64,000 bases of DNA from positions 62,001 to 126,000 of the forward strand of contig CAIMUX010000103.1 of assembly GCA_903844735.1 (NCBI GenBank), in the 5' to 3' direction. Both the position numbers and the translations under genes were made by a program. Positions 1 to 64,000 of the stretch are shown here, piece after piece. Origin of the DNA: Candidatus Eiseniibacteriota bacterium (GTDB lineage: Bacteria; Eisenbacteria; RBG-16-71-46; CAIMUX01). The notes under the pieces are model-generated. The model made no database searches. It saw only the letters and a program-made list of their open reading frames with translations, and was not told the DNA's origin. Each line of letters starts with the position of its first letter. Positions within the stretch are counted from its first letter, which is position 1.

Positions 1-1566
1 GACGATCTTCTCGTTCGGGTCCTGGTCCCAGAGCGCGCCCAGTCCGCGCAGGAGCATCTCCACCTTTGTCTCGCGGCGCTCGGGAAACGCGTCCAAGAGA
101 TTGCGAATACGAAGTCGTTCCTCCGGCAGGGCAAGACTCACGGCCATGGCGGCCACGTCTTCGCCGGTCGCGGCGGCATACTCTCCGGCGGCGGCATCAG
201 ACGCCAGCTCGAGCTCCTCCTCATTGAGCCGCTTGAGCAGCTTCACCCGCAGCTCCGCAAGAATGGCATCGACGCGGCCGCACCCGATCGCGTCGCGCGG
301 GACGTCGTACTCCTCGTGGATCAGTTCGCGGGCCTCCGCCAGAAGCTGCTGTCGGCCGTCGATGTTCAGTTCCTGGTCCTTGATGATCGCCTCGTGCAGC
401 GTGAGCATCAGCAGCCGTCGGCGCAGCGTGCGGCGAACTGCCGCGAAACTCGAGGCGGCGATCTTCTGGAAGATCGTCATCACGAAGCCCAGGGCGCGCC
501 CCTGGTTACCCCGCCGCAACGCCAGCGCGAACCCGTCTTCCAGGTAGTCCTTGAGCGCCGCGTAGAACGCTCGCTCCTCGTCCACCATCGTGAACGATTC
601 GGTGTGGACCCACCGGCGCGCGAAGAGCGGCGAACCATCCGGACGGCACGCATCGGCCTTGGTGCGGCGAAAGACAACGGCGTTCAGGCGGTGGCGGTTG
701 TCGATCATGTCCTCGTGGCTCTTGAACAGCGTGGGGTTTAGCAACTGAATGAGCATCCAAAACCGGAAGTGGTCGCCCTGGTGCGGCGTTGCCGAGAGCA
801 GTACCAGGTCGCGGGCGTGGCCTTTCAGGGCCTCGGCCAGCTTGTAGTTCTCCGTCTTGGTGATCTTCTTGCCGTTGCGGCAGGCGGTCAGGTGGTGAGC
901 CTCGTCGAACACCACCAGGTCCCAGGGCGGGGCATCGAGCAGCCGCTTGATGCGCGCGGGGCGTTTCAGGGTGTCGATGCTGGCGATCAGCAGGTCGTGC
1001 TTCATGAACGCGTTCGACCGGCGATCGGTGACGTCACCCTCGCTGCCGAAGACCTCGAAGTCCAGGCGAAAAACCTCGTTCATCTCCCGGTGCCAGTTGT
1101 TCACCAGCCCGGCCGGGACGACGAGCAGCGCGCGCCGCAGTTCGCCCCGACTCGCGAGTTCGCGCAGCAGAAGAGCCGTCTCGATCGTCTTGCCGAGCCC
1201 CACCTCATCTGCGACTAGGAATCGGCGGGGAGACGCGGTGGCGATGCGGTGCGTCAACACGACTTGATGGGGGAGCAGGTCGATTGGGGCGGCGGTCAGT
1301 GCGGCCGCGCTTTCCATGAGAGGCAGGGCATGCGCCTCGTATTCCAGCCACGCCTCTCGGCGCCGCTCGTCGCCCGAGGCGACCCCGTCGATGACCCGGT
1401 CGGTGCGGGATTGGAACGCCTGTAGAGCATCGACCGCGACCAGCCGCTCGCCACCGGCGAAGAACGCCCGGACGTAACCGTTGCGCTCCGGGGCGACGAC
1501 GACTCCTTCGCCGTGCGCCGCGTGGCTGACACGCTGCCCGGGGAGGTAGGCGAGGGGTTCGGTCAT
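1..1566 (-). CDS. SNF2-family helicase of BREX-like operon (3' end beyond window)
   Basis: DEAD/SNF2-type superfamily 2 helicase, last visible gene of the minus-strand defence operon. The N-terminus has a short beta-rich region (PGQRVSHAAHGEG). Then come motif I (ADEVGLGKTIET), motif II as DEAH (VVFDEAHHLTA) and motif III (LLSATPHQGD), followed by the start of the second half. About 520 codons are visible and the C-terminal RecA lobe is cut by the left edge. The ATG at 1566 lies 7 bp after the upstream 173-aa gene. In BREX/Pgl and DISARM-like clusters such helicases accompany a methylase and a PglZ or ATPase partner, so a role in DNA translocation on foreign DNA is inferred from context. Confidence 0.88.
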   Translation of the reverse strand, partial: MTEPLAYLPGQRVSHAAHGEGVVVAPERNGYVRAFFAGGERLVAVDALQAFQSRTDRVIDGVASGDERRREAWLEYEAHALPLMESAAALTAAPIDLLPHQVVLTHRIATASPRRFLVADEVGLGKTIETALLLRELASRGELRRALLVVPAGLVNNWHREMNEVFRLDFEVFGSEGDVTDRRSNAFMKHDLLIASIDTLKRPARIKRLLDAPPWDLVVFDEAHHLTACRNGKKITKTENYKLAEALKGHARDLVLLSATPHQGDHFRFWMLIQLLNPTLFKSHEDMIDNRHRLNAVVFRRTKADACRPDGSPLFARRWVHTESFTMVDEERAFYAALKDYLEDGFALALRRGNQGRALGFVMTIFQKIAASSFAAVRRTLRRRLLMLTLHEAIIKDQELNIDGRQQLLAEARELIHEEYDVPRDAIGCGRVDAILAELRVKLLKRLNEEELELASDAAAGEYAAATGEDVAAMAVSLALPEERLRIRNLLDAFPERRETKVEMLLRGLGALWDQDPNEKIV

Positions 1567-1573
1567 GCCGGAC

Positions 1574-2095
1574 TCACGAGATCCGCGGGTGATGCAGGCC
1601 GACGTAGGCCTCCCCGTCGAAGTCGGGATCCTTCTCCTCGGAAACGAGAATCCGCTCGACATCCGCCTCGGCGCCGCCCCACAGGCACCGGCCGATCGGA
1701 ATCCGGGCCTCGTCCCGCCCCGCAGCCGTGCGCCAGAAGTACTCCTCGGTGGCCCGCACCATCCCGAGACGCGTTCGGCCCGAGGGCAGCCAGAAGATCA
1801 ACGCCGCCTGGGCTTCGTAGTGCTCCTGGAAGCTGAGCACGGCCGCCTTGAGGTCGGTTTCCAGCCACGTCTCGGCGTCCGACTCAGCCAGGGAGTCGAG
1901 GCAACCCTCAAGCCCGGCCACCACGAGAGCGTCACCTTGCCGGCCGGGCAGATCTTCCGGCCAGGCTTTCCGCAGAGCGAAGAACTCGCGCAGGGAAAGA
2001 ACGGCGCGCGGCTCGATGATTTGGGACAGGACATGCGGCTCCCAGAGGAGGGAGAAGCCGCGGCGCATCCAGCTTTGTTGGCGTATCGACTTCAT
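1574..2095 (-). CDS. Unknown 173-aa protein of the defence operon
   Basis: I do not recognise a family. The product is about 173 aa, mixed alpha/beta, with no signal peptide or membrane segment. It contains a stretch rich in W/F (EEYFWRTAAG, GRCLWGGAEADVERIL) and ends DGEAYVGLHHPRIS. It starts 39 bp after vapC and ends 7 bp before the helicase, so it is co-transcribed with both. An internal Met at residue 10 is an alternative start. Position just upstream of an SNF2 helicase suggests an accessory subunit or specificity factor of the PglZ/DUF1156 system, but that is inference only. Confidence 0.7.
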   Translation of the reverse strand: MKSIRQQSWMRRGFSLLWEPHVLSQIIEPRAVLSLREFFALRKAWPEDLPGRQGDALVVAGLEGCLDSLAESDAETWLETDLKAAVLSFQEHYEAQAALIFWLPSGRTRLGMVRATEEYFWRTAAGRDEARIPIGRCLWGGAEADVERILVSEEKDPDFDGEAYVGLHHPRIS

Positions 2096-2134
2096 GGGGT
2101 GTCCGGGTTGCTCATGGCTCCGCGCCCCCTGTCA

Positions 2135-2527
2135 CTACGAAACCAATCGCTCATCGAGCTCCCGATACTCGCCGAAGCGACGATCCGCCGAGAGTAGGCG
2201 GGCGTCGTGAGCTATGGCTGTGGCAATGATGATCCGATCATGGGGATCGCGATGGTGCATGGGCAATTGGGCAGCGATCCGCGCCACGAGTGGCGAAAGC
2301 GGCAGCAGGCGAATCCTCGACCCATCGAGGGCAGCGTCGAACCACTCGTCGAGGGGCATCGGGATTTCGACACGTTCTCGGTGGACCAGCCAGGCCACCT
2401 CAAAGCACGAGATCGCCGAAACGCCTCGCTCCTCGGCACCTTCCATCGCGTCTCGCCAGCTCTGTTTCAGCGGAATATCGTCCACTCCGATCCACCACAG
2501 CCAGATGTGGGTGTCGAGGACAATCAT
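2135..2527 (-). CDS. vapC: VapC-like PIN-domain toxin
   Basis: PIN-domain ribonuclease of about 130 aa. The four acidic residues typical of the fold are visible: Asp in MIVLDTHIWLWW at the N-terminus, Glu in SCFEVAWL, Asp in DPHDRIIIATA and Asp in LLSADRRF. The ATG at 2527 overlaps the antitoxin stop by 4 bp (ATGA), and I prefer it to a start 12 bp upstream. PIN toxins of this class usually cleave tRNA or rRNA and are held inactive by the cognate antitoxin. It sits inside the defence operon between the DUF1156 methylase and the unknown 173-aa gene, in the same orientation, so it may act as an addiction element or abortive back-up for that system. Confidence 0.88.
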   Translation of the reverse strand: MIVLDTHIWLWWIGVDDIPLKQSWRDAMEGAEERGVSAISCFEVAWLVHRERVEIPMPLDEWFDAALDGSRIRLLPLSPLVARIAAQLPMHHRDPHDRIIIATAIAHDARLLSADRRFGEYRELDERLVS

Positions 2528-2739
2528 GGCAACTCCCAATCGCCCTCGGGGACGCTGTCGAAGATGTCGCCGTGAGTCTTCACTTTGCCCGCGATGGACG
2601 GGTGAGGCCCGCGTGTGCTTGGTGGTTCGTCGTCCAATGTCCGGGCGATAATCTCAACCCGGTGGTTTTCAAAGCTCGCGGGAAGATCCAGGACCACCTG
2701 GCGACCGGCGAGTTCGACGATGACACGTTCCATTTCCAT
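2524..2739 (-). CDS. VapB-like antitoxin
   Basis: Small protein (71 aa) beginning MEMERVIVELAGRQVVL, a short beta-hairpin start like that of many VapB/DUF104-type antitoxins, and ending VPEGDWELP. The start at 2739 has a good purine-rich ribosome site (AGGAGAGGT) just after the methylase stop at 2753. A longer in-frame start at 2769 would overlap the methylase and lacks this site. It is coupled to the PIN toxin by a 4-bp overlap. Its family was judged from gene pairing and size rather than a strong motif. Confidence 0.75.
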   Translation of the reverse strand: MEMERVIVELAGRQVVLDLPASFENHRVEIIARTLDDEPPSTRGPHPSIAGKVKTHGDIFDSVPEGDWELP

Positions 2740-2752
2740 GGCACCTCTCCTC

Positions 2753-5700
2753 TCATGGCTCGTCTTCAAAGAACAGGCTCATCTGCTTGGCCTGCTTCTC
2801 GTGCTTCGTCCGCCACGAGCGCAAGATGGTTTGCGCGCGGGACGCCGCGTTTCGCACTTCGGAGGATGCCCCGCGCAAGGTGAACCAATCAAGCAGCGAA
2901 GCCAGCGCGGGGTGGGGCTTGAAGTTGTCGTTGGCCAGGGTGTCGGTCGCGTTGATGCCGCTGTTCTCGAAGCATGCACCGATGAGAAACGCCGCCTGAT
3001 CGTAGTCGCTCGTCAGCCCGCGGCGGTGCTTGCCTTGCCACGCCCGGGCGATCTCCAGCGGCGGGGTAAGGTGGTAGATCTTCTTCTCCTCACGGCACCA
3101 GCCGCGCTCCTCGAAGTCGGAGGGTGCGATGCCGGTCCCGCGGAGGAACTTCTGGATCTGGTCACGCGGCAGCTCGGTCACGCCGTCGAAGAGGCGAAGG
3201 AGCTGGCGGGTGAACGGCTCGGCGGTGACGGGGGGCGGGTCTTGGACGCCGCCGGTCTCTTCGTCGAGGAGTTGGTTGATGCCGACGAGGGCTTCGAGGA
3301 CGGACATGGGGCGGCCGTCGTCGACGAGGACTTTGCCGTAGTGGCGGGAGTAGTACTCCAGGGCCTTGCCGCGGCGGATGACCTGGAGGTCAGCGTCGGG
3401 GAGGCCGGCCTTCTGGTGGTGCTCCAGCATGCTCTGCAAGCCCCGGACGTCCTGAAGAACCTGGCGGCGCATTTTCGCCCAACTCACGGCGGAAGGATCT
3501 TCCGTGCGCCTTCGGCACACGTGGACGATGTCGTATTCGATCTGCTGTGAGCCGAAGGTGCCGGGCTTCGAGCCCTCTCCCTTCGTCTCATCGCTGCGTA
3601 TTGGATACGCTGCTTCCAGGTAGAGGCCTGCGTCGAAGAGACTCTCGAGGACTGATACCCACGGGGCATCCTCGCTGTGGTGGAACGTGAAGACCAGCAG
3701 ACCCGCGGGCTTGAGTATCCTTGATGCTTCTCCCCAGATCTGCGTAAGGAGCCGCTGGTAGTAACGCTGTGACTCGCCCTTGTTCCGCACCGGGTTGTCG
3801 ACCGCTTCGAGTGTCTTCGGTGTCAGTTCTGGCCGCATCTCCTCGTACTTGTCCTTGAGCGGCAGGCGCAGCCAGACATGGAAGAAGTCGGCGAGCTCGG
3901 CGTACTGAACGTTGTTTCCGAAAGGTGGGTCCGTTACTACAAGGTCGAACGAGGCGCTGGGATAGCGCGAGAGGTCACTTGAGGAACAGCAGCCGAGCCT
4001 GACTGCGGCGGAATCGCAGGGGTCGCCGGGCCGCGCTTTCTCGCTTCTCCCCGAAAGAAGCGGCCGCAGTTGGGGGGATTGACCCGCGAGAAACTCGGTG
4101 GCGACCAGATCCCACGGGTCAGCGATCCAGTCACAATTGTCAAGAAGACCATCCGCACATGAGGCCCAGTTCCCACGCCCAAGCCGGCTGAATACTCCGT
4201 TCTCGACAGGTGTGTTCTTGGGGTAGTAGTTGTTGTTGCTCATGTGCGGAACCAGCTTGTCGTAACCAAGGTCCCAGAAACAGAACATGTTCTGATTCCG
4301 GAGGTACTGCTGAAAGGCACCGAGTACATACTCTCGCACTTCTGGACGATGCCTGTTGTCGGATGCTGTCACGATGGCTTTGAGAAGCTGCGCCAAGACA
4401 AGCATCTGCCGCGCATTGAACATATCGGCAAACGTGGCGTAGCCATGTTCGGGAATCCGCTGATACGTCGTCTTGAATCCCTCGGGCACGGCGGTGGTTG
4501 GCCACCAGCTAGCCAAGTCGGCGTTGCGACGTTCCTCCCACTCCCGCGCAGCGGTGCGAAGTGGGCGAACGTCATCAACCGCGGCGAAGAAGCGACCGCC
4601 GTAGGCAGCGCCGCCGCTCGCGAGCTGTGATGAGTAACCCTGAACTGCGTACGCCGCCATCGGCGCCCTATGTCCGTGCGCTGTAATCGACGTCAAGACA
4701 TCCTGCACGGCACCACACGCTCCACAGGCAAACGCAGATTTCTTGGCGATCGTCGCCTTGGTTGTGTCAATTGAAACTCCCGTGTCCGGGCACAGCACGG
4801 TGGCCGGCAGGGAACCGCGAACTTCGAGCAGGCGAGTCCTTCGTGCACGCTCGTCATACCACCGACTCGATGAGGCCGCGGTGTTCTGCGCCGCGCCACC
4901 CATCCGCGAGCCGTCGCTGTCGATTCCCGGTGCGCCTTGGAGCCATTGCGGATGGACCAAGAGCGAGAGGGTGACCTTCTTCTTGGCCGCCTTACCCGGG
5001 GGAGAGAAGGAATTCACCGCGAGGCAGTGTGGGCACACTACGGTCCGGTCCTTCCCGATGTGTGCAAACGGCTGCTCATCGGGAGCCAGGACGAGCGGAA
5101 CGTCTGGCGCCATCCGAGCTTCGCAATCCTCAACATCGAACACCTTGCCACACGCGTCGCAGGTGTGGCGCCAGGCCTTCACGGTCAGTTCCTTCACCGC
5201 GACGATCGGCGATGCCATGATGGGTGTTCGGTGATCGCAACCGGTGACCTGGCACGGACCGTGCTTCGCCCAGAAGACGTAAATGATCTCCGGCCCATCA
5301 TATCGGAAGTCCTTCCGCTCTCCCGGAGTCAGGGCCAGCGGATCAAAACTTTCACCCATCGCCTCGCCGTTCGAGACCCGCGTCCACGTCCCTTTCTCCC
5401 CATGCGGCCCCCGGCACGCATAAAACGGCATGATCTGCGGCTTCACCTCCGCCTCGATATCCGCCAGCAGCGCCGAAACCTCCTCTTTCTTCACCTGCGC
5501 CAACTCGGTCTTGACTACAAACCAGGCCACCGGGTTCAAGTCGTTCCCGAACATCTGCATTCCAAGCCGACTGCCCTCGACGATCGTCGTCCCGCCTCCC
5601 ATAAAGATGTCGGCCACCTTCAGGTGCGACAGCGCCCCTCGCTTCTGGTGATTGGCATAGTACACATCCCACACCGCCTTGGCGGCCTTGGCCGGATCGT

Positions 5701-6052
5701 CCGGCGCCTTCATGGACGCCGAGAGCAGCAGCGACCGAAACACGCTCGAACGCCGCCGCGCCCACCACTTGGACATCTGGTAGATCGGCTTCCCGGCGTT
5801 GCCTTCGATGGCCGCGACCTGATTGACGGGCAGGATCGGAAAGTCAACCTCCAGGCAGGTCTTCGGGCGCTTGGGGTCACTGAAGTCGACCGTTTCCACG
5901 GCCACGGCCCGACCGGCGCCGACCGCCCGGGCGACTTCTTCCGCCACGCGCTGGGCCTTGGTCTTTGCCCCCTGTCGCGGCCCTTTCGTCTTCGCGGCCT
6001 GCGTGGTCAGCTCCCAAGGCGCAGGGGTCTGGTCTGCATCGCCCACGATCAC
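2753..6052 (-). CDS. DUF1156 DNA methyltransferase with zinc ribbons
   Basis: Large amino-methyltransferase (about 1,100 aa). An N-terminal DUF1156-like region (CLEVDFPILPVNQVAAIEG, then MSKWWARRRSSVFRSLLL) precedes the SAM-binding motif (DIFMGGGTTIVEGSRLG). Central Cys pairs form zinc ribbons (CDACGKVFD, CPHCLAVN, CGACGAV). The catalytic DPPF motif (VVTDPPFGNN) is in the C-terminal half. DPPF-type enzymes methylate adenine N6 or cytosine N4. GTG at 6052 overlaps the PglZ stop; GTG at 6046 is equally possible and better spaced from GGAGG. By analogy with BREX PglX it probably marks self DNA. The gene order DUF499-PglZ-DUF1156-helicase supports a modification-based defence role. Confidence 0.92.
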   Translation of the reverse strand: MIVGDADQTPAPWELTTQAAKTKGPRQGAKTKAQRVAEEVARAVGAGRAVAVETVDFSDPKRPKTCLEVDFPILPVNQVAAIEGNAGKPIYQMSKWWARRRSSVFRSLLLSASMKAPDDPAKAAKAVWDVYYANHQKRGALSHLKVADIFMGGGTTIVEGSRLGMQMFGNDLNPVAWFVVKTELAQVKKEEVSALLADIEAEVKPQIMPFYACRGPHGEKGTWTRVSNGEAMGESFDPLALTPGERKDFRYDGPEIIYVFWAKHGPCQVTGCDHRTPIMASPIVAVKELTVKAWRHTCDACGKVFDVEDCEARMAPDVPLVLAPDEQPFAHIGKDRTVVCPHCLAVNSFSPPGKAAKKKVTLSLLVHPQWLQGAPGIDSDGSRMGGAAQNTAASSSRWYDERARRTRLLEVRGSLPATVLCPDTGVSIDTTKATIAKKSAFACGACGAVQDVLTSITAHGHRAPMAAYAVQGYSSQLASGGAAYGGRFFAAVDDVRPLRTAAREWEERRNADLASWWPTTAVPEGFKTTYQRIPEHGYATFADMFNARQMLVLAQLLKAIVTASDNRHRPEVREYVLGAFQQYLRNQNMFCFWDLGYDKLVPHMSNNNYYPKNTPVENGVFSRLGRGNWASCADGLLDNCDWIADPWDLVATEFLAGQSPQLRPLLSGRSEKARPGDPCDSAAVRLGCCSSSDLSRYPSASFDLVVTDPPFGNNVQYAELADFFHVWLRLPLKDKYEEMRPELTPKTLEAVDNPVRNKGESQRYYQRLLTQIWGEASRILKPAGLLVFTFHHSEDAPWVSVLESLFDAGLYLEAAYPIRSDETKGEGSKPGTFGSQQIEYDIVHVCRRRTEDPSAVSWAKMRRQVLQDVRGLQSMLEHHQKAGLPDADLQVIRRGKALEYYSRHYGKVLVDDGRPMSVLEALVGINQLLDEETGGVQDPPPVTAEPFTRQLLRLFDGVTELPRDQIQKFLRGTGIAPSDFEERGWCREEKKIYHLTPPLEIARAWQGKHRRGLTSDYDQAAFLIGACFENSGINATDTLANDNFKPHPALASLLDWFTLRGASSEVRNAASRAQTILRSWRTKHEKQAKQMSLFFEDEP

Positions 6053-7065
6053 ACCCCTCCCGCACGAGAGATCTCGATGAACGGCACTGCGACCTCCAGC
6101 ACCGTGAGCCCGCCGTGCGTGAGCGTCGGGTAGCCGCCCTGGCTCTTCCACTTGCGGCGCCCGAGCGCGAAGGAGTTCTCGCCGTGGGCTGTGCTCAGCC
6201 GGATGTCGAGCGGCGGAACCCAGGCACCCACGCCAGCTCGTTCGAGATCCGCCACCGCCGCGCAACGTCCGCTCTTGAAACGGTCCTTGAGGTACTGCGC
6301 CTGCTCGCTGTTCACGGTATCCGGAAAGACGCCGCTCGCGGCATAGCCATGGTCCGCGGTCAAGACCAGGCGGCGGCCCGTCGTCAGGCGGTCGATCAGC
6401 TCCCAGAACCCGTCACTCCGCAGCGTCTCGGCCGCCTCGCGCGCGAGGGCGGCCAGGCCGTGCCCGGGCGCGCTCAGCTCGTGCAGGCGCTCGTCGGGCC
6501 AGTGGTGCCAGAGCAGGCAATCCGGGGCGGCGGAGATCTCCGCGGCACAGTCAGCCCAGGGAAGGCCGGTCGTGTCGGTCGTAGCACCGGGAAGACGACT
6601 CGCGCCGCTCGCCCCGTTGTTCTGGAGCGACCCGCGGCTCGCAAAGCCGAGCGCTTTGGCGAAAGGAGTGGTGTCGGCGGGCAGTTCGGCGCCGAGCGCG
6701 CGAGCCTGGTGGACGGTGTAGCCCCGTTCGGCCGCGCCTTCCAGAATCCACGGGACCTCTCGGAGCGAAAGCGCATCCAGGATCAGGACCGCGCGACCTG
6801 AGGCATGGTCAGCCCACCAGGCGGCGAGGGCATCGGCGGCCCGTGGAACCTCCTTCTCGAACGCGCGCCAGAGATCCCAGCCGGCCGTGGCCAGGAAGAG
6901 ATCGGCGGAGCCCACCTCGGCATCGCGTTTGGCAATCTCGGAGGCGGCCTTGGCCGCGGTGGCCGGCGCGGCGCAAACCTGCCACGCATAGTCAAACAGC
7001 TTGGACCAGGCCTCGCCCGGCGCCGCCGCCTGCAACGTGCGCAGAAGGGGGAGGGGAAGCGCCAT
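6049..7065 (-). CDS. pglZ: PglZ-domain protein
   Basis: Alkaline-phosphatase-fold PglZ protein of about 338 aa. Metal-site motifs are visible: RAVLILDALSLREVPW with the N-terminal Asp, and RLVLTADHGYAASG near the C-terminus. BREX/Pgl PglZ proteins are usually 700-900 aa, so this is a compact core-only form. ATG at 7065 overlaps the DUF499 stop (TGATG), and GTG at 7068 is an alternative. In BREX systems PglZ is essential for defence and methylation but its reaction is unresolved. The placement between ATPase and methylase is the basis for calling this a BREX-like locus. Confidence 0.9.
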   Translation of the reverse strand: MALPLPLLRTLQAAAPGEAWSKLFDYAWQVCAAPATAAKAASEIAKRDAEVGSADLFLATAGWDLWRAFEKEVPRAADALAAWWADHASGRAVLILDALSLREVPWILEGAAERGYTVHQARALGAELPADTTPFAKALGFASRGSLQNNGASGASRLPGATTDTTGLPWADCAAEISAAPDCLLWHHWPDERLHELSAPGHGLAALAREAAETLRSDGFWELIDRLTTGRRLVLTADHGYAASGVFPDTVNSEQAQYLKDRFKSGRCAAVADLERAGVGAWVPPLDIRLSTAHGENSFALGRRKWKSQGGYPTLTHGGLTVLEVAVPFIEISRAGGV

Positions 7066-9797
7066 CACATCTCCTCTTTGTCCAAGATCAACTCATACGT
7101 GATCCCGTCCGGAAGCTTCTTCAGGAGTTCGTTCAACTGCGAGCCGGTCAGGCTGGCGACTTTGATCTGGACATCCTGGACCAACGTTCCGGTCGTAATG
7201 CCCCAGCTCTCAACCTTCCCGAGCAGGTTGAGCGCGGAGGTTGCCTCCGCGGTGCGGTGATGCCGGACCTGGCCTCCCGCGCCAAAGATCCCGCCCGAAG
7301 CCGAAGGCGTGGTGCCAGCCGGCGGCGCGGTTCCCGTAGTACCGTTGGGCTCTGCGATGATGCCCGAGCCTCCACTGATGTCCCTCTGGCCAGGCCCGGG
7401 TGCGACGGGCAATACGCCGGATCCACCGGACACCGGGACTCCCACACCATCCACGGTCGGGACCGCCTGCGGGAGGAGGAGGTAGGTTTCGTCGAGGTGT
7501 TTGCCGGTTCCCAACCTGCCGCGCAGCCGTCTCCAGGCTGTCTCCTCATCCTCTCCGGCGCGAACCTGCAGACACTCCATGTTACGAAGGTTGATCGCCA
7601 CCGCGCCGCGCGCGCAGGCCTTGATGAGCTTCTCCTTCATCAGCGTTTCGCCCAGCCATGGAATGCAGTCCTCGCCGCCGGGGCGCGGCTCCTGCAGCTC
7701 CCGCAGCAGCTTGCCGACCGACTCGTTCTGCTCCGCCGTGGCCAGAACCAGCGCGTCGAAATCCTCCGCGACAAAGAGGTTCTTGGCTACGAGCGTATCG
7801 ACGGCCTCGGGGATCTGTGTTCCCTCGACCTTGTGCCCTTCGAGGTGGAACGTGCACAGAGCGGGGTTCTGGAAGTTCCAGGTCGCGAGGATCGCGAAGC
7901 GGTCGAAGCGGCGCTTCAGGATGTCGCGCAGCTCCCGTTCGTACTTCGCGTGGAGCTTGCGGAACTCCGGGTTCTGCACCTTCCACCGGTCGGCGAGCAC
8001 GACCGCCCGGGCGAGGACCAGCAAGTCCCGGTCGTGAAAGAGGTTTGTGCTTCCTTCGCGCGGCAACAGAAAGCGCACGGCGTTGCGCCGCGACTGCAAC
8101 TGCTCCTTGAGCCACGTCCCCAGGCGAGCTTCGGGCCGGTCGGGCGGCTCGGGCAGAACGAGCAACGGAATACGATCGTCCCACCGGGCCGGAAGATCGC
8201 CTTCCTCGGCCCCGACCCACGGCTCGGCGAGCCAGTTCGACGACAACACGACGACCCGATAGTCCTTCGCCACGCTCTCGGCACCCGCGAGGACGTAACG
8301 GACCTCCCGGGCTAGCTGCAGCTTGTCGGAACCGTCGGCGAAGAGCTTGTCGTTGCGAGCGTTGGCAATGAGCTTGGCCTGCGGGTTCTCCTCCTCGCGG
8401 AAGACCAGGCGGGCCCCCTCCTGGTGGATATTGAAGCTATTCTCGACGATCGTCGCCATCTCGGCCTGGAACGCGTTGTCGTCGATCGCCCGGGTTCGGG
8501 TGATGTCGACCTGGACTTCGGAAGGCTCGGCGCCGGCGTTCTTGATGGCGAGGGACCGCAGCCAGAGCGCGCCCACGATCTCCGCCAGGTGGGAGACAAC
8601 CTGCTCGGGTGTCTTGACCGCGTCCAGCACCGCGCTGAGGTTGCGCTGTGCTTTCTCGCGCAGGTTCGCGTGGTGCTGGTTCGATACCGAGTCGAGGAGG
8701 GCGGCGATGCCGCTCTTGTCGTCGTCCAGGCGAAAGTCGGCCGCGGTAATGATGGGCGTGTCCTTGCCCCGTGACTTGAAGACATCCGCGAGAATGCGGA
8801 TCAAGTCACGCGTCTCCTGGGCCTGCGTCGCCACGAGAACCTGGTCCTCGAGCAGAGCCATCAAGTGCGGGGCGAACGGCCAGGCCTCGACGAACTCGCG
8901 CCGAACCCGATCATGCTCGGCGGGGGCGACATCTGCGAGCCGAAGGTGCTCCGAAACATGCGCGGCGATGGCTGTGGCGATCTGCGCCTCGGGGACTTGC
9001 ATACGATTGTCAAACAGCCTGTGCAGCAGCAGCCGCAATCGGTCGCGACGGGCGTCCGGCCCCTTGAAATCGATACGGCGGGGGTTGACCCGGTGGATCT
9101 GTTGGTACGCTTCCGTCTCACCGCTGCGGACCGAAACGACGAGAACCAGGTATTCGGGGTGTTCCTTCGCAATCTCCGAGAGGAGCTGGATGAAGTTGAA
9201 CGCCCAGGTTCGCCAGGGGTACTGCTTCGTGTTCGTGAGCCCGTCGTACCAGGTCTGAAACTCGTCCAGCACCAGGGCCGTCGGCGTGTGCTTGAACAGC
9301 TCGAGGAGCAGTTTGTCACCCGGGACGTCGGTCTGCTTGTCTCCCTGGCCCTTCCACATCCCTCGGACCTCGGCTCCATGCGGATGATTCTCGAAGACGA
9401 GATCCCAGAGGAACTTGAAGTTCTGCCGGTGCAGGCTGTCGCTGATGACGTGGGTCTTCGGCCGCAGCTTCAGCTCGCCGAGTTTCGGCTGGCCCAGGCG
9501 CGCTCCCCAGGACGCGAGCCAGGCCGCGGTGACCTCGGGGCTGGTGAACGCATGGTAGAGGGCTCCAAGGAGGTGCGACTTGCCCAGGCCACGTTCGCCG
9601 ATGAGGACCACCGGCTGCCCCCTCCCGGGGCCGATCGCCTCTATCGCGGCAAGCACGTCGGCTGTGGGGTAGGTGATGCCCAGAAACTCGCCGGCGCTGA
9701 TCTGCGTCGCGCCCGTCTGGTTCTCGTTGGCGAGCTCGATCGCCGTGCCCTTGAGGCGCCGGCCCTGAAATTCCTGTCGAAGTGTTAGCCCGAGCAT
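7065..9797 (-). CDS. DUF499-type P-loop ATPase, first gene of defence operon
   Basis: ATPase of about 910 aa with Walker A GERGLGKSH near residues 67-75 and Walker B ALVLDEFQTWYDG about 100 residues on; this is the DUF499/BrxC-like architecture. The C-terminal third has a low-complexity Gly/Pro/Thr linker and then a small domain ending DGITYELILDKEEM. The start at 9797 (MLGLTLRQEF) follows a G-rich site. A longer ORF to 10028 would add Arg-rich sequence of no family resemblance. It heads an operon with PglZ, DUF1156 methylase and helicase, joined by overlapping stops and starts. Expected role: ATP-driven assembly or DNA sensing for the system. Confidence 0.9.
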   Translation of the reverse strand: MLGLTLRQEFQGRRLKGTAIELANENQTGATQISAGEFLGITYPTADVLAAIEAIGPGRGQPVVLIGERGLGKSHLLGALYHAFTSPEVTAAWLASWGARLGQPKLGELKLRPKTHVISDSLHRQNFKFLWDLVFENHPHGAEVRGMWKGQGDKQTDVPGDKLLLELFKHTPTALVLDEFQTWYDGLTNTKQYPWRTWAFNFIQLLSEIAKEHPEYLVLVVSVRSGETEAYQQIHRVNPRRIDFKGPDARRDRLRLLLHRLFDNRMQVPEAQIATAIAAHVSEHLRLADVAPAEHDRVRREFVEAWPFAPHLMALLEDQVLVATQAQETRDLIRILADVFKSRGKDTPIITAADFRLDDDKSGIAALLDSVSNQHHANLREKAQRNLSAVLDAVKTPEQVVSHLAEIVGALWLRSLAIKNAGAEPSEVQVDITRTRAIDDNAFQAEMATIVENSFNIHQEGARLVFREEENPQAKLIANARNDKLFADGSDKLQLAREVRYVLAGAESVAKDYRVVVLSSNWLAEPWVGAEEGDLPARWDDRIPLLVLPEPPDRPEARLGTWLKEQLQSRRNAVRFLLPREGSTNLFHDRDLLVLARAVVLADRWKVQNPEFRKLHAKYERELRDILKRRFDRFAILATWNFQNPALCTFHLEGHKVEGTQIPEAVDTLVAKNLFVAEDFDALVLATAEQNESVGKLLRELQEPRPGGEDCIPWLGETLMKEKLIKACARGAVAINLRNMECLQVRAGEDEETAWRRLRGRLGTGKHLDETYLLLPQAVPTVDGVGVPVSGGSGVLPVAPGPGQRDISGGSGIIAEPNGTTGTAPPAGTTPSASGGIFGAGGQVRHHRTAEATSALNLLGKVESWGITTGTLVQDVQIKVASLTGSQLNELLKKLPDGITYELILDKEEM

Positions 9798-10240
9798 GCA
9801 AATGCCCCCACTTTCCGAGGCCCCAGCCGCCACGACCCGCCCCTTACCCCCTGAGTCCCGGCTGGATCGCTGACCCCGCTTCAACCCTACGCGAGGAGTC
9901 TGCCATCCGCTGACGCTCCCCGCCCTCATCGTCGGCGACGGCTGAGACCGGCGCAAGCGCGTACGGCCCTTCTCGGCTCGGCGCTGGAGCGCTTCGAGGC
10001 GTCCGGGCGCGCCGTTCGTCGTCTGCACGACGGCACCTCGCGCCTACGACCGGATGGCCGGTAGACGTCCCTGCCTGCCGTGGAAATCCCGTGCGAACAA
10101 CAAAGACTCTTGTTCCGGCTCTGCACGCGGACCGAGTCGCTCACCACCATCGCATGGGCCCGGGTCAGCTCCCGCAGTTGCTCCCACTCCCGAGACCTTT
10201 ATGGATCTCCTCTCGCCCCTGAGCGCGCCTTGCACCCGGC
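9798..10240. other. Intergenic region upstream of defence operon
   Basis: 443 bp between the glycosyltransferase stop and the DUF499 start. Only short, unsupported reading frames are present. It probably carries the promoter of the minus-strand defence operon, but I see no convincing -35/-10 pair, terminator or RNA. Confidence 0.4.
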
Positions 10241-11293
10241 TTAACGCCCACGACAGCGGCGCCACACCGCTGCCGCCCGGTCGGCGTTCTTGCCCACGAT
10301 CCAAGTCGCCAGCCACAACGCCATCGCGCGGCTCCCGGCCCCATCGTGCGTCGCTGCAGCCAATGAGGCCCGAGCGGCGCGCGGACTTCCCGCCGATAGC
10401 TCGGCGCGGCCGATCCGCACCTGCAAGCCGGGAAGCTCCGCAGTTAATCGATCGACGTAGCCGCGCGGATACCTCTCCGGCTCCTGCATTGCCACCCGAG
10501 TCAGCGCCAGCCGACCGCGCAGTATGGCGAGCTCCTGCCTGTGCATGTTCGAGGCATGGATGCGCCACCGGGTCAGCGGCTCGTCAACAACCAGCAACGC
10601 TCCGCGCTTGAGCACGCGCAAGAAGCAGGAGACGTCTTCATTCAAGGCGATCCGTTCATCGAACATGCCGACATCCAGCAACACATCACGGCGCGCCAGC
10701 ACGGCGCTGGGAAGCAGAAACCACCCGGCCTTGTGGATGTCGCCCTCGGGGTGGGCGAAGCAGTCGATGCCGTCCTCACGCGACGTAGCCTGCATGCGGT
10801 CGTACATCCTGCCGCCCTCATGCAGAAACGAATCCAGCAGAGGTCTTCCCTCGGCGTCGATCTTCGCGATGTCAGTCGTGACCATGACGGCGTTTGGGTA
10901 GCGCTCCAGCGCCGTCCACTGGCGCTCGAGTTTGTCCGGCAGCCATTCATCGTCATGATCCAGCAACGCGATCCAGGGCGACGACGCCGCGCGAATGCCG
11001 GTATTCCGCGCCCTGCACACTCCCAAGCGAGGCTGTCGAATGACGCGCGCGCCGAGGTCTTCGGCCAGGTCCGCCGAACCATCGGCCGATCCGTCATCGA
11101 CTACGATGATTTCGACCGGCCTGGCGCGCTGCTGAGACACGGATCTGATGGCGGCGGAGATGAACGCTCTTCCGTTGAAGACGGCCATCACCACCGACAC
11201 CGGAATGGTGTGCGTTTCCCCTTTCTGCGCAGGCGGATTCGCAGGCGCGGGCTGAGGTTCCGGCGCAGCGAAAAGTGAAGAGGATGAAGTCAT
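10241..11293 (-). CDS. Family 2 glycosyltransferase
   Basis: GT-A fold glycosyltransferase of 350 aa. After a Pro/Ala-rich N-terminus comes the GT2 start (VSVVMAVFNGRAFISAAIRS), the nucleotide-binding Asp pair (EIIVVDDGSADGS), a DxD-like motif (ALLDHDDEWLPDKLE) and the acceptor-side region (NEDVSCFLRVLKRGALLVVDEPLTRWRIH). No membrane segment is obvious, so it probably acts at the cytoplasmic face on surface polysaccharide or glycan. It is transcribed in the same direction as the defence operon but separated by 443 bp. The sugar donor cannot be predicted from sequence. Confidence 0.9.
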   Translation of the reverse strand: MTSSSSLFAAPEPQPAPANPPAQKGETHTIPVSVVMAVFNGRAFISAAIRSVSQQRARPVEIIVVDDGSADGSADLAEDLGARVIRQPRLGVCRARNTGIRAASSPWIALLDHDDEWLPDKLERQWTALERYPNAVMVTTDIAKIDAEGRPLLDSFLHEGGRMYDRMQATSREDGIDCFAHPEGDIHKAGWFLLPSAVLARRDVLLDVGMFDERIALNEDVSCFLRVLKRGALLVVDEPLTRWRIHASNMHRQELAILRGRLALTRVAMQEPERYPRGYVDRLTAELPGLQVRIGRAELSAGSPRAARASLAAATHDGAGSRAMALWLATWIVGKNADRAAAVWRRCRGR

Positions 11294-11886
11294 GGCGTGA
11301 GATGTCCCGACTCTTGTGTCGGGTCCTCAGCCGCTGATGGTTGTACTATCCACGATCGCTCGCCACCCATCCTTGTCACCGAGACAACCGGCCTACTGCC
11401 CGAATCTCTCCGATCTCCAGCAGGGCGACGGGCTGAGGCCGGGCGGCCGACAGGAGCGTTCATCCGCCCTCCGTGAGTCTCTTATGAGCAGTCTGGGCCG
11501 CCTGCCTGCAACACAAGAGCGACCTCCACCCGGGACACCGGATCGTGAGCCGGAAAAACCGACCCGGGGGCATCATACGGTCCGGCGTCCGCGGGATCAA
11601 GCCCGCGCTCCCTCACGGACGGAAGACGCCATTAGCCGAACATGTCGGGCCGCTCCTCGATGAGATTCGAGGACGTGGTGGTGTGGCGGAAGCCGCGAGC
11701 GGCTTACAGCCGAATTGATTGCCTACGTCCAATCCCCGGAGGACACCAATGGGCGCCAAGGCTGGAGATCGCCGCTCTCTTGGCACGGGTACGTCGGGAA
11801 GCAGCCTGTGTGGAGTGAAGAACCGCCTGGTCGTTGGCCACGTCGATGGAGCCTTCATCGGTGGGCCGTGCTAGAATGGCGATCCC
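11294..11886. other. Divergent intergenic region
   Basis: 593 bp between the divergently read glycosyltransferase and uvrB. Short frames on both strands show no family resemblance. Promoters for both flanking genes should lie here; I could not place them with confidence, and no LexA-type palindrome was obvious near uvrB. Confidence 0.4.
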
Positions 11887-13866
11887 ATGGACTTCCACTT
11901 AGTCTCGAAATACCGTCCTACCGGCGATCAGCCCCAGGCGATCGAGGAACTCACCGCCGGGCTCCTTCGCGGCGATCCCTACCAGGTCCTGCTCGGCGTC
12001 ACCGGAAGCGGCAAGACCTTCACCCTCGCCAACGTCATCGCGCGGGTGAACCGGCCCACGCTCATTCTGTCCCACAACAAGACGCTGGCGGCCCAGCTCT
12101 ACGGCGAGTTCAAGGGTTACTTCCCGGAGAACGCCGTCGGCTACTTCGTTTCCTACTACGACTACTACCAGCCCGAGGCGTACGTCCCGCAGACCGACAC
12201 GTTCATCGAGAAGGATGCTTCCATCAACGAAAACATCGACCGACTGCGACTGGAGGCGACCGCCAACCTGCTGAGCCGAAGCGATGTCATCATCGTGGCG
12301 TCGGTTTCGTGCATCTACGGCCTCGGAGCGCCGGAGGACTTCCAGCAGCAGATGTTGCACCTGGAAGTCGGGCAGCTCATCCCGCGTGAGGAGATCCTGG
12401 AGAAGCTGGTTACGATCCAGTATCACCGCAATGATCTCGAGTTCAAGCGGGGCGTCTTTCGGGTGCGCGGCGACGTGCTCGACATCTTTCCGTCGCATGC
12501 CGAGGAGGCGTTTCGCGTCGAGCTTTTCGGTGACGAAGTGGAGGCGATCAAGGTCTTGGATCCCGTGACGATGCAGGTCAAGCGGGAGCAGGAGGCGATG
12601 GTGGCGTTTCCCACCACGCACTTCTCCACGCCGTCGCAGCGGCTCATCGGCGCGCTGGACGGCATCGAGCAGGAGCTGCGCGAGCGGTTGGCCGATCTGG
12701 AGGGGCAGAACAAGCTTCTCGAGGCGCAGCGGCTGAAAATGCGGGTGAAGTACGACCTCGAGATGCTTCGCGAGACCGGGTTCTGTCCCGGGATCGAGAA
12801 CTACTCCCGTCACCTGGCGGGGCGGCTGCCGGGCGAGCGGCCAAGCTGCCTCCTCGACTACTTCCCGAAGGACTTCCTCATGGTGCTGGATGAGAGCCAT
12901 GTCAGCGTCTCGCAGGTGGGCGGCATGTACGAGGGGGATCGCTCGCGCAAGCAGACCCTGATCGACTTCGGGTTCCGGCTGCCGTCAGCTCTCGACAACC
13001 GGCCGCTGCGGTTCCCCGAGTTCGAGAAGCTGGTGGGCCAGGTGATCTTCGTCTCCGCAACGCCGGCGGATTTGGAGCTGGCCAAGACCGGCGGCGTCGT
13101 GGTGGAGCAGGTCATCCGTCCGACCGGTCTTGTCGATCCCGAAATCACGGTGCGGCCGACCGAGAATCAGATCGACGATCTGCTCGAGGAGATCCGGCTG
13201 CGCGTGTCGCGGCAGGAGCGGGTGCTGGTCACGACCCTGACCAAGCGGATGGCCGAGGACCTCACCGACTACCTGGTCGAAGCGGGGGTGCGCGTTCGTT
13301 ATATCCATTCGGATGTTGATGCTATCGAGCGGATGGAGATCATCCGCGGCCTGCGCCTTGGCAAGTTCGATGTCTTGGTGGGGATCAACCTGCTGCGCGA
13401 GGGGCTCGACCTGCCGGAGGTCTCGCTTGTGGCGATTCTCGATGCCGACAAGGAAGGGTTTCTGCGGAGCGAGCGCTCGCTGATCCAGACGGCTGGCCGG
13501 GCTGCGCGCAACGCCATGGGCCTGGTCATTCTCTATGGCGACCGCATGACCGGCAGCATGGAGCGGGCCATCGGTGAAACGAATCGGCGGCGCGAGAAAC
13601 AGTTGGCCCACAACCGCGAGCACGGGATCGTCCCGCGTACCGTGTACAAGAGTGTGGAGGAGATCCTGCAGGCCACCTCGGTGGCCGACGCGGCCAAGCC
13701 GGACGAGAAGAAAACCTGGGACGCTCCGGTTGATCCGGGGAACCTGAGCCGCGAGGATTTCATCGAGCTGCTCATTCGGGAGATGAAGGCGGCGGCGGAC
13801 GGTCTGGAGTACGAGCGGGCGGCATCGATCCGGGACCGGATATTGGAGTTGAAGGGGGAGATCTAG
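11887..13866 (+). CDS. uvrB: Excinuclease ABC subunit B
   Basis: UvrB, damage-verification helicase-like subunit of nucleotide excision repair, 659 aa (normal length). Walker A is GVTGSGKT at residues 37-44. The beta-hairpin that clamps DNA is [10 protein letters not shown] and motif VI is QTAGRAARN. The C-terminal UVR motif ([20 protein letters not shown]) that contacts UvrC is present. ATG at 11887 gives the usual N-terminus ([17 protein letters not shown]). UvrB loads with UvrA and recruits UvrC; neither partner is in this window. Confidence 0.98.
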
Positions 13867-14081
13867 GGTCATCTTGGGGCCGTGGATGTCGGGCCAAAGC
13901 GGGCCTGTCGCCCGCGTCGGTTCGCCCGGGGTGACCCGAAAAGGATCTGGACGCGGCGCCGATGTTCGGCGATACTCTGCAACGGTAACTTGGAGTGGGC
14001 CAAAGGGCGCTCGGGGGCGATGAAGTTTCGGCCGAGAAACGGCCTGTGTCCCCTATGGGTTGAAGTCACGGAGGACTGGCC

Positions 14082-16547
14082 ATGCGTAAGATCCTGATCC
14101 TGGTGGTGATCGCTTTGATCGTGGGCGGGGTCGGTTGCGGGGAGGACAAGAAGCCGACGGCGCCGCCGCCGAACGGATCCTGCTGTGCCCCATCGGGCAC
14201 CTGCACCGTGACAACGCAGGCGGCTTGCACCGGGGCCTGGACTCTGGCCGGCTCCTGTACGCCGAACCCTTGCCCGCAGCCGACCGGCTCCTGCTGCGCC
14301 GTAGCGGGCACCTGCACGGTGACGACACAGGCGGCTTGCACCGGGGCCTGGACGGCGGCCGGCCTCTGCGAGCCGAATCTGTGCCCACAGCCGAGTGGCT
14401 CTTGCTGTGCCCCTGCGGGCACCTGTACGGTGACGACACAGGCGGCTTGCACCGGGATCTGGACCGCGGCCGGCGCCTGCACCCCGGACCCGTGCCCGCC
14501 GCCGATCGGCTCCTGCTGCACCCAAGCGGGTGCCTGTACAGTGACGACGCGGGTGGCTTGCCCCGAGACCTGGACGGCGGCCGGCGTTTGCACGCCGAAC
14601 CCGTGCGTTCAGCCGACCGGCTCCTGCTGCGCTTTTGCGGGCACCTGCGCGGTGACGACGCAGGCGGCTTGCACCGGGATGTGGACAGCGGCTGGTGTTT
14701 GCGAGCCGAATCCGTGCGTCCAGCCGATCGGCGCCTGCTGCGTTCCCGCGGGCACCTGCACGGTGACAGCACAGGCGGCTTGCCCGGGGACCTGGACGGC
14801 GGCCGGTGAGTGCAGGCCGAATCCGTGTGTCCAGCCGACCGGCTCCTGTTGCCAATCGGATGGCACCTGTGCCGTGACGATGGCGACGGCTTGCATTCGG
14901 ATCTGGACGGCGGGTGGCATCTGCACGCCGAATCCGTGCACGCCATCCCCGATCGGCTCCTGCTGTGCGCGCAGCGGCGTCTGCGTGGTGAAGGCGCAAT
15001 CCGACTGCACCGAAATTTGGACCGCGGATGGTGTCTGCACGCCGAATCCATGCGTGCAGCCCCCGACCGGTGCCTGCTGTGGGCTCGACGGCACCTGCAT
15101 CGTGACGACGAACCCGGCTTGCTCCGCGACCTGGACTGGGGATGGTGTCTGCAATCCGAATCCGTGCCCGCAGCCGGATGGCTCCTGCTGTGCGGCCGAC
15201 GGCGCCTGCACGGTGACAGAGCAAGCGGCCTGCACGGCGCCCTCGACCTGGACGATGTTCGGCGTCTGCAGTCCGAATCCGTGCCCGCAGCCGGATGGTT
15301 CCTGCTGCGCGGCCGACGGCACCTGTACGGTGACGAAGTTGACGGCCTGCACCGGGACCTCGACCTGGACGATGTTCGGCGTCTGCGACCCGAATCCGTG
15401 CCCGCAGCCGGATGGCTCCTGCTGTGCGGCCGACGGCGCCTGCACGGTGACAGAGCAAGCGGCCTGCACGGCGCCCTCGACCTGGACGATGTTCGGCGTC
15501 TGCAGTCCGAACTCGTGCGCGCAGCCCGACGGCGCGTGCTGTGCGCTCGACGGTACCTGCACGGTGACGACGGACGCGGCCTGCCCCGATACCGATACCT
15601 GGACCCTCGCCGGCGTCTGCGAGCCGAACTCGTGCGTGCAGCCGGGCGGCTCCTGCTGTGCGTCTGGGACCTGCACGGTGACGACGGAGGCGGAATGCTC
15701 CGACACCTGGACCCTGGCCGGCGTCTGCGATCCGAACATGTGCCCGCAGCCCCAGCCCGACATGAAAGAGATTCCTGCGGGCACGTTCACCATGGGCAGT
15801 CCGGGGGGTGAGCCGGGTCGGCAGGCCGACGAGACCGAACATTCGGTGACCCTGACGAAGGCGGTCTTGGTCGCGACCTATGAGGTCACGCAGTTGGAGT
15901 GGCAGGCGGTGATGGGCTGGAATGTTTCGAACTTCCCGGGCGTGGGTCGTCCGGTGGAGATGGTGAGTTGGTATGACGCCGTGAGCTACTGCAACCTGCG
16001 GTCCGAGGCCGATGGGTTCGATGCCGTCTACACCATCGAGGACCCGATCTACAGTGGGGATCACATCGTCTCCGCCACGGTTGACTGGAATCAGGACGCG
16101 AACGGGTATCGCCTGCTGACGGAGGCGGAGTGGGAATACGCCTGTCGTGCGGGGAGCGCGGCGGCGTTCTGCAACGGCGACATCACGAACATCTACTGCG
16201 GTCCGTTGGATCCGAACCTCGACCAAGTCGGGTGGTACTGCGATAACGCCTCGGACGCGACGCACGATGTGGGCGGCAAGACGGCGAACGCCTGGGGCCT
16301 GAAGGATATGCACGGGAATGTGTGGGAGTGGTGTTGGGACTGGTACGAAACGTATCCGGCGGGTCCGCTGACGGATCCGACCGGTCCCGCGTCTCCCCCG
16401 TTAGTAGACCCGAGCCGCGTCCTGCGCGGTGGTTGTTGGTTCGGCAACGCGCTGACCTGCCGGTCGGCATTTCGCCTCGACTTCGCCTCCGGCCCCGGCG
16501 CCTACAGCTACAGTTTGGGAGTGCGTCTAGCCAGGAATGCCCCATGA
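14082..16547 (+). CDS. Lipoprotein with 14 Cys-rich repeats and FGE-sulfatase (SUMF1-like) domain
   Basis: Exported protein of 821 aa. The N-terminus is a signal peptide with a lipobox-like GGVGC at residues 15-19. Residues 32-560 are 14 tandem repeats of about 37-39 aa, each with six cysteines (pattern GSCC, GTC, AC, WT..G.C, PNPC). A C-terminal formylglycine-generating-enzyme-like domain follows: IPAGTFTMGSPGGEPGRQ, YEVTQLEWQAVMG, YRLLTEAEWEYACRAG, DMHGNVWEWCWDWY and VLRGGCWF. FGE-type domains outside true sulfatase maturases often act as binding or adhesion modules. The start at 14082 follows CGGAGGACTGGCC. The repeats probably form a disulfide-rigid stalk displaying the domain at the surface. 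Confidence 0.88.
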   Translation: MRKILILVVIALIVGGVGCGEDKKPTAPPPNGSCCAPSGTCTVTTQAACTGAWTLAGSCTPNPCPQPTGSCCAVAGTCTVTTQAACTGAWTAAGLCEPNLCPQPSGSCCAPAGTCTVTTQAACTGIWTAAGACTPDPCPPPIGSCCTQAGACTVTTRVACPETWTAAGVCTPNPCVQPTGSCCAFAGTCAVTTQAACTGMWTAAGVCEPNPCVQPIGACCVPAGTCTVTAQAACPGTWTAAGECRPNPCVQPTGSCCQSDGTCAVTMATACIRIWTAGGICTPNPCTPSPIGSCCARSGVCVVKAQSDCTEIWTADGVCTPNPCVQPPTGACCGLDGTCIVTTNPACSATWTGDGVCNPNPCPQPDGSCCAADGACTVTEQAACTAPSTWTMFGVCSPNPCPQPDGSCCAADGTCTVTKLTACTGTSTWTMFGVCDPNPCPQPDGSCCAADGACTVTEQAACTAPSTWTMFGVCSPNSCAQPDGACCALDGTCTVTTDAACPDTDTWTLAGVCEPNSCVQPGGSCCASGTCTVTTEAECSDTWTLAGVCDPNMCPQPQPDMKEIPAGTFTMGSPGGEPGRQADETEHSVTLTKAVLVATYEVTQLEWQAVMGWNVSNFPGVGRPVEMVSWYDAVSYCNLRSEADGFDAVYTIEDPIYSGDHIVSATVDWNQDANGYRLLTEAEWEYACRAGSAAAFCNGDITNIYCGPLDPNLDQVGWYCDNASDATHDVGGKTANAWGLKDMHGNVWEWCWDWYETYPAGPLTDPTGPASPPLVDPSRVLRGGCWFGNALTCRSAFRLDFASGPGAYSYSLGVRLARNAP
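14175..15761 (+). repeat. 14-unit in-gene Cys repeat array (about 111-117 bp each)
   Basis: Fourteen in-frame tandem units inside the lipoprotein gene. Units 10 and 12 are nearly identical at the DNA level, pointing to recent unit duplication, while units 7-9 are the most diverged. Because the repeats are GC-rich, several other frames on both strands stay open through the array. Confidence 0.95.
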
Positions 16548-16710
16548 TCCTGAGCGCTCGTACCCCGCACTGAAGAGATAGGGGCACAGGGTCGCAACAT
16601 CAGTTCGTGGTTCCGGGGACGACTTCGAGACGAGTCGAAGGCGAAGCCGATCCACGAGGGTGTGTCCGATGGAACTTGAAGGTGGCTTGTTCTCTCGGGA
16701 GGGCCGACCC

Positions 16711-17646
16711 ATGTCCCACGATTCCTCCCGCCCCGCGGTGGGCGCGGAGCAGTACCTAGTCTCGCTCGTCTCGCTCGCCCTTGCCGAGGACGTCGGCACC
16801 GGCGACGAGACGACGAGGTCCGCGGTGGCAGCGGGCACGATGGCCCGCGCCGTGATCCTGGCCAAGGCCGCCGGGGTGATTTCCGGGCTGGAAACGGCGA
16901 AGGAGACCGCCCGTCAGGTCGATCCGGCGATCATTTTCGAGTGCCTTCGGCAAGACGGCGAAGGCGTGATTCCGGGAGACGCGGTGACGATCCTACGTGG
17001 TCCGGCGCGAAGCCTGCTCACGATGGAACGGGTGCTGCTGAACTTTCTGCAGCGGCTCTCCGGGGTGGCGTCGCTGACCCGCCGCTTCGTGGACGCGCTG
17101 GAGGGGACCGGCGTCGCCATCGCCGACACGCGCAAGACGACGCCCGGGCTACGCTTTCTGGAGAAGGCCGCTGTGCGCCATGGCGGCGGGGTCAACCATC
17201 GGTTCGGCCTCTACGACGCCTGCATGATCAAGGACAACCACATTATCGCCGCGGGCGGGATCACCGCGGCTGTGGAGCATGTGCGGCGGGGCTTCCACGA
17301 GAGCGGCCGCGCGCTTCCGCTCACCGTGGAGGCGGGGACGGTGGCCGAAGCGGAGGAAGCAGCAAGGCTCGGTGTCGACCAGATCCTTCTCGACAACATG
17401 GAGCCGGAGACGATCATCGCCGCGGTGGCGATGATTCGGCGGGTGGAGGAGCGATTCGCGAGGGTTGACGCGGCGCTGGGGACCGGCCAGGCGCCTCCCC
17501 GCATCCGCATCGAGGTGTCCGGGGGCGTGACCCTGGAGTCCGTCCGTGGCAAGGCGCTGCCGGGGGTCGACTGGATCTCCGTGGGCGCGCTCACGCATTC
17601 AGCCCCGGCGCTCGACATCTCGATGGAGATTGAGCTGGAGTTGTGA
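16711..17646 (+). CDS. nadC: Nicotinate-nucleotide pyrophosphorylase (carboxylating)
   Basis: NadC converts quinolinate and PRPP to nicotinate mononucleotide in de novo NAD synthesis; cytoplasmic. About 311 aa. Family motifs: ALAEDVGTGDETT at the N-terminus, DTRKTTPGLRFLEKAAVRHG, NHRFGLYDACMIKDNHI, VEAGTVAEAEEA, DQILLDNM, and the C-terminal EVSGGVTLESV with DWISVGALTHSAPALDISM. ATG at 16711 follows GGAGG at good spacing; earlier starts at 16660 and 16669 lack one. It opens the cluster nadC-birA-nrdR-ftsY and lies 16 bp upstream of birA. Confidence 0.97.
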   Translation: MSHDSSRPAVGAEQYLVSLVSLALAEDVGTGDETTRSAVAAGTMARAVILAKAAGVISGLETAKETARQVDPAIIFECLRQDGEGVIPGDAVTILRGPARSLLTMERVLLNFLQRLSGVASLTRRFVDALEGTGVAIADTRKTTPGLRFLEKAAVRHGGGVNHRFGLYDACMIKDNHIIAAGGITAAVEHVRRGFHESGRALPLTVEAGTVAEAEEAARLGVDQILLDNMEPETIIAAVAMIRRVEERFARVDAALGTGQAPPRIRIEVSGGVTLESVRGKALPGVDWISVGALTHSAPALDISMEIELEL

Positions 17647-17662
17647 GTGAGGGCCTCTCGGC

Positions 17663-18460
17663 ATGACGCCACTCCTGGGCCTCGCCGGGGCTGTCCGCCC
17701 GGGCTCCTGTGCTTCCACCCAAGAGATCGCCCGAAGTCTCGCGCGCGAGGGGGCACCCGAGGGCACGGTCGTCATCGCCGAGACCCAGACCGCCGGTCGC
17801 GGCCGCCCCCGGAGGGGGGACGCCGGGGCGCGCTCCTGGCACTCTCCGCCGGGCCTGGGCCTGTGGATGAGCTTTGTGCTGCGGCCCCGCCTCGATACGG
17901 CCGACTGGCCCGCTTTGACGGCGATGACCGCTTTGGCGCTAGCCAAGGCGATCGAGGGGTTGCACCCAGCCGCGCCCCGCTGGTCCTGCGCGATCAAGTG
18001 GCCGAACGACCTCTATGGTCATCGGGGCAAGCTGGCGGGAATCCTGGCCGAGACCGCGGGAAACGCCGTCGTCGTCGGCCTTGGTCTGAACCTCGCGCTG
18101 CGGGCGGAGGATTTCCCACCCGAGCTGCGGAAGCGCGCGACCTCGCTGCGTCTTGAAGGTTTCGACCCCGTTCCGACGGCGGAATTCGCGGCCGCCGCCA
18201 TGAACGAGCGTTTGACGGCGGCCTACCTCGCCTTTCAGAATGGAGACCGGGATTTCTTGCGAGAGGGGCTGCGCGCCCGTTTCCTCTTGCGGGGCGCACG
18301 GGTGCGTGTGACCTGGCCCGGGGGTGGCGCGGAAGGAACCGCCGTTGACGTAGGATCCGCCGGGGAGTTGATCCTGAAGACAGCGGAGGGGCCACGCGCC
18401 CTGGTCGCGGGCGAAGTCACGGCGTGGTCGCGCGCAGGCGCAAGCCATCCTGATTACTGA
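17663..18460 (+). CDS. birA: Biotin-[acetyl-CoA-carboxylase] ligase
   Basis: Monofunctional biotin protein ligase, 265 aa, lacking the DNA-binding HTH of E. coli BirA. Motifs: the STQE start, biotin-binding TAGRGRPRR, KWPNDLYG with the catalytic Lys region and KLAGILAE, and the GLGLNL strand. A small C-terminal SH3-like part (TAVDVGSAGELILKTAEG) is present. It activates biotin to biotinyl-AMP and loads it on acetyl-CoA carboxylase. It sits between nadC and nrdR in one transcription direction. Confidence 0.95.
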   Translation: MTPLLGLAGAVRPGSCASTQEIARSLAREGAPEGTVVIAETQTAGRGRPRRGDAGARSWHSPPGLGLWMSFVLRPRLDTADWPALTAMTALALAKAIEGLHPAAPRWSCAIKWPNDLYGHRGKLAGILAETAGNAVVVGLGLNLALRAEDFPPELRKRATSLRLEGFDPVPTAEFAAAAMNERLTAAYLAFQNGDRDFLREGLRARFLLRGARVRVTWPGGGAEGTAVDVGSAGELILKTAEGPRALVAGEVTAWSRAGASHPDY

Positions 18461-18528
18461 CTCCTGACTTCTGACTACTGACTCCAGACCTCTGTCCATT
18501 GGAAGTGTCATACGGGGAGATTGATCCG

Positions 18529-19110
18529 ATGAGGTGTCCGCATTGCAGTCACGACGAGGACCGCGTCTTAGACAGCCGACCCGTTCGGGACGGCGCGGCG
18601 ATCCGCCGCCGGCGTGAGTGTGCCTCCTGTCAGCATCGCTTCACCACCTACGAATATGTAGAGACCGGCACCTTCTCGGTGGTGAAAAAAGACGGGCGCC
18701 GCGAGCCATTCCAGCGGGACAAGCTGGTCGTCGGTCTGGCCAAGGCGTGCGAAAAGCGGCCGGTGCCGATGACCCTCATCGAGGAGACTGTCGACCGGAT
18801 CGAGACCGACTTAGTGCGCACCGGCCGGGCGGAGGTGAAGAGCTCCGATGTCGGCGCCCGCGTGCTGGAGGCGCTGCGTCTGCTCGATCCCGTGGCGTAT
18901 GTCCGTTTCGCGTCGGTCTATCTGCACTTCAGTGATATCAGGCAGTTTCAGGAAACGATCCGGCAGTTGCACGACAGCATGGCGGCGAGCAGCGAACCGA
19001 GCAGCGAACCGAGCAGCGAACCGGGCAGCGAACCGGGTCGGGAGCAGGGTGGCGAGCAGAGTGGCGAGCAGAGTGGCGCCGCCGATGAGACCACGGGGAG
19101 TTCCGCGTGA
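18529..19110 (+). CDS. nrdR: Transcriptional repressor NrdR with extended Ser/Glu tail
   Basis: Zinc-ribbon/ATP-cone repressor of ribonucleotide reductase genes. Zn ribbon: MRCPHCSHDEDRVLDSR and CASCQHRFTTYE; the ATP-cone follows (VVKKDGRREPFQRDKLVVGL). Conserved core ends near YLHFSDIRQFQE; about 40 further residues are a low-complexity tail of SSEP/GSEP and GEQSG units not usual for the family. ATG at 18529 gives the family-typical MRCPHC start; a start at 18499 would prepend ten residues. The stop overlaps the ftsY GTG by 4 bp. Confidence 0.96.
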   Translation: MRCPHCSHDEDRVLDSRPVRDGAAIRRRRECASCQHRFTTYEYVETGTFSVVKKDGRREPFQRDKLVVGLAKACEKRPVPMTLIEETVDRIETDLVRTGRAEVKSSDVGARVLEALRLLDPVAYVRFASVYLHFSDIRQFQETIRQLHDSMAASSEPSSEPSSEPGSEPGREQGGEQSGEQSGAADETTGSSA

Positions 19111-20045
19111 AAGGCTTCTTCAAGAAGATCACCGAGGGGTTCCGCAAGACCCGCGAAGTCGTCACCGAGCAGATCGTCCAGGTCTTTACGCAGGCCAAGG
19201 CGATCGACGACGTGTTCTACGACGACCTCGAAGCGGTGCTCCTACGCGGCGATGTCGGGCCCGGCGCCACCGTCGAGATGATCGCGAAGCTCAAGAAACG
19301 GGTTCGCGAGGAGAAGATCGAGGACCCTGCCGTCCTGCGGAACGCTCTGGCGGGCATTCTCGAGGAGATCCTGCGGGGCGGGGCCGCTACCTCTGCGCCG
19401 CGCTCTCCTCAGCCTGGTGAGCCGCGGGTCGTCCTAGTCGCCGGGGTCAACGGCGTGGGAAAGACGACCTCCATCGCCAAGCTGGCCTACCGTGCCAAAG
19501 CCGCGGGCGGGATGCCGGTCATCGTCGCCTCGGACACGTTCCGGGCCGCCGCAAGCGAGCAGCTTGAGGTCTGGGCGAAGCGTCTCGGAGTGCATATCGT
19601 GCGCAGTCAGACCGGGGCCGACCCGGGCGCGGTTGCCTTTGACGGGATCCGGGCGGCGCAGGCTCGCGGGGCCGACATGGTCCTCGTGGACACGGCGGGC
19701 CGGCTCCAGACCAAGGGAAATCTGATGGAGGAGCTGAAGAAGATCCACCGTGTTTGCGGGAAGTCGCTCGAGGGCGCGCCGCACGAGACGATCCTTGTGC
19801 TCGATGCCACCATCGGGCAGAACGCACTTTCGCAGGTCAGGCTCTTCGGCGAGGCGATGCCGATCGATAGCCTCCTGCTGGCCAAACTCGATGGGACCAG
19901 CAAGGGAGGCATTGTCCTGGCCATCACGCACGAAGCGAAGATTCCGGTGCGGTATGTGGGGGTGGGGGAGAAGGCGGAGGATCTGGTGGACTTTGATCCT
20001 GGGCTGTTTGCGCGGGGGTTGCTGGGGATGGAGGAGGGGGCGTAG
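19107..20045 (+). CDS. ftsY: Signal recognition particle receptor FtsY
   Basis: SRP receptor GTPase, 312 aa, docking ribosome-nascent chain complexes at the membrane. N domain residues 1-95; G domain with G1 GVNGVGKTT, G2/G3 region SDTFRAAASEQL and LVDTAGRLQTKGNLM, G4 LLAKLDGTSKGG and the closing GVGEKAEDLVDFDP. No long acidic A domain, so it is a short form. GTG start overlaps nrdR (GTGA), implying translational coupling. Confidence 0.97.
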   Translation: MKGFFKKITEGFRKTREVVTEQIVQVFTQAKAIDDVFYDDLEAVLLRGDVGPGATVEMIAKLKKRVREEKIEDPAVLRNALAGILEEILRGGAATSAPRSPQPGEPRVVLVAGVNGVGKTTSIAKLAYRAKAAGGMPVIVASDTFRAAASEQLEVWAKRLGVHIVRSQTGADPGAVAFDGIRAAQARGADMVLVDTAGRLQTKGNLMEELKKIHRVCGKSLEGAPHETILVLDATIGQNALSQVRLFGEAMPIDSLLLAKLDGTSKGGIVLAITHEAKIPVRYVGVGEKAEDLVDFDPGLFARGLLGMEEGA

Positions 20046-20112
20046 CGACCGGGGGACAGGGTGTCTGTCTTCGTCGCCGGAATCGCGACCATGGGCAGCC
20101 CGCAGACTAAGG

Positions 20113-21369
20113 TCACGTGACTACGGGCGAGGCTTCGGACCTCCGATACCCCCGCAACTCCGGCGTCCGAGCCGCAATCCAGCCCACCGCCAACACGCAC
20201 CCGATCCCCCCGGTCACCACCGACACCGGAGCCGAGAAGAGCTGCGCCACGACTCCCGCCTCCAACTCGCCGAGCTGCGGCCCGCCCATGAAGAAGACCA
20301 TGTTCACGCTCGTCATCCGTCCGCGCAGCGAATCCGGCGTGCTGAGCTGCCGGATGATGTTGCGCAGGACCATGCTCACCGTGTCGGTAGCGCCGGTGAG
20401 GGCCAGGAACAGATAGCTCAACGGAAACCACCGCGAGACCCCGAAGCCGACGGTGGCCAGTCCGAAGGCTGCCACTGACCAGAAGAGAACCCGCCCGCGC
20501 CGCTCGATCTTGTCCACGGCGCCCACCATGAACAGACCGGCGAGAAGCGCCCCCACCGCCGGTGCTGCATAAAGCCAGCCGTACGCGCGTGGCCCCACCT
20601 TCAGCACATCCTGTACGAAGATCGGAAGCATGGTCGTCGCCGAGGCGAAGAAGGTGGCGAAAAAGTCGAGGAACATCGACCCGCGAATGAGCGGTGCGCG
20701 GAACACAAAGCGCAGCCCTTCGGCGGCGGCTCTGAAGGTGACCGGGCTGCGTTCGTCCACCGGAGGTTCGGGAACGTTGCGCATGGCTGCCACCGCCCCA
20801 AGAACGGCGAGGAACGAGACCGCATTCAGCGCATAGGCGAAACCGACCCCGCGCGTGGCGATGACGATGCCCGCCAGCGATGGCCCGGCCACCGAAGCCA
20901 CCTGAAAGAGGATCGTCATCAGACTGATCGCGTTCGGCAGGTCGGCGCGCGGAACGAGGTTCGGCGTCAGAGCCTGTCTCGCGGGGGCATCGAAGGCGGT
21001 CGCCGCGGCGGTCAGGGCGGCAAACACGTACACCAGGGGCAGCGTGGCCCGGCCGCTGAGGGTCACGTAGGCAAGACCGGCGGCCATGAGCGTGAGTGCC
21101 GACTGCGTCGCCAGCATGAGAGGGCGTCGGTTCCTCGAATCGGCCACCACCCCCCCGAAGAGCGACAGAATGATGATCGGGAGCACGCGCACCAGTCCGA
21201 CGATCCCGAGCGCGATCCCCTTGCGACCGGGCGGAGCGAGAAGCGAAACGTGCCAGAGCAGGGCGGCGGTCTGCATCATCGACCCGGAGACGGAAACCAT
21301 CTGTCCCGTCCAGAGAAGGCGGAAGTTCCGGTGGCGTAGGGCGGCGAAGGCGGCGAAGCGTTTTGGCAA
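20113..21369 (-). CDS. MFS transporter (EntS-like exporter)
   Basis: Major facilitator with about 12 predicted membrane helices, roughly 418 aa. N-terminal signature FAALRHRNFRLLWTGQMVSVSG, and the loop 2-3 motif (GGVVADSRNRRPLMLATQS) typical of the EntS/enterobactin-exporter group. The reading frame is open to 21582 but the upstream part is Arg/Pro-rich and unlike the family, so TTG at 21369 (before PKRFAAFAALR) is my choice. No ATG fits. Substrate unknown. It converges on ftsY and is divergent from radC. Confidence 0.88.
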   Translation of the reverse strand: MPKRFAAFAALRHRNFRLLWTGQMVSVSGSMMQTAALLWHVSLLAPPGRKGIALGIVGLVRVLPIIILSLFGGVVADSRNRRPLMLATQSALTLMAAGLAYVTLSGRATLPLVYVFAALTAAATAFDAPARQALTPNLVPRADLPNAISLMTILFQVASVAGPSLAGIVIATRGVGFAYALNAVSFLAVLGAVAAMRNVPEPPVDERSPVTFRAAAEGLRFVFRAPLIRGSMFLDFFATFFASATTMLPIFVQDVLKVGPRAYGWLYAAPAVGALLAGLFMVGAVDKIERRGRVLFWSVAAFGLATVGFGVSRWFPLSYLFLALTGATDTVSMVLRNIIRQLSTPDSLRGRMTSVNMVFFMGGPQLGELEAGVVAQLFSAPVSVVTGGIGCVLAVGWIAARTPELRGYRRSEASPVVT

Positions 21370-21692
21370 GCGAATGTCTTCCGGGTGTCGATGGTCCGTC
21401 GGTCCGCTGGGGGGCTTCCTTCCGGCTTGTCGTCTTGTGCCACGCCTTCGTGGGTCGCCCGAATGAGCTTGCCCGCTGCCGGGGGGCGGGGGCAAGCGAG
21501 ATCGGGCGAACCACACAAGGCAATGTTTGGCCCGGACCTTTCCGCGATCATTGCCCCCCGCACGGCACGCCGCTGGCTTCACGTCTTGTGGCTGACGGGG
21601 TCGCGACGACGAGGTTCGGAAGTAAGGAAGCCGGTCCGGGGGCGCGCGGGAGCGGCCTCTGCGGTACTTGGTGGTGGCCGAGGGGGTCCAGC

Positions 21693-22397
21693 ATGGCGCG
21701 CAGGGCGGCGGTGGCAGTACGGTACGACCGGGTCGGCATGGCGGTGCGTGAGGGGAAGGGACCGCGCGAGCTGATCGTGGACCAAGGAGCAGAGCGGCTC
21801 TCGGACCGGGAACTGCTCGCCGCCGTCCTCGGCACCGGCTGCTCGGGAACCCCGGTAGAGGACCTGGCTGCGCAGTTGTCCCGGGATCACTCGCTGGACT
21901 CTCTCTCTCGTTGCCCGCCGAGCGAGCTGGCGCGCCTACGCGGCATCGGCACGGCGCGAGCCTGCCAGCTCCTCGCGGCCTTTGAGATGGGGCGGCGGAT
22001 CTTCGGGAGGGCCGGCGCCGTCGACCGTCCCATCCGCACCCCGCAGGACCTGCTACCGCTGGTGCAGCACTATGCCACCGAGCGCAAGGAGCACTTCATC
22101 ACCGTTCACTTGAACACACGCCACCTGCCGATCGGGATCGAGCTCGTTTCGATCGGGTCGCTGAACGCCAGCATCGTGCACCCGCGGGAAGTCTTCCGCC
22201 CGGCCATCGTTGCATCCGCGGCATCGATCATCCTGGTACACAACCACCCCTCCGGAGAGTCGACGCCGAGCGAGGACGATGTGGAAATGACCCAGCGGCT
22301 ATGTCGTGTGGGGGACACGATGGGGATCGAGGTTCTCGACCATGTGATTCTCGGGGCGGGGGCGCCGTTCTCGTTCCGGGAAGCGGGGTTGATCTGA
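21693..22397 (+). CDS. radC: RadC-type JAB/MPN-domain protein
   Basis: RadC family, about 234 aa. Helix-hairpin-helix-like N-terminus (LSDRELLAAVLGTGCSG, LARLRGIGTARACQLLAAFE) and C-terminal JAMM-type metal site (ILVHNHPSGESTPSEDD). Despite the name, a repair role is doubtful; the fold is a predicted metallopeptidase or nuclease-like hydrolase. ATG at 21693 follows AGGGGG. The reading frame is open about 330 bp further upstream but that part overlaps the divergent MFS gene and has no family similarity. Confidence 0.94.
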   Translation: MARRAAVAVRYDRVGMAVREGKGPRELIVDQGAERLSDRELLAAVLGTGCSGTPVEDLAAQLSRDHSLDSLSRCPPSELARLRGIGTARACQLLAAFEMGRRIFGRAGAVDRPIRTPQDLLPLVQHYATERKEHFITVHLNTRHLPIGIELVSIGSLNASIVHPREVFRPAIVASAASIILVHNHPSGESTPSEDDVEMTQRLCRVGDTMGIEVLDHVILGAGAPFSFREAGLI

Positions 22398-22584
22398 TGA
22401 CGAAAGGCGAAAAGAAGAGAGCCCGAGGGTTCTTCCGACCTTCCCTGGGAAGTTCGGTCCCGGCTGACGAGTCCGGGAACCATCGGGCTCCGGTGTCCTG
22501 TGGGAATTCCGCCGGGCGGCCCGGCTCTTGCGAATTCCGGCTGCGAAGGGGACAGAGACTGCAGGAACGTCGCGGCCGGACCGC

Positions 22585-22620
22585 CTAGCGTTCAGGCACC
22601 TCACGGGTCTGGTATTGCAT
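22585..22620 (-). CDS. Possible 11-aa leader-type ORF with very strong ribosome site
   Basis: Minus-strand ATG at 22620 reads MQYQTREVPER then TAG. It is preceded, 10 nt away, by AAAGGAGGT (22631-22639), a near-complete anti-SD match. It lies downstream of tRNA-Leu on the same strand. It could be a leader peptide, a translated small protein, or the start of a decayed ribbon-helix-helix gene, since antitoxins of that type often begin with a similar MQYT..R.VPE sequence. Evidence is only the ribosome site and reading frame. Confidence 0.3.
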   Translation of the reverse strand: MQYQTREVPER

Positions 22621-22702
22621 AGACAAGACCACCTCCTTTCCTGTGTACCTCAATTCTCGCGCACTGACGGTGAAAGGTCAATGGAATTTTGTCGAAAAGT
22701 GG

Positions 22703-22786
22703 TGCGGGAGAGGGGACTTGAACCCCTACGAAGTTACCCTCACTGGACCCTGAACCCAGCGCGTCTACCAATTCCGCCACTCCCGC
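22703..22786 (-). tRNA. tRNA-Leu (CAG)
   Basis: Class II tRNA on the minus strand: acceptor GCGGGAG/CTCCCGC, D arm with GGTAGACGC, anticodon loop TTCAGGG (anticodon CAG), a variable arm, and T arm GGGGTTCAAGTCCCC. Discriminator A, and CCA appears encoded (complement of 22700-22702). Confidence 0.95.
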
Positions 22787-22942
22787 ACAGGAGTGAGCCC
22801 GCATGGTAGCCGTGGTAGTGAACGTTGTCAATCTCTCGAAACGAGATCTGAGAAGACGGGGATAGGGTTGCGGCGATCCCTCCGGTCTGGTATTTCTCAT
22901 CGTCCCGCGCGGACAACCAACCCCCCGCGCGCGAACCGAGGC

Positions 22943-23434
22943 ATGACCCCCAAGACCGACCCTGAACGCCGCGTGCTGCTGGCGAACCGGAAGGCCCGGC
23001 ACGAATATGAGGTCCTCGAGACGATCGAGGCGGGCATCGCGCTGGTCGGATCCGAGGTCAAGAGCCTGCGGATGGGCAAGGCGAACATGGGTGACGCCTA
23101 CGCCATGATCGAGAGCGACGAGGCTTGGCTGGTCTCGCTCCACATTTCCCCCTACACGCAGGCTCACCAATTCAACCACGACCCCCTGCGGAAGCGAAAG
23201 CTGCTCCTCCACAAGGCGCAGATCAAGCGGATGAGGATCAAGATCCAGGAGAAAGGGCTCACCCTGGTGCCGCTGGCGCTCGTTCTGCTGAAGAACCATG
23301 TCAAGGTGGAGCTGGCCTTGGCGCGTGGGCGCAAGCTGCACGACAAGCGAGAGGCCTCGGAACGCAAAGACGTGAAGCGCGAGGTGGAGCGCGCGGTTCG
23401 AGACCGCGCGCGGGAACAAGGGCGGGGTCGATGA
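22943..23434 (+). CDS. smpB: SsrA-binding protein SmpB
   Basis: OB-fold partner of tmRNA in trans-translation, 163 aa. Family motifs: NRKARHEYEVLETIEAGIAL, GSEVKSLRMGKANMGDAY, HISPYTQAHQFNHDPLRKRK, and the basic C-terminal tail (KLHDKREASERKDVKRE) that enters the decoding centre. ATG at 22943 gives the normal N-terminus; the open frame further upstream is unlike the family. Its RNA partner ssrA is at 36082 in this window. The stop overlaps the next gene's ATG (ATGA). Confidence 0.97.
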   Translation: MTPKTDPERRVLLANRKARHEYEVLETIEAGIALVGSEVKSLRMGKANMGDAYAMIESDEAWLVSLHISPYTQAHQFNHDPLRKRKLLLHKAQIKRMRIKIQEKGLTLVPLALVLLKNHVKVELALARGRKLHDKREASERKDVKREVERAVRDRAREQGRGR

Positions 23435-25260
23435 GCGGACGGTGGACCGGACCCACAGCGCGGCCGGGAGCCTCACCGGACCGCGGGACGAGCGGACACC
23501 CCTGCGCTGCACACTCCGGCTTTGCACATGCCGGCGTCGCGCACTCCAACCGGGCGCTGTCGTTTCGAACTCCTGCTCTCGCCCTCGGGCCGTCTTTTTT
23601 GATGGTCTTCCTGATGTTCCTCCTGACGACCGTGTTTCTGTCCACGATCTCGGGAATTCAGGGGACCGCCTCGGCGCAGGAGCCCGAATCCGGTGAGGGG
23701 ACCGACCCGATCGAGCCGGCCGCTTCGGCGACTGTGGTCGATGCCACGAGCTTTCCTTTCTCGGACGCAGCGGCGGGCAATGCGCTTATCGAGTCACGGC
23801 TCGACTCTGTGCGCGTCGACCACGGGGATGGCCGCCCGACGGAAAGCATGGCCGTCTACCAGGAGGCCGAAGGACCCTACCTCACGGTGGGCGATTTCGG
23901 ACGTGTGGGTGACGGCTTCCGCTGGAATCCCGAGACGTGGCGCGGGAGCCTCCGCTTGGACTCCACCGAAGTCGGTTTTGCCCTCGACAGCTCGGTTTTC
24001 TGGGTGCGGGGCACGCCGGTGCAGACGCCGGCCCCGGTCCTCTACCGCTCAGGCACCGTCTTGCTGCCGCTCTCGTTCATTGATGCGGTGCTGGTGCCGC
24101 TCCTCGGAGCCCGCTGCGACTGGGTGCCGTCGACGGGGCGGCTCGTCATCGCGGGGCCGCCACCGTGGATCTCCACCCTGGCCCTGGAGGGGAACGAACC
24201 GACGGCGTGGCTCAGCATCGGCCCGGTGTCGGAGGAGGCGTTACGGCTGCGCTGGGACCCGCAGGGGATCCTCCTCGTGGAGGTGCGGGGCGTGCGCCTG
24301 CCGGTTGATCGCCGCACGGTCAGCGGCCGCGCCGAGGGAGTGGAGGTCGCGTGGGTGCGCTGCACCGGGCGCGGAACGGAGGTGGCGCTGCGCCTCGACG
24401 CGCGCTGGGCTGCGGTCCGCCTGCGGAGCGGTGGGGGCGGCGTCCGCGTGGAATGGACGACCCGGATGCGCGAAGTGCAGGTGGAGGGGTTTCAACCGCT
24501 CGGTACCTATGCCGTGCCGGCGCGGAGCGGCGGGCGGAGTTTCGCGCGGCGTGTGGTGCTGCTGGAGGTGGGGACGCCGCGGCCGGAAGCGAGCGCCGGG
24601 ACCGAGTGTCTGGTGGCTTTGGCCGAGAGGCTTGCCGGCATCCTGAGTTCCGAATTCGGCATCATCGTAATCCGTGTCCCCGACCGTGGCGTGCCCGGCG
24701 CCTACCGCACGCCTGCGGGACTTCCCGAGACGCCGGGGATTCCGCCCGGGGACTGCTGGATCGGGCTACGGCTCGAAGGGGGTGCCGCCGGGGGGCCTGC
24801 GGGAGGTGCCCCCACGGAGACCCGGGAGTTTGCTCTTGTCGTGCCGGGTCCGCCGGCCCGGCGGGAGCCGTTGCGCGTAGGGGCGCTTGTTTCGGCTGCC
24901 CCGCGCCGCGAGTCGCCCGCGCCGGGCCTGGGAGAGAACCCGCGCTTGCGAGGGGCGCTCCTGCGTGTGCCGCCGTGGGGACAGGTGGCGCGGTTCCTTG
25001 CCCCGTCCTCCGCGAGGTTGGCCCGCATCGTGGCCGACCACCTTGACGACCGCTGGGCGGACCGCCCCGTGCGGATCAGCGCGCGCCCGGCCCGCATCTT
25101 CCGCGGCGTGGGCGTGCCCGCGCTCCTCATCTATCCCGCCGCGGTATCGGATGGCGCGGCGATGAGCGCCCTCTGCGACGAGGTTCAGGCCACGGAGCTG
25201 GCGCGGAATCTCGCCTTTGCCGTGGACGAGTTCCTCCTCTCGATGGTGGGAGGCGAGTGA
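23431..25260 (+). CDS. Exported stalk-domain / degenerate amidase_3-like protein
   Basis: About 609 aa. After a Pro/Gly-rich start, a hydrophobic segment (FLMVFLMFLLTTVFLSTISG) is a signal or anchor. A copper-amine-oxidase-N-like stalk fold is visible (RSGTVLLPLSFIDAVL, GARCDWVPSTGRLVIAG). The C-terminal third has the layout of an N-acetylmuramoyl-L-alanine amidase (LLEVGTPRPE, LAERLAGILSSEFGIIVIRV, CWIGLRLEGG), but the zinc ligands expected in DPGHGG and SIHAN positions are missing, so it is probably inactive. ATG overlaps smpB; a start near 23599 is an alternative. Genes for GerMN and MurI follow, suggesting an envelope or peptidoglycan role. Confidence 0.75.
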   Translation: MSGRWTGPTARPGASPDRGTSGHPCAAHSGFAHAGVAHSNRALSFRTPALALGPSFLMVFLMFLLTTVFLSTISGIQGTASAQEPESGEGTDPIEPAASATVVDATSFPFSDAAAGNALIESRLDSVRVDHGDGRPTESMAVYQEAEGPYLTVGDFGRVGDGFRWNPETWRGSLRLDSTEVGFALDSSVFWVRGTPVQTPAPVLYRSGTVLLPLSFIDAVLVPLLGARCDWVPSTGRLVIAGPPPWISTLALEGNEPTAWLSIGPVSEEALRLRWDPQGILLVEVRGVRLPVDRRTVSGRAEGVEVAWVRCTGRGTEVALRLDARWAAVRLRSGGGGVRVEWTTRMREVQVEGFQPLGTYAVPARSGGRSFARRVVLLEVGTPRPEASAGTECLVALAERLAGILSSEFGIIVIRVPDRGVPGAYRTPAGLPETPGIPPGDCWIGLRLEGGAAGGPAGGAPTETREFALVVPGPPARREPLRVGALVSAAPRRESPAPGLGENPRLRGALLRVPPWGQVARFLAPSSARLARIVADHLDDRWADRPVRISARPARIFRGVGVPALLIYPAAVSDGAAMSALCDEVQATELARNLAFAVDEFLLSMVGGE

Positions 25261-25838
25261 TGCGGCGCCTCCTGGTCCTCCTCGCGGTGTTGATCGCGGT
25301 CGGTGCCGGGATCCTGATTCTCCTCGGGCGCGGGCGCGTCCGCGAGCGGGATGTTCAGCCGCGTCCCTTCGCTGCGGCGGGCGAGGCGACGCTGCAGACG
25401 CTCCGCCTCTATTTCGCGGATCCCGCCGGGGGCGGTCTTGTGCGCGAGGACCGGTCGGCGGTGATGCCGGTGTCGCTGACCGAGCGGCTCACCACCTGCA
25501 TTCGTGAACTGGCGGATGGCTCTCACGCGGGGAACCTTCCGGTCCTGCCGCCTCATCCCGGCCTCGCGCGGGCCTTTGTCGACCCGTGGGGCCTTGCCTA
25601 CCTGGACTTTGACGTCGCCGTCGTCGCCTCGCCCGGCGACCGGGAGGAGTGGCTGCTCGTGGCCTCGATCGTGCGCACCGTCTGCGAGAACTTCTCCGAG
25701 GTCCGCGAGGTGCGCTTCATGGTGGGAGGGCAGGTGGTGACGAGCCTCGGCGGATACATCGACCTGGAGGAACCGCTCGGCCCGGAGGATTTTCCGCTCC
25801 TCCCGGCGGAGGGATTCGGTGATCGGGGGAGGCCATGA
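25257..25838 (+). CDS. GerMN-domain membrane-anchored protein
   Basis: 193 aa with an N-terminal membrane anchor (LLVLLAVLIAVGAGILILLG) and a single GerMN domain (LRLYFADPAGGGLVREDR, ALTERLTTCIRELADG-like region, AYLDFDVAV, IVRTVCENFSEVREVRFMVGG, plus the closing YIDLEEPL). GerMN domains occur in sporulation protein GerM and LpqB, acting at the envelope. No sporulation genes are seen here. The start overlaps the preceding stop (GTGA, or ATG at 25260), and the gene is coupled to murI downstream, matching the murI-gerM-rph-XTPase neighbourhood known from Bacillus (racE-gerM-rph-ysnA). Confidence 0.85.
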   Translation: MMRRLLVLLAVLIAVGAGILILLGRGRVRERDVQPRPFAAAGEATLQTLRLYFADPAGGGLVREDRSAVMPVSLTERLTTCIRELADGSHAGNLPVLPPHPGLARAFVDPWGLAYLDFDVAVVASPGDREEWLLVASIVRTVCENFSEVREVRFMVGGQVVTSLGGYIDLEEPLGPEDFPLLPAEGFGDRGRP

Positions 25839-26752
25839 GCGAACGGATGGACCAGAACGATCAGAAGGATCAGAGCGATCAGAAGGACCAGAAGAACCAG
25901 AAGGACCAGAAGGACCAGAAGGACCAGATGGACCGCCCCATTGGGGTCTTCGACTCGGGTATCGGCGGGCTCACGGTTGTGAGGCAGCTCATGGCCCACC
26001 TGCCCCGCGAGCACATTCTCTACTTCGGCGACTCGGCGCGCGTCCCGTACGGCACCAAGTCACCGGAGACTGTGACGCGCTTTTCGATCGAGAACGCACG
26101 ATTTCTGGTGCGGCGCGAGGTGAAGTTCATCGTGGTGGCCTGCAACACCGCGAGCGCGCTCGCCTTGCCGGTGCTGCAGCGACGGTTTGAGTTGCCGATG
26201 ATCGGCGTCATCGAGCCGGGGGCGAGGGCCGCGCTGCAGGTGACGCACAACAGGCGGATCGGCGTCATCGGCACTCTGGGGACGATCGCCTCGGGCGCCT
26301 ACGAGCGGCTGATCCTCTCGCTCGACGCCGCCTGCACCGTGGTCGAGGTCCCCTGTCCGCTCTTTGTGCCGTTGGCCGAGGAGGGATGGACCGACGGGCC
26401 GGTGGTAGAGCAGGTGGCGCGCATCTACCTTCAGCCGCTGCTGGATACCGGCATCGATACCCTCATTCTGGGTTGCACGCACTACCCGCTGCTGAAAGAC
26501 GTGATCGCGCGGGTGGCCGGCCCCTCGGTGACCCTCGTCGACACCGCCGAGGAGACGGTGCGGGCGGTGCGGGAGCGGCTTGAGATGCTCGGCTTGCGGC
26601 GAAACGACGAGGATGCCGGCGAGGGCGAGCGCCGCTTCTTTGTGAGTGACATCCCGGCCCAGTTCTCACAAGTCGGCGGGCGCTTTCTCGGCATGCCAAT
26701 CATGCAGGTGGAGTGGGTCGATCAGAGCGACTTGCCGTGGTTCGAGCGGTGA
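25835..26752 (+). CDS. murI: Glutamate racemase with DQK-repeat N-terminus
   Basis: Converts L- to D-glutamate for peptidoglycan. Catalytic cysteines in VVACNTASA and LGCTHYPLL; substrate loop GVFDSGIGGLTVV and YFGDSARVPYG. About 305 aa, of which residues 5-31 are a run of DQK/DQN units absent from normal MurI. ATG at 25835 overlaps the GerMN stop (ATGA); an internal ATG at 25928 (MDRPIGVFDSG) would give the normal enzyme length, so the tail may be untranslated or recently acquired. Confidence 0.96.
   Translation: MSERMDQNDQKDQSDQKDQKNQKDQKDQKDQMDRPIGVFDSGIGGLTVVRQLMAHLPREHILYFGDSARVPYGTKSPETVTRFSIENARFLVRREVKFIVVACNTASALALPVLQRRFELPMIGVIEPGARAALQVTHNRRIGVIGTLGTIASGAYERLILSLDAACTVVEVPCPLFVPLAEEGWTDGPVVEQVARIYLQPLLDTGIDTLILGCTHYPLLKDVIARVAGPSVTLVDTAEETVRAVRERLEMLGLRRNDEDAGEGERRFFVSDIPAQFSQVGGRFLGMPIMQVEWVDQSDLPWFER
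25850..25927 (+). repeat. GACCAGAAG-type microsatellite in murI 5' end
   Basis: 78 bp of degenerate 9-nt units (GACCAGAAG and GATCAGAAG variants) in frame with murI, encoding alternating DQK triplets. The last units are identical, as expected for slippage-driven growth. Confidence 0.9.
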
Positions 26753-26818
26753 GCAACATGGGGGCCTGCCCGGTGAAGACGCGAACGGCCGGTGGGAATG
26801 GCCGGAGGGAGAAACAGT

Positions 26819-27568
26819 TTGATTCGATCTGACGGGCGCGCCCCCGGGGCGCTGCGGCGTGTGCGGTTGGTGCGCTCCTGCTTGCGACAAGCGGCCGGCT
26901 CGGCGCTGGTGCGCGCGGGGAACACGCAAGTTCTGGTGGCGGCCACCGTGGAGGAGAAGGCTCCCGCCTTCCTGCGCGGGCGAGGCCGCGGCTGGGTCAC
27001 CGCGGAATACGGGATGCTTCCGGGCTCGGTCACCGAGCGCGCCCCGCGGAACAAGGTGAGCGGCCGGTCGATGGAGATCCAGCGATTGATCGGGCGTTCC
27101 TTGCGCGCCGTAGTGGACCTCTCCCTGCTGGGCGAGCGGACCATCACTCTCGACTGCGATGTCCTCGACGCCGACGGCGGGACGCGCACTGCCGCCATCA
27201 CCGCGGCCTGGGTCGCGCTGCGCGAGGCGTGCGACGGGCTGCGTGCAGCGGGTCTTGTCGCCGTCGACCCGATCCTCGACACGGTGAGTGCCATTAGTGT
27301 GGGGCTCGTCGATGGCGAGATTCTCCTCGATCTCTGCCAGGAGGAGGACAACCGCGCTCAGGTCGACTGCAACATCGTGGCGACCGGGGCGGGGAAGCTG
27401 GTGGAAGTGCAGGCCACGGCCGAGCATGGCGCCTACACGCAGCGGGAGCTGGCGCGAATGGTTGCGCTGGGTCTCACGGGCACGCGACGCTTGGCGCGCC
27501 TGCAGCTCCGTTGCCTCGCGGCCCCGGCCAAGCCCCTGGGGGTGATTCTGCCGGGAGGCACCCGGTGA
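26819..27568 (+). CDS. rph: Ribonuclease PH
   Basis: Phosphorolytic 3'-5' exoribonuclease trimming tRNA 3' ends, about 249 aa. Family signatures: RSDGRAPGALRRVRL, AGNTQVLVAATVEEKAP, GWVTAEYGMLPGSV, RLIGRSLRAVVDL, TLDCDVLDADGGTRTAAITAA, and VEVQATAEHGAYTQREL. TTG at 26819 follows GGAGGGAG and gives the family-typical N-terminus; ATG at 26798 or GTG at 26792 would add 7-9 residues. The stop overlaps the next gene's GTG. Confidence 0.96.
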   Translation: MIRSDGRAPGALRRVRLVRSCLRQAAGSALVRAGNTQVLVAATVEEKAPAFLRGRGRGWVTAEYGMLPGSVTERAPRNKVSGRSMEIQRLIGRSLRAVVDLSLLGERTITLDCDVLDADGGTRTAAITAAWVALREACDGLRAAGLVAVDPILDTVSAISVGLVDGEILLDLCQEEDNRAQVDCNIVATGAGKLVEVQATAEHGAYTQRELARMVALGLTGTRRLARLQLRCLAAPAKPLGVILPGGTR

Positions 27569-28167
27569 TCGATCTCGTCCTCGGCACCCACAACCCCGAC
27601 AAGGTGCGCGAGCTGGCCCATTCCTTGCTTGGTTTCCCTGTGCGGCTGATTTCCGTCAGCGAGCTCGGCGATTGGCCGGAGGTGGAGGAGACGGGCGAGA
27701 CCCTGGCGGAGAACTCGCTCCTGAAGGTTCGCGATGCCGTGAGGCACAGCGGACGCCTGTCCCTCGCCGACGACACCGGGCTCGAGGTGGATGCGCTCGG
27801 CGGTGCGCCCGGCGTGCGCAGCAGCCGCTATGCGGGAGAGGGTGTCACCTATGCCGACAACGTGGCCAAGTTGCTCGAGGATCTCCGTGGCGTGCCCGCG
27901 GAGCGGCGGACGGCGCGCTTCCGGTGCGTCGTCGCGCTGGCCGAGCCCTCTGGACGCGAGGTCTGCGTGGAAGGCGTGGTGGAGGGGCGGATCCTGGAAG
28001 CGCCGCGCGGGGCGGGCGGGTTCGGCTACGACCCGGTCTTTCTGGCGGCGGAGACGGGATTGACCTTCGCCGAGATGGGTCTCAAGGAAAAGGACGCGAT
28101 CAGCCACCGGGGACGGGCGCTGCGCGCGGCTCGTGAGGTGTTGGCTTCGTGGTGCGGGTGGGAGTGA
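27565..28167 (+). CDS. rdgB: XTP/dITP pyrophosphatase (RdgB/HAM1)
   Basis: House-cleaning nucleotide pyrophosphatase removing dITP/XTP, 200 aa. Motifs: LGTHNPDKVRELA at the N-terminus, ETGETLAENSLLKVRDAV, LADDTGLEVDALGGAPGVRSSRYAG, and GFGYDPVF plus AISHRGRAL near the end. GTG start overlaps the rph stop (GTGA). It completes the murI-rph-rdgB run. Confidence 0.96.
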   Translation: MIDLVLGTHNPDKVRELAHSLLGFPVRLISVSELGDWPEVEETGETLAENSLLKVRDAVRHSGRLSLADDTGLEVDALGGAPGVRSSRYAGEGVTYADNVAKLLEDLRGVPAERRTARFRCVVALAEPSGREVCVEGVVEGRILEAPRGAGGFGYDPVFLAAETGLTFAEMGLKEKDAISHRGRALRAAREVLASWCGWE

Positions 28168-28179
28168 AGACGCTGGATG

Positions 28180-28253
28180 CGCGCCTGGCAGGAATCGAAC
28201 CTGCGACCGACGGATTAGAAATCCGTTGCTCTATCCAACTGAGCTACAGGCGC
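28180..28253 (-). tRNA. tRNA-Arg (TCT)
   Basis: Minus strand, acceptor GCGCCTG/CAGGCGC, D loop GCTCAGTTGGATAGAGC, anticodon loop TTTCTAA (TCT), T arm GCAGGTTCGATTCCTGC. CCA is not fully encoded. Confidence 0.95.
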
Positions 28254-28265
28254 AGGCTGGAGATG

Positions 28266-28339
28266 GGTGGGTAGTGGGGCTTGAACCCACGACAGCCGGA
28301 TCCACAATCCGGTACTCTACCAACTGAGCTATACCCACC
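28266..28339 (-). tRNA. tRNA-His (GTG)
   Basis: Minus strand, acceptor GTGGGTA with an extra 5' G facing C73 as expected for tRNA-His; anticodon loop TTGTGGA (GTG); T arm GTGGGTTCAAGCCCCAC. Lies 12 bp from tRNA-Arg. Confidence 0.94.
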
Positions 28340-28367
28340 ACAGGTCAGGACTCGCCTCCAAGGTCCG

Positions 28368-28441
28368 TCGGGGTGAGAGGATTTGAACCTCCGACTCCCT
28401 GCTCCCAAAGCAGGTGCGCTACCAGGCTGCGCCACACCCCG
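28368..28441 (-). tRNA. tRNA-Pro (TGG)
   Basis: Minus strand, acceptor CGGGGTG/CACCCCG, anticodon loop TTTGGGA (TGG), T arm GGAGGTTCAAATCCTCT. First gene of the Pro-His-Arg minus-strand tRNA cluster. Confidence 0.94.
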
Positions 28442-28535
28442 GCGTCAAACGACGGGCAAGGTGCAGCATAGGGCAGCGATCGAGGGGAAGTCAAGGCTGC
28501 TGCGGCTACGGCTGTGGCACGAAAGGGGAGAACAA

Positions 28536-28994
28536 ATGAGGAGCCTGAACAAGGTCATGCTGATCGGGAATCTGGGGATCGACCCAGAGATCCGCTCCAC
28601 CCAAAGCGGCCAGACGGTCGCCAACTTCCGAATGGCCACCAGCGAGACGTTCGGCGGCCGGGACGGCACGCCACAGCAGGAACGGACGGAGTGGCATAAG
28701 ATCGTCGCCTGGGGGCGGCTGGCCGAAATCGTGCGTGACTACCTGCGCAAGGGTCAGAAGGTCTACATCGAGGGGCGGATCACGACCAAGGAGTGGACCG
28801 ACCAGCAGGGGAACAAACGCTACACCACCGAGATCGTGGCTCAGAACATGTTGATGCTGAGCGCCCGGAGCGATGGGGGACCCGTTGAAAGTCGCAGCCC
28901 GGGGCGACCGCAGCCTACTATCGTACCGGACGATGACGGCCCGCAATTCATCCCGCCGGGGGATCCGGGGACCGATGACGATCTGCCGTTCTAG
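28536..28994 (+). CDS. ssb: Single-stranded DNA-binding protein
   Basis: SSB, 152 aa. OB fold: [67 protein letters not shown] and [12 protein letters not shown]. The Gly/Pro-rich linker ends in the acidic DDDLPF tip that recruits partner proteins. ATG at 28536 follows AAAGGGGAG. Confidence 0.97.
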
Positions 28995-29134
28995 CTCGCA
29001 GCCTCGGGAAGACCTCTGACCCGTGCGATCCGGTCGCGGTGTAGCGCCGGGTGATCCGATGCGAGATGCGTCTCTCGCTCGGCCGGCGCTGCCACGTGGA
29101 ACACCGGGGCGATTAGCCGCGGGTCTTTCTGCGC

Positions 29135-29163
29135 TTGACGGTCGGGGTCTCACCGCGTAGTGT
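29135..29163 (+). promoter_or_regulatory. sigma70-type promoter of tRNA-Lys
   Basis: TTGACG (29135-29140), 17-nt spacer, TAGTGT (29158-29163), ending 17 bp before the tRNA 5' end. Confidence 0.6.
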
Positions 29164-29180
29164 CCATCCCTGCGCGACGG

Positions 29181-29253
<73 letters not shown>

Positions 29254-29749
29254 CATGGTTGGACAAGAGGCTGCGGGATCGACGCGGCCTCTTTCTTTAT
29301 TTTGTCCCCGAGTGACCCTTGCGAGCGTGCGTCCGGTCTACGGTTGGTCAGCGATTGGCCGGTGATTGGTCTGCGATTGACCTGCGTTCCTGAGGGCCGG
29401 CGCATCGCCTTGGCCGCCGTGACCCACTTTCGTCCCACTTACTTGCGGCGACACGGGTCAATCCGGCGATCGTTGCATCGTTGGGCCCTCACGAGCGGGT
29501 GACCCTCGAATTGGCTCGCGAGTTGCCCGGGAAATGTTCTCAAGGGGGACGCGATCCCGGCCGATGGAATGGGCGGTACGGGGGCGTAGGCCACAAGGAG
29601 GCGAGGCGCGTTCGGCTCGACGGTGACGTCAGCGGCGTGCCCACCTTTCCACCTCGCCTGGCGAAGGATCGTCCGGGCAAAGATGGAAACGAGGTCGCGA
29701 CCCCGAATGGGCCCGGCGGTAACTGACGCTGGGCCCGGAGGTACTGGAC
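29254..29749. other. Leader region of the fibre-like cluster
   Basis: About 500 bp between tRNA-Lys and the first exported subunit. Short frames only. The last 100 bp, with GC-rich stems, could be a structured 5' leader. I see no certain promoter and no complete riboswitch consensus. Confidence 0.4.
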
Positions 29750-30301
29750 ATGCGCACGAGACTATTTTTCGCGTTGATGCTGCTCGCCGCGGTTGTTGCT
29801 GCGAGCCCGGTGTTCGCGGTGGACACCGACACGGAGAGCTCCGTTGTGGGAGGAACCATACCCGAGCTGTGCCAGCTCAGGATCGCCGGCACCGTCGCCG
29901 ACCTGCTGACCTTGACCCAGGACGGAAGTGGCGAGGCGGCATACGACGCCGGCTTCATCAATTCGGCGACCAACGCCACCGTGCTCACGATCGACTCCAA
30001 CGCGCCCTGGGTGCTCTCCGTGACCGCTACGGCATGGGCTGCGAATGGCGCGTACACCAAGCCCCTCACCGATCTCCTTCTCCACATCACGAACGCCCAG
30101 ATCGGAACCGATCCCGGCGGGTACGTTGACGACTTTGTGTCGCCTCCCGCGGCCTTGGACCCGATGCTAACGGATGCCGCGGTCGGGGTTTCCAACCGCG
30201 CGGTGTACATTCAGACGAGGGTCCTCCTGAACTGGGCGGATGACATACCGGGCGTATACAGCACGACCCTCGTCTACACCTTGGCAGCAACGGAGCTCTG
30301 A
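29750..30301 (+). CDS. Exported beta-rich subunit 1 of fibre-like cluster
   Basis: 183 aa. Clear signal peptide (MRTRLFFALMLLAAVVAA, cleavage after FA). The mature protein has alternating hydrophobic beta-strands: LRIAGTVADLLTLTQDG, GEAAYDAGFINSATNATVLT, APWVLSVTATAW, VYIQTRVLLNWADDIPGVYS and a terminal strand TTLVYTLAATEL. It is a paralogue of the next gene, sharing the DG.GEAAY..G, ATVLT, VYIQT.VLL.WA.D.PG.YS and YTL motifs. No family recognised. Size, signal peptide and end strand resemble secreted pilin or spore-coat-U-like subunits. Confidence 0.8.
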   Translation: MRTRLFFALMLLAAVVAASPVFAVDTDTESSVVGGTIPELCQLRIAGTVADLLTLTQDGSGEAAYDAGFINSATNATVLTIDSNAPWVLSVTATAWAANGAYTKPLTDLLLHITNAQIGTDPGGYVDDFVSPPAALDPMLTDAAVGVSNRAVYIQTRVLLNWADDIPGVYSTTLVYTLAATEL

Positions 30302-30358
30302 CCCCGGCGGCTCGGCTTCGATGGAACGGGCGCCGCAGGATGCAGCTCACGGCGAAAG

Positions 30359-30955
30359 GTGGCCAGGATGGCCCCGACGTTTGCACGGACGGCACAACAT
30401 AGACCAGCCGCGTGGCGGGTGAATCCCGCTGCGGTACTGGTTCTGTTCGCGCTTCTCGGCACCTCTTCCGCGGCCTCGGCCGAGGTGATCAAGCGCTCTT
30501 CGGTGATCGTAAACATGCCCCAACTGGCCGTGCTCGAGATCAGTGGCGACCTCACCGGCCTTCTCTCGCTTTCGCCCGACGGTCTCGGTGAGGCCGCGTA
30601 CGAGACCGGGTACGTCTCTTCCACGCCCGCCGCCACCGTTCTCACACTCAATGTTACCGGAGCCTGGGATTTGTCGGCTCGTCTCGCCGGCGCCTGGACC
30701 TGTCCGCCCGCGTACAACAAGGACGAGACAGATCTGGAGGTTCGCATCAGCAACACGCCGGTCGGCGATATCCAGAGCGGAGCCGAGGATTTCATCAGCC
30801 TTGGAACAACGGACACTTCGATCCTCTCCGGAACCTTCGGCGGCGGTCCGAATGTCGTCTATATCCAGACCAAGGTATTGCTGGACTGGGCCCGGGATGT
30901 CCCGGGCGACTACTCCATCTCGGTGACGTACACGTTGGTGGGAGAACTGCTCTAA
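30359..30955 (+). CDS. Exported beta-rich subunit 2 (paralogue of subunit 1)
   Basis: 198 aa with a longer N-terminal region before the hydrophobic signal core (AAVLVLFALLGTSSAASA). Mature part: GDLTGLLSLSPDGLGEAAYE, ATVLTLNVTGAWDLSARLAG, VYIQTKVLLDWARDVPGDYS and the C-terminal YTLVGELL. Same block order as subunit 1, so the two arose by duplication. Start could be 30368 (MAPTFA). Located 57 bp after subunit 1 and 9 bp before the chaperone-like gene. Confidence 0.78.
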   Translation: MARMAPTFARTAQHRPAAWRVNPAAVLVLFALLGTSSAASAEVIKRSSVIVNMPQLAVLEISGDLTGLLSLSPDGLGEAAYETGYVSSTPAATVLTLNVTGAWDLSARLAGAWTCPPAYNKDETDLEVRISNTPVGDIQSGAEDFISLGTTDTSILSGTFGGGPNVVYIQTKVLLDWARDVPGDYSISVTYTLVGELL

Positions 30956-30964
30956 GGAGGAACG

Positions 30965-31852
30965 ATGCGTTTCGCCAGGCATCTTCTCGTGATCTTCGTT
31001 ATGGCGGCCTTTCTGCCCGGCCCGGTTGAGGCCGCTTTTGTGGTCTCACCCATGGTCCATCAACTCCAGGTGCCGGCCGGGCAGCGGGGCAGCTCCACGA
31101 TCTTGGTCCGCAACAGCGGAAACCGGGTACTGACGCTGAAGCTCTATCTGGCGGACAGCCGATTCGGGCCGGACGGCCGGGAGAAAGACCTGCCGCTGGG
31201 AACCCTGGAGCGGAGCTGCGCCCCCTGGACCACCCTCGAATCCGAGTTGGTGGAATTGCAGGCGGGCGAGATGCGTCGCGTGAACCTCGATCTGGCTCCA
31301 CCTGCCGATGTCCGCGGAAGCTACTGGACGAAATTGTACGTCGAGGAGATCAGCACGCCGGAACCGGACCGACAGAACGTTAAAGGGCGCAGCTATCAGA
31401 TCTACGCGCGCCAGCGGATGGGCGTCCGGATCTTCGAGACTGTTCTGGGAACGGAGGAACCGGGCGCCGTGGTGAATCGGGTTAAGGTCGACACCGCCGA
31501 CGACACTCTCACCGTGACCCTGTCGGTGCTGAACACCGGTAACGCCCTGCTGCGGTGTCAGGGGAGGGTCGAGCTGCGCAACAGCCGCGGGGAGGTGCTG
31601 GAGACACTGCAACCGGGTGCCAAGGGGAAGTTCTCCGTCTTTCCCGGTGCGGAACGGGAGCTCCCGGTTCGGTCCACGCTGAAGCTTGCGGCCGATTCAT
31701 ACACGGTGCTGGCGATCGTGGACTATGGCGGAGAGAACCTGGTCGCCGGCGAGGAGTCGTTCCTGGTGGGGCCGAAGCCGGTGAAGAAGGCTCCGCCGTC
31801 GGTGAAGAAGAGTCCGTCATCGTTGGCCGCGGAACGATCCCGGAAGAAGTAG
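30965..31852 (+). CDS. Periplasmic pilus-chaperone-like protein
   Basis: 295 aa with signal peptide (LLVIFVMAAFLPGPVEA). First domain has the PapD-like strand order: AFVVSPMVHQLQVPAGQRGS, STILVRNSGNRVLTLKLYL, GEMRRVNLDLAPPADVRGSY, then QIYARQRMGVRIFET. A second Ig-like domain follows (TLTVTLSVLNTGNALLRC), and a Lys/Ser-rich tail ends ERSRKK. The RMGVR/IYARQ region matches the position where fimbrial chaperones bind subunits, but the exact COG3121 signature is not clear. Placed right after two subunit genes, consistent with a chaperone. Confidence 0.7.
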   Translation: MRFARHLLVIFVMAAFLPGPVEAAFVVSPMVHQLQVPAGQRGSSTILVRNSGNRVLTLKLYLADSRFGPDGREKDLPLGTLERSCAPWTTLESELVELQAGEMRRVNLDLAPPADVRGSYWTKLYVEEISTPEPDRQNVKGRSYQIYARQRMGVRIFETVLGTEEPGAVVNRVKVDTADDTLTVTLSVLNTGNALLRCQGRVELRNSRGEVLETLQPGAKGKFSVFPGAERELPVRSTLKLAADSYTVLAIVDYGGENLVAGEESFLVGPKPVKKAPPSVKKSPSSLAAERSRKK

Positions 31853-31876
31853 GGCGACTGCGTCGATGGACAGGAG

Positions 31877-32398
31877 ATGGTCATGCGTGGACGGGTGAGC
31901 GGCGCTGGGCTGGTCATGGCGGCGGTCTGCGCGATCTCCTTCTCGGTCGCCGCCCGTTCCTCCGCCGGAGAGACCGAGGTCCGCGTGGAAGTAGGGGTGA
32001 TCGTCCCCCCGCTGCAGCGTCTGGATGTCGACCCGTTGATCCTGGTGGCTCCGGAAATCCGCACGGAGGATCTCGCGATCGGATACGCGGAATTGACCCA
32101 GCCGGTGGTTCTCACCGTCTCGAGCAACGTGCCCTGGAATCTCTCGGTCCGTTGGGTCGTCGACGAGAAGATCGTCGTCGGTGGCGGCCGGGGGATCTCT
32201 TCGCTCCTCGACTGGAGCGTGCGCAACTCCCCCTCTCGGCCGGTGACCGGAGAGTGGGCGGTGGTGGTGAGCAATCGCGGGCCGACCGCGGCGGAACGGG
32301 TGGAACTGCACCTGCGCGTGCCCCTGCTCGCCGGCGCGCCGCCGCCGGGGATCTATCAGCCACGACTCGAATACCGGTTGGCGCCGGCGGAGGAATGA
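31877..32398 (+). CDS. Exported beta-rich subunit 3
   Basis: 173 aa, signal peptide (GLVMAAVCAISFSVAARSSA). Mature sequence begins ETEVRVEVGVIVPPLQRLDV and has LTQPVVLTVSSNVPWNLSVRW, echoing the ATVLT...APW.LSV block of subunit 1, and ends GIYQPRLEYRLAPAEE. So it is a distant member of the same subunit type. Stop is 1 bp before the next start codon. Confidence 0.75.
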   Translation: MVMRGRVSGAGLVMAAVCAISFSVAARSSAGETEVRVEVGVIVPPLQRLDVDPLILVAPEIRTEDLAIGYAELTQPVVLTVSSNVPWNLSVRWVVDEKIVVGGGRGISSLLDWSVRNSPSRPVTGEWAVVVSNRGPTAAERVELHLRVPLLAGAPPPGIYQPRLEYRLAPAEE

Positions 32399-32399
32399 C

Positions 32400-32984
32400 G
32401 TGCACGCCGTGAGCACCGAGGCGAAGGCCGTGCGATCAGGAGGTACTTCCCGACACCGCGCCCCCACCGGGAGCCGATCGGGATACCGGGAGCTGCTGGT
32501 GCCGCGCCTGCCGGTGCTGAGCGCGTTGGTGCTGGGTCTTCTTTTCCCGTTGGCTCCGGCGGGAATGGTCCGAGCGGAGAGCGCTAGCCTGTCGGTTCAG
32601 GCCAGGCGCGTTCTCCTTCCGCTCGTTATCGAGGAGTCGCTGGATGCCGGGCACCTCGACGCTGATGAAGCGCACGGCGTCAGCGCGATCGTTGTCGAGG
32701 TAACGGCGCCCCAGGACAGCACCGGTTGGGTTCTGTACGTTCGGGCCGAGCAGCCCGCGTTTTCGGGTGAAGGTGCGGGAAAACCCTGCACCGACCTTCA
32801 ATGGAAACCGGATCAGGCGAACGCGGCCGACTACCGCGTTCTGGATGACCATGAGACAGTGGTGGCTGCAAATCCCCGTGGGGGCAATGCTCGGATCGCG
32901 CTGGATGTGCGTCTGGGCATGGGCTGGACGTCCCGTCCGGGCACCTACGGGCTCGGCCTCATCTTCCGCGTCGCACCCTACTAG
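32400..32984 (+). CDS. Exported beta-rich subunit 4
   Basis: 194 aa. GTG at 32400 is the likely start. The signal core is LSALVLGLLFPLAPAGMVRA. Mature part ASLSVQARRVLLPLVIEES, VVEVTAPQDSTGWVLYVRAE, ending RPGTYGLGLIFRVAPY, i.e. the P.G.Y followed by a terminal strand seen in all four small subunits. Two cysteines are absent from the others except one in KPCTDL. Located 1 bp after subunit 3. Confidence 0.7.
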   Translation: MHAVSTEAKAVRSGGTSRHRAPTGSRSGYRELLVPRLPVLSALVLGLLFPLAPAGMVRAESASLSVQARRVLLPLVIEESLDAGHLDADEAHGVSAIVVEVTAPQDSTGWVLYVRAEQPAFSGEGAGKPCTDLQWKPDQANAADYRVLDDHETVVAANPRGGNARIALDVRLGMGWTSRPGTYGLGLIFRVAPY

Positions 32985-33036
32985 GCGGCGTGGCGAGACG
33001 GTCCGTGGAGCCGCCCCGGCGAGAGGTCGCCGTTGG

Positions 33037-35889
33037 ATGATGGTACCCCTGTTGCCGCTGCTTGCCACGGCACCGACCTCGTTTTCCGCCGTTCGTTCCG
33101 ACGTCACATTGAGTGCCGTCGAGACCGTGATCCCCGCCCCGGGGGAGTTCGCCACGTTCGCCTGTCGGGCCGAGTACCGGCCCGACTCGCCATCGGGCCC
33201 TTGCCGCCTGCTGGTTCGATTTCAGGCGCCGAACGGGTGGCACGCGGTGTCGTCCGAACGCGCCGTCAGCGTGGAGCCCGGCGAAGGGCTGGTCGTGCCG
33301 TTCACCGCCTGGGTACCGCCACAGGCCTCTTCCGACACACTGCACACCGCGCGGTTCACTCTCTCTTCGCTGCCGGACTCGTCTCTCCTGGCTGTGGTCG
33401 AGAGCGGATTGCGGGTGCGGACCACGTACGGGTTGAAGCTCGAATCCTCCACCGAAAAACTGGAACTGCGGGCCGGCGAGAAGGCGAGCTTTACCGTGAC
33501 GGTACGGAATACCGGTAACAACACCGACACGTTCCGGCTGGAGACCGAGTCGTCGCCTTTGTGGTCGGTCGTCTTGGACTCGGCGGAGGTCGTGGTGCCG
33601 GCGGGGGCGACGTCCGCGGTTGCGGTGATCGTAGGGGTGCCATCCGGAACGCGGGCGGGGACCATGCACCTGATCGGCCTATCGGCGGTGTCGGAGGGCG
33701 CCGAGCGGTCATGGCTCGATAGACAGCCGAGCGAGCGCGTCGAGGTGCGCGCCTCGACGAGGGCGCCGAGAGAAGTGACGAGCCGCTACGCTCGTTTGCC
33801 GCTCGATGCTGAGATTTCCGCCGGGGAGGTCGCGCCGGGTCAGCCTCGGGTCGGGTTGCGCGTCAGTTCCTCGGGACAGGTGGGACCGGGCACCGCGGTT
33901 CAGGTCGAAGCCGACCTGGCCTCCGGGCCGCGCGCGGACGCGGGCAATGCATGGCAGAACCAGCTCCTGCGTGCCCGGGTGACGCGGGCGGCCTGGGACG
34001 TCTCTGCCGGCGACGTGAGTGGCGAATTTTCCGACCTGGCGGCGGCGACTATCTCCGGCCGAGGGATCGGGCTCACCGCTAAACAAGAGGCCTGGACCGT
34101 GCGGGCGCTCGGCGTTCGCAATCGGGGCGTTGGTCACACGCAATCGTGGGGCATGGGGCTGAGCCGGATGCTATCGAACGGGCCCCAAGTCGGGGGGGAT
34201 CTTGTCTATCGGCAGGAAAGTGTTGGAAGGTTCGGCGTCCGCTCCGATCGCTTGTTGTCCCTGACCAGCGGGTGGGACGCGCCGCACGGGGTCCGCTTGA
34301 ACGGCGATCTGGCGCTCTCCGGCACCAGCCTGGCGGAAAAAGCCTCGACCGGCCGTGCGGTCCAGCTCGTGGCCGATCGCGCCGGGCGGCCGGTACAACT
34401 GCGGGCGAGACTGTACGCCGGATCTCCCGGCTTCGGCGGGCGCACGCGTGATCGCGACGGCATGCTGTTCTTCGGTTCGTATGCCCCGAAGTCGAAGCCG
34501 CTCCGATGCTGGTCCCATCTGGAGAGTACCCGTGGCCGATCGTGGTCCACCGGCGGTTCGCCGATGGCGAAGACCACTCGCTACCGGACCGGCGCGCGCT
34601 GGGAGCGGCTGAGATGGCCGGGCCTGGAGGTGAGTCTGGGTGGGCTCGATGATCGGTCCGTACTGGGCGACAGTGCAAGATCCAGCACGCGTCACGATGC
34701 CGGGGTCACGGCCTCCTGGTCGCGCGATCGGTTTCTGGCCGCCGTGACATTTCGTGCCGGGGCGGCCCGGGATCGCTCTTCGGGCCGATCGGGGCCGATC
34801 AACAGCGCCGAACTCAACGCGGGCGGGAGCGTGCGGGACTGGCGGCTGGCACTCCGCTGGAATCGGGAACGCGACTGGGCTCCGCTCACCGATGCTTCCT
34901 CGACCACGCAAGCCCTGGCGGCGGACGCAGCCTGGATCTCGCCGTCGGACCGTTTCACCGGGGGCCTCGGTGTCAGCTCCCGCCGTATCGACGCAGGGCG
35001 CGCCGCCGCGTCGAAGAATGTCGAGTTCCGGCTGCAACCGCGTGGTGAGTACCGGCTCGGGGCGAAGCTGCGGCTCCGGCTGGACGCATTTATTACCGAC
35101 ATGACCGGTTCGACTCGCGTGGATAGTTGGCAGATTTCGTTCTGCTACGCCTCCGACGAAATGGTGCCGGTTCCGTGGATTCCCGTGCGGGGCGGCATCC
35201 GCGGCGTAGCCTTCCTCGACGCCGACGGCGACGGGGAGCCGGATGCCGGGGAAGAACGGGTGGAAGGCCTGGTGCTGCGCCTGGATGGCCGGCACCAGGT
35301 GACCGATCGAATCGGCGTATTCGAGTGGCCCGCGCTGGATCCGGCCACCTACTGGCTTGATCTCGACCGCGCCTCCATTCCGGCCGGGTTGGTGGTGTCG
35401 GCGACCCTGCCTATCGAGGCGCGAGTAGAAGCCGGTGAGGATCTGCCGTTGCTGATTCCGCTGCTGCCAAGCGGCGAAACGAGCGGGATCATCTTCCGGG
35501 ACGACAATCACGATGGTCAACAGGCTGCCCCGGAGGCCGGCGTGCCTGATATGCGAGTGATAGCCTGGCGGGACGGAAGGCAGATCGCGGACGGCATCAC
35601 AGACCGCCAGGGTCGTTTTCACCTGCGCGGACTCCCGGTAGGGGCCTACGAGCTGCGCATCGACCCCGCCTGGCTTCCCGATGGCTGGGTCGCCACCGGG
35701 ACGGGAGCTGCCGGGTTCACGGTCACGTCGGGGCGACATGTAAACCTGGCGCCCTTCGGTATCGGGCCCCGCAAGAAGCCGATCATCATCACCTACCCGG
35801 GAAGCCGCGTGCCTGAGGAGCAGGAGGGGGCGCCGCCGCTGCCCCCGCGAGACTTTCCCGCGGAGCCCGACCGCCGGCCGACGCGGTAG
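33037..35889 (+). CDS. Large Ig-like / predicted outer-membrane barrel / SdrD-B-like protein
   Basis: 950 aa. Signal peptide MMVPLLPLLATAPTSFSA. Residues about 20-240: two NEW3/Ig-like domains (VRNTGNNTDTFRLE, LDSAEVVVPAGATSAVAVIV). Residues about 270-700: alternating amphipathic strands with many aromatic/Arg turns (SRMLSNGPQVGGDLVYRQES, RYRTGARWERLRWPGLEVSL, VDSWQISFCYASDE), suggesting an outer-membrane barrel. Residues 710-900: two SdrD-B/Cna-B-like units (GGIRGVAFLDADGDGEPDAG and GIIFRDDNHDGQQAAPEAGV), then a Pro-rich tail. No FimD/PapC usher signature seen. As the last gene of the fibre-like run it is the candidate export platform or anchor. Confidence 0.75.
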   Translation: MMVPLLPLLATAPTSFSAVRSDVTLSAVETVIPAPGEFATFACRAEYRPDSPSGPCRLLVRFQAPNGWHAVSSERAVSVEPGEGLVVPFTAWVPPQASSDTLHTARFTLSSLPDSSLLAVVESGLRVRTTYGLKLESSTEKLELRAGEKASFTVTVRNTGNNTDTFRLETESSPLWSVVLDSAEVVVPAGATSAVAVIVGVPSGTRAGTMHLIGLSAVSEGAERSWLDRQPSERVEVRASTRAPREVTSRYARLPLDAEISAGEVAPGQPRVGLRVSSSGQVGPGTAVQVEADLASGPRADAGNAWQNQLLRARVTRAAWDVSAGDVSGEFSDLAAATISGRGIGLTAKQEAWTVRALGVRNRGVGHTQSWGMGLSRMLSNGPQVGGDLVYRQESVGRFGVRSDRLLSLTSGWDAPHGVRLNGDLALSGTSLAEKASTGRAVQLVADRAGRPVQLRARLYAGSPGFGGRTRDRDGMLFFGSYAPKSKPLRCWSHLESTRGRSWSTGGSPMAKTTRYRTGARWERLRWPGLEVSLGGLDDRSVLGDSARSSTRHDAGVTASWSRDRFLAAVTFRAGAARDRSSGRSGPINSAELNAGGSVRDWRLALRWNRERDWAPLTDASSTTQALAADAAWISPSDRFTGGLGVSSRRIDAGRAAASKNVEFRLQPRGEYRLGAKLRLRLDAFITDMTGSTRVDSWQISFCYASDEMVPVPWIPVRGGIRGVAFLDADGDGEPDAGEERVEGLVLRLDGRHQVTDRIGVFEWPALDPATYWLDLDRASIPAGLVVSATLPIEARVEAGEDLPLLIPLLPSGETSGIIFRDDNHDGQQAAPEAGVPDMRVIAWRDGRQIADGITDRQGRFHLRGLPVGAYELRIDPAWLPDGWVATGTGAAGFTVTSGRHVNLAPFGIGPRKKPIIITYPGSRVPEEQEGAPPLPPRDFPAEPDRRPTR

Positions 35890-36081
35890 GCTGAACTCCG
35901 TTTCCGCATGACTCTGAACCGTAGGTGGGAGCGGCCCGCGAGCCCTCCGTAGCGCGGAACACCGCTTTCGGGGCGGGGCACGATTGGTATGGTGCGGCAG
36001 GATCCGCGGTGCTATGCTCCAGGTGTCAATGCACTGCAACAAATTGAATTACCAATCGGTTGCCGTGCCGATCCAGGATCT

Positions 36082-36428
36082 GGGGGCGACCAGGTTTCGA
36101 CGGGGGAGGGGAGGCAGGGACTGCGTGCCGAGGTGCCGGGACCTCGTAAATCCTCTGGCAAAACGACAACTGCCAACACTGAATTGGCACTCGCAGCCTA
36201 ACTAACTGCGACGTCCACCGCGATTCTGTCTGCCGGGTCGTGGCCGGACGCTGTAACGGCGGGCTGGTCGGCTGAGTGCTCGACGATGCTGACGAGATAG
36301 TGCTAGAGCTGGCCCTTGGCGAATCCTGTCGATGGGAGCCGCCCGGGGCGAGATCAAATCATCGAACACGCACGTAGATGTCGCTGTGGAACTTCTTTCG
36401 GACGCGGGTTCGATTCCCGCCGCCTCCA
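36082..36428 (+). ncRNA. ssrA: tmRNA (ssrA)
   Basis: Starts GGGGGCGACCAGGTTTCGAC, the classic tmRNA 5' end, and closes with a tRNA-like T arm (GCGGGTTCGATTCCCGC) and acceptor CGCCTCC that pairs with the 5' end. The resume codon GGC at 36157 opens the tag frame GKTTTANTELALAA followed by TAA at 36199. Length 347 nt. CCA is not encoded. Partner SmpB is at 22943. Its 3' end is the integration site of the adjacent island. Confidence 0.96.
36157..36201 (+). other. tmRNA proteolysis-tag reading frame
   Basis: 14 codons plus TAA encoding GKTTTANTELALAA, added after the alanine carried by tmRNA. The LAA end is the ClpXP/ClpAP degron. Confidence 0.93.
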
Positions 36429-36512
36429 CACTGGGCACGCCTCCGGCGTGCCTGCTTCTAAGGAGGCGGGCTTCTCGATCCCCTTCGGGGATCTCGGGTC
36501 CCGCCGCCTCCA
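36406..36512 (+). repeat. Island-flanking direct repeat, ssrA side (attL-like)
   Basis: 107 bp starting in the tmRNA T arm. It matches 44495-44601 over its full length with a handful of mismatches. Inside, the tmRNA 3' end sequence occurs twice (at 36406-36428 and 36494-36512), separated by two perfect hairpins (GCACGCCTCCGGCGTGC and GATCCCCTTCGGGGATC). Confidence 0.9.
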
Positions 36513-36693
36513 CATGCTTAGTTCATGAGCCCCTTGGACTTACTATTCGAGGGGCTTCCTGTATCTCGTGATGTCTCCACGGCTTGCCGCCCTCTCGCGT
36601 TTCCGTGACTCGTCGTGTGATGGAAAGGTGCTGCGCCAAGGGAGCGTCGTGGTCCGAGCGCCGTCGGCCAAGCGGGAGCCGTCGGCAGATTCG

Positions 36694-36722
36694 TTGACTT
36701 TCGTGCTAGATGGCCGTATTCT
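36694..36722 (+). promoter_or_regulatory. sigma70-type promoter of the XRE-ImmA gene
   Basis: TTGACT (36694-36699), 17-nt spacer, TATTCT (36717-36722), about 50 bp before the ATG at 36773. The downstream XRE protein may autoregulate from here. Confidence 0.6.
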
Positions 36723-36772
36723 GTAATCGTTGACCTTGCGACTTGCGAGTTCGGAACTGTCAACGAGGGAAG

Positions 36773-37984
36773 ATGATCAAGGATCGCCTCAAACAAGCCA
36801 GGATTGCCTCCGGGATGACCCAGGACGAAGTTGTCGGAGCGCTGGCGGCGAAGGGAATCTCCCTGACCAAGGGGGGACTTTCCAAGTACGAGCGTGGCGG
36901 CAGCATCCCGAAGCCTTCAGTTCTCCGTGCTCTCGGGCGCATCCTCGGTGTTGATTCGTCGTATTTCCTGGAGGAGCCAAGCATCACGGTTCGGTGGCTA
37001 GCATTCCGCAAGGCATCTCGGATGGGGAAGGCAAGGCAGGAACGCGTCAAGGCCCAGGCGGAATCGGAGCTTGAGAGTCTCCTCGCACTTCGCCGAGCCC
37101 TCGATCCGGCCGCGACACCCGAAGATCTGCCGCCCCGAACGCGAGTGCGGAAGCTCGAGGATGCCGAGCTGGCTGCCGATGGGCTGCGTGAGCAATGGCG
37201 CCTTGGAGACCAGCCGATCGAGAGTGTGACAGCCGCCATCGAAGACGGTGGTGGGGTGGTCGTGGAGTCAGGCGGGGATGAAGACCTCTTCGACGGTCTG
37301 TCCGGCTGGGCCAATAACACCGTGCCTGTGGTGGTCGTGAGCCCCGCGGTGTCGGCCGACCGTCGTCGATTCAGTATAGCCCACGAACTGGGGCACCTCT
37401 TCATGGACACCGGCAAGGTCGACAGAGGGACCGAAGAGAAACTCGCGCACCGGTTTGGCGCGGCATTCCTGGTACCGGCGGCCTGTGCGCGCCGCGAACT
37501 GGGTGCGAAGCGCCGGCGTCTGGAATTTCGTGAGTTGGCGATGCTGAAGCAGAAGTATGGACTGAGCATGCAAGGGTGGATTCTTCGCGCTGCGGACCTT
37601 GGCATCATCGATCCGTCGCATGTACGCACGCTGTTTGCGGAAATGAGCTCGCGGGGTTGGCGGCGTGAAGAGCCGGTTGGCTTTGAAGGAAAGGAACGCC
37701 CGCAGAAGCTGCGGCAACTAACCGTTCGGGCCCTGGCCGAGGGACTGCTGACCTGCCAACAGGCAGAGCGGATCCTTCCCGGCGTCACCCGTGAGATGGA
37801 GGAGGTTCAGGTGGCCGGTGCCCTCAGTGCGCGATCGCTGTTGCAGATGCCCCGGGAAGAGCGGGATCGGTTGATGAAGCAGGCGTCGGCGCTGGTTGCC
37901 CAGGACTACCAGGACGGTGGTGCCCTCTCCGGCTTAGAGTTGCTCTCAGAGGAGGACCACCTTGACCGGTCCGTTGACGACTAA
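36773..37984 (+). CDS. XRE-HTH / ImmA-IrrE metallopeptidase regulator
   Basis: 403 aa fusion. Residues 1-70: XRE helix-turn-helix (LKQARIASGMTQDEVVGALA, GGLSKYERGGSIPKPSVLRA). Residues about 200-290: ImmA/IrrE peptidase with HELGH zinc site (RRFSIAHELGHLFMDTGK) and the downstream region EEKLAHRFGAAFLVPA. C-terminal 100 residues are helical and may act as an antitoxin to the overlapping MazF-like gene. Such proteins cleave or sense partner repressors in integrative elements (ImmA of ICEBs1). ATG at 36773 follows CGAGGGAAG. Confidence 0.93.
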   Translation: MIKDRLKQARIASGMTQDEVVGALAAKGISLTKGGLSKYERGGSIPKPSVLRALGRILGVDSSYFLEEPSITVRWLAFRKASRMGKARQERVKAQAESELESLLALRRALDPAATPEDLPPRTRVRKLEDAELAADGLREQWRLGDQPIESVTAAIEDGGGVVVESGGDEDLFDGLSGWANNTVPVVVVSPAVSADRRRFSIAHELGHLFMDTGKVDRGTEEKLAHRFGAAFLVPAACARRELGAKRRRLEFRELAMLKQKYGLSMQGWILRAADLGIIDPSHVRTLFAEMSSRGWRREEPVGFEGKERPQKLRQLTVRALAEGLLTCQQAERILPGVTREMEEVQVAGALSARSLLQMPREERDRLMKQASALVAQDYQDGGALSGLELLSEEDHLDRSVDD

Positions 37985-38324
37985 TCCGGTGCGCGCGGAG
38001 GTGTGGCTGATTCGGTTCGATCCGACGAAAGGCGCGGAGATCGGCAAGACGCGGCCGGCGGTTGTCGTGAACCCACCCTCCGTCGGGCGGCTGCCTCTGC
38101 GGATCGTCGTTCCGGTAACAGGGTGGGATTCCAGGTACGCCACGGTGCCGTGGCTTGTTCACCTGGAGCCCCGCCCGCGCAACGGCCTGACGAAGGAGTC
38201 GGCCGCGGATTGCTTCCAGGTGAAGTCCGTCTCGGTGGCAAGGTTCAGTTCCAAGATCGGAGTTGTGAGTGGCGAGGAGATCGAGGAAATCAGTGCGGCT
38301 GTCGCCCTGTGCGTGGGCGCGTAG
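37962..38324 (+). CDS. MazF/PemK-like endoribonuclease toxin
   Basis: 120 aa with MazF features: VRAEVWLIRFDPTKGAEIGKTRPAVVV (read in parts), LPLRIVVPVTGW, and the strand FQVKSVSVARFSSKIG. TTG at 37962 has GAGGA upstream; GTG at 37989 is an alternative. It overlaps the end of the XRE-ImmA gene by 23 bp, so the upstream protein's C-terminus is the likely antitoxin. MazF toxins cut mRNA at short motifs. Confidence 0.9.
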   Translation: MTGPLTTNPVRAEVWLIRFDPTKGAEIGKTRPAVVVNPPSVGRLPLRIVVPVTGWDSRYATVPWLVHLEPRPRNGLTKESAADCFQVKSVSVARFSSKIGVVSGEEIEEISAAVALCVGA

Positions 38325-38341
38325 TCCGTCAGATTGCGCCT

Positions 38342-40957
38342 TCAGACCTCCTCCTCGATGTGGCAAGGATCCACTCTGTCATTCTCGCCCGACGATTCCG
38401 CGGACGGCTCAGCAAGGCCCAGCGGCGCTTCTCCCCGCGCATAACCGATCGCTCGATACGTCCGCAGCCGCTTCTCGAACATGCGAAGTAGCATGGGCAC
38501 CTCGCGGTCCACGTAGTCGTAGATCCGGACTTCTTTCTTGCCGGGATGCAGCCGGTGAAGGCGACCGGTGTACTGCACCAACGTTCCCTTCCACGAGATA
38601 GGCATGGCCAGAAACAGCGTGTCCAGTCTGGCGTCGTCGAACCCCTCGCCGATGTATCGCCCGGTCGCGAGGACGAGATGTCCATCGCCGTCAGCCCGTT
38701 CGGCCACTCGGGCCGCCAGTTCTCGCCGCTCCTTCACCTTCATGCCGCCGTGGAGAACGGTGACGCGTCGAGTCGTACGGCGCAATCGTTCGGTGAAGTA
38801 CTCAAGATGGTCCCGACGTTCGGTCAACAGGATGGGGGACCGTCCGTCATCCAAGGCCCGCATCAGGTCGCTCATGATGAGCGAGTTTCTGGTGTCGTCG
38901 GTTGCGAGTGCGGCATAGATGCCCTGGATGCCGGCCTGATCTGCCGTGCCATCGGTGCAAAACGCCGTCTCGCGGATGATGAGCTTGTGTTCGAAAGGTC
39001 GATGTGCGGCGTGACTCTTGGGATCGATGGCGAAGCGCACCGGCCCGAGTTGCATTTCGGTGATCGGATGGTGACCGTCGCGACGTTGCAGCGTTGCCGT
39101 CAGCCCGACCACGTAGCGCGCCTTCACTTCCGACAGGATTCGTTCGAATGACACGGCCGGGATGTGGTGGCACTCGTCGACGATGACCTGGCCGTAGGAG
39201 GCCACGCGGTCCTCGACAGAACCCAGTCGCGTGAGGCTCTGGATCATCGCCACGTCCAGCCGGCCGGTGAGCTTGCGCTTGCCGCCCCCGATCTGGCCGA
39301 TGTCCTTCTCCTCAATCCCGAGAAACATCGCGAGCTGGGTGATCCATTGGTCGAGCAGCGGCAGGCGGTGCACCAGTACGAGGGTGCTCCGCCCGCGGGC
39401 AGCGACGAGAAACGTCCCGACGACGGTCTTGCCAATTCCCGGTGGCGCGACGAAGACGCCGATATCCTGCGCGAGGAGGGCACGCGCGGCCTGCTCCTGT
39501 ACCGGCGTCAGCGCGCCGAGAAAACGGAACGCAACCGGCTCGCCTTCGTGACGTTGGTCTTCGGTGATCAGCGTCACACCGCACGCGGCAAGAAGGGCCC
39601 TCAAGTTCGCCAGACATCCGCGCGGGAGGCCCACGTGCTCGGAGAACTCCTCCGCGCAGTCGATCACCCGCGGCGTCATGGCCGTCGAGAGCCGCATCTT
39701 CTGCTTCTTGTAGAACTCCGGATTCTGAAAGGCGGCGAGACGCTTGATCTGGTTCAGGATGGGCGAGGAGAGTCCCGCCTTTTCGACGAAGACGCGCTGG
39801 GAAAGGACAGCGCGCACCTCCTTTGGCAGCGTTCCGGTGACGGGCACGAGAGACGGCCTACCGGAGGGCGGCCGCGCCCAGGGGACTGCATCCTGGTTGG
39901 TGTCGGATTCGGCGAGGCGCACGCCAATGACAGTGCCGCGGCGCGCCGCCTCGTGGGCGATCGCTTCCGCAACGACGGGATCCATGGGCACGACCGACGC
40001 CAGGTAGGTCCATTGCTCCATGTCGGGGTAGGGCTGGAGGTCTTCGTCGAGGAAGACGGTGTTGCCCAGCTGTCGCGGTTGATATTGAAGCGGCAGAGCA
40101 ATCAGGTTTCCGAAGCCACCGCTTGGCATCGTGTCCTGGCTCGGAAAGAGCCGGTCGTACGACTCCATGCTGAGTTGGTGGTGGCGGGTCATCGTTTCCG
40201 TGATCAGGTGGCAACCCAGCTTGCGGGCCGTGACCGCAGGCACGGGCGCGCTGAAGAAGAACCAGGCGTGGGCGCCGTTGCCGGATCGCGAGCGCTCGAT
40301 AGAGACTGGCACTCCGATCGAGCGGCAAGTTCCCTGGAAGGCGGACACGTCTGCCCGCCAGGATTGCTTGTCGAAGTCGGCTGCCAGGAACCAGCAGGTG
40401 TCATCCTCCAGGAGTGGATAGACGCCCATGACGTGGCGGTCCTGAAGGTGGTCCAGTACGGCCTGGTCGGTGACCGGGGCAAAGGCCTGGTTCGGACACT
40501 CTGTGCACTTTACCTTCGGGAGCCCGCAGACACCTGGCACGAACTTGTCCGTGCACAACGGAGCGTAGCCGGGCTTGCCCGTCTTCTTACTGACGAAACG
40601 AGTGGGGAACACGTCCTCGCGACCGCGAAACAGGGACCGGAAGAGGCGCACCTTCTCCACCGGGGTGGTCGGGACCGTCGCTTGAACGAGCAGGGAGCGC
40701 CGTGGGCTGACTACCGGCAGTGAGGCCGCCTCCGATTCCTGCCGGAGGGCGTCGAGGCGTGCGCATACGTCCGTACGATCGCGTTCAAGCTCGGCAAGCC
40801 GGGCTTCAAGCTCAGCGATCTTGGCCCGGGTCTCGTCCGTCGTTTTCCTGCCTCCCGTCCGTGTCGGCCGAGGTCTGGATACCGGAGAGCGGAGCTGCCA
40901 GCGGTGGCATGTCGGTGACGAGGAGACCGGCCGGCCTACGCGACACCGACACGGCAT
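38342..40957 (-). CDS. AEP primase - SF2 helicase fusion (AEP-TOTE-like), copy 1
   Basis: 871 aa as opened at ATG 40957, but the paralogue at 45209-46171 starts at a Met equivalent to residue 33, where this copy has CGG; the true start is uncertain. Order: coiled coil (RAKIAELEARLAELERDRTD), archaeo-eukaryotic primase domain with DxD (FLAADFDKQSW) and GxH (SGNGAHAWFFF), then helicase motif I (APPGIGKTVVG), DECH (VIVDECHHIPA), motif III (VVGLTATLQRRDG) and motif VI region (QYTGRLHRLHPGKKEV). This matches the fusion I recall as AEP-TOTE conflict-system proteins. It is the last gene of the minus-strand island operon. Confidence 0.88.
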   Translation of the reverse strand: MPCRCRVGRPVSSSPTCHRWQLRSPVSRPRPTRTGGRKTTDETRAKIAELEARLAELERDRTDVCARLDALRQESEAASLPVVSPRRSLLVQATVPTTPVEKVRLFRSLFRGREDVFPTRFVSKKTGKPGYAPLCTDKFVPGVCGLPKVKCTECPNQAFAPVTDQAVLDHLQDRHVMGVYPLLEDDTCWFLAADFDKQSWRADVSAFQGTCRSIGVPVSIERSRSGNGAHAWFFFSAPVPAVTARKLGCHLITETMTRHHQLSMESYDRLFPSQDTMPSGGFGNLIALPLQYQPRQLGNTVFLDEDLQPYPDMEQWTYLASVVPMDPVVAEAIAHEAARRGTVIGVRLAESDTNQDAVPWARPPSGRPSLVPVTGTLPKEVRAVLSQRVFVEKAGLSSPILNQIKRLAAFQNPEFYKKQKMRLSTAMTPRVIDCAEEFSEHVGLPRGCLANLRALLAACGVTLITEDQRHEGEPVAFRFLGALTPVQEQAARALLAQDIGVFVAPPGIGKTVVGTFLVAARGRSTLVLVHRLPLLDQWITQLAMFLGIEEKDIGQIGGGKRKLTGRLDVAMIQSLTRLGSVEDRVASYGQVIVDECHHIPAVSFERILSEVKARYVVGLTATLQRRDGHHPITEMQLGPVRFAIDPKSHAAHRPFEHKLIIRETAFCTDGTADQAGIQGIYAALATDDTRNSLIMSDLMRALDDGRSPILLTERRDHLEYFTERLRRTTRRVTVLHGGMKVKERRELAARVAERADGDGHLVLATGRYIGEGFDDARLDTLFLAMPISWKGTLVQYTGRLHRLHPGKKEVRIYDYVDREVPMLLRMFEKRLRTYRAIGYARGEAPLGLAEPSAESSGENDRVDPCHIEEEV

Positions 40958-41189
40958 CGGGGCCGGTCTTGCCGCGGCGCTTGAAGTAGAGCTCCTCGAT
41001 GAACTGCGGCAAGGGCAGCTTCCACGGTTCCTGTTTGTGGTTGTCGAGCTTGCCGAGCTTCGCTGGGTTCATCCCGAGTTCCCGTGCCATCCGGACCTGG
41101 GCGTCGGACAGGTGGTGACGCTTGCGCGCATCGATCCACGCTTGCAGCTTCTGGTTCGGCTTCTTCGTCTTTCCAGCCATCGAGATCAT
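40812..41189 (-). CDS. Small conserved protein fused to a HepT remnant
   Basis: 125 aa. First 80 residues are a small conserved basic protein (MAGKTKKPNQKLQAWIDAR, then HLSDAQVRMARELGMNPAKL and LPQFIEELYFKRRGKTGPD) with a helix-turn-helix look. The remainder (SRRPAGLLVTDM joined to GIQTSADTDGRQENDG) matches the two ends of the HepT gene at 46122-46514, with the middle missing, so the C-terminus is a deletion scar. ATG at 41189 follows AGGAG; 41180 is alternative. It overlaps the primase-helicase start region. Confidence 0.7.
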   Translation of the reverse strand: MISMAGKTKKPNQKLQAWIDARKRHHLSDAQVRMARELGMNPAKLGKLDNHKQEPWKLPLPQFIEELYFKRRGKTGPDAVSVSRRPAGLLVTDMPPLAAPLSGIQTSADTDGRQENDGRDPGQDR

Positions 41190-41194
41190 GTCTC

Positions 41195-42469
41195 CTATGC
41201 GCGGTCTTCCCATGCCGTCTTCGCACGCACCTCCTTGATCAGGAAGCGTATGCCCTGGTTGTCGGAGGGGTTGAACCAGAGCATCCGATCGAAGACGCGC
41301 TCGGCTTCCTCGAACCGCTCGAGCCGCCAGAGGCACAGTCCGTACCCGTGTAGGCATCGCAGGAACGGCCGGTTGTCGATGTGCCCCCAGGGTAGAAGAC
41401 CATTGAAGTCCGGGGGCAAGGATAGCTCGCCGATGCGGACGCCGACCTCGTAGTGGCGGATCGCATCCTTCGGTCCGTGGTCGAAAAGGAAATTGCCGAG
41501 GTGCGCGTGAGCGTCCAGGCAGCGCAGGTCGGCTTGGCAGAGCTCCATCAGGATCTTGTACGCAGCCGCGCCGTCGCCAGCGTCCTTGAGGTCGTTGGAT
41601 TCGCAGATCGGGTCGAAGTCGAAATCCTCGGGGTCTCTGCCGGGAATGACCTGCTCCATCTCGAACTCGGTTCTCGGCCCGCGTGCGATGATCGGCTTGG
41701 CCCATTCCTCGATCGGCTCGTCCTCTTCGCCCCAGTAGTGCTCGTCGGGTGTCCACAGCCCCTGGTCCTCGAGCTTGAGCGGCACGAGGCCCAGCGCGGC
41801 CGCGTCCAGCCGCGAGGACTCGATCTCGCCGGACAGGTAAGGATGACCGGCGTAGCTCCACTGCTTGCGTGGCCTCACCACCGTGATCTCACCGGGCACG
41901 ATGTCCCAGAGGCCGCCGGCGCGGAGGCTGATGACGCGGTCGGTGCCGGGAAGTCGGCAGTGCGCGGACTGTCTCTTGATTGACAGGACCACGAGCTCGA
42001 TCGGTTGGCTTAGGTCGAGGTCGGTAGCCATTACCTTGTGCCGGCGCGTCCTGCGGGCAGAAGCCGCGACTTGCTCGGGCGCGGGATCGAACCCCAGCCA
42101 CCTGTGGTAGGCGGCCAGGAGGTGGCCTCCAACCGACTGCGGAGCGAGCACGACCCCGGATGCCGCGAGCAGATGCTCCGAGGCATCCTGGCGGCGGCAC
42201 CGAGCGACCAAGCCTCGTCGCGGGTTGCCGTCATAGTCGAACGTGATCACCTGCACGGGCTCGCCGATGACGAAGGCGTCGCACGGCAGCTCGATACCGC
42301 CCCGCAGAGCCTGGTGGAACGCTCGGAGTTGCTCGTCGTCGCCACGGGCATCGGCGGTCACTTCCGCGATGAGTTGTTCCAGGTCGGCAGTCCCCTTGCC
42401 GTCGTCGCGCTCCATCCTCTTCATTGCATCGGAGTCAAGGCAGAACAAGCCGGCGTTTGGGGCCGGCAA
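41195..42469 (-). CDS. Unknown TPR-containing protein
   Basis: 424 aa, cytoplasmic. N-terminal half: Asp/Glu-rich helix and beta-barrel-like modules (GEPVQVITFDYDGNPRRGLV, PIELVVLSIKRQSAHCRL). C-terminal 150 residues are TPR-like helical pairs (GPKDAIRHYEVGVRIGEL, RPFLRCLHGYGLCLWRLER, FEEAERVFDRML). TTG at 42469 has AGGAGG at 6-nt spacing, inside the preceding gene; a later ATG at 42424 lacks a ribosome site. Between the ATPase pair and the small protein it is probably an adaptor. Confidence 0.75.
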   Translation of the reverse strand: MPAPNAGLFCLDSDAMKRMERDDGKGTADLEQLIAEVTADARGDDEQLRAFHQALRGGIELPCDAFVIGEPVQVITFDYDGNPRRGLVARCRRQDASEHLLAASGVVLAPQSVGGHLLAAYHRWLGFDPAPEQVAASARRTRRHKVMATDLDLSQPIELVVLSIKRQSAHCRLPGTDRVISLRAGGLWDIVPGEITVVRPRKQWSYAGHPYLSGEIESSRLDAAALGLVPLKLEDQGLWTPDEHYWGEEDEPIEEWAKPIIARGPRTEFEMEQVIPGRDPEDFDFDPICESNDLKDAGDGAAAYKILMELCQADLRCLDAHAHLGNFLFDHGPKDAIRHYEVGVRIGELSLPPDFNGLLPWGHIDNRPFLRCLHGYGLCLWRLERFEEAERVFDRMLWFNPSDNQGIRFLIKEVRAKTAWEDRA

Positions 42470-42920
42470 TCCCAGCCTCCTGGAGCATTCTCGATTGGCG
42501 GCTGCCCTTGCGGATTGCGACGCCGGAGTCTGTCGCGAGCCAGTGGAAGGCCGGCTGGTTCAGGGCCGTTTCGGCCTTCACCGCGAGTTGCAGCAACGCC
42601 GGGGCGTCCTGGCCAATCCAGGTCAGGACGGATCGCTTCTTCTGGATAATCGCCCGAACATGCTCGTTGTTCGCGGGATGAACTTCAGCAAAGCAGACGC
42701 ACTCGGATCCAGAGCGGCTCTCCCACCCGATGGCGTAGTCCCACGATGGGGCACCGGGGCGAGACGCGGCCAGGATGGGATCGAGGGACACGCTGCCCCG
42801 AAGGCGAGTGGTCGGGCGACAGTCAACCCGTGCGGAATGTTCTCTCGCGAGCGCTCGGAGGCCGGCTTGCCAGTGACCAACTAAGGCGGGGGTGTTCGCA
42901 AGGATGCTGCGAAACTTCAT
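42435..42920 (-). CDS. Unknown partner of the AAA ATPase (161 aa)
   Basis: I recognise no family. Distinct motifs: PSWDYAIGWESRSGSECVC and FAEVHPANNEHVRAIIQ, then KRSVLTWI and AVKAETALNQPAFHWLATDS. The Asp...AEVHP pattern is loosely like a PD-(D/E)XK nuclease core with a changed last residue, but this is speculative. ATG overlaps the ATPase stop (ATGA), a sign of a stoichiometric partner. Confidence 0.65.
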   Translation of the reverse strand: MKFRSILANTPALVGHWQAGLRALAREHSARVDCRPTTRLRGSVSLDPILAASRPGAPSWDYAIGWESRSGSECVCFAEVHPANNEHVRAIIQKKRSVLTWIGQDAPALLQLAVKAETALNQPAFHWLATDSGVAIRKGSRQSRMLQEAGIAGPKRRLVLP

Positions 42921-44107
42921 CTGAGAACCCCGGTCTTGGTGATGGCGCTGATTTCGCTGCGACCCACGACCCGGGCCACGATGTCACCCACGTGGCCGCT
43001 GAACTCCGTGAGCCCTCCCCATCCGGCCTCCCGCACATCATCCGACCCCGGGTCGAGGCGGGAGATGTCGCGCGTCCTGCCGCTCGCCTGCTCAAACAGG
43101 TAGACCCGGGCGTCTTTCTTGATCGCGGTCTCTGCCACCCTGATCATTGGGCTTGTTCGCCTGCATTGGAAGAGATCGAGGACGTCAGATGCCGTACCGC
43201 CCCTCTCCTGAAGGATCCGCAGTGCCCAGAGCATGTCCAGTACCTGAGATGAGTGGGTGGATAGGCACACGCGGTAGCCGCGCCAGAGAAGTTCCAGCAC
43301 CAGGAGGAGCACGACGTTGATCGCCTTCGGATGCAAGCCCATCTCCAATTCCTCGATCACGACCCACTCAACACCCGTGCGCCGGGACACCTTGGCCGCG
43401 GGGAAGAGCCAGTAAAGTCCGAGGAGGAGCGGGACAAACTCCCGTTGGCCGGCAGACCAGACCATGAACGGCAATGAGTCGCCTTCCCCGCTCTGCGCGA
43501 GCACCAGCCGTTTCTGTGGCCGAGCTTTGTCCACACTCAGTCCGAAACCATGGAATACGGCGTCCGCCAAGAGCTCCCGGATCTCCGACTTGAGCCGATT
43601 GGACTTGGGGAAGAGCACGCCGCTTCTCCCGAACTCCTTCTCCATGAGCAGCCGCAGATTGTCGCTGAAATCACGAACCACGAATGGGTCGCCGGGACCG
43701 TAGTCGCTGAAGGGGCGCGGCCAGCCTTCGCGCAAGGTCAGCACGCGCTGGGCCGGCAAGAAGAACATCGAGGGGTCCTTCTTGAGCTGCCCCGGCTTCT
43801 TGATCAAGGCGGCGATGTCCACCTTTGCCCCATCGGCAGTGAGGGTGCTCGTGCCCTCGTGCCAGACCCCGTTCATTCCTTCGCCGAGAAAGATGTCGAA
43901 AAACCGGGCCAGGTCACGGTCCCACTCTACGCCATATTCGCGCAACCGCGTCCGTACCGGACCGCTGTCCACGAGCAGTTTCAAGAACTCGAGCGCAATG
44001 CTCTTGCCCGTGGCTTGGGGGCCGACGAAGACGGTCAGGTCCCCGAAGCCGATCTCGGCCTTGGTGATCTGCCCGACGTTCTGAATGGTCATCCTGTTCG
44101 GCTTCAT
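42917..44107 (-). CDS. AAA/ABC-type ATPase (AAA_15/21-like), first gene of island operon
   Basis: 396 aa ATPase of the OLD/RecF-like class: N-terminal MTIQNVGQITKAEIGFGDLT, Walker A GPQATGKSIALEFLK, signature-type region PFMVWSAGQREFVPLLLGL, Walker B VEWVVIEELEMGLHPKA, and the D-loop/H-loop STHSSQVLDML. Such ATPases pair with an effector in defence systems (Septu, Gabija, PARIS, Abi classes). Start ATG follows GGAG at 6 nt. It heads a five-gene overlapping operon. Confidence 0.88.
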   Translation of the reverse strand: MKPNRMTIQNVGQITKAEIGFGDLTVFVGPQATGKSIALEFLKLLVDSGPVRTRLREYGVEWDRDLARFFDIFLGEGMNGVWHEGTSTLTADGAKVDIAALIKKPGQLKKDPSMFFLPAQRVLTLREGWPRPFSDYGPGDPFVVRDFSDNLRLLMEKEFGRSGVLFPKSNRLKSEIRELLADAVFHGFGLSVDKARPQKRLVLAQSGEGDSLPFMVWSAGQREFVPLLLGLYWLFPAAKVSRRTGVEWVVIEELEMGLHPKAINVVLLLVLELLWRGYRVCLSTHSSQVLDMLWALRILQERGGTASDVLDLFQCRRTSPMIRVAETAIKKDARVYLFEQASGRTRDISRLDPGSDDVREAGWGGLTEFSGHVGDIVARVVGRSEISAITKTGVLR

Positions 44108-44260
44108 CGTTCACTCCAGAGAGCCCTGACCAGGCGTCCGACACCCCGACCTGGGGGCTGACGGCACTTCGGTGGCGACGCGGGATGGTGAGCGAAGCCT
44201 CTGGTCCCGGCTCCGCCCCCTCCCGCCCAACTTCCGACCGGTGACACCATAGGCTCAACT

Positions 44261-44293
44261 TCGATTCCGCCGCAACGATCCCATCGGAATCGA
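44261..44293. promoter_or_regulatory. Perfect 9-bp inverted repeat, possible operator
   Basis: TCGATTCCG and CGGAATCGA separated by 15 nt, about 155 bp upstream of the ATPase start. Could bind the island's XRE regulator; unproven. Confidence 0.35.
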
Positions 44294-44353
44294 CCGTGCC
44301 GGCTCATGGCGAGAGATCCTGGCGGCCCGAGCCCCGCCGCGGATCGTCTCCAC

Positions 44354-44469
44354 AATGTCTCCACGACCCAAGTAGACTCCAGTGGACTCAGGAGGACTCC
44401 AGGGGACTCGATCGACGGCAACAACATCCTGGCAGCAAACTGGTTAGGCAGCGAAGTCATGCGCCAGCA
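44354..44469 (+). repeat. 116-bp direct repeat, copy 1
   Basis: Matches 46910-47025 with about eight mismatches and no gaps. It contains GGACTC subrepeats (AGTGGACTCAG, GGGGACTC). Sequence begins AATGTCTCCACGAC and ends GTCATGCGCCAGCA. Confidence 0.9.
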
Positions 44470-44494
44470 CCAGGTTAGTGATTTGTTGCCACAA

Positions 44495-44601
44495 GGGTTC
44501 GGGTCCCGCCGCCTCCACACTGGGCACGCCTCCGGCGTGCCGGCTTCTAAGGAGGCGGGCTTTTCGATCCCCTTCGGGGATCTCGGGTCCCGCCGCCTCC
44601 A
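44495..44601 (+). repeat. Island-flanking direct repeat, distal side (attR-like)
   Basis: 107-bp near-copy of 36406-36512, again carrying the ssrA acceptor/T-arm end twice. Defines the far boundary of the 8-kb island. Beyond it, 44602-44849 holds no gene I can support. Confidence 0.9.
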
Positions 44602-44849
44602 ATTTATTGTGTCTCTTTGTGTTACGCTCGCGGTCTCCGTTGTCTCCACGATTTCGACTGAGCTCAACACAAGATGCCGCCCTTCGCCGCCGCCGGCGCC
44701 GCAGGATCAGCCACCGCGGCACCAGTCGGACCGGGGCTCCCCGAGACGCTCACTCGGCCACCAAGAACGGCGGCCATTGCGACCCAGAGGCGTCCACTTC
44801 CGTTCGGAGTCCTCGCCGACCCCAGCGCCACCCGGGCGGACGGCGCTAC

Positions 44850-45209
44850 CTAGAACGCGCCACCGTTCGCGCCTTCTGTCCAGCTCCGATAGGCCTCGAT
44901 CCACTCGGCGCCCGCCGGGGGTGGCTTCGGGAGGGGCAGATCGAGGATTGGAAGAGTCTGACGGGCGCGGCCTCGTCGGCACACAGCGACAATCTGGTCA
45001 TCTCCCGTGATCTCAATTCCCTCGACCGTAACCGTAACGCCGAGCACCTCGGTATCGAAGGGGAGGGCGAGGTGGTCCTCGATCAGTGTGTAGAACCCCA
45101 TCCGCTGCTCGGTCCCGTCGTAGGCGTCCACAGTCGCCTCGGCGATCAGAGTCTTCAGTCGGGCTTTGGTCGGTGGCCAGCGCAGGCGCCGACCCTGAGA
45201 TTGTGCCAT
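44850..45209 (-). CDS. CcbP-like calcium-binding family protein
   Basis: 119 aa, acidic core: LIAEATVDAYDGTEQRMGFY, TLIEDHLALPFDTEVLG, DDQIVAVCRRGRARQTLPI, and the end LPLPKPPPAGAEWIEAYRSW. This pattern fits the small family related to cyanobacterial calcium-binding protein CcbP, common beside toxin-antitoxin genes and defence islands. The start overlaps the stop of the truncated helicase by 1 bp (TGATG). Biological role unknown. Confidence 0.72.
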   Translation of the reverse strand: MAQSQGRRLRWPPTKARLKTLIAEATVDAYDGTEQRMGFYTLIEDHLALPFDTEVLGVTVTVEGIEITGDDQIVAVCRRGRARQTLPILDLPLPKPPPAGAEWIEAYRSWTEGANGGAF

Positions 45210-46171
45210 CAGGCCTCCTCCTCGAAGTGGCCAAGACCCTCTTCGTCATTCTCGACCGACGGTTCCGCGGGCGGCTCGACAAGGCCCAGCGGCGCTTCTC
45301 CCCGCGCATAACCGATCGCTCGATAGGTCCGAAGCCGCTTCTCGAACATCCGCAGTAGCATCGGCACCTCGCGGTCCACGTAGTCGTAGATTCGGACCTC
45401 CTTCTTGCCGGGATGCAGCCGGTGAAGGCGACCGGTGTACTGCACCAACGTTCCCTTCCACGAGACCGGCATTGCAAGAAAGAGCGTGTCCAGTCTGGCG
45501 TCGTCGAATCCCTCGCCGATGTAGCGCCCGGTCGCAAGGACGAGATGTCCATCGCCGTCCGCCCGTTCGGCCACTCGTGCGGCCAGCTCCCGCCGCTCCT
45601 TCACCTTCATGCCGCCGTGGAGTACGGTGAAGCGTCGAGTTGTATTGCGCAATCGTTCGGCGAAGTACTCGAGATGATCCCGACGTTCGGTCAACAGGAT
45701 GGGGGACCGTCCGTCATCCAAGGCCCGCATCAGGTCGCTCATGATGAGTGAGTTCCTGGTGTCGTCGGTTGCGAGTGCGGCATAGATGCCCTGGATGCCG
45801 GCCTGATCTGCCGTGCCATCGGTGCAAAACGCCGTCTCGCGGACGATGAGCTTGTGTTCGAACGGTCGACGGGCGGCGTGACTCTTGGGATCGACGGCGA
45901 AGCGCACCGGCCCGAGCTGCATCTCGGTGATCGGATGGTGACCATCGCGGCGTTGCAGCGTTGCCGTCAGCGGGGTGGTCGGGACCGTCGCTTGAACGAG
46001 CAGGGAGCGCCGTGGGCTGACTACCGGCAGCGAGGCCGCTTCCAATTCCTGCCGGAGGGCGTCGAGGCGTGCGCATACATCCGTACGATCGCGCTCAAGC
46101 TCGGCAAGCCGGGCTTCAAGCTCAGCAATCTTGGCCCGGATCTCGTCCGTCGTTTTCCTGCCCCCCGTCAT
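45209..46171 (-). CDS. Helicase copy 2 with 519-codon internal deletion
   Basis: 320 aa, starting ATG 46171 (MTGGRKTTDEIRAKI). Near-identical to copy 1 (38342-40957) at both ends, but VQATVPTTP is joined directly to LTATLQRRDG. Comparison with copy 1 shows 1,557 bp lost (39104-40661 equivalent), in frame. Primase domain, Walker A and DECH box are gone; only the coiled coil and C-terminal helicase lobe (YTGRLHRLHPGKKEV) remain. It cannot hydrolyse ATP on its own but could interfere with or regulate copy 1. Confidence 0.85.
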   Translation of the reverse strand: MTGGRKTTDEIRAKIAELEARLAELERDRTDVCARLDALRQELEAASLPVVSPRRSLLVQATVPTTPLTATLQRRDGHHPITEMQLGPVRFAVDPKSHAARRPFEHKLIVRETAFCTDGTADQAGIQGIYAALATDDTRNSLIMSDLMRALDDGRSPILLTERRDHLEYFAERLRNTTRRFTVLHGGMKVKERRELAARVAERADGDGHLVLATGRYIGEGFDDARLDTLFLAMPVSWKGTLVQYTGRLHRLHPGKKEVRIYDYVDREVPMLLRMFEKRLRTYRAIGYARGEAPLGLVEPPAEPSVENDEEGLGHFEEEA

Positions 46172-46514
46172 TGTCGGCCGAGGTCTGGATGTCGGAAAGC
46201 TGAGCCGCAAGCTGTGACAACTCAGTCTCCACGATGGCCCAAACGAGGTCGAGGTCGACATCGAAATAGTCATGAACGACCCGGTGGCGTAGCCCCACAA
46301 TGCGATGCCACGGAACATCCACGTGTCGATCCTTGAACTCCTGCGGCAATCGATTGGCCGCTTCGCCGATCACCGTCAGGTTGCGGATGACGGCGTCGAT
46401 CGCCGTGTCACTACGAAGAAATGACTCGTGGTCCATGCCGGCAACGGAGCGCTCGATTCGGCCGATTCGCTCGAGCATGTCCTCGATGAGGAGACCCGCC
46501 GGCCTACGCGACAT
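46122..46514 (-). CDS. hepT: HepT-like (DUF86) toxin
   Basis: 130 aa HEPN-family RNase: MSRRPAGLLIEDMLERIGR, TAIDAVIRNLTVIGEAANRL and the catalytic RX4HXY motif (GLRHRVVHDYFDVD). Starts inside the mntA stop region (11-bp overlap). Its last ~17 residues overlap the start of the helicase copy. HepT is neutralised by MntA-mediated AMPylation in characterised pairs. Confidence 0.9.
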   Translation of the reverse strand: MSRRPAGLLIEDMLERIGRIERSVAGMDHESFLRSDTAIDAVIRNLTVIGEAANRLPQEFKDRHVDVPWHRIVGLRHRVVHDYFDVDLDLVWAIVETELSQLAAQLSDIQTSADNDGGQENDGRDPGQDC

Positions 46515-46797
46515 CGACCAGTTCCTCTTCGATGACTGCCCAGTGCCGAGGGGTGATGGCCCGACGGGAGACCACGTCCGCGTGAACACCGAGCAGTGAC
46601 TCAATCCGCTCCGCCAGGTCCACGAACCGCAGACCGATGGAAGGGTCGACCTCTACGAGAATGTCCACATCGCTGGCTTCGGTCTGCTGACCGCGAGCAT
46701 AGGAGCCGAACAGGGCCAGCCGGGTCACATGGAAGTCTCGCGCGAGTTCGGGCAGGGCTATCTGTAGGATCTCTAGGATTTCCTTCGCACTCCGCAT
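46504..46797 (-). CDS. mntA: MntA-like nucleotidyltransferase antitoxin
   Basis: 97 aa minimal nucleotidyltransferase with the catalytic GSYARG...SDVDILVE motif (ALFGSYARGQQTEASDVDIL). GGAGGTTGATC precedes ATG 46797. Pairs with HepT downstream; these MNT-HEPN pairs modify the toxin by (poly)AMPylation. Confidence 0.92.
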   Translation of the reverse strand: MRSAKEILEILQIALPELARDFHVTRLALFGSYARGQQTEASDVDILVEVDPSIGLRFVDLAERIESLLGVHADVVSRRAITPRHWAVIEEELVDVA

Positions 46798-46909
46798 GAT
46801 CAACCTCCGGTGAACGCGGCCCGACCCACGCCCCATCGTCCGTGGGACGCGCCAAGGTGCTTCGTCCTCGTTAGGAACAGTGCCAGAAACCCGGTCTTCC
46901 CGTCTCCAA

Positions 46910-47025
46910 AATGTCTCCACGACGCAAGTAGACTCCAGTGGACTCAGGGGGACTCCAGGGGACTCGATCGACGGCACCAACACCCTGGCAGCCAACCGGT
47001 TAGGCAGCGAAGTCATGCGCCAGCA
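46910..47025 (+). repeat. 116-bp direct repeat, copy 2
   Basis: Second copy of 44354-44469. Together the two bracket the mntA-hepT-helicase-CcbP module. Confidence 0.9.
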
Positions 47026-47037
47026 AAGCGCGTGCCA

Positions 47038-47139
47038 TCAGGCCTCCTCCTCAAAGTGGCAAAGAAGTCCCTCCTCGTCATTCTCAATCGTCGATTCCGC
47101 GGGCGGCTCGACAAGGCCCAGCGGCGCTTCTCCCCGCGC
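47038..47139 (-). pseudogene. Third helicase C-terminal tail fragment
   Basis: Minus-strand frame reads ARGEAPLGLVEPPAEST then ...DEEGLLCHFEEEA and stop, matching the last 33 residues of helicase copies 1 and 2. Nothing of the rest remains, so this is a duplication scar. Confidence 0.85.
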
Positions 47140-47248
47140 ATCTGATGGACAGATCCGCACGAGCGCTGGGCTACGGGGTTTTCGCGAAGCACGGGACTGA
47201 TCCGCGCTCCGAACGGCAGGCGCCACCCCGTCGTCCGGAGCGATTTCT

Positions 47249-48985
47249 TCATCGGAGCGTCCGCATCACGCGCGCGTACTCGTAGCCCGAGCCGATGCGC
47301 TGCGCCGCCTCGAGGCAGGCCGTGCGCAGCGTCTCGTCGCTTCCGACACGGCGGACCAGGGTGGCGAGCACGTTGGCCTTCTCGAAGTCCGAGTCGAGGT
47401 CGTCCAGGGTCGCGAAGTAGGCGCGGCGGGCGCCCTCGTCCGCCAGGAGGTCCGGTTGGAAGGCCGCGAGGAACTGGCCTGCTTCGTAGTCCGATTCCAA
47501 GTCCTTCGTGGCCGCCAGCAGCACGGCGAGTTCGCCGGGCGTGCGGCCTTCCCGGTCCAGGCCGCTCTGGAGCACCCGGCTCTTCTCGAAGTCAGATTTC
47601 AGAGACGACAGGCACCCGAGAAATGCGTCCCGCGTGCCTTCTCTCCGCAGATGGTTGTCCACGTACGCCACCAGCGTGGAAGCGCGCAGGGTTTCCGAAT
47701 GGATGTCGTGGGGGATCCGTTTCAACATCTCGACTACCTCGTCGTCGAGCAGGTTTTCCATGGCGAGGAGTTCGCAGTAGTACGTGCCCCGCACGGTCTC
47801 GGGTTCGGCCCGGTCGATCAGCGTCAGGACGCCGCGGAGTCCTCCCTGCTCGTACGCCCGCCGCACCCGCACGTCCGCGTCCATTCCCGAGACGAGCATG
47901 AGAAACTCGACCGTACGCGCCAGCCAGGCGGCTCCCTCGGAATCGAACGGCCTGGAATCACGGCCGACCTGGAAGTGGTACACGGGCTGCCCCTGGGCAA
48001 CCGGCTCCACGCGAAGGCTGGTCGTGCGTCGCCCACGCTTCTCCTGGATCACGAAGCCGGCATCCGGGTCCAGGCGGACGAGGCCGCTGTAGTCCTCCGC
48101 GAACTGGATTCTGCCTTCCATCTTCACCTTCACATTGACCCCGTTCATCTCGTACTCGCACGACATGGGCCGGCCGGAGGAGAACAAGGCCAAGCCTGAC
48201 TGGAGGTCAAGAGGGAGCGACGCCGTGGAGGGGAGCCCGCCGCCCGAGGCCGGTCGCGATGCTTCCTCCTCGTGCGCCCGGGCCGCCGGACCCAAGGCCG
48301 ACAGTCCGGTGATGAAGGCTAGGATCAGGCCGGTGGCCGCTGCCACCGCGCGCCGGCTGGGCGACCGGCGGCACCGCCGTGCGTCGAGGACCGCATCCAG
48401 CCGGTCGAAGATGCTGGATCGGCGCGCCATCGCAAGCCCGGCCGACGCGGCTCGCTCCCGGCTACCGAGGTGGCTCGCGATCTGCAGCAGGTGGTTGGCG
48501 TAGCTGGAGGGCAGGGTGCCCGCCCCGAGCACCAGATCGTCGCAGGCCCGTTCGCGCTCGGCCCGAAGTCGCCGCCCGGCTACCCAGACCAGCGGATTGA
48601 ACCAGTGGAGCAGGCAGACGCACTGGGCGACGAATTGGGTCAGGCAGTCGCGACGCCTGATGTGAGCCAACTCGTGGAGCAACACCTGGCGGCGCAGATC
48701 CTCCGACCAGCCGTGACAGTCCCTGGGCAGGAGCACCACAGGATGGCGCAGACCCCAGGTCATGGGGGCCAGCGCACGCGGGCTGACGAGCAGCACCGGG
48801 GGGGAGTGGACGCCCATGTCATGGCACAGCGAACGCAGGAGCTGGGGCCATCCAGCACCGGCCGGCGGTCGAGCCTCCCGCCCAAAACGCCCGAGCTGCG
48901 CCAAGCCCGGCGCACGGGCTAGGGCCAGGAGCAGAATCCCTGACAGCCAGACCGAAAGACACCAGATCGCGAGCGGTCCCGGGAG
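47249..48985 (-). pseudogene. BlaR1/M56-family metallopeptidase, N-terminus deleted
   Basis: M56 peptidase domain with HELAH zinc site (VLLHELAHIRRRDCLTQ) and the ERACDD motif downstream (AERERACDDLVLGAG), one remaining TM helix before it and one after (ATGLILAFITGLSAL). C-terminal part has SDFEKA/VL-type repeats (LKSDFEKSRVL, LESDYEAGQFL, LDSDFEKANVL, GSGYEYARVM). The first TM helices are missing: homology starts at GPLAIWCLSVWLSG, right where blaI ends. Without a start codon of its own it may not be expressed, or only by reinitiation. Confidence 0.75.
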
Positions 48986-49200
48986 ACGGTGGGCTCGAAT
49001 ACGTGGCGCGGGCCATCCCACCGGTGACGCAGGTGCTCCTTCTCCTCCAGGACCCGCAGGTGAGCCCGGACCGCTGAGTAGCTGGGCGGGTCCTCGACAT
49101 TGTCCAGGATTTCCTGCGCCGTGGCCTGCCCTAGGCGGTAGATGATGTCCATGATCTGGCGTTCGCGCCGGCTGAGCCCGACATGGGGATCTCCTGCCAT
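48919..49200 (-). CDS. blaI: BlaI/MecI-type repressor, C-terminus truncated
   Basis: 93 aa; winged-helix start LSRRERQIMDIIYRLGQATA, PSYSAVRAHLRVLEEKEHL and WDGPRHVFEPTVSRDRSR match BlaI. Normal proteins are about 120-130 aa with a C-terminal dimerisation helix, replaced here by a short unrelated tail read out of frame through the blaR remnant. Very strong ribosome site (AAGGAGGATATCG). DNA binding may be impaired. Confidence 0.85.
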   Translation of the reverse strand: MAGDPHVGLSRRERQIMDIIYRLGQATAQEILDNVEDPPSYSAVRAHLRVLEEKEHLRHRWDGPRHVFEPTVSRDRSRSGVFRSGCQGFCSWP

Positions 49201-49368
49201 CGATATCCTCCTTCCTCTGGCCGTGCCGACTCCAGGGCACCCGGCCATCCCTTTGCCGCCACGCCGCCGCCGCCAACGCCGGCATCTCGCTGTCCCCATG
49301 CCGGCCCTGTCCGCGCTGGCGTCTGGCCCGCCACCACGCCGCGGCCCGAACCGGCGCGGCCGCAATCG

Positions 49369-51165
49369 TTACTGCCCCGCCTCCAACCGCTTCAGCGTTT
49401 CCTGGCCGCCCGTGTTGCGCGGGTTCAGCTCGAGCGACTTCCGATAGCTTGCGATCGCGCGATCCTTCTGGCCCGCCTGCAGTAAGGCCTCCCCGAGGCT
49501 GTCGAAGGCGTTCCAGGAGTCCGGGTAGAGCTGGGCGCCCTTCTCGAACACGTAGACGGCGCTCTCGAGGTTGCCCGCCTGCAGAAGTTTATAGCCCAGA
49601 TCGTTGAAGTCGGCTTCATCGAAGACCGGGCCCGTGTCCCGCTGCGCGAGGAGCTCCTGGAACTTGCTTTCCGCCGCCGGGCTCCCGCCGTCAGCCAGGG
49701 CTTGCCCGATCATCCTCGCGGCGGACCCCAGCTTTGCCTTCCGCACTTCGACGCGCGCCCGCTCTATCTGCGCCACCTCCGAGGGGAACATGGGCTCGAC
49801 GGACTTCCCCTGCGCCAGCGCGGCCTCGGCGGCGGCCACGTCGCCGGCGCCCACGTAGGCCTTGGCCAGCATGGCGTACGTGGCGGCCAGCTTCGGGAAG
49901 TCCTCCCGGCACGCTTTCAGCAGGCCGATCGCCGCGGGGTATTGCTTGCGCCCGAGGCACTGATCGGCGAGCTGCATCGCCTCGTCCACGCCGAAGAAGG
50001 CCGTGTCGGCGCCGGCTGCGCGCGCCCGGTTCAGGGCGGAGATCGCGGCCTCGACCTGCTGCCGGCGGACGCCGCGCGCGTACTCGTCGACAAGGGACGT
50101 CTTCACGGCCCTGAGGCTCGCGGCCTCGTCCTGCGGCTCCGGCGCGCCTCGCTCCAGCAGCCGTTGCGCGAACTCCAACTGGCGATCCGTCCCCGCCGCG
50201 ATCTCCGCCGGCGTGTTCAGGACCAGGAGATCGGGGGGGATGCCGAGCCCGTCCCAGCAGATGCCTTCGTGGTCCCGCATCACCTTGAACGCACTCCACA
50301 GAGTCCAGCCGTTCGGAATGCGGTCGGGGAACTGGGTCGATAATGCCCCTTCGGTCAGGTCGCCGACGACGGTCGCGTGGGGCAGGACCCGCATGGCCAG
50401 CGTGAACGCCTCGGGACCGCTGGCGGTGTCCCGATTGATCAACAGCACCACCGGCCGGGTGAACTGGATCGGGCCGGCCGGCTCGACAGCGCGGTACTCC
50501 GGGGGCCAGAGATCGTCGTGTTTCGGGCCGTAGCGCGTCTGGGACTGCATGTACTGTCGCCGGCAATCAGCGAAGCGGCTCGCCACGATCTCCGGGTTGC
50601 GACCGCTGCCGCCCGGGTTTGCCCGCACATCGATGACCAAAGCCCGGGCGCTCCCGAACTTGCGCATGAAAGCGTCGATGGCCTGGATGTGCGGCTCGCT
50701 GTCGCGCTTGAGGTCGGCGATGTGAAGATAGCCGATCTGGTCCGTCAGCCAGCCGAAGGTGTAGGTGCCTTCTCGGGCAGCGGACGACTTGTCGTGCAGG
50801 TACTTCGTCTTCACCAGGTCCACCGAGAAGTCCTCGGCCAGGGTGTACTCGGTGCCGGCACAGATGCGTCGTTTTCCGTCACCAAGGCAGACGTGCGCGT
50901 CGTTCAGGGTCCCCAGCATGGTGACCAGGACGTCCCACAACTCCTCGTCCGTGGTTGCTGCCGTGACCTGCGGGCGGTACATCCGGTAGATCATGTCCCA
51001 GTCGACGTTCTTGACGCTGAACTGGCCATAGGTTCGGTCAACGGAACGCCAGACGTATTCAAAGTTCACTTCAGGGTCGTGCGGGTCGCCAGCCGGCTCG
51101 CTGCCGGCGGCGGCAGCGGGAACCGACAGGCCAAGCACGATCAGGACGGTGGACAGGCGCGTCAT
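49369..51165 (-). CDS. Secreted S41 peptidase with C-terminal TPRs
   Basis: 598 aa, signal peptide (STVLIVLGLSVPAAAA). Tricorn/CTP core with ...IGYLHIADLKR, ALVIDVRANPGGSGRNPEIV and the catalytic Ser region LLINRDTASGPEAFTLAMR; Lys/Glu partner region TVVGDLTEGALST. Residues about 400-598 are TPR-type helices (NAFDSLGEALLQAGQKDRAI). Periplasmic protein turnover is likely. ATG at 51165 after GAGGAG; GTG 51171 alternative. Located upstream of blaI on the same strand. Confidence 0.9.
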   Translation of the reverse strand: MTRLSTVLIVLGLSVPAAAAGSEPAGDPHDPEVNFEYVWRSVDRTYGQFSVKNVDWDMIYRMYRPQVTAATTDEELWDVLVTMLGTLNDAHVCLGDGKRRICAGTEYTLAEDFSVDLVKTKYLHDKSSAAREGTYTFGWLTDQIGYLHIADLKRDSEPHIQAIDAFMRKFGSARALVIDVRANPGGSGRNPEIVASRFADCRRQYMQSQTRYGPKHDDLWPPEYRAVEPAGPIQFTRPVVLLINRDTASGPEAFTLAMRVLPHATVVGDLTEGALSTQFPDRIPNGWTLWSAFKVMRDHEGICWDGLGIPPDLLVLNTPAEIAAGTDRQLEFAQRLLERGAPEPQDEAASLRAVKTSLVDEYARGVRRQQVEAAISALNRARAAGADTAFFGVDEAMQLADQCLGRKQYPAAIGLLKACREDFPKLAATYAMLAKAYVGAGDVAAAEAALAQGKSVEPMFPSEVAQIERARVEVRKAKLGSAARMIGQALADGGSPAAESKFQELLAQRDTGPVFDEADFNDLGYKLLQAGNLESAVYVFEKGAQLYPDSWNAFDSLGEALLQAGQKDRAIASYRKSLELNPRNTGGQETLKRLEAGQ

Positions 51166-51303
51166 GATCACTCACTCCTCTGGGGCGATGGGTGTAAAAT
51201 CCGTGACGGTCCTCGATGCCGCCCGCCGGCGGAACCGACCGTGACGCTCTCCCCGGCCGCGGGAGGTCGCCGGCCATGCGCCTGAGAACGGCTTCTCGGC
51301 CCG

Positions 51304-51341
51304 TATGCTAGGAAACCAACTACATGCTAGAATACTAGCAT
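51304..51341. promoter_or_regulatory. ATGCTAG triple repeat, possible operator
   Basis: ATGCTAG at 51304 and again at 51324 (20-bp spacing), then CTAGCAT at 51335, so the last two form a perfect 7-bp inverted repeat with a 4-nt gap. Located about 140-175 bp upstream of the S41 gene. Could be the site of the BlaI-type repressor. Confidence 0.4.
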
Positions 51342-51545
51342 TCCGACTTTCGGGTTGCAGGGAAAATGCGGCCTCACGGGCTGGTCCGTGGGCGGAGGGG
51401 GGGGGGGCGGCGGCAGCTTCTCGCCACAGATCGGCGAACTCCTTGGGGGGGCATCAGAATCGGGAGGGGACAGCCTCATCGGCTCCGGCCTGGCCGCGCC
51501 CGCGGGGACCGCTCCGGAGGTGCAGCCAGGCCAGAGCTCGAGTGC

Positions 51546-51740
51546 TCGCGGATCGCTGATCCTGTTCGTCGTGGCGAGAGAAGCCAACCCGCCGATGGCT
51601 CCCAGCTTCATGGACTCCAGGGCAGAGCTGGGAACGATCACCATCGAGCCTTTTTCTTTCAGGCCCTCGAAGAGCATGTTCATCCCGCGGAGTTGGAGCG
51701 CCACCGGATTGTCATGGTAGCGACGGGCCGCCTCGCGCCG
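51546..51740 (-). pseudogene. SPFH/stomatin-family C-terminal remnant
   Basis: Minus-strand frame with YHDNPVALQLRGMNMLFEGL, KEKGSMVIVPSSALESMKLG and GGLASLA, the recognisable tail of SPFH/prohibitin-type proteins. A stop codon lies just upstream, no start or SPFH domain remains, and downstream sequence is a low-complexity G/P run (11 G at 51397-51407). Confidence 0.7.
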
Positions 51741-52015
51741 TCATCTCGTTTTCCGAATTCTCGAGCCACCTGAAACAAATTGTCTCTGCGGCGTCTGTTG
51801 AATGCGCTCATCATCCTCCAATGCTCGTCAGCGCGGCTTGCGTGATGAAGGATTGCTTCCTTGCCATTGAGTTCCAGCTCCTTGGGTCGCTCCCTTGGCA
51901 TCGGAGCGCCAGGTTCCCACGTTCCGCCTGAAAGCCTGATATGGATGGCCTGATCGACAAAGCCCCCCCGAGATGCAGGCTCCCGGGAGGGCGATCAGAC
52001 TCGGTCGACCGTGGA

Positions 52016-52957
52016 CTAGTGGAGCGGACAACCCTGCGTGTTGTGCTGGTCGATCATTTGTCGAGTGTTCATCATTGTCATGCGATCCATGGAAGCGAGA
52101 GCGCCGTTTACCATATTCACGATCTCCGATTCGCTGAGAGGAAAGTTCACGTCCGGATGCGATGCGTTCAGCACAGCCACGATCGCATCCCGAAGCAGGA
52201 GTTTCGCCGCGCCTTCGGCCCCGCTGCCGCCGTGGTATCGAAGGGCGTTCATGAACGTGTCGTCCGCCAGAGAGTTTAGGTCGGTTGGGAAGACCAATAG
52301 GTCGCTCAGAGGCTCTTCCGCAACGTGTCCGGTGGGTCGCCAGGAGTCCAGGTGGTTCTTCCAGTAGCCCAGGCCACAACCTTCTGTGGTCTCCGGCGGC
52401 GGCGGCGGTGGTGGCTGCGGGCACGGGTTCGGAGTACACACCGTGCTGTCGCCCTGGTAGGAACCGGCTGCCGTCGCACAGTCAGCCTCGGTGAGCACTG
52501 AGCACGACCCGTCCGTGGAGCAGCAGGCGCCCTCGGCCTCCGGCGGCGGCGGCGGCGGCGGTGGCTGCGGGCACGGGTTCGGAGTACACACCGTGCTGTC
52601 GCCCTGGTAGGAACCGGCTGCCGTCGCGCAGTCAGCCTCGGTCAGCAGTGAGCACGATCCGTCCGTGGAGCAGCAGGCGCCCTCGGCCGCCGGCGGCGGC
52701 GGCGGTGGTGGCTGCGGGCACGGGTCCGGAGTACACACGGTGCTGTCGCCCTGGTAGGAACCACCCCCCGCGCTGCACTCGTCCGATGTCAGGACGATGC
52801 ATGCGCTGTCTGGAAGACAACATGCTCCTGATGGTACGTCGCCGGCAAGAAAGGGTTGGCGGTTTCTGACGGTTCCGGTCGGCGACTCTTGCAACAGGCA
52901 GCCGGTAATCGTCAGCAACAGCACAGAGGCGAGAAAGATCGACGTCCTAGATCTCAT
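52016..52957 (-). CDS. Lipoprotein with three Cys-repeats, polyproline linkers and GYWKNH domain
   Basis: 313 aa. Signal peptide with lipobox LTITGC at residues 15-20. Three repeats of about 50 aa (GACC...GSC...ADC...STVCTPNPC) each followed by PPPPPPP linkers. C-terminal 120 residues begin GCGLGYWKNHLDSW, a motif seen in various secreted proteins, then FMNALRYHGG and VNGALASMDRMTMMNTRQMI. Same six-Cys repeat logic as the 14-repeat lipoprotein at 14082. Surface display is likely. Confidence 0.85.
   Translation of the reverse strand: MRSRTSIFLASVLLLTITGCLLQESPTGTVRNRQPFLAGDVPSGACCLPDSACIVLTSDECSAGGGSYQGDSTVCTPDPCPQPPPPPPPAAEGACCSTDGSCSLLTEADCATAAGSYQGDSTVCTPNPCPQPPPPPPPPEAEGACCSTDGSCSVLTEADCATAAGSYQGDSTVCTPNPCPQPPPPPPPETTEGCGLGYWKNHLDSWRPTGHVAEEPLSDLLVFPTDLNSLADDTFMNALRYHGGSGAEGAAKLLLRDAIVAVLNASHPDVNFPLSESEIVNMVNGALASMDRMTMMNTRQMIDQHNTQGCPLH
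52382..52828 (-). repeat. Three 147-150-bp in-gene repeats
   Basis: Repeats 2 and 3 are almost identical at the DNA level (differences cluster in the proline codons), indicating recent duplication; repeat 1 is diverged. Confidence 0.9.
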
Positions 52958-53837
52958 CTTCTGAATCCTCCCGGGCCGAGGCCCTCAAGCCATTCTGCCC
53001 TCGATAGGTTTGTGATCACCCGGCGTCAGATCGCCGGTAAGCGCACGAGACCACTCCGATCCCCCTGCGCACGTGTGAGGCCGATCCGAAGCCGTTCCGG
53101 GTTTGTAGCTCCGACGCACAGTACGAAACGACCGATCTCGATCGAGAGCCGAAGATCCACGCTGCACGAGACCCGTTGGAGTCATCGGCATTGAGGAATC
53201 GGTACTTGAGTGGATTCATAAAGCTAAGCTCAATATAAAGTTACGGCCTGTTCTTGAGAGTTGCTGGGAAGCAAGCCGCTGTGCGGGACATCCAAATCCA
53301 AGCCGGCCGTCGCCGACTCAACCTGATCACGCAGCTTTCGCCATTCGAGCGGTCTTCCCGGGCGGCCGTTTTGTAAGGCAGCGGGCTCGGGAGCTAGGCC
53401 GGGCAGAGTTCGGGAAACGGCCAGGCTTGGATCTCCCGGGGCTCAGGGCAAATCCATATCCGATGACAGGTGCGTTCTCCAGGGGTCGTAGGCGAAGGAA
53501 TCAGCGAGGACCCGTCTGAGATGCCGCGGGTTGACAGGAAAGGATTTCGATCTGCATGGCGAGTCGGGACCGGAAGAGATCCCAAAGCCCTTGAATGAAC
53601 GGCGACAGGGATGTCAGCATTCCAGGAGATTGCCACGGCCGCTGGGCGGCTGTCCGGAGTGACAAACCAGCGTCCGGTTGCCCACAACTCGCTGCCGGGA
53701 TGATTCTTCGGTATCTCGGGACCCACGGGTCACCGCGAAGTACCGCACCGGGAGGCCGAGAGTCCTCCGGGTCGGCAAGACCCGGCTCAGGCTCGAGTGG
53801 GTGCGGCCCGCGGCACGTCCCGGCAGGCCCGCATGCG
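52958..53837. other. Long spacer with IS debris
   Basis: 880 bp without an intact gene. AT-richer stretch near 53217-53250 may hold the promoter of the minus-strand Cys-repeat lipoprotein. A transposase remnant lies at 53397-53620. Confidence 0.5.
53397..53620 (-). pseudogene. IS transposase (integrase-core type) remnant
   Basis: ATG 53620 reads MLTSLSPFIQGLWDLFRSRL then AMQIEIL, like the N-terminus of DDE integrase-core transposases. After a frameshift the sequence gives PRHLRRVLADSFAYDPWRTHL, and in a further frame PEPREIQAWPFPELCPA, both matching the C-terminal end of the same family. The catalytic middle is deleted. Confidence 0.72.
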
Positions 53838-54860
53838 TCACCAGCTCCCGGAAGCCCCGCCGCCGCCGGACGACCCACCACCACCCGAGAAGCTGGAACT
53901 GCTGCTTGAGCTACCGGAACTCCACGAGCTTCCGGATCCACCGGACGTCAGGGTGAACCCCCCGATGCTCGCCTTGCCGGTGTGCTTCAAGGATACTTGT
54001 GCCTTCCGGTACCAGGCGGTTCTCCTGAGCGTCAACTTGGCGATGGGGAAGGCCACGAGGTAGGTGACCAGCAGCGTGAGCGCGCCGTGCGTTCCGACGA
54101 TGACGATAGGGAACAGCGCCCAGAAGGGGATCAGGAAGAAGTAGAGGAACCACCCGACCCCGGGCGTCAGGATGCCGATGACGGTGAACAGCCCGATGAT
54201 TCCGAAGATGAAACCACCGAAAAGGATGCGTTCGGAGAGGGGAAGATCCGGGCCGGTGAAGAGGGTCTTGGACGGTCCCTGTGCCTCCACGCCATCCGCC
54301 TCCACACCGTTCGCGGACCCGCCGGCCGGCGGCACCTCGCCTCCCTCGAGTATCCCCACGACGGCATCCACTCCCTCTGAGATGCCCCGGTCGTAGTCGC
54401 CACCCTGGAAGCGCGGAGTGATCACGTCGCGGATCACTCGCCCGGTCGTCCCGTCCGTGAGCGTGCCCTCGAGGCCGTAACCGACCTCGATCCGCATCCT
54501 CCGCTCTGTCGGGGCGACGACGAACAGGACGCCGTTGTCCTTCCCCGCCTGCCCGAGCTTCCACTCCTTGAAGACCGCGACCGCGTAGTCCTCGACATTG
54601 CTTCCCTCCAGCGACCGGACCGTCAGCACAGCGATCTGATTGCCGGTCTTCTCCTCGTGGGCCTTGAGGTGCTCGGCCAGCGACGCGCGCGACTCCTCGC
54701 CCAGGACTTCCGCCTCGTCGACGACGCGGCCGGAGAGGAACGGGATCGCGGGTTCGGCGGCGCGGGCCGGCCCCGGACCCCACGGGAGCAGGCCCAAGAT
54801 GGACCACGCCACGACGGCCACAAGCCGCCCGGCGAGGGCGAGTCGGATTCCCGCCGTCAT
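53838..54860 (-). CDS. TPM-domain membrane protein with Gly/Ser tail
   Basis: 340 aa. Signal peptide, TPM phosphatase-like domain (FLSGRVVDEAEVLGEESRAS, GNQIAVLTVRSLEGSNVEDY, NGVLFVVAPTERRMRIEVGYG, plus DYDRGISEGVDAVVGIL), two to three C-terminal TM helices and a Ser/Gly-rich end (SGGGGSSGGGGASGSW). Usually partnered with LemA; no lemA is seen here. ATG overlaps the upstream TPM gene by 4 bp. Confidence 0.9.
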   Translation of the reverse strand: MTAGIRLALAGRLVAVVAWSILGLLPWGPGPARAAEPAIPFLSGRVVDEAEVLGEESRASLAEHLKAHEEKTGNQIAVLTVRSLEGSNVEDYAVAVFKEWKLGQAGKDNGVLFVVAPTERRMRIEVGYGLEGTLTDGTTGRVIRDVITPRFQGGDYDRGISEGVDAVVGILEGGEVPPAGGSANGVEADGVEAQGPSKTLFTGPDLPLSERILFGGFIFGIIGLFTVIGILTPGVGWFLYFFLIPFWALFPIVIVGTHGALTLLVTYLVAFPIAKLTLRRTAWYRKAQVSLKHTGKASIGGFTLTSGGSGSSWSSGSSSSSSSFSGGGGSSGGGGASGSW

Positions 54861-55510
54861 GGCCGGTCCTCCTCGATGAGCCGGTTGGGGAGTTCGTCGA
54901 TCCCGGCGGCGGAGGCGGGATTGGTGCCGGACAGGAGTTCCCCCAGCTGCGCGAGCCCCGCCTCCAGCGCCCCGCCGACGCCGGACGACCTCATGGCGGA
55001 CGTCATCACCGCGGCGATTCCGGCGATCGCTCCCGCATCGAGTCGCGCCGCGATCCCGGCGTCCGGGAGCACGACGACGCGCCGCTCGAACAGGCCCACG
55101 AGCAGCAGGATGCCGGTCCGCCTCTTGGTCGAGGCCAGATCGCGGGACACGAAGAGGGACTGCGCGTACTGCAGCGTCTCCGCTTCCGCGCGGTGGCGGT
55201 CGAGGAAGATCCGGGCGAATCCCGGAAGAAGAACGCACAAGAGCGCGCACGCCGCACCTGCCGCAAGGGTAGTTGCCACGGCGAGAAGCACGGCTGCGTC
55301 CGGATCCCAACTGGGGCGCAGCATGTCCCGCGCGCACGCCGTCAGGCCGGTGACCGCGGCGCCGAGAGCAAATGCCTTCCACGGGAGTTCCGGGTATGAG
55401 TCACACCGCCCCGCGACAGCAAGGACGATCTGCGCCCCGGTTTTCCGCTCAGTCTCCGCGACGCGGCGGTCGAGTTCCCGGCGTTCTTGATCATCGAGAG
55501 TTTTGTGCAT
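54857..55510 (-). CDS. TPM-domain protein (short form)
   Basis: 217 aa. N-terminal TPM start VAETERKTGAQIVLAVAGR, two central TM helices (AVLLAVATTLAAGAACALLC), and C-terminal TPM half (TGILLLVGLFERRVVVLPDA). The TPM fold is split around the helices. Immediately upstream of, and translationally coupled to, the larger TPM gene. Confidence 0.85.
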   Translation of the reverse strand: MHKTLDDQERRELDRRVAETERKTGAQIVLAVAGRCDSYPELPWKAFALGAAVTGLTACARDMLRPSWDPDAAVLLAVATTLAAGAACALLCVLLPGFARIFLDRHRAEAETLQYAQSLFVSRDLASTKRRTGILLLVGLFERRVVVLPDAGIAARLDAGAIAGIAAVMTSAMRSSGVGGALEAGLAQLGELLSGTNPASAAGIDELPNRLIEEDRP

Positions 55511-55695
55511 GCGGCAATTCTACCTTGCCGGCCGGAACCCATCAACCAGGTCGCAGCAGATTCGTACGCTGCTGATCAGGCTCGGCCGAGCTTGGCACTC
55601 AACCAAGATCATGCGGTCCGGTAGCCAAGACCCGCTTCCTGCGGTATCTTCCTGCCGGGTTTTGTGCGGGGCTCGGCCCCGAAGGGAGGATCGCC

Positions 55696-56700
55696 ATGTT
55701 CCGCTCGCTTTGCCGCCCGGCCGTCTCCACCCTGCTTCTCGCCCCGATGCTCCTTCTCGCCTTGGTAACAGGCTGCAGCAAGCCGGCCGAGAAGGCGCCC
55801 GGAGGGAAGGAAGGTTCGGGCGGGTCGAGTTCGGCGGCGGGCGGCGCCGCGGTCAAGGGAGAGAAGCCGGTCATCGGCGTCTCGCTGCTGACCCGCACTC
55901 ACCCCTTCTACCAGGACCTCGAGGCTGGGCTAACGGCGGCGGCCGCGGAGAAGGGGTACGAGCTTCTCGTGCAGGCGGGGGAGTTCGACGTCGCGAAGCA
56001 GAAGGACCAACTCGAGAATTTCATCGTGCGTCGTGTTACGGCGATCGTGGTCTGCCCGTGCGACTCGCGCTCGATCGGCACCTCGGTGGCGGCGGCCAAC
56101 GCCGCGGGAATCCCCGTCTTCACAGCCGATATCGCGGTCCTGGCCGAGGGTCCGAAGGTGGCCTGCCACGTCGCGTCGGACAACATCGCCGGGGGGCGGC
56201 TGGCGGCCAAGGCGCTGTCGGATGCTCTCGGTGGCAAGGGCGAGGTCGCGATCATCGATCACCCCGAAGTGGAGTCGGTGATCCAGCGGGTCAAGGGATT
56301 CGAGGAGGAGCTGGCGCAACACCTCGGGATGAAGCTTGTGGCCAAGCTCTCGGGGCGCGGGGTGAAGGACGGCGCGTTCCGCACCGCCGAGGACATCCTG
56401 CAGGCGCATCCCAACCTGGATGGGATCTTCGGGATCAACGACGACTCGGCCCTCGGCGCTCTGGCCGCGGTGGAGAAGGCCGGGCGGAGCGGCCGCGTGC
56501 AGATCGTCGGGTTTGACGCGGTCCCGGAGGCGCGCTCGGCGATCGACGACGGCAAGATTTATGCCGACGTCATCCAACAGCCGACCCTGATCGGCCGGCA
56601 GACAATCGAGGGAATCGCCGATTACCTCGCGGGGAAGCCGGTGCCGCCGGCGGTGCTCATCCCCTGCGATCTGTATAGGAAAAGCTCGGCCCGGAAGTAG
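55696..56700 (+). CDS. RbsB-like sugar-binding lipoprotein of ABC importer
   Basis: 334 aa type-1 periplasmic sugar-binding fold. Lipobox LVTGC at 23-27 then a Gly/Ser linker. Core: VIGVSLLTRTHPFYQDLEAG, KDQLENFIVRRVTAIVV, CPCDSRSIGTSVAAANAAGIPVF (in parts), SDNIAGGRLAAKAL and the hinge GIFGINDDSALGALAAVEKAG. Starts the rbsBAC-like operon; the substrate is a monosaccharide, possibly mannose-related given the downstream mannosidase. Confidence 0.93.
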   Translation: MFRSLCRPAVSTLLLAPMLLLALVTGCSKPAEKAPGGKEGSGGSSSAAGGAAVKGEKPVIGVSLLTRTHPFYQDLEAGLTAAAAEKGYELLVQAGEFDVAKQKDQLENFIVRRVTAIVVCPCDSRSIGTSVAAANAAGIPVFTADIAVLAEGPKVACHVASDNIAGGRLAAKALSDALGGKGEVAIIDHPEVESVIQRVKGFEEELAQHLGMKLVAKLSGRGVKDGAFRTAEDILQAHPNLDGIFGINDDSALGALAAVEKAGRSGRVQIVGFDAVPEARSAIDDGKIYADVIQQPTLIGRQTIEGIADYLAGKPVPPAVLIPCDLYRKSSARK

Positions 56701-56816
56701 GCGGCACGAGACGAGCGGCGGTAGGGCGTGTGACGATGGGATCGAGATGAGCCTCGGTAAGGCGCGTGACCATGGGACCGGGACAAGCTGCGAGAGCCGC
56801 GGATCATGAGCCCGAA

Positions 56817-58418
56817 ATGAACGATGTTCCCGTTCTTCGGGTCGCCGGGTTGGTGAAAGGCTTCCCCGGCGTGCTCGCCGTGCGCGGCGCCTCGCTTGAT
56901 GTGCGCGCCGGGGAGATCCACGCGCTCGTGGGGGAGAACGGGGCCGGGAAGAGCACGCTCCTCAAAGTGGTGACCGGCGCGCATCGGCCTGACGGTGGCT
57001 CAGTCGAACTGGACGGAATGGCGCTTCCGCTGGGTGATCCCGCGCGCGTCCGCCAGGCAGGCGTGGCGGCCATCTACCAGGAGTTTTCCCTGGCGCCCTC
57101 GCTCACGGTGCGGGAGAACCTCTTTCTCGGGCGGGAGCGAAGACGGTTTGGCCTGATCAATGTACGGGACGAACGGCGTCGCGCGGGCGAGGCGCTTTCG
57201 CGGCTTGGCGCCGACGTGGACCTCGAAACATCGGTGGCCGCACTCTCGGTTTCACAGCAGCAAATGGTGGAGATCGCGCGGGCGCTCCTCTGCGAGGCCC
57301 GCCTGATCGTGCTCGACGAGCCGACGGCCGCTCTGGCGCCGCGGGAGGCTCTCCGACTTCTCGGCTTGCTCGCAGACCTGAAGCAGCGCGGCTTGGGGAT
57401 TCTTTTTGTCTCTCACCGGCTGGACGAAGTACTGCGCGCCTGCGACCGCGTGACGGTGATGCGCGACGGGATGACGCTCGGGACCTGGCCTTTGGCGGAG
57501 CTCGATCGGGAGCGGTTGATCGAGCGGATGGTGGGGCGATCGATCGGGGAGGAGTATCCGGCACGAGAGGTGGTGGGTGGTCCGACGGCGGGTGGTCCGA
57601 TGGCCGGTGGTGCGACGGTGAGTTGTGCGACGGCGGGCGGTTCGGCCGCACCGCGTGCATCGGGTTCCGCGAGCGCGGCTCGTGGCGCCGGGCGCCGGCC
57701 CCTCTTGCTCGAAGTCCGCGACCTCCGCAGCGGTCGTGTCCAGGGCGTCTCATTCGCGGTCAGTGCCGGTGAGATTCTCGGCATCGCCGGCCTGGCGGGG
57801 GCGGGACGGACCGAGCTCGCTCGCCTCGTTTTCGGAGCCGACCGGCTCGATTCCGGGATGATCCTGCTCGACGGCCGGGAGGTGCGCATCGGCTCCCCGC
57901 GCGAGGCGATCGGGCTGGGGATCTGCCTGCTCACCGAGGACCGCAAGGCGCAGGGGCTGTGCCTCGGCCTCTCGGCCCGGGACAACTTCGCGCTGCCGAA
58001 CCTCGACCGCTGGACACGCGGCGGGTGGATTGACGGCGTCCGCGAGGGGGCGGCCTTTCAGCGGCAGGTGGGGAACCTCGGCATCCGCCTCTCGGGGCCC
58101 GGGCAGCCCGCGCGCGATCTTTCGGGGGGGAACCAGCAGAAGCTCCTCGTGGCCCGGTGGTTGGAGCGCGATGCCCGCGTCCTGCTTTTCGACGAGCCGA
58201 CCCGCGGCATCGACGTTGCGGCGCGCCACGAGATGTATCTCCTGCTTCGCCGACTGGCGGCGCGCGGCAAGGCGGTAGTCATGATTTCCTCCGATCTCCC
58301 CGAGGTGCTCGGGATGAGCGATCGGATCGTAGTGCTGCGCGAGGGGCGGGTGGGCGGTGAGGTGCGCGACGCGACCCGTGCGACGCCGGAGGATGTCATG
58401 GCGTTGGCGGCAGGATGA
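56817..58418 (+). CDS. RbsA-like double ABC ATPase
   Basis: 533 aa from ATG 56817 (GTG 56766 would add 17 residues). Domain 1: Walker A GENGAGKSTLLK, signature LSVSQQQMVEIARAL, Walker B LIVLDEPTAALAP. Domain 2 has the usual degenerate Walker A (GLAGAGRTELAR), signature LSGGNQQKLLVARWL and VLLFDEPTRGIDV. The interdomain linker (GGPTAGGPMAGGATVS) is a repeated low-complexity insertion not normal for RbsA. Confidence 0.94.
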   Translation: MNDVPVLRVAGLVKGFPGVLAVRGASLDVRAGEIHALVGENGAGKSTLLKVVTGAHRPDGGSVELDGMALPLGDPARVRQAGVAAIYQEFSLAPSLTVRENLFLGRERRRFGLINVRDERRRAGEALSRLGADVDLETSVAALSVSQQQMVEIARALLCEARLIVLDEPTAALAPREALRLLGLLADLKQRGLGILFVSHRLDEVLRACDRVTVMRDGMTLGTWPLAELDRERLIERMVGRSIGEEYPAREVVGGPTAGGPMAGGATVSCATAGGSAAPRASGSASAARGAGRRPLLLEVRDLRSGRVQGVSFAVSAGEILGIAGLAGAGRTELARLVFGADRLDSGMILLDGREVRIGSPREAIGLGICLLTEDRKAQGLCLGLSARDNFALPNLDRWTRGGWIDGVREGAAFQRQVGNLGIRLSGPGQPARDLSGGNQQKLLVARWLERDARVLLFDEPTRGIDVAARHEMYLLLRRLAARGKAVVMISSDLPEVLGMSDRIVVLREGRVGGEVRDATRATPEDVMALAAG

Positions 58419-58475
58419 AGCGGCGGCCGACAGGATGTCACGGCGTTGGCGGTACGGTGATGCGGCCGCCGACAG
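58392..58475 (+). repeat. 42-bp tandem duplication at ATPase/permease junction
   Basis: 58392-58433 and 58434-58475 agree at about 36 of 42 positions. Copy 1 covers the ATPase stop; copy 2 supplies the permease ATG. It was probably generated by slippage. Confidence 0.8.
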
Positions 58476-59880
58476 GTTCTCTCCTGGTGCCGGCGGTGCG
58501 GTGACGGGGCGCCCGACTCGATCCGGAGGGTGGCGCCCGCTTCTCTCTCGCTTCGTCGCCCACTATGGGATGCTCGGCGTGTTGCTCCTCCTCGGGGCGT
58601 TCTTCTCGATCGTTACGGTGCGGGAGCAGCAGCCCGAGGGGGCCCGCGCGGGGCGTTCCCTCTCGGCGCGCGTCGTGTGCACGGCGCCTGCGGGCTGCCG
58701 GATCATCCTCGTCGAGCGGGTGGGGGCACCGGACCGCGCCTTCGCGATGACCTTCGCCGGAGAGCTGTCCCGCTGCGGGCGCTCGCTCACGGCCCGGATC
58801 CCGGGCGACCCAGCCGAGGTGCGCCGGGCTCTGGAGCACGAGGCTCCTCCGTTGGTTGTGGCCACACCCACCTCCAGCGCGCCCGCAGTCCGCAGCATCA
58901 TCGCCTCGATCCCGGCGCTGGCCGGGGTCATCGTCGTCGAGCCGGCGTCGTACCGCTGGCCCACGTTCCTCCTCCCCTCCAACCTGCGCAACATCGCCAA
59001 TCAAATCGCGGTGATCGCGATCCTCGCGGTCGGGATGACGCTGGTGATCGTCTCCGGGGGGATCGATCTCTCCGTGGGGAGCTTGATCGCCCTGTCCGCG
59101 GTCTGCGCGGCCGGGCTCGTCGGGATGATGGGGGGCGAAGCGACGGGCGCCGGGGCGCTGCTCGTGGCGGCGCTGACGGCGACGTTACTCTGCGGCCTCG
59201 TCGGGCTCTTCTCGGGCCTCATGGTGACGCGCTTCCGGGTGCCGCCGTTCATCGCCACGCTCGGGATGATGCAGGTCGCCAGCGGCATCGCCTACATCCT
59301 TTCGCACGGCAAGCCGATCTACCGGCTTCCTGGATTCTCGGTGGTGCTCGGGCGCGGGGCCGACCCGCTCCTCGGCGTGCCCTGGGCGGTGTGGCTGATG
59401 GTGGTTCTGTATGCCGCGGCCCATCTCGTGATGTCCCGCACCGTGTTCGGGCGGCACGTTTACGCGGTCGGGAGCAACGCGGAGGCGGCGCGTCTCGCGG
59501 GAGTGCGCGTGAACCGAGTGCTAGTCGCGGTCTACCTCGGGAGCGGCCTTCTCGCCGGGCTCGGCGGCGTCATCACCGCCTCGCAGCTCAAGAGCGGCGC
59601 ACCGACCTACGGGCTCCTATACGAGTTGTACGTGATCGCCGCGGTGGTGGTGGGTGGCACCAGCCTGAATGGTGGCGAGGGGAAGATCCTCGGAACGTTG
59701 ATCGGGGCGTTCATCATCGCGGTCATCCAGAACGGGATGAACCTGGCGAACGTCGAGAGCTACACGCAGAAGGTCGTGCTCGGGCTGGTCATCCTGGGTG
59801 CGGTCCTGCTCGATCGGTTGAAGCAGCGCGGACTGGCGCGGCGGCGCGGCGGATCGGAGGGGGAGGGGACACGAGGATGA
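58435..59880 (+). CDS. RbsC-like permease with periplasmic insertion
   Basis: 481 aa. First TM helix (YGMLGVLLLLGAFFSIVTV), then about 115 residues of soluble sequence (PAGCRIILVERVGAPDRAF, RRALEHEAPPLVVATPTSS) before the normal permease helices (AVIAILAVGMTLVIVSGGID, LSVGSLIALSAV, GRHVYAVGSNAEAARLAGV, VVVGGTSLNGGEGKILGTL). Typical RbsC is about 320-340 aa. Start at ATG 58435 or GTG 58501. Ends in an ATGA overlap with the mannosidase. Confidence 0.9.
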   Translation: MSRRWRYGDAAADRFSPGAGGAVTGRPTRSGGWRPLLSRFVAHYGMLGVLLLLGAFFSIVTVREQQPEGARAGRSLSARVVCTAPAGCRIILVERVGAPDRAFAMTFAGELSRCGRSLTARIPGDPAEVRRALEHEAPPLVVATPTSSAPAVRSIIASIPALAGVIVVEPASYRWPTFLLPSNLRNIANQIAVIAILAVGMTLVIVSGGIDLSVGSLIALSAVCAAGLVGMMGGEATGAGALLVAALTATLLCGLVGLFSGLMVTRFRVPPFIATLGMMQVASGIAYILSHGKPIYRLPGFSVVLGRGADPLLGVPWAVWLMVVLYAAAHLVMSRTVFGRHVYAVGSNAEAARLAGVRVNRVLVAVYLGSGLLAGLGGVITASQLKSGAPTYGLLYELYVIAAVVVGGTSLNGGEGKILGTLIGAFIIAVIQNGMNLANVESYTQKVVLGLVILGAVLLDRLKQRGLARRRGGSEGEGTRG

Positions 59881-62800
59881 GGAACCGAACGGGTGTGGCA
59901 TCGCGGGGACCGAAGGGGCTAGCCGCGGCTGTCTTCATCGTCATGCTGGCCGGTGCGGCCGGGACTGCGAGGGGTGCGATGCCCACGTCGGCTGCCCCGG
60001 CATTCTCGATGGTTCCGGCGGACCAGCTCGCCGATCCCCGGGGCACCCTCTACACCATCGCCACAGCCCACCTCGATACCCAGTGGCGCTGGACCATCCG
60101 CGAGACGATCGAAACGTACATCCCGCTCACGCTAGGCACCAACCTCGGCTTCTTCGACAAGTACCCCGGCTATACGTTCAGCTTCGAAGGGGCCTTTCGT
60201 TACCAGCTCGCCCGCGAGTACTACCCGCGTGCGTGGGAGCGGATGCGGCAGGCGATCGCGGCCGGACGTTGGCGGGTGACCGGGAGCTGGCTCGATGCCG
60301 TCGACACCAACATCCCGTCGCCGGAGTCGCTGACGCGCCACGTTCTCTATGGGAACGGGTACTTTCGGCGCGAGTTCGGTTGTGAAAGCGTTGACGTGTT
60401 TCTCCCCGACTGCTTCGGATTCGGCGCCGCCCTTCCGGCGGTCGCGTCCCACTGCGGCCTTCTGGGCTTTTCCTCGCAGAAGCTGACCTGGGGTTCGGCG
60501 GCGGGCGTGCCGTTTGATCTCGGTCTCTGGGAGGGGATCGACGGCTCGACGCTGGTGTCAGCGCTCAATCCCGGCGCCTACGTCGGGACGATCGACGGCG
60601 ACATTTCGAGCGACAGCACGGCGTGCGCGACGGTGGCGAAGCAGGGCGCGGCCTCGGGTACGTTTGCCGGGGTCCGCTACTTCGGCACCGGCGACACCGG
60701 CGGCGGCCCGACGGAGGCGTCCGTGCAGTGGTTGGAACGCAGCCTCGGCGGGGCCGGGCCGGTGCGGGTGCTCTCGGCGCCCGGGGACCAGTTTGCCCGC
60801 GATCTTTCGACGCCGGAGGTCGCGGGCCTGCGTGCCCGACTTCCGCGCTATCGCGGCGAACTGCTGATGACCCGACACGGTGCGGGCTGCTATACCTCTC
60901 AGGCGGCGATGAAGCGGATGAACCGCCGCAACGAGTCGCTGGCCGACGCGGCGGAGCGCGCCTCGCTCTCCGCCTACCTCCTCGGCGCGTGTCCGTACCC
61001 GCGCGAGGCTGTGCGGGAGAACCAGGTCCGCTTCCTCTGGCATCAGTTTCACGACGACCTCACCGGGACCAGCATCCCGGAGGCGTACGCGTTTTCGTGG
61101 AACGACGAGAGGATCGCGGAGAACCGCTTCGTGGCCATACTGGGGGACGGGGTAGGCGGAGTGGCACGAGCTCTCGACACGCGGACCCGGGGCATCCCGG
61201 TCGTGGTGTACAACCCCCTCTCGATCGAGCGCGAGGATGTGGTGGAAGTCACGATCCAGGTGTCGGGAGCCGGGCTCGGTGACGGCTCCCGGGCAGATGC
61301 CGCAACCGGTGGACGAGTGCCGATCGGGGTTTCGGCCCGGATGGGCTACCGGTGGGGCCGGGGCGCCGCCACCGATCGCGCGGGGCACCCGGGCCTGCAG
61401 GTGATCGAACCGGGCGGCAACGAGGTGCCTGCGCAGGTCCTGGGTGTTTCGGACGCCGGCCTGCGGGTCGCCTTCCTGGCCCGCGTTCCCGGGAACGGGT
61501 TTGCGGTCTTCGACGTGCGCGTAAGGGGCGATGAGGCGGGAGCGCATGAACGCGACGCATGGCCCAGCACCCTAACGGTCGGCCCCGGCTTCTTAGAGAA
61601 CAAACAGTACTGCGTACGCCTCGACGCTGAGGGGGACATCGCCTCGGTCGTCGAGCGTACGAGCGGCCGGGAGCTGCTGCGCTCGCCGCTGCGGCTGCAA
61701 CTGATCGACGACGAGCCGACGAACTGGCCCGCGTGGGAGATCGACTACGAGGACCTCATGGCCGCGCCGCGATCGGTCGTCCACGGCCCGGCGGCGGTGC
61801 GCGTCGCGGAAGACGGCCCGGCCCGCGTGGCCCTCGAGGTCACCCGCCAAGCGGAGGGCTCCACCTTCGTCCAGCTTATCCGGCTCGCCTCGGGCGGGGC
61901 CTCGGGTCGGCTTGAGGTGGAGACCCGGGTTGACTGGCGCACGCCCGGCACCCTGCTAAAGGCAGCGTTCCCGTTCACGGTGGCGAGCGAGCAGGCGAGT
62001 TATGACCTCGGGGTCGGAGTCCTACGGCGGGGCGTCAACACGGAAAAGCTCTACGAGGTGCCGGCGCAGAAATGGGCGGCGTTGTCGTGCGCGGACGGAA
62101 GCGGGACGGCGGACGGAAGCGGGACGGCGCAGGGAGTCGGCGCGGTGGCGGTCCTCGACGACTGCCGGTACGGCTGGGACCACCCGGATCCGGCGACACT
62201 TCGCCTTTCGCTCCTCCACACCCCGCGCGTGAACGCCGGGTGGAAGTGGGTGGCGGACGAGGGCACGCAGGACCTCGGGCGACACCTGCTGACCTACGCG
62301 ATCTGCTCGATCAAAGGATCCGACCGCACCGCGGAGATTTCGTGGCAGGCGGAGCGGCTCAACCGGCCGCTGGTAGCCGTGGTCGCGCCGAAGCACCACG
62401 GTCCCCTGGGTCGTCAGTTCTCGCTGCTCCAGATCGAAGGGACGGACGCCGTGATCGCGCGGGCCTGCAAGCTCGCCGAGGAGGAGAACGCCGTCATCGT
62501 CCGCCTGCAGGAGCTCGACGGTGCGAACGCGACCGCCCGGCTGCGGTTCCCGTGGCCCGTCCGTTCCGTGCGGGAGGTGACCGGCGCTGAGACGCCTTTC
62601 GATCCGGCGCTCGCCTCGCTTTCCCCGACGCGCAGCACGGCGCCGCCCGTCCTGGAGCCGATCGCAGGAACCGTGCACGTCGGGCTCGGCCCGTGGCAGC
62701 TGCGCACGCTGCGTTTCGAGCTGGAGACGCCCGAGGCGGAGCTATCGCGCCCTTTGACCGCGGCGTGCGACCTGCCGTTTGACATCCGCGGCATCACGGC

Positions 62801-64000
62801 GGACGGCGAGACCGACGGCGCGTTCGATGCGTCGGGCGGATCGATCCCCTCGGAGATCCTCCCCACGATCGTGGAGGCGGAGGGGATCCCGTTCCGTACC
62901 GGACCTCGTGTGCCGGGAATGCCCAACGTTCTCGCCTGTCGCGGACAGCGCCTCACGCTGCCGGAAGGGCGCTGGAACCGCCTCTACCTGCTCGCCGCCG
63001 CGGTCGGCGGGGATCGTCGCGCATCTTTCCTGGTTGGCGGACATCCGCGGGATGCCTGGGTGCAGGACTGGGCCGAGCCGGTCGGTTCCTGGGACGACCG
63101 CTTGGCCGACGGGAAGCTGATTCAAGACCCCGCGCGGATCACGCCGGCGTTCGTGAAGCCCGCGCGCCTCGGTTGGGTCGGCACGCATCGGCACGACGCC
63201 ACCGGTGCGAACGTCGCCTACGCGATCACGCCGATCTGCCGTCTCCGCCTCGATCTCGCGCCGGGAGATCATGTGGTGACCTTGCCCGGCGATCCTGGCA
63301 TCCGCGTCCTTGCCGCCACCGCCGCATGGAACGAGAACGATCTCGCCACCCTCGCTACCGCGGTGATCGATGAGGCGCCGGTCACCGCGGTGCGGATCGA
63401 GACGCCGACGTCCGGTTTCCTTGAGTCCACGGAGGTCCGCTTCTCCACGCCCGACCCGGAGGCTGTCGTGCACTTCACGCTCGATGGGAGCGAGCCGGGA
63501 GCCGGATCTCCTGCCTACGTGGCGCCGTTGCGCATCGACCGTGACTGCACGCTGAAGGCGAGGGCCCTGCACCCGGGGCGCGATGACCGCTTCGTCGCCG
63601 TGCGGGAGTTTCGCCGGCTCGCGCCGCGCCCGGCGGTCTCCGTCGCCGGAGAGCTGCAGCCCGGCCTGACGTTTCGCGTCTACCACGGCGACTGGAACGC
63701 GCTGCCCGACTTCGCCGCGCTCCCGGTGGCGGCGAGCGGGGTGGTCGCCTCGGTTCGCCTGCCCGCCGAGGTTCCCGAGGACTTCTTTGGTGTCAGCCTG
63801 GAGGGGTACCTGCGCGTACCCGCCGACGGGGTGTATCTCTTTTCGCTGCGCTCGGACGACGGCAGCCGGTTATACATCGACGGCGCGCTGGCGGTCGACT
63901 CCGATGGCCTCCACGGCCTCGGCGACGAGCGCGGGGAAATACCGCTCGCGGCGGGTCTGCACCGATTGCGTGTCGACCAGTTCGAGCAGGGGGGCGACCA
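59877..64000 (+). CDS. Secreted GH38 alpha-mannosidase, multidomain (3' end beyond window)
   Basis: At least 1,374 codons. Signal peptide (AAAVFIVMLAGAAGTARG). GH38 catalytic core: zinc/active-site ATAHLDTQWRW (His65, Asp67), nucleophile region VFLPDCFGFG (Asp178), WHQFHDDLTGTSIPEAY. Then the mannosidase beta-domains, a chitobiase-C-like segment (RFSTPDPEAVVHFTLDGSEP) and a PA14-like domain (EDFFGVSLEGYLRVPADGVY, LRSDDGSRLYIDG) at the right edge. Short tandem repeat near 62092-62127. ATG overlaps the permease stop. It probably releases mannose from glycans for the upstream importer. Confidence 0.95.
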   Translation, partial: MRNRTGVASRGPKGLAAAVFIVMLAGAAGTARGAMPTSAAPAFSMVPADQLADPRGTLYTIATAHLDTQWRWTIRETIETYIPLTLGTNLGFFDKYPGYTFSFEGAFRYQLAREYYPRAWERMRQAIAAGRWRVTGSWLDAVDTNIPSPESLTRHVLYGNGYFRREFGCESVDVFLPDCFGFGAALPAVASHCGLLGFSSQKLTWGSAAGVPFDLGLWEGIDGSTLVSALNPGAYVGTIDGDISSDSTACATVAKQGAASGTFAGVRYFGTGDTGGGPTEASVQWLERSLGGAGPVRVLSAPGDQFARDLSTPEVAGLRARLPRYRGELLMTRHGAGCYTSQAAMKRMNRRNESLADAAERASLSAYLLGACPYPREAVRENQVRFLWHQFHDDLTGTSIPEAYAFSWNDERIAENRFVAILGDGVGGVARALDTRTRGIPVVVYNPLSIEREDVVEVTIQVSGAGLGDGSRADAATGGRVPIGVSARMGYRWGRGAATDRAGHPGLQVIEPGGNEVPAQVLGVSDAGLRVAFLARVPGNGFAVFDVRVRGDEAGAHERDAWPSTLTVGPGFLENKQYCVRLDAEGDIASVVERTSGRELLRSPLRLQLIDDEPTNWPAWEIDYEDLMAAPRSVVHGPAAVRVAEDGPARVALEVTRQAEGSTFVQLIRLASGGASGRLEVETRVDWRTPGTLLKAAFPFTVASEQASYDLGVGVLRRGVNTEKLYEVPAQKWAALSCADGSGTADGSGTAQGVGAVAVLDDCRYGWDHPDPATLRLSLLHTPRVNAGWKWVADEGTQDLGRHLLTYAICSIKGSDRTAEISWQAERLNRPLVAVVAPKHHGPLGRQFSLLQIEGTDAVIARACKLAEEENAVIVRLQELDGANATARLRFPWPVRSVREVTGAETPFDPALASLSPTRSTAPPVLEPIAGTVHVGLGPWQLRTLRFELETPEAELSRPLTAACDLPFDIRGITADGETDGAFDASGGSIPSEILPTIVEAEGIPFRTGPRVPGMPNVLACRGQRLTLPEGRWNRLYLLAAAVGGDRRASFLVGGHPRDAWVQDWAEPVGSWDDRLADGKLIQDPARITPAFVKPARLGWVGTHRHDATGANVAYAITPICRLRLDLAPGDHVVTLPGDPGIRVLAATAAWNENDLATLATAVIDEAPVTAVRIETPTSGFLESTEVRFSTPDPEAVVHFTLDGSEPGAGSPAYVAPLRIDRDCTLKARALHPGRDDRFVAVREFRRLAPRPAVSVAGELQPGLTFRVYHGDWNALPDFAALPVAASGVVASVRLPAEVPEDFFGVSLEGYLRVPADGVYLFSLRSDDGSRLYIDGALAVDSDGLHGLGDERGEIPLAAGLHRLRVDQFEQGGD

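Follow-up and report, generated by a model that had tools for sequence, protein, structure and literature searches.

WxL clusters are described as cell-wall systems of Gram-positive bacteria, and chaperone–usher pili as outer-membrane systems. WxLIP (DUF916–DUF3324) is thought to be a permanent structural partner in Enterococcus and is predicted to lend a β-strand to WxL; chaperones such as CsuC lend one to CsuA/B. WxL clusters contain several WxL proteins per WxLIP (PMC10599100). In the literature searched, DUF916 and PapD were not found together, and the terms 'WxL domain' and 'chaperone-usher' occurred together in a single paper, which surveys where the proteins of monoderms are localised. 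In this study, we analysed a window of 64,000 nucleotides from a genome of the phylum Candidatus Eisenbacteria, in which a gene cassette encodes a WxLIP-type helper together with a probable outer-membrane gate protein, a combination that has no name so far.

The cassette occupies positions 29750–35889 of the window and consists of six genes on the forward strand, in the order S1, S2, CH, S3, S4 and US (all six open reading frames were read), encoding four exported small proteins (S1–S4), the two-Ig protein CH and the 950-residue protein US. An earlier note on this DNA, made from the sequence alone, had described the six genes as tightly packed on one strand, and the intergenic gaps bear this out, measuring 57 (S1/S2), 9 (S2/CH), 24 (CH/S3), 1 (S3/S4) and 52 bases (S4/US). 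The note had also proposed a search for the same gene order elsewhere. The identical six-gene order is present at two loci (L015 and L016) in a second genome of the same taxonomic order (G003), with identities to these relatives of 31–56% across the six genes (S1, 55%; S2, 46–50%; CH, 51%; S3, 33–35%; S4, 42–44%; US, 31%). Its double occurrence there places the arrangement beyond chance, and the cluster is a real, conserved six-gene unit. A shorter cassette, in the order small protein–CH–small protein–US, is carried by Deinococcus plasmids. A scan of genome contigs found no further relatives, and an alignment scan of genome contigs returned a single locus that was already known. The host is a diderm, and its genome gives eight matches to Omp85.

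The exported small subunits comprise S1 (29750–30301; 183 residues), S2 (30359–30955; 198 residues), S3 (31877–32398; 173 residues) and S4 (32400–32984; 194 residues), and the signal peptide of S1 is predicted to be cleaved at about position 29819. Each contains a W-x-L motif (30008–30016, 30665–30673, 32135–32143 and 32727–32735, respectively), which is invariant in 12 of 12 subunits, and all four share a closing strand of the form PG-x-Y...L-x-Y/F-x-L. The block motifs previously noticed as common to these four signal-peptide proteins do mark a single family, the profile of S3 and S4 aligning with that of S1/S2 at an hhalign E of 1.2e-11 (reversed control, 0.1). The block recorded in the earlier note as 'W.LS' is the W-x-L motif itself, a likeness that was missed there. 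In the AF2 model of S2, the core (mature residues 44–156) has pLDDT values mostly between 55 and 79, and the N-terminal 43 residues are without resolved structure. In Pfam, the subunits gave no match to the WxL domain (PF13731); neither SCPU nor DUF4402 models matched any of S1–S4, and profile comparison of the subunits with actinobacterial small proteins was not significant (E 0.14). Assignment of the subunits to the WxL or DUF4402 family was rejected on these nonsignificant profile comparisons.

CH (30965–31852; 295 residues) is a chaperone-type protein of two Ig domains, with WxLIP as its closest structurally solved relative by both fold and sequence. Its AF2 model, with pLDDT values of 86–96 over most of the protein, retrieved the WxLIP structures 9i1y and 9i25 as the top Foldseek matches (E 4e-12), followed, among other Ig proteins, by CfaA, CsuC, CupB2 and FimC (E 7e-9 to 3e-7), which agrees with the earlier description of CH as a two-Ig protein like a pilus chaperone. 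The nearer relationship to WxLIP had escaped that description. A profile built from 11 CH homologues matched 9i25 and 9i1y over nearly the full length (E 1.5e-4), and hhalign aligned CH with actinobacterial DUF916/WxLIP proteins at 99.6% and E 7.6e-24 over 217 columns; an independent alignment gave E 2.4e-21 (reversed control, 0.24). The tblastn matches of CH outside Deinococcus were mostly DUF916 proteins. The Pfam model of WxLIP (PF06030) had no match at E ≤ 0.01 in 47 genomes of the phylum, and the Deinococcus and Eisenbacteria homologues fell below its curated cut-off (E 0.0017–0.15); the WxLIP link therefore rests on profile–profile and fold evidence. PapD_N (PF00345) matched neither CH, at E ≤ 5, nor any other protein of its own genome. 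Direct comparison of CH with Escherichia coli chaperones gave E 1e-4, which is no better than the match between the NEW3 domains of US and CH (E 2e-6), and this link alone therefore proves little. In domain 1 of CH, the segment SYQIYARQRMGVRIFE (31391–31438) is a candidate G1-type donor strand, judged by its sequence, the AF2 strand and its position relative to PapD and WxLIP.

The cassette resembles the WxL/WxLIP systems in that CH belongs, by fold and sequence, to the same family as WxLIP over both domains and in that several small secreted proteins with W-x-L motifs stand beside the partner protein; an Arthrobacter locus likewise has small proteins flanking its DUF916 gene on both sides. 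It differs in that S1–S4, besides giving no PF13731 match, have one invariant W-x-L instead of two, that CH has no C-terminal membrane helix (maximum 19-residue hydropathy near the C-terminus of 0.85, compared with 1.6–3.2 in actinobacterial relatives) and that a probable outer-membrane barrel protein is added in a diderm host. In actinobacteria, a hydrophobic helix forms the C-terminus of the DUF916 proteins, and the DUF916 loci contain small secreted proteins and, in the stretches read, no barrel-type protein. A helix without a barrel there, and CH without a helix here, would be expected if US were the diderm-specific part.

US (33037–35889, from an ATG start) is usher-like by domain order. 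Two NEW3-type Ig domains (33091–33765), which the Deinococcus proteins keep (hhalign E 6e-17), precede a middle part of about 465 residues (33763–35160; residues 225–690 of mature US), and two SdrD-B/carboxypeptidase-regulatory-like units (35173–35790) follow, again with Deinococcus counterparts (hhalign E 7e-12). Pfam assigns two stretches of US to SdrD_B (E 5e-11) and shows NEW3/FixG_C Ig domains below threshold; with the AF2 prediction, this upholds the architecture given in the earlier note (NEW3 Ig domains, a strand-rich middle and two SdrD-B units). The middle is predicted, in a low-confidence AF2 model, as a meander of at most 24 long amphipathic strands alternating with short turns, with no plug-sized insert seen. 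Its dyad amphipathicity z is 2.2, compared with 1.6–6.8 in relatives and 1.3–3.5 in known outer-membrane barrels, most relatives being at or above the level of the latter. US probably forms an outer-membrane barrel gate. Foldseek places staphylococcal SdrD first and the FimD/PapC ushers next, over the full length (E 3e-10, TM about 0.2), a ranking that rests on strand order and not on real superposition, given the low quality of the model (mean pLDDT 53, pTM 0.35).

Comparison of the barrel region with ushers, as had been proposed, revealed no match to a standard usher: hhalign against E. coli ushers stayed near the control level, with no sequence signal. The same region gave no signal with the Deinococcus US barrels (E 0.37), though both flanking regions are homologous. 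Usher (PF00577) is absent from the host genome and from the 47 genomes of the phylum, and a standard PapD chaperone or FimD usher was rejected on the lack of PF00345 and PF00577 in the genome and of PF00577 in the phylum. Neither a T9SS C-terminal signal nor an LPXTG-type sorting signal was found on the six C-termini or with Pfam/NCBIfam. The observation that no usher, sortase or T9SS signal is visible accordingly stands. The proposal that US replaces the usher in a new variant of assembly machinery fares less uniformly, finding support in the usher-like domain order, the Foldseek ranking of FimD/PapC and the amphipathic strands, and none in the sequence of the barrel. An NCBIfam match of US to 'Choice-of-anchor T' (E 2e-11) was discarded, as it covers only the NEW3 part and lies far below the cut-off.

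With archaic and alternative chaperone–usher pili (CsuC–CsuD, CfaA, EcpB–EcpC), the cassette shares a two-Ig chaperone fold, small exported subunits, a large, probably outer-membrane protein ending in two sandwiches and a single apparent operon; the SdrD-B pair of US stands at the position of the usher CTD1/CTD2. However, the cluster has no PF00345 or PF00577 match, its subunits match neither SCPU nor DUF4402 models, NEW3 domains take the place of the chaperone-binding NTD of ushers, and no plug is seen in the low-confidence model of US. The reading that we favour, at a probability of about 0.45, is that of an unnamed diderm assembly cassette that follows chaperone/usher logic with a chaperone shared with WxL systems. 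Its direct support lies in the gene order and conservation, the signal peptides read from the sequence, the subunit family, the CH–WxLIP relationship and the domain order of US. The W-x-L subunits S1–S4 would reach the periplasm via their signal peptides and be held there by CH, probably through a lent β-strand. US would form a barrel in the outer membrane, preceded by the NEW3 Ig domains and followed by the two SdrD-B sandwiches; it would take up the CH–subunit complexes and hand the subunits on to the cell surface, to be joined there, it may be, into a short fibre or coat. The scheme postulates that US forms a barrel and transports the subunits, that CH binds them by donating a strand and that they polymerize, and we infer from it an usher role for US and the formation of a fibre.

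Loci encoding DUF4402 proteins, a PapD-like chaperone and a 'carboxypeptidase-like regulatory' protein (Polaromonas sp. JS666 plasmid 2; L064, from the same phylum) resemble the cassette in gene order, and the order subunit–chaperone–large protein also occurs on Polaromonas, Sphingopyxis and Novosphingobium plasmids. Their chaperones are homologous to CH (E 1e-16), two of them exceeding the PapD_N cut-off, and the CH profile finds that of L064 at E 4e-14; the SdrD-B/CarboxypepD pair at the C-terminus of US recurs in their large proteins (E 1.6e-18). All of this would suit an ordinary archaic or DUF4402-type chaperone–usher system that has diverged past the profile databases and whose mechanism is not new. 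We regard this as improbable, as CH stands nearer to WxLIP than to these chaperones, S1–S4 are not DUF4402 proteins, and US, judged by its sequence, lacks both the N-terminal domain and the plug-like block of the large proteins, with which its barrel cannot be aligned by sequence (barrel alone, 0.11). Full-length homology of US to these large proteins (hhalign E 2e-19) was rejected, the score coming wholly from the C-terminal domains.

A static WxL-type surface complex in a diderm, with CH as a permanent partner and US as a mere outer-membrane anchor replacing the WxLIP helix, would involve neither polymerization nor transport through US. The proximity of CH to WxLIP in sequence and fold, the presence of a probable barrel protein where the monoderm DUF916 protein has a membrane helix, and four different subunits in place of one repeated major subunit are consistent with a fixed complex, as are the several WxL proteins per WxLIP in WxL clusters (PMC10599100). 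Nevertheless, mere anchoring would not call for a barrel with as many as 24 strands, and the barrel with two C-terminal sandwiches and the high rank of ushers in Foldseek suggest more than an anchor, so that we consider such a complex unlikely, if a serious contender. Quite implausible to us is that US is a long secreted β-rich adhesin (Ig, SdrD-B) that has no membrane barrel and that S1–S4 and CH decorate or mature. Surface adhesins often contain NEW3 and SdrD-B domains, SdrD is the top Foldseek match and the barrel region is poorly modelled; against this, about 465 residues are predicted to form long alternating strands with short turns, their amphipathicity reaches the outer-membrane barrel level in most relatives, and the ushers come directly next in the Foldseek list, at full length.

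The combination encoded by this locus hints at a common design of two surface systems that have been studied separately. It is a tentative and rather doubtful extension that the cassette is a living link, in which WxL/WxLIP complexes and chaperone–usher pili would both derive from one strand-donating two-Ig chaperone, here serving W-x-L subunits through a plugless, NEW3-gated outer-membrane usher. Cultured Deinococcus strains with homologous plasmid cassettes, among them D. deserti VCD115 with its locus on plasmid 2, provide experimental material, and the union of a chaperone of the WxLIP type with W-x-L subunits and a probable outer-membrane barrel allows both the chaperone role of WxLIP and a shared origin to be tested.

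The six open reading frames that the earlier note had placed on the forward strand at 29750-35889 are confirmed. They encode four small exported proteins, the putative subunits S1-S4, a 295-residue two-Ig chaperone-like protein (CH) and a 950-residue protein that is usher-like by domain order (US). In the order S1, S2, CH, S3, S4, US, the genes are separated by 57, 9, 24, 1 and 52 bases, and each of the six products starts with a hydrophobic segment that reads as a signal peptide. A genome of the same order but a different family (G003) carries the complete set twice in identical gene order, with tblastn identities to the window of 55% (S1), 46-50% (S2), 51% (CH), 33-35% (S3), 42-44% (S4) and 31% (US); a same-family genome has a US relative (42% identity) interrupted by the contig end. 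The cluster is real, conserved and without a name so far. Since Omp85 proteins are encoded in the source genome, the organism is a diderm.

A tRNA-Lys gene (29181-29254) lies on one side of the cassette and a tmRNA gene (36082-36429; tag ANTELALAA) on the other; a terminator-like stem occupies 29265-29293, after the tRNA gene. tRNA and tmRNA genes are common integration sites. Directly beyond the tmRNA gene lies a defence-like stretch (36743-40957). It encodes a PemK/MazF-like toxin (E 5e-22) and a protein combining an HTH with an IrrE-type peptidase; the opposite strand carries the gene for a TOTE conflict-system primase-helicase (AEP-TOTE, E 3e-91). About ten copies of a 9-base unit (25837-25934) encode DQK-type repeats at the N-terminus of a glutamate racemase-like gene.

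Single-sequence Pfam, NCBIfam and PDB searches with CH gave no clear match. A profile of 11 CH homologues, however, matches the solved Enterococcus faecium WxLIP (9i25, 9i1y; E 1.5e-4, profile positions 36-263), the DUF916-type partner of WxL surface proteins in Gram-positives. Non-Deinococcus matches of a Deinococcus CH homologue at relaxed E are mostly DUF916-annotated, and profile-profile comparison of CH with four of these DUF916 proteins gave 99.6% (E 7.6e-24, 217 columns). S2 and CH were modelled with AlphaFold2 as a single read-through chain, the genes lying in one frame with the lone TAA between them set to glycine; pLDDT was 86-96 across most of CH. In the Foldseek search WxLIP 9i1y/9i25 came top (E 4e-12); a range of Ig assemblies followed, and the lower hits included CfaA (7e-9), CsuC (8e-9), CupB2 and FimC. 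Chaperones of DUF4402 loci are related to CH (E 1e-16), two of them scoring above the PapD_N cut-off, and to E. coli chaperones (E 3e-7); directly, CH matches the latter at 1e-4. As a control, the NEW3 domains of US (33091-33765) match CH (30965-31852) at E 2e-6 (hhalign), so Ig-level similarity by itself can reach 1e-6. Judged by these profile scores, the CH links at 1e-16 or below, spanning both domains, are well above this background and the direct link to E. coli chaperones is not.

Profile comparison places S1/S2, S3 and S4 in one family (S3+S4 versus S1/S2, E 1.2e-11; S4 versus S1/S2, E 3e-6; reversed controls 0.1-0.3). The 'W.LS' block of the earlier note is present and corresponds to a W-x-L motif, found at the equivalent position in all 12 subunits of three loci (the window and two in G003), which also share a closing strand G-x-Y...L-x-Y/F-x-L/V/I. 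Related proteins are encoded 3' of the chaperone gene on Deinococcus plasmids (E 3.5e-5, control 0.15; PWTV at the W-x-L position in three of four copies) and in shorter cassettes of the phylum (E 1.9e-4, control 0.056). Comparison of the subunits with true WxL domains gave no significant relation (E 0.14); one actinobacterial small protein adjoining a DUF916 gene matches WxL (PF13731) at E 3e-4, under the cut-off.

US starts with a signal peptide and a pair of NEW3-type Ig domains, continues with a long-stranded middle of about 465 residues and carries two SdrD-B/carboxypeptidase-regulatory domains towards the C-terminus. Its N-terminal (E 6e-17) and C-terminal (E 7e-12) parts are homologous to those of the Deinococcus large proteins, whereas the middle regions cannot be aligned (E 0.37). 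Because the NEW3 domains resemble CH, the N-terminal part may derive from a chaperone-like domain. By a home-made simple count of alternating amphipathic segments, the middle scores z 2.2, compared with 1.6 to 6.8 for its relatives, 1.3-3.5 for known E. coli outer-membrane barrels and mostly ≤1.5 for non-barrel controls, but 3.0 for one window ORF. AlphaFold2, with an alignment of four rows only, gave a poor model (pLDDT 53) of at most 24 long strands and no plug-sized insert; Foldseek returned SdrD, then full-length FimD and PapC (E 3e-10 and weaker; TM about 0.2), which we read as an usher-like order and not as proof. Full-length homology to the DUF4402-locus large proteins was rejected, the profile match stemming solely from the C-terminal domains.

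Gene order differs among the related loci. On actinobacterial plasmids (Arthrobacter, Cellulosimicrobium) one or more small secreted proteins adjoin a DUF916 protein that has a membrane helix, and no barrel-type protein occurs in the stretches examined. Deinococcus plasmids (NW-56, D7000, D. psychrotolerans, AB2017081) have small protein, CH, small protein, US, whereas D. deserti has small protein, CH, US, small protein; unlike the six-gene sets of the window and G003, other Eisenbacteria have S, CH and a shorter US, in some without NEW3 domains. Proteobacterial plasmids carry DUF4402, a PapD-like chaperone and a large protein bearing a plug-like block. The chaperone is therefore shared, and the barrel-type protein accompanies the outer membrane. 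Variants also occur: a 573-residue protein with tandem CH-like units (doubled WxLIP-type) adjoins a 332-residue exported protein (genome G009, locus L023, 1473-3194), and in genome G001 (locus L062, 5840-11483) a CH homologue has two exported proteins upstream and, 3', a 945-residue protein with a T9SS/FlgD-like tail (AGVYFATMRWG...) that is not a barrel-type US.

A chaperone/usher-like mechanism is the most likely reading. After secretion into the periplasm, CH would lend a strand that keeps the subunits soluble, and US would present or export them. Strand completion is established in chaperone-usher systems, where the archaic CsuC has a subunit-binding mode of its own (PMC4654587); between WxLIP and WxL it is an AlphaFold2 prediction (PMC10599100). 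The main rival is a static complex with US as anchor. Gram-positive WxLIP has a C-terminal membrane helix (PMC10599100), and the actinobacterial CH relatives likewise end in one; CH does not. For WxL membership, the subunits also gave no PF13731 match, and for chaperone-usher membership there was no PF00345 or PF00577 match. As these features of the two systems are absent, the cassette is filed as neither; it probably works like a chaperone-usher system and has its chaperone in common with WxL systems.
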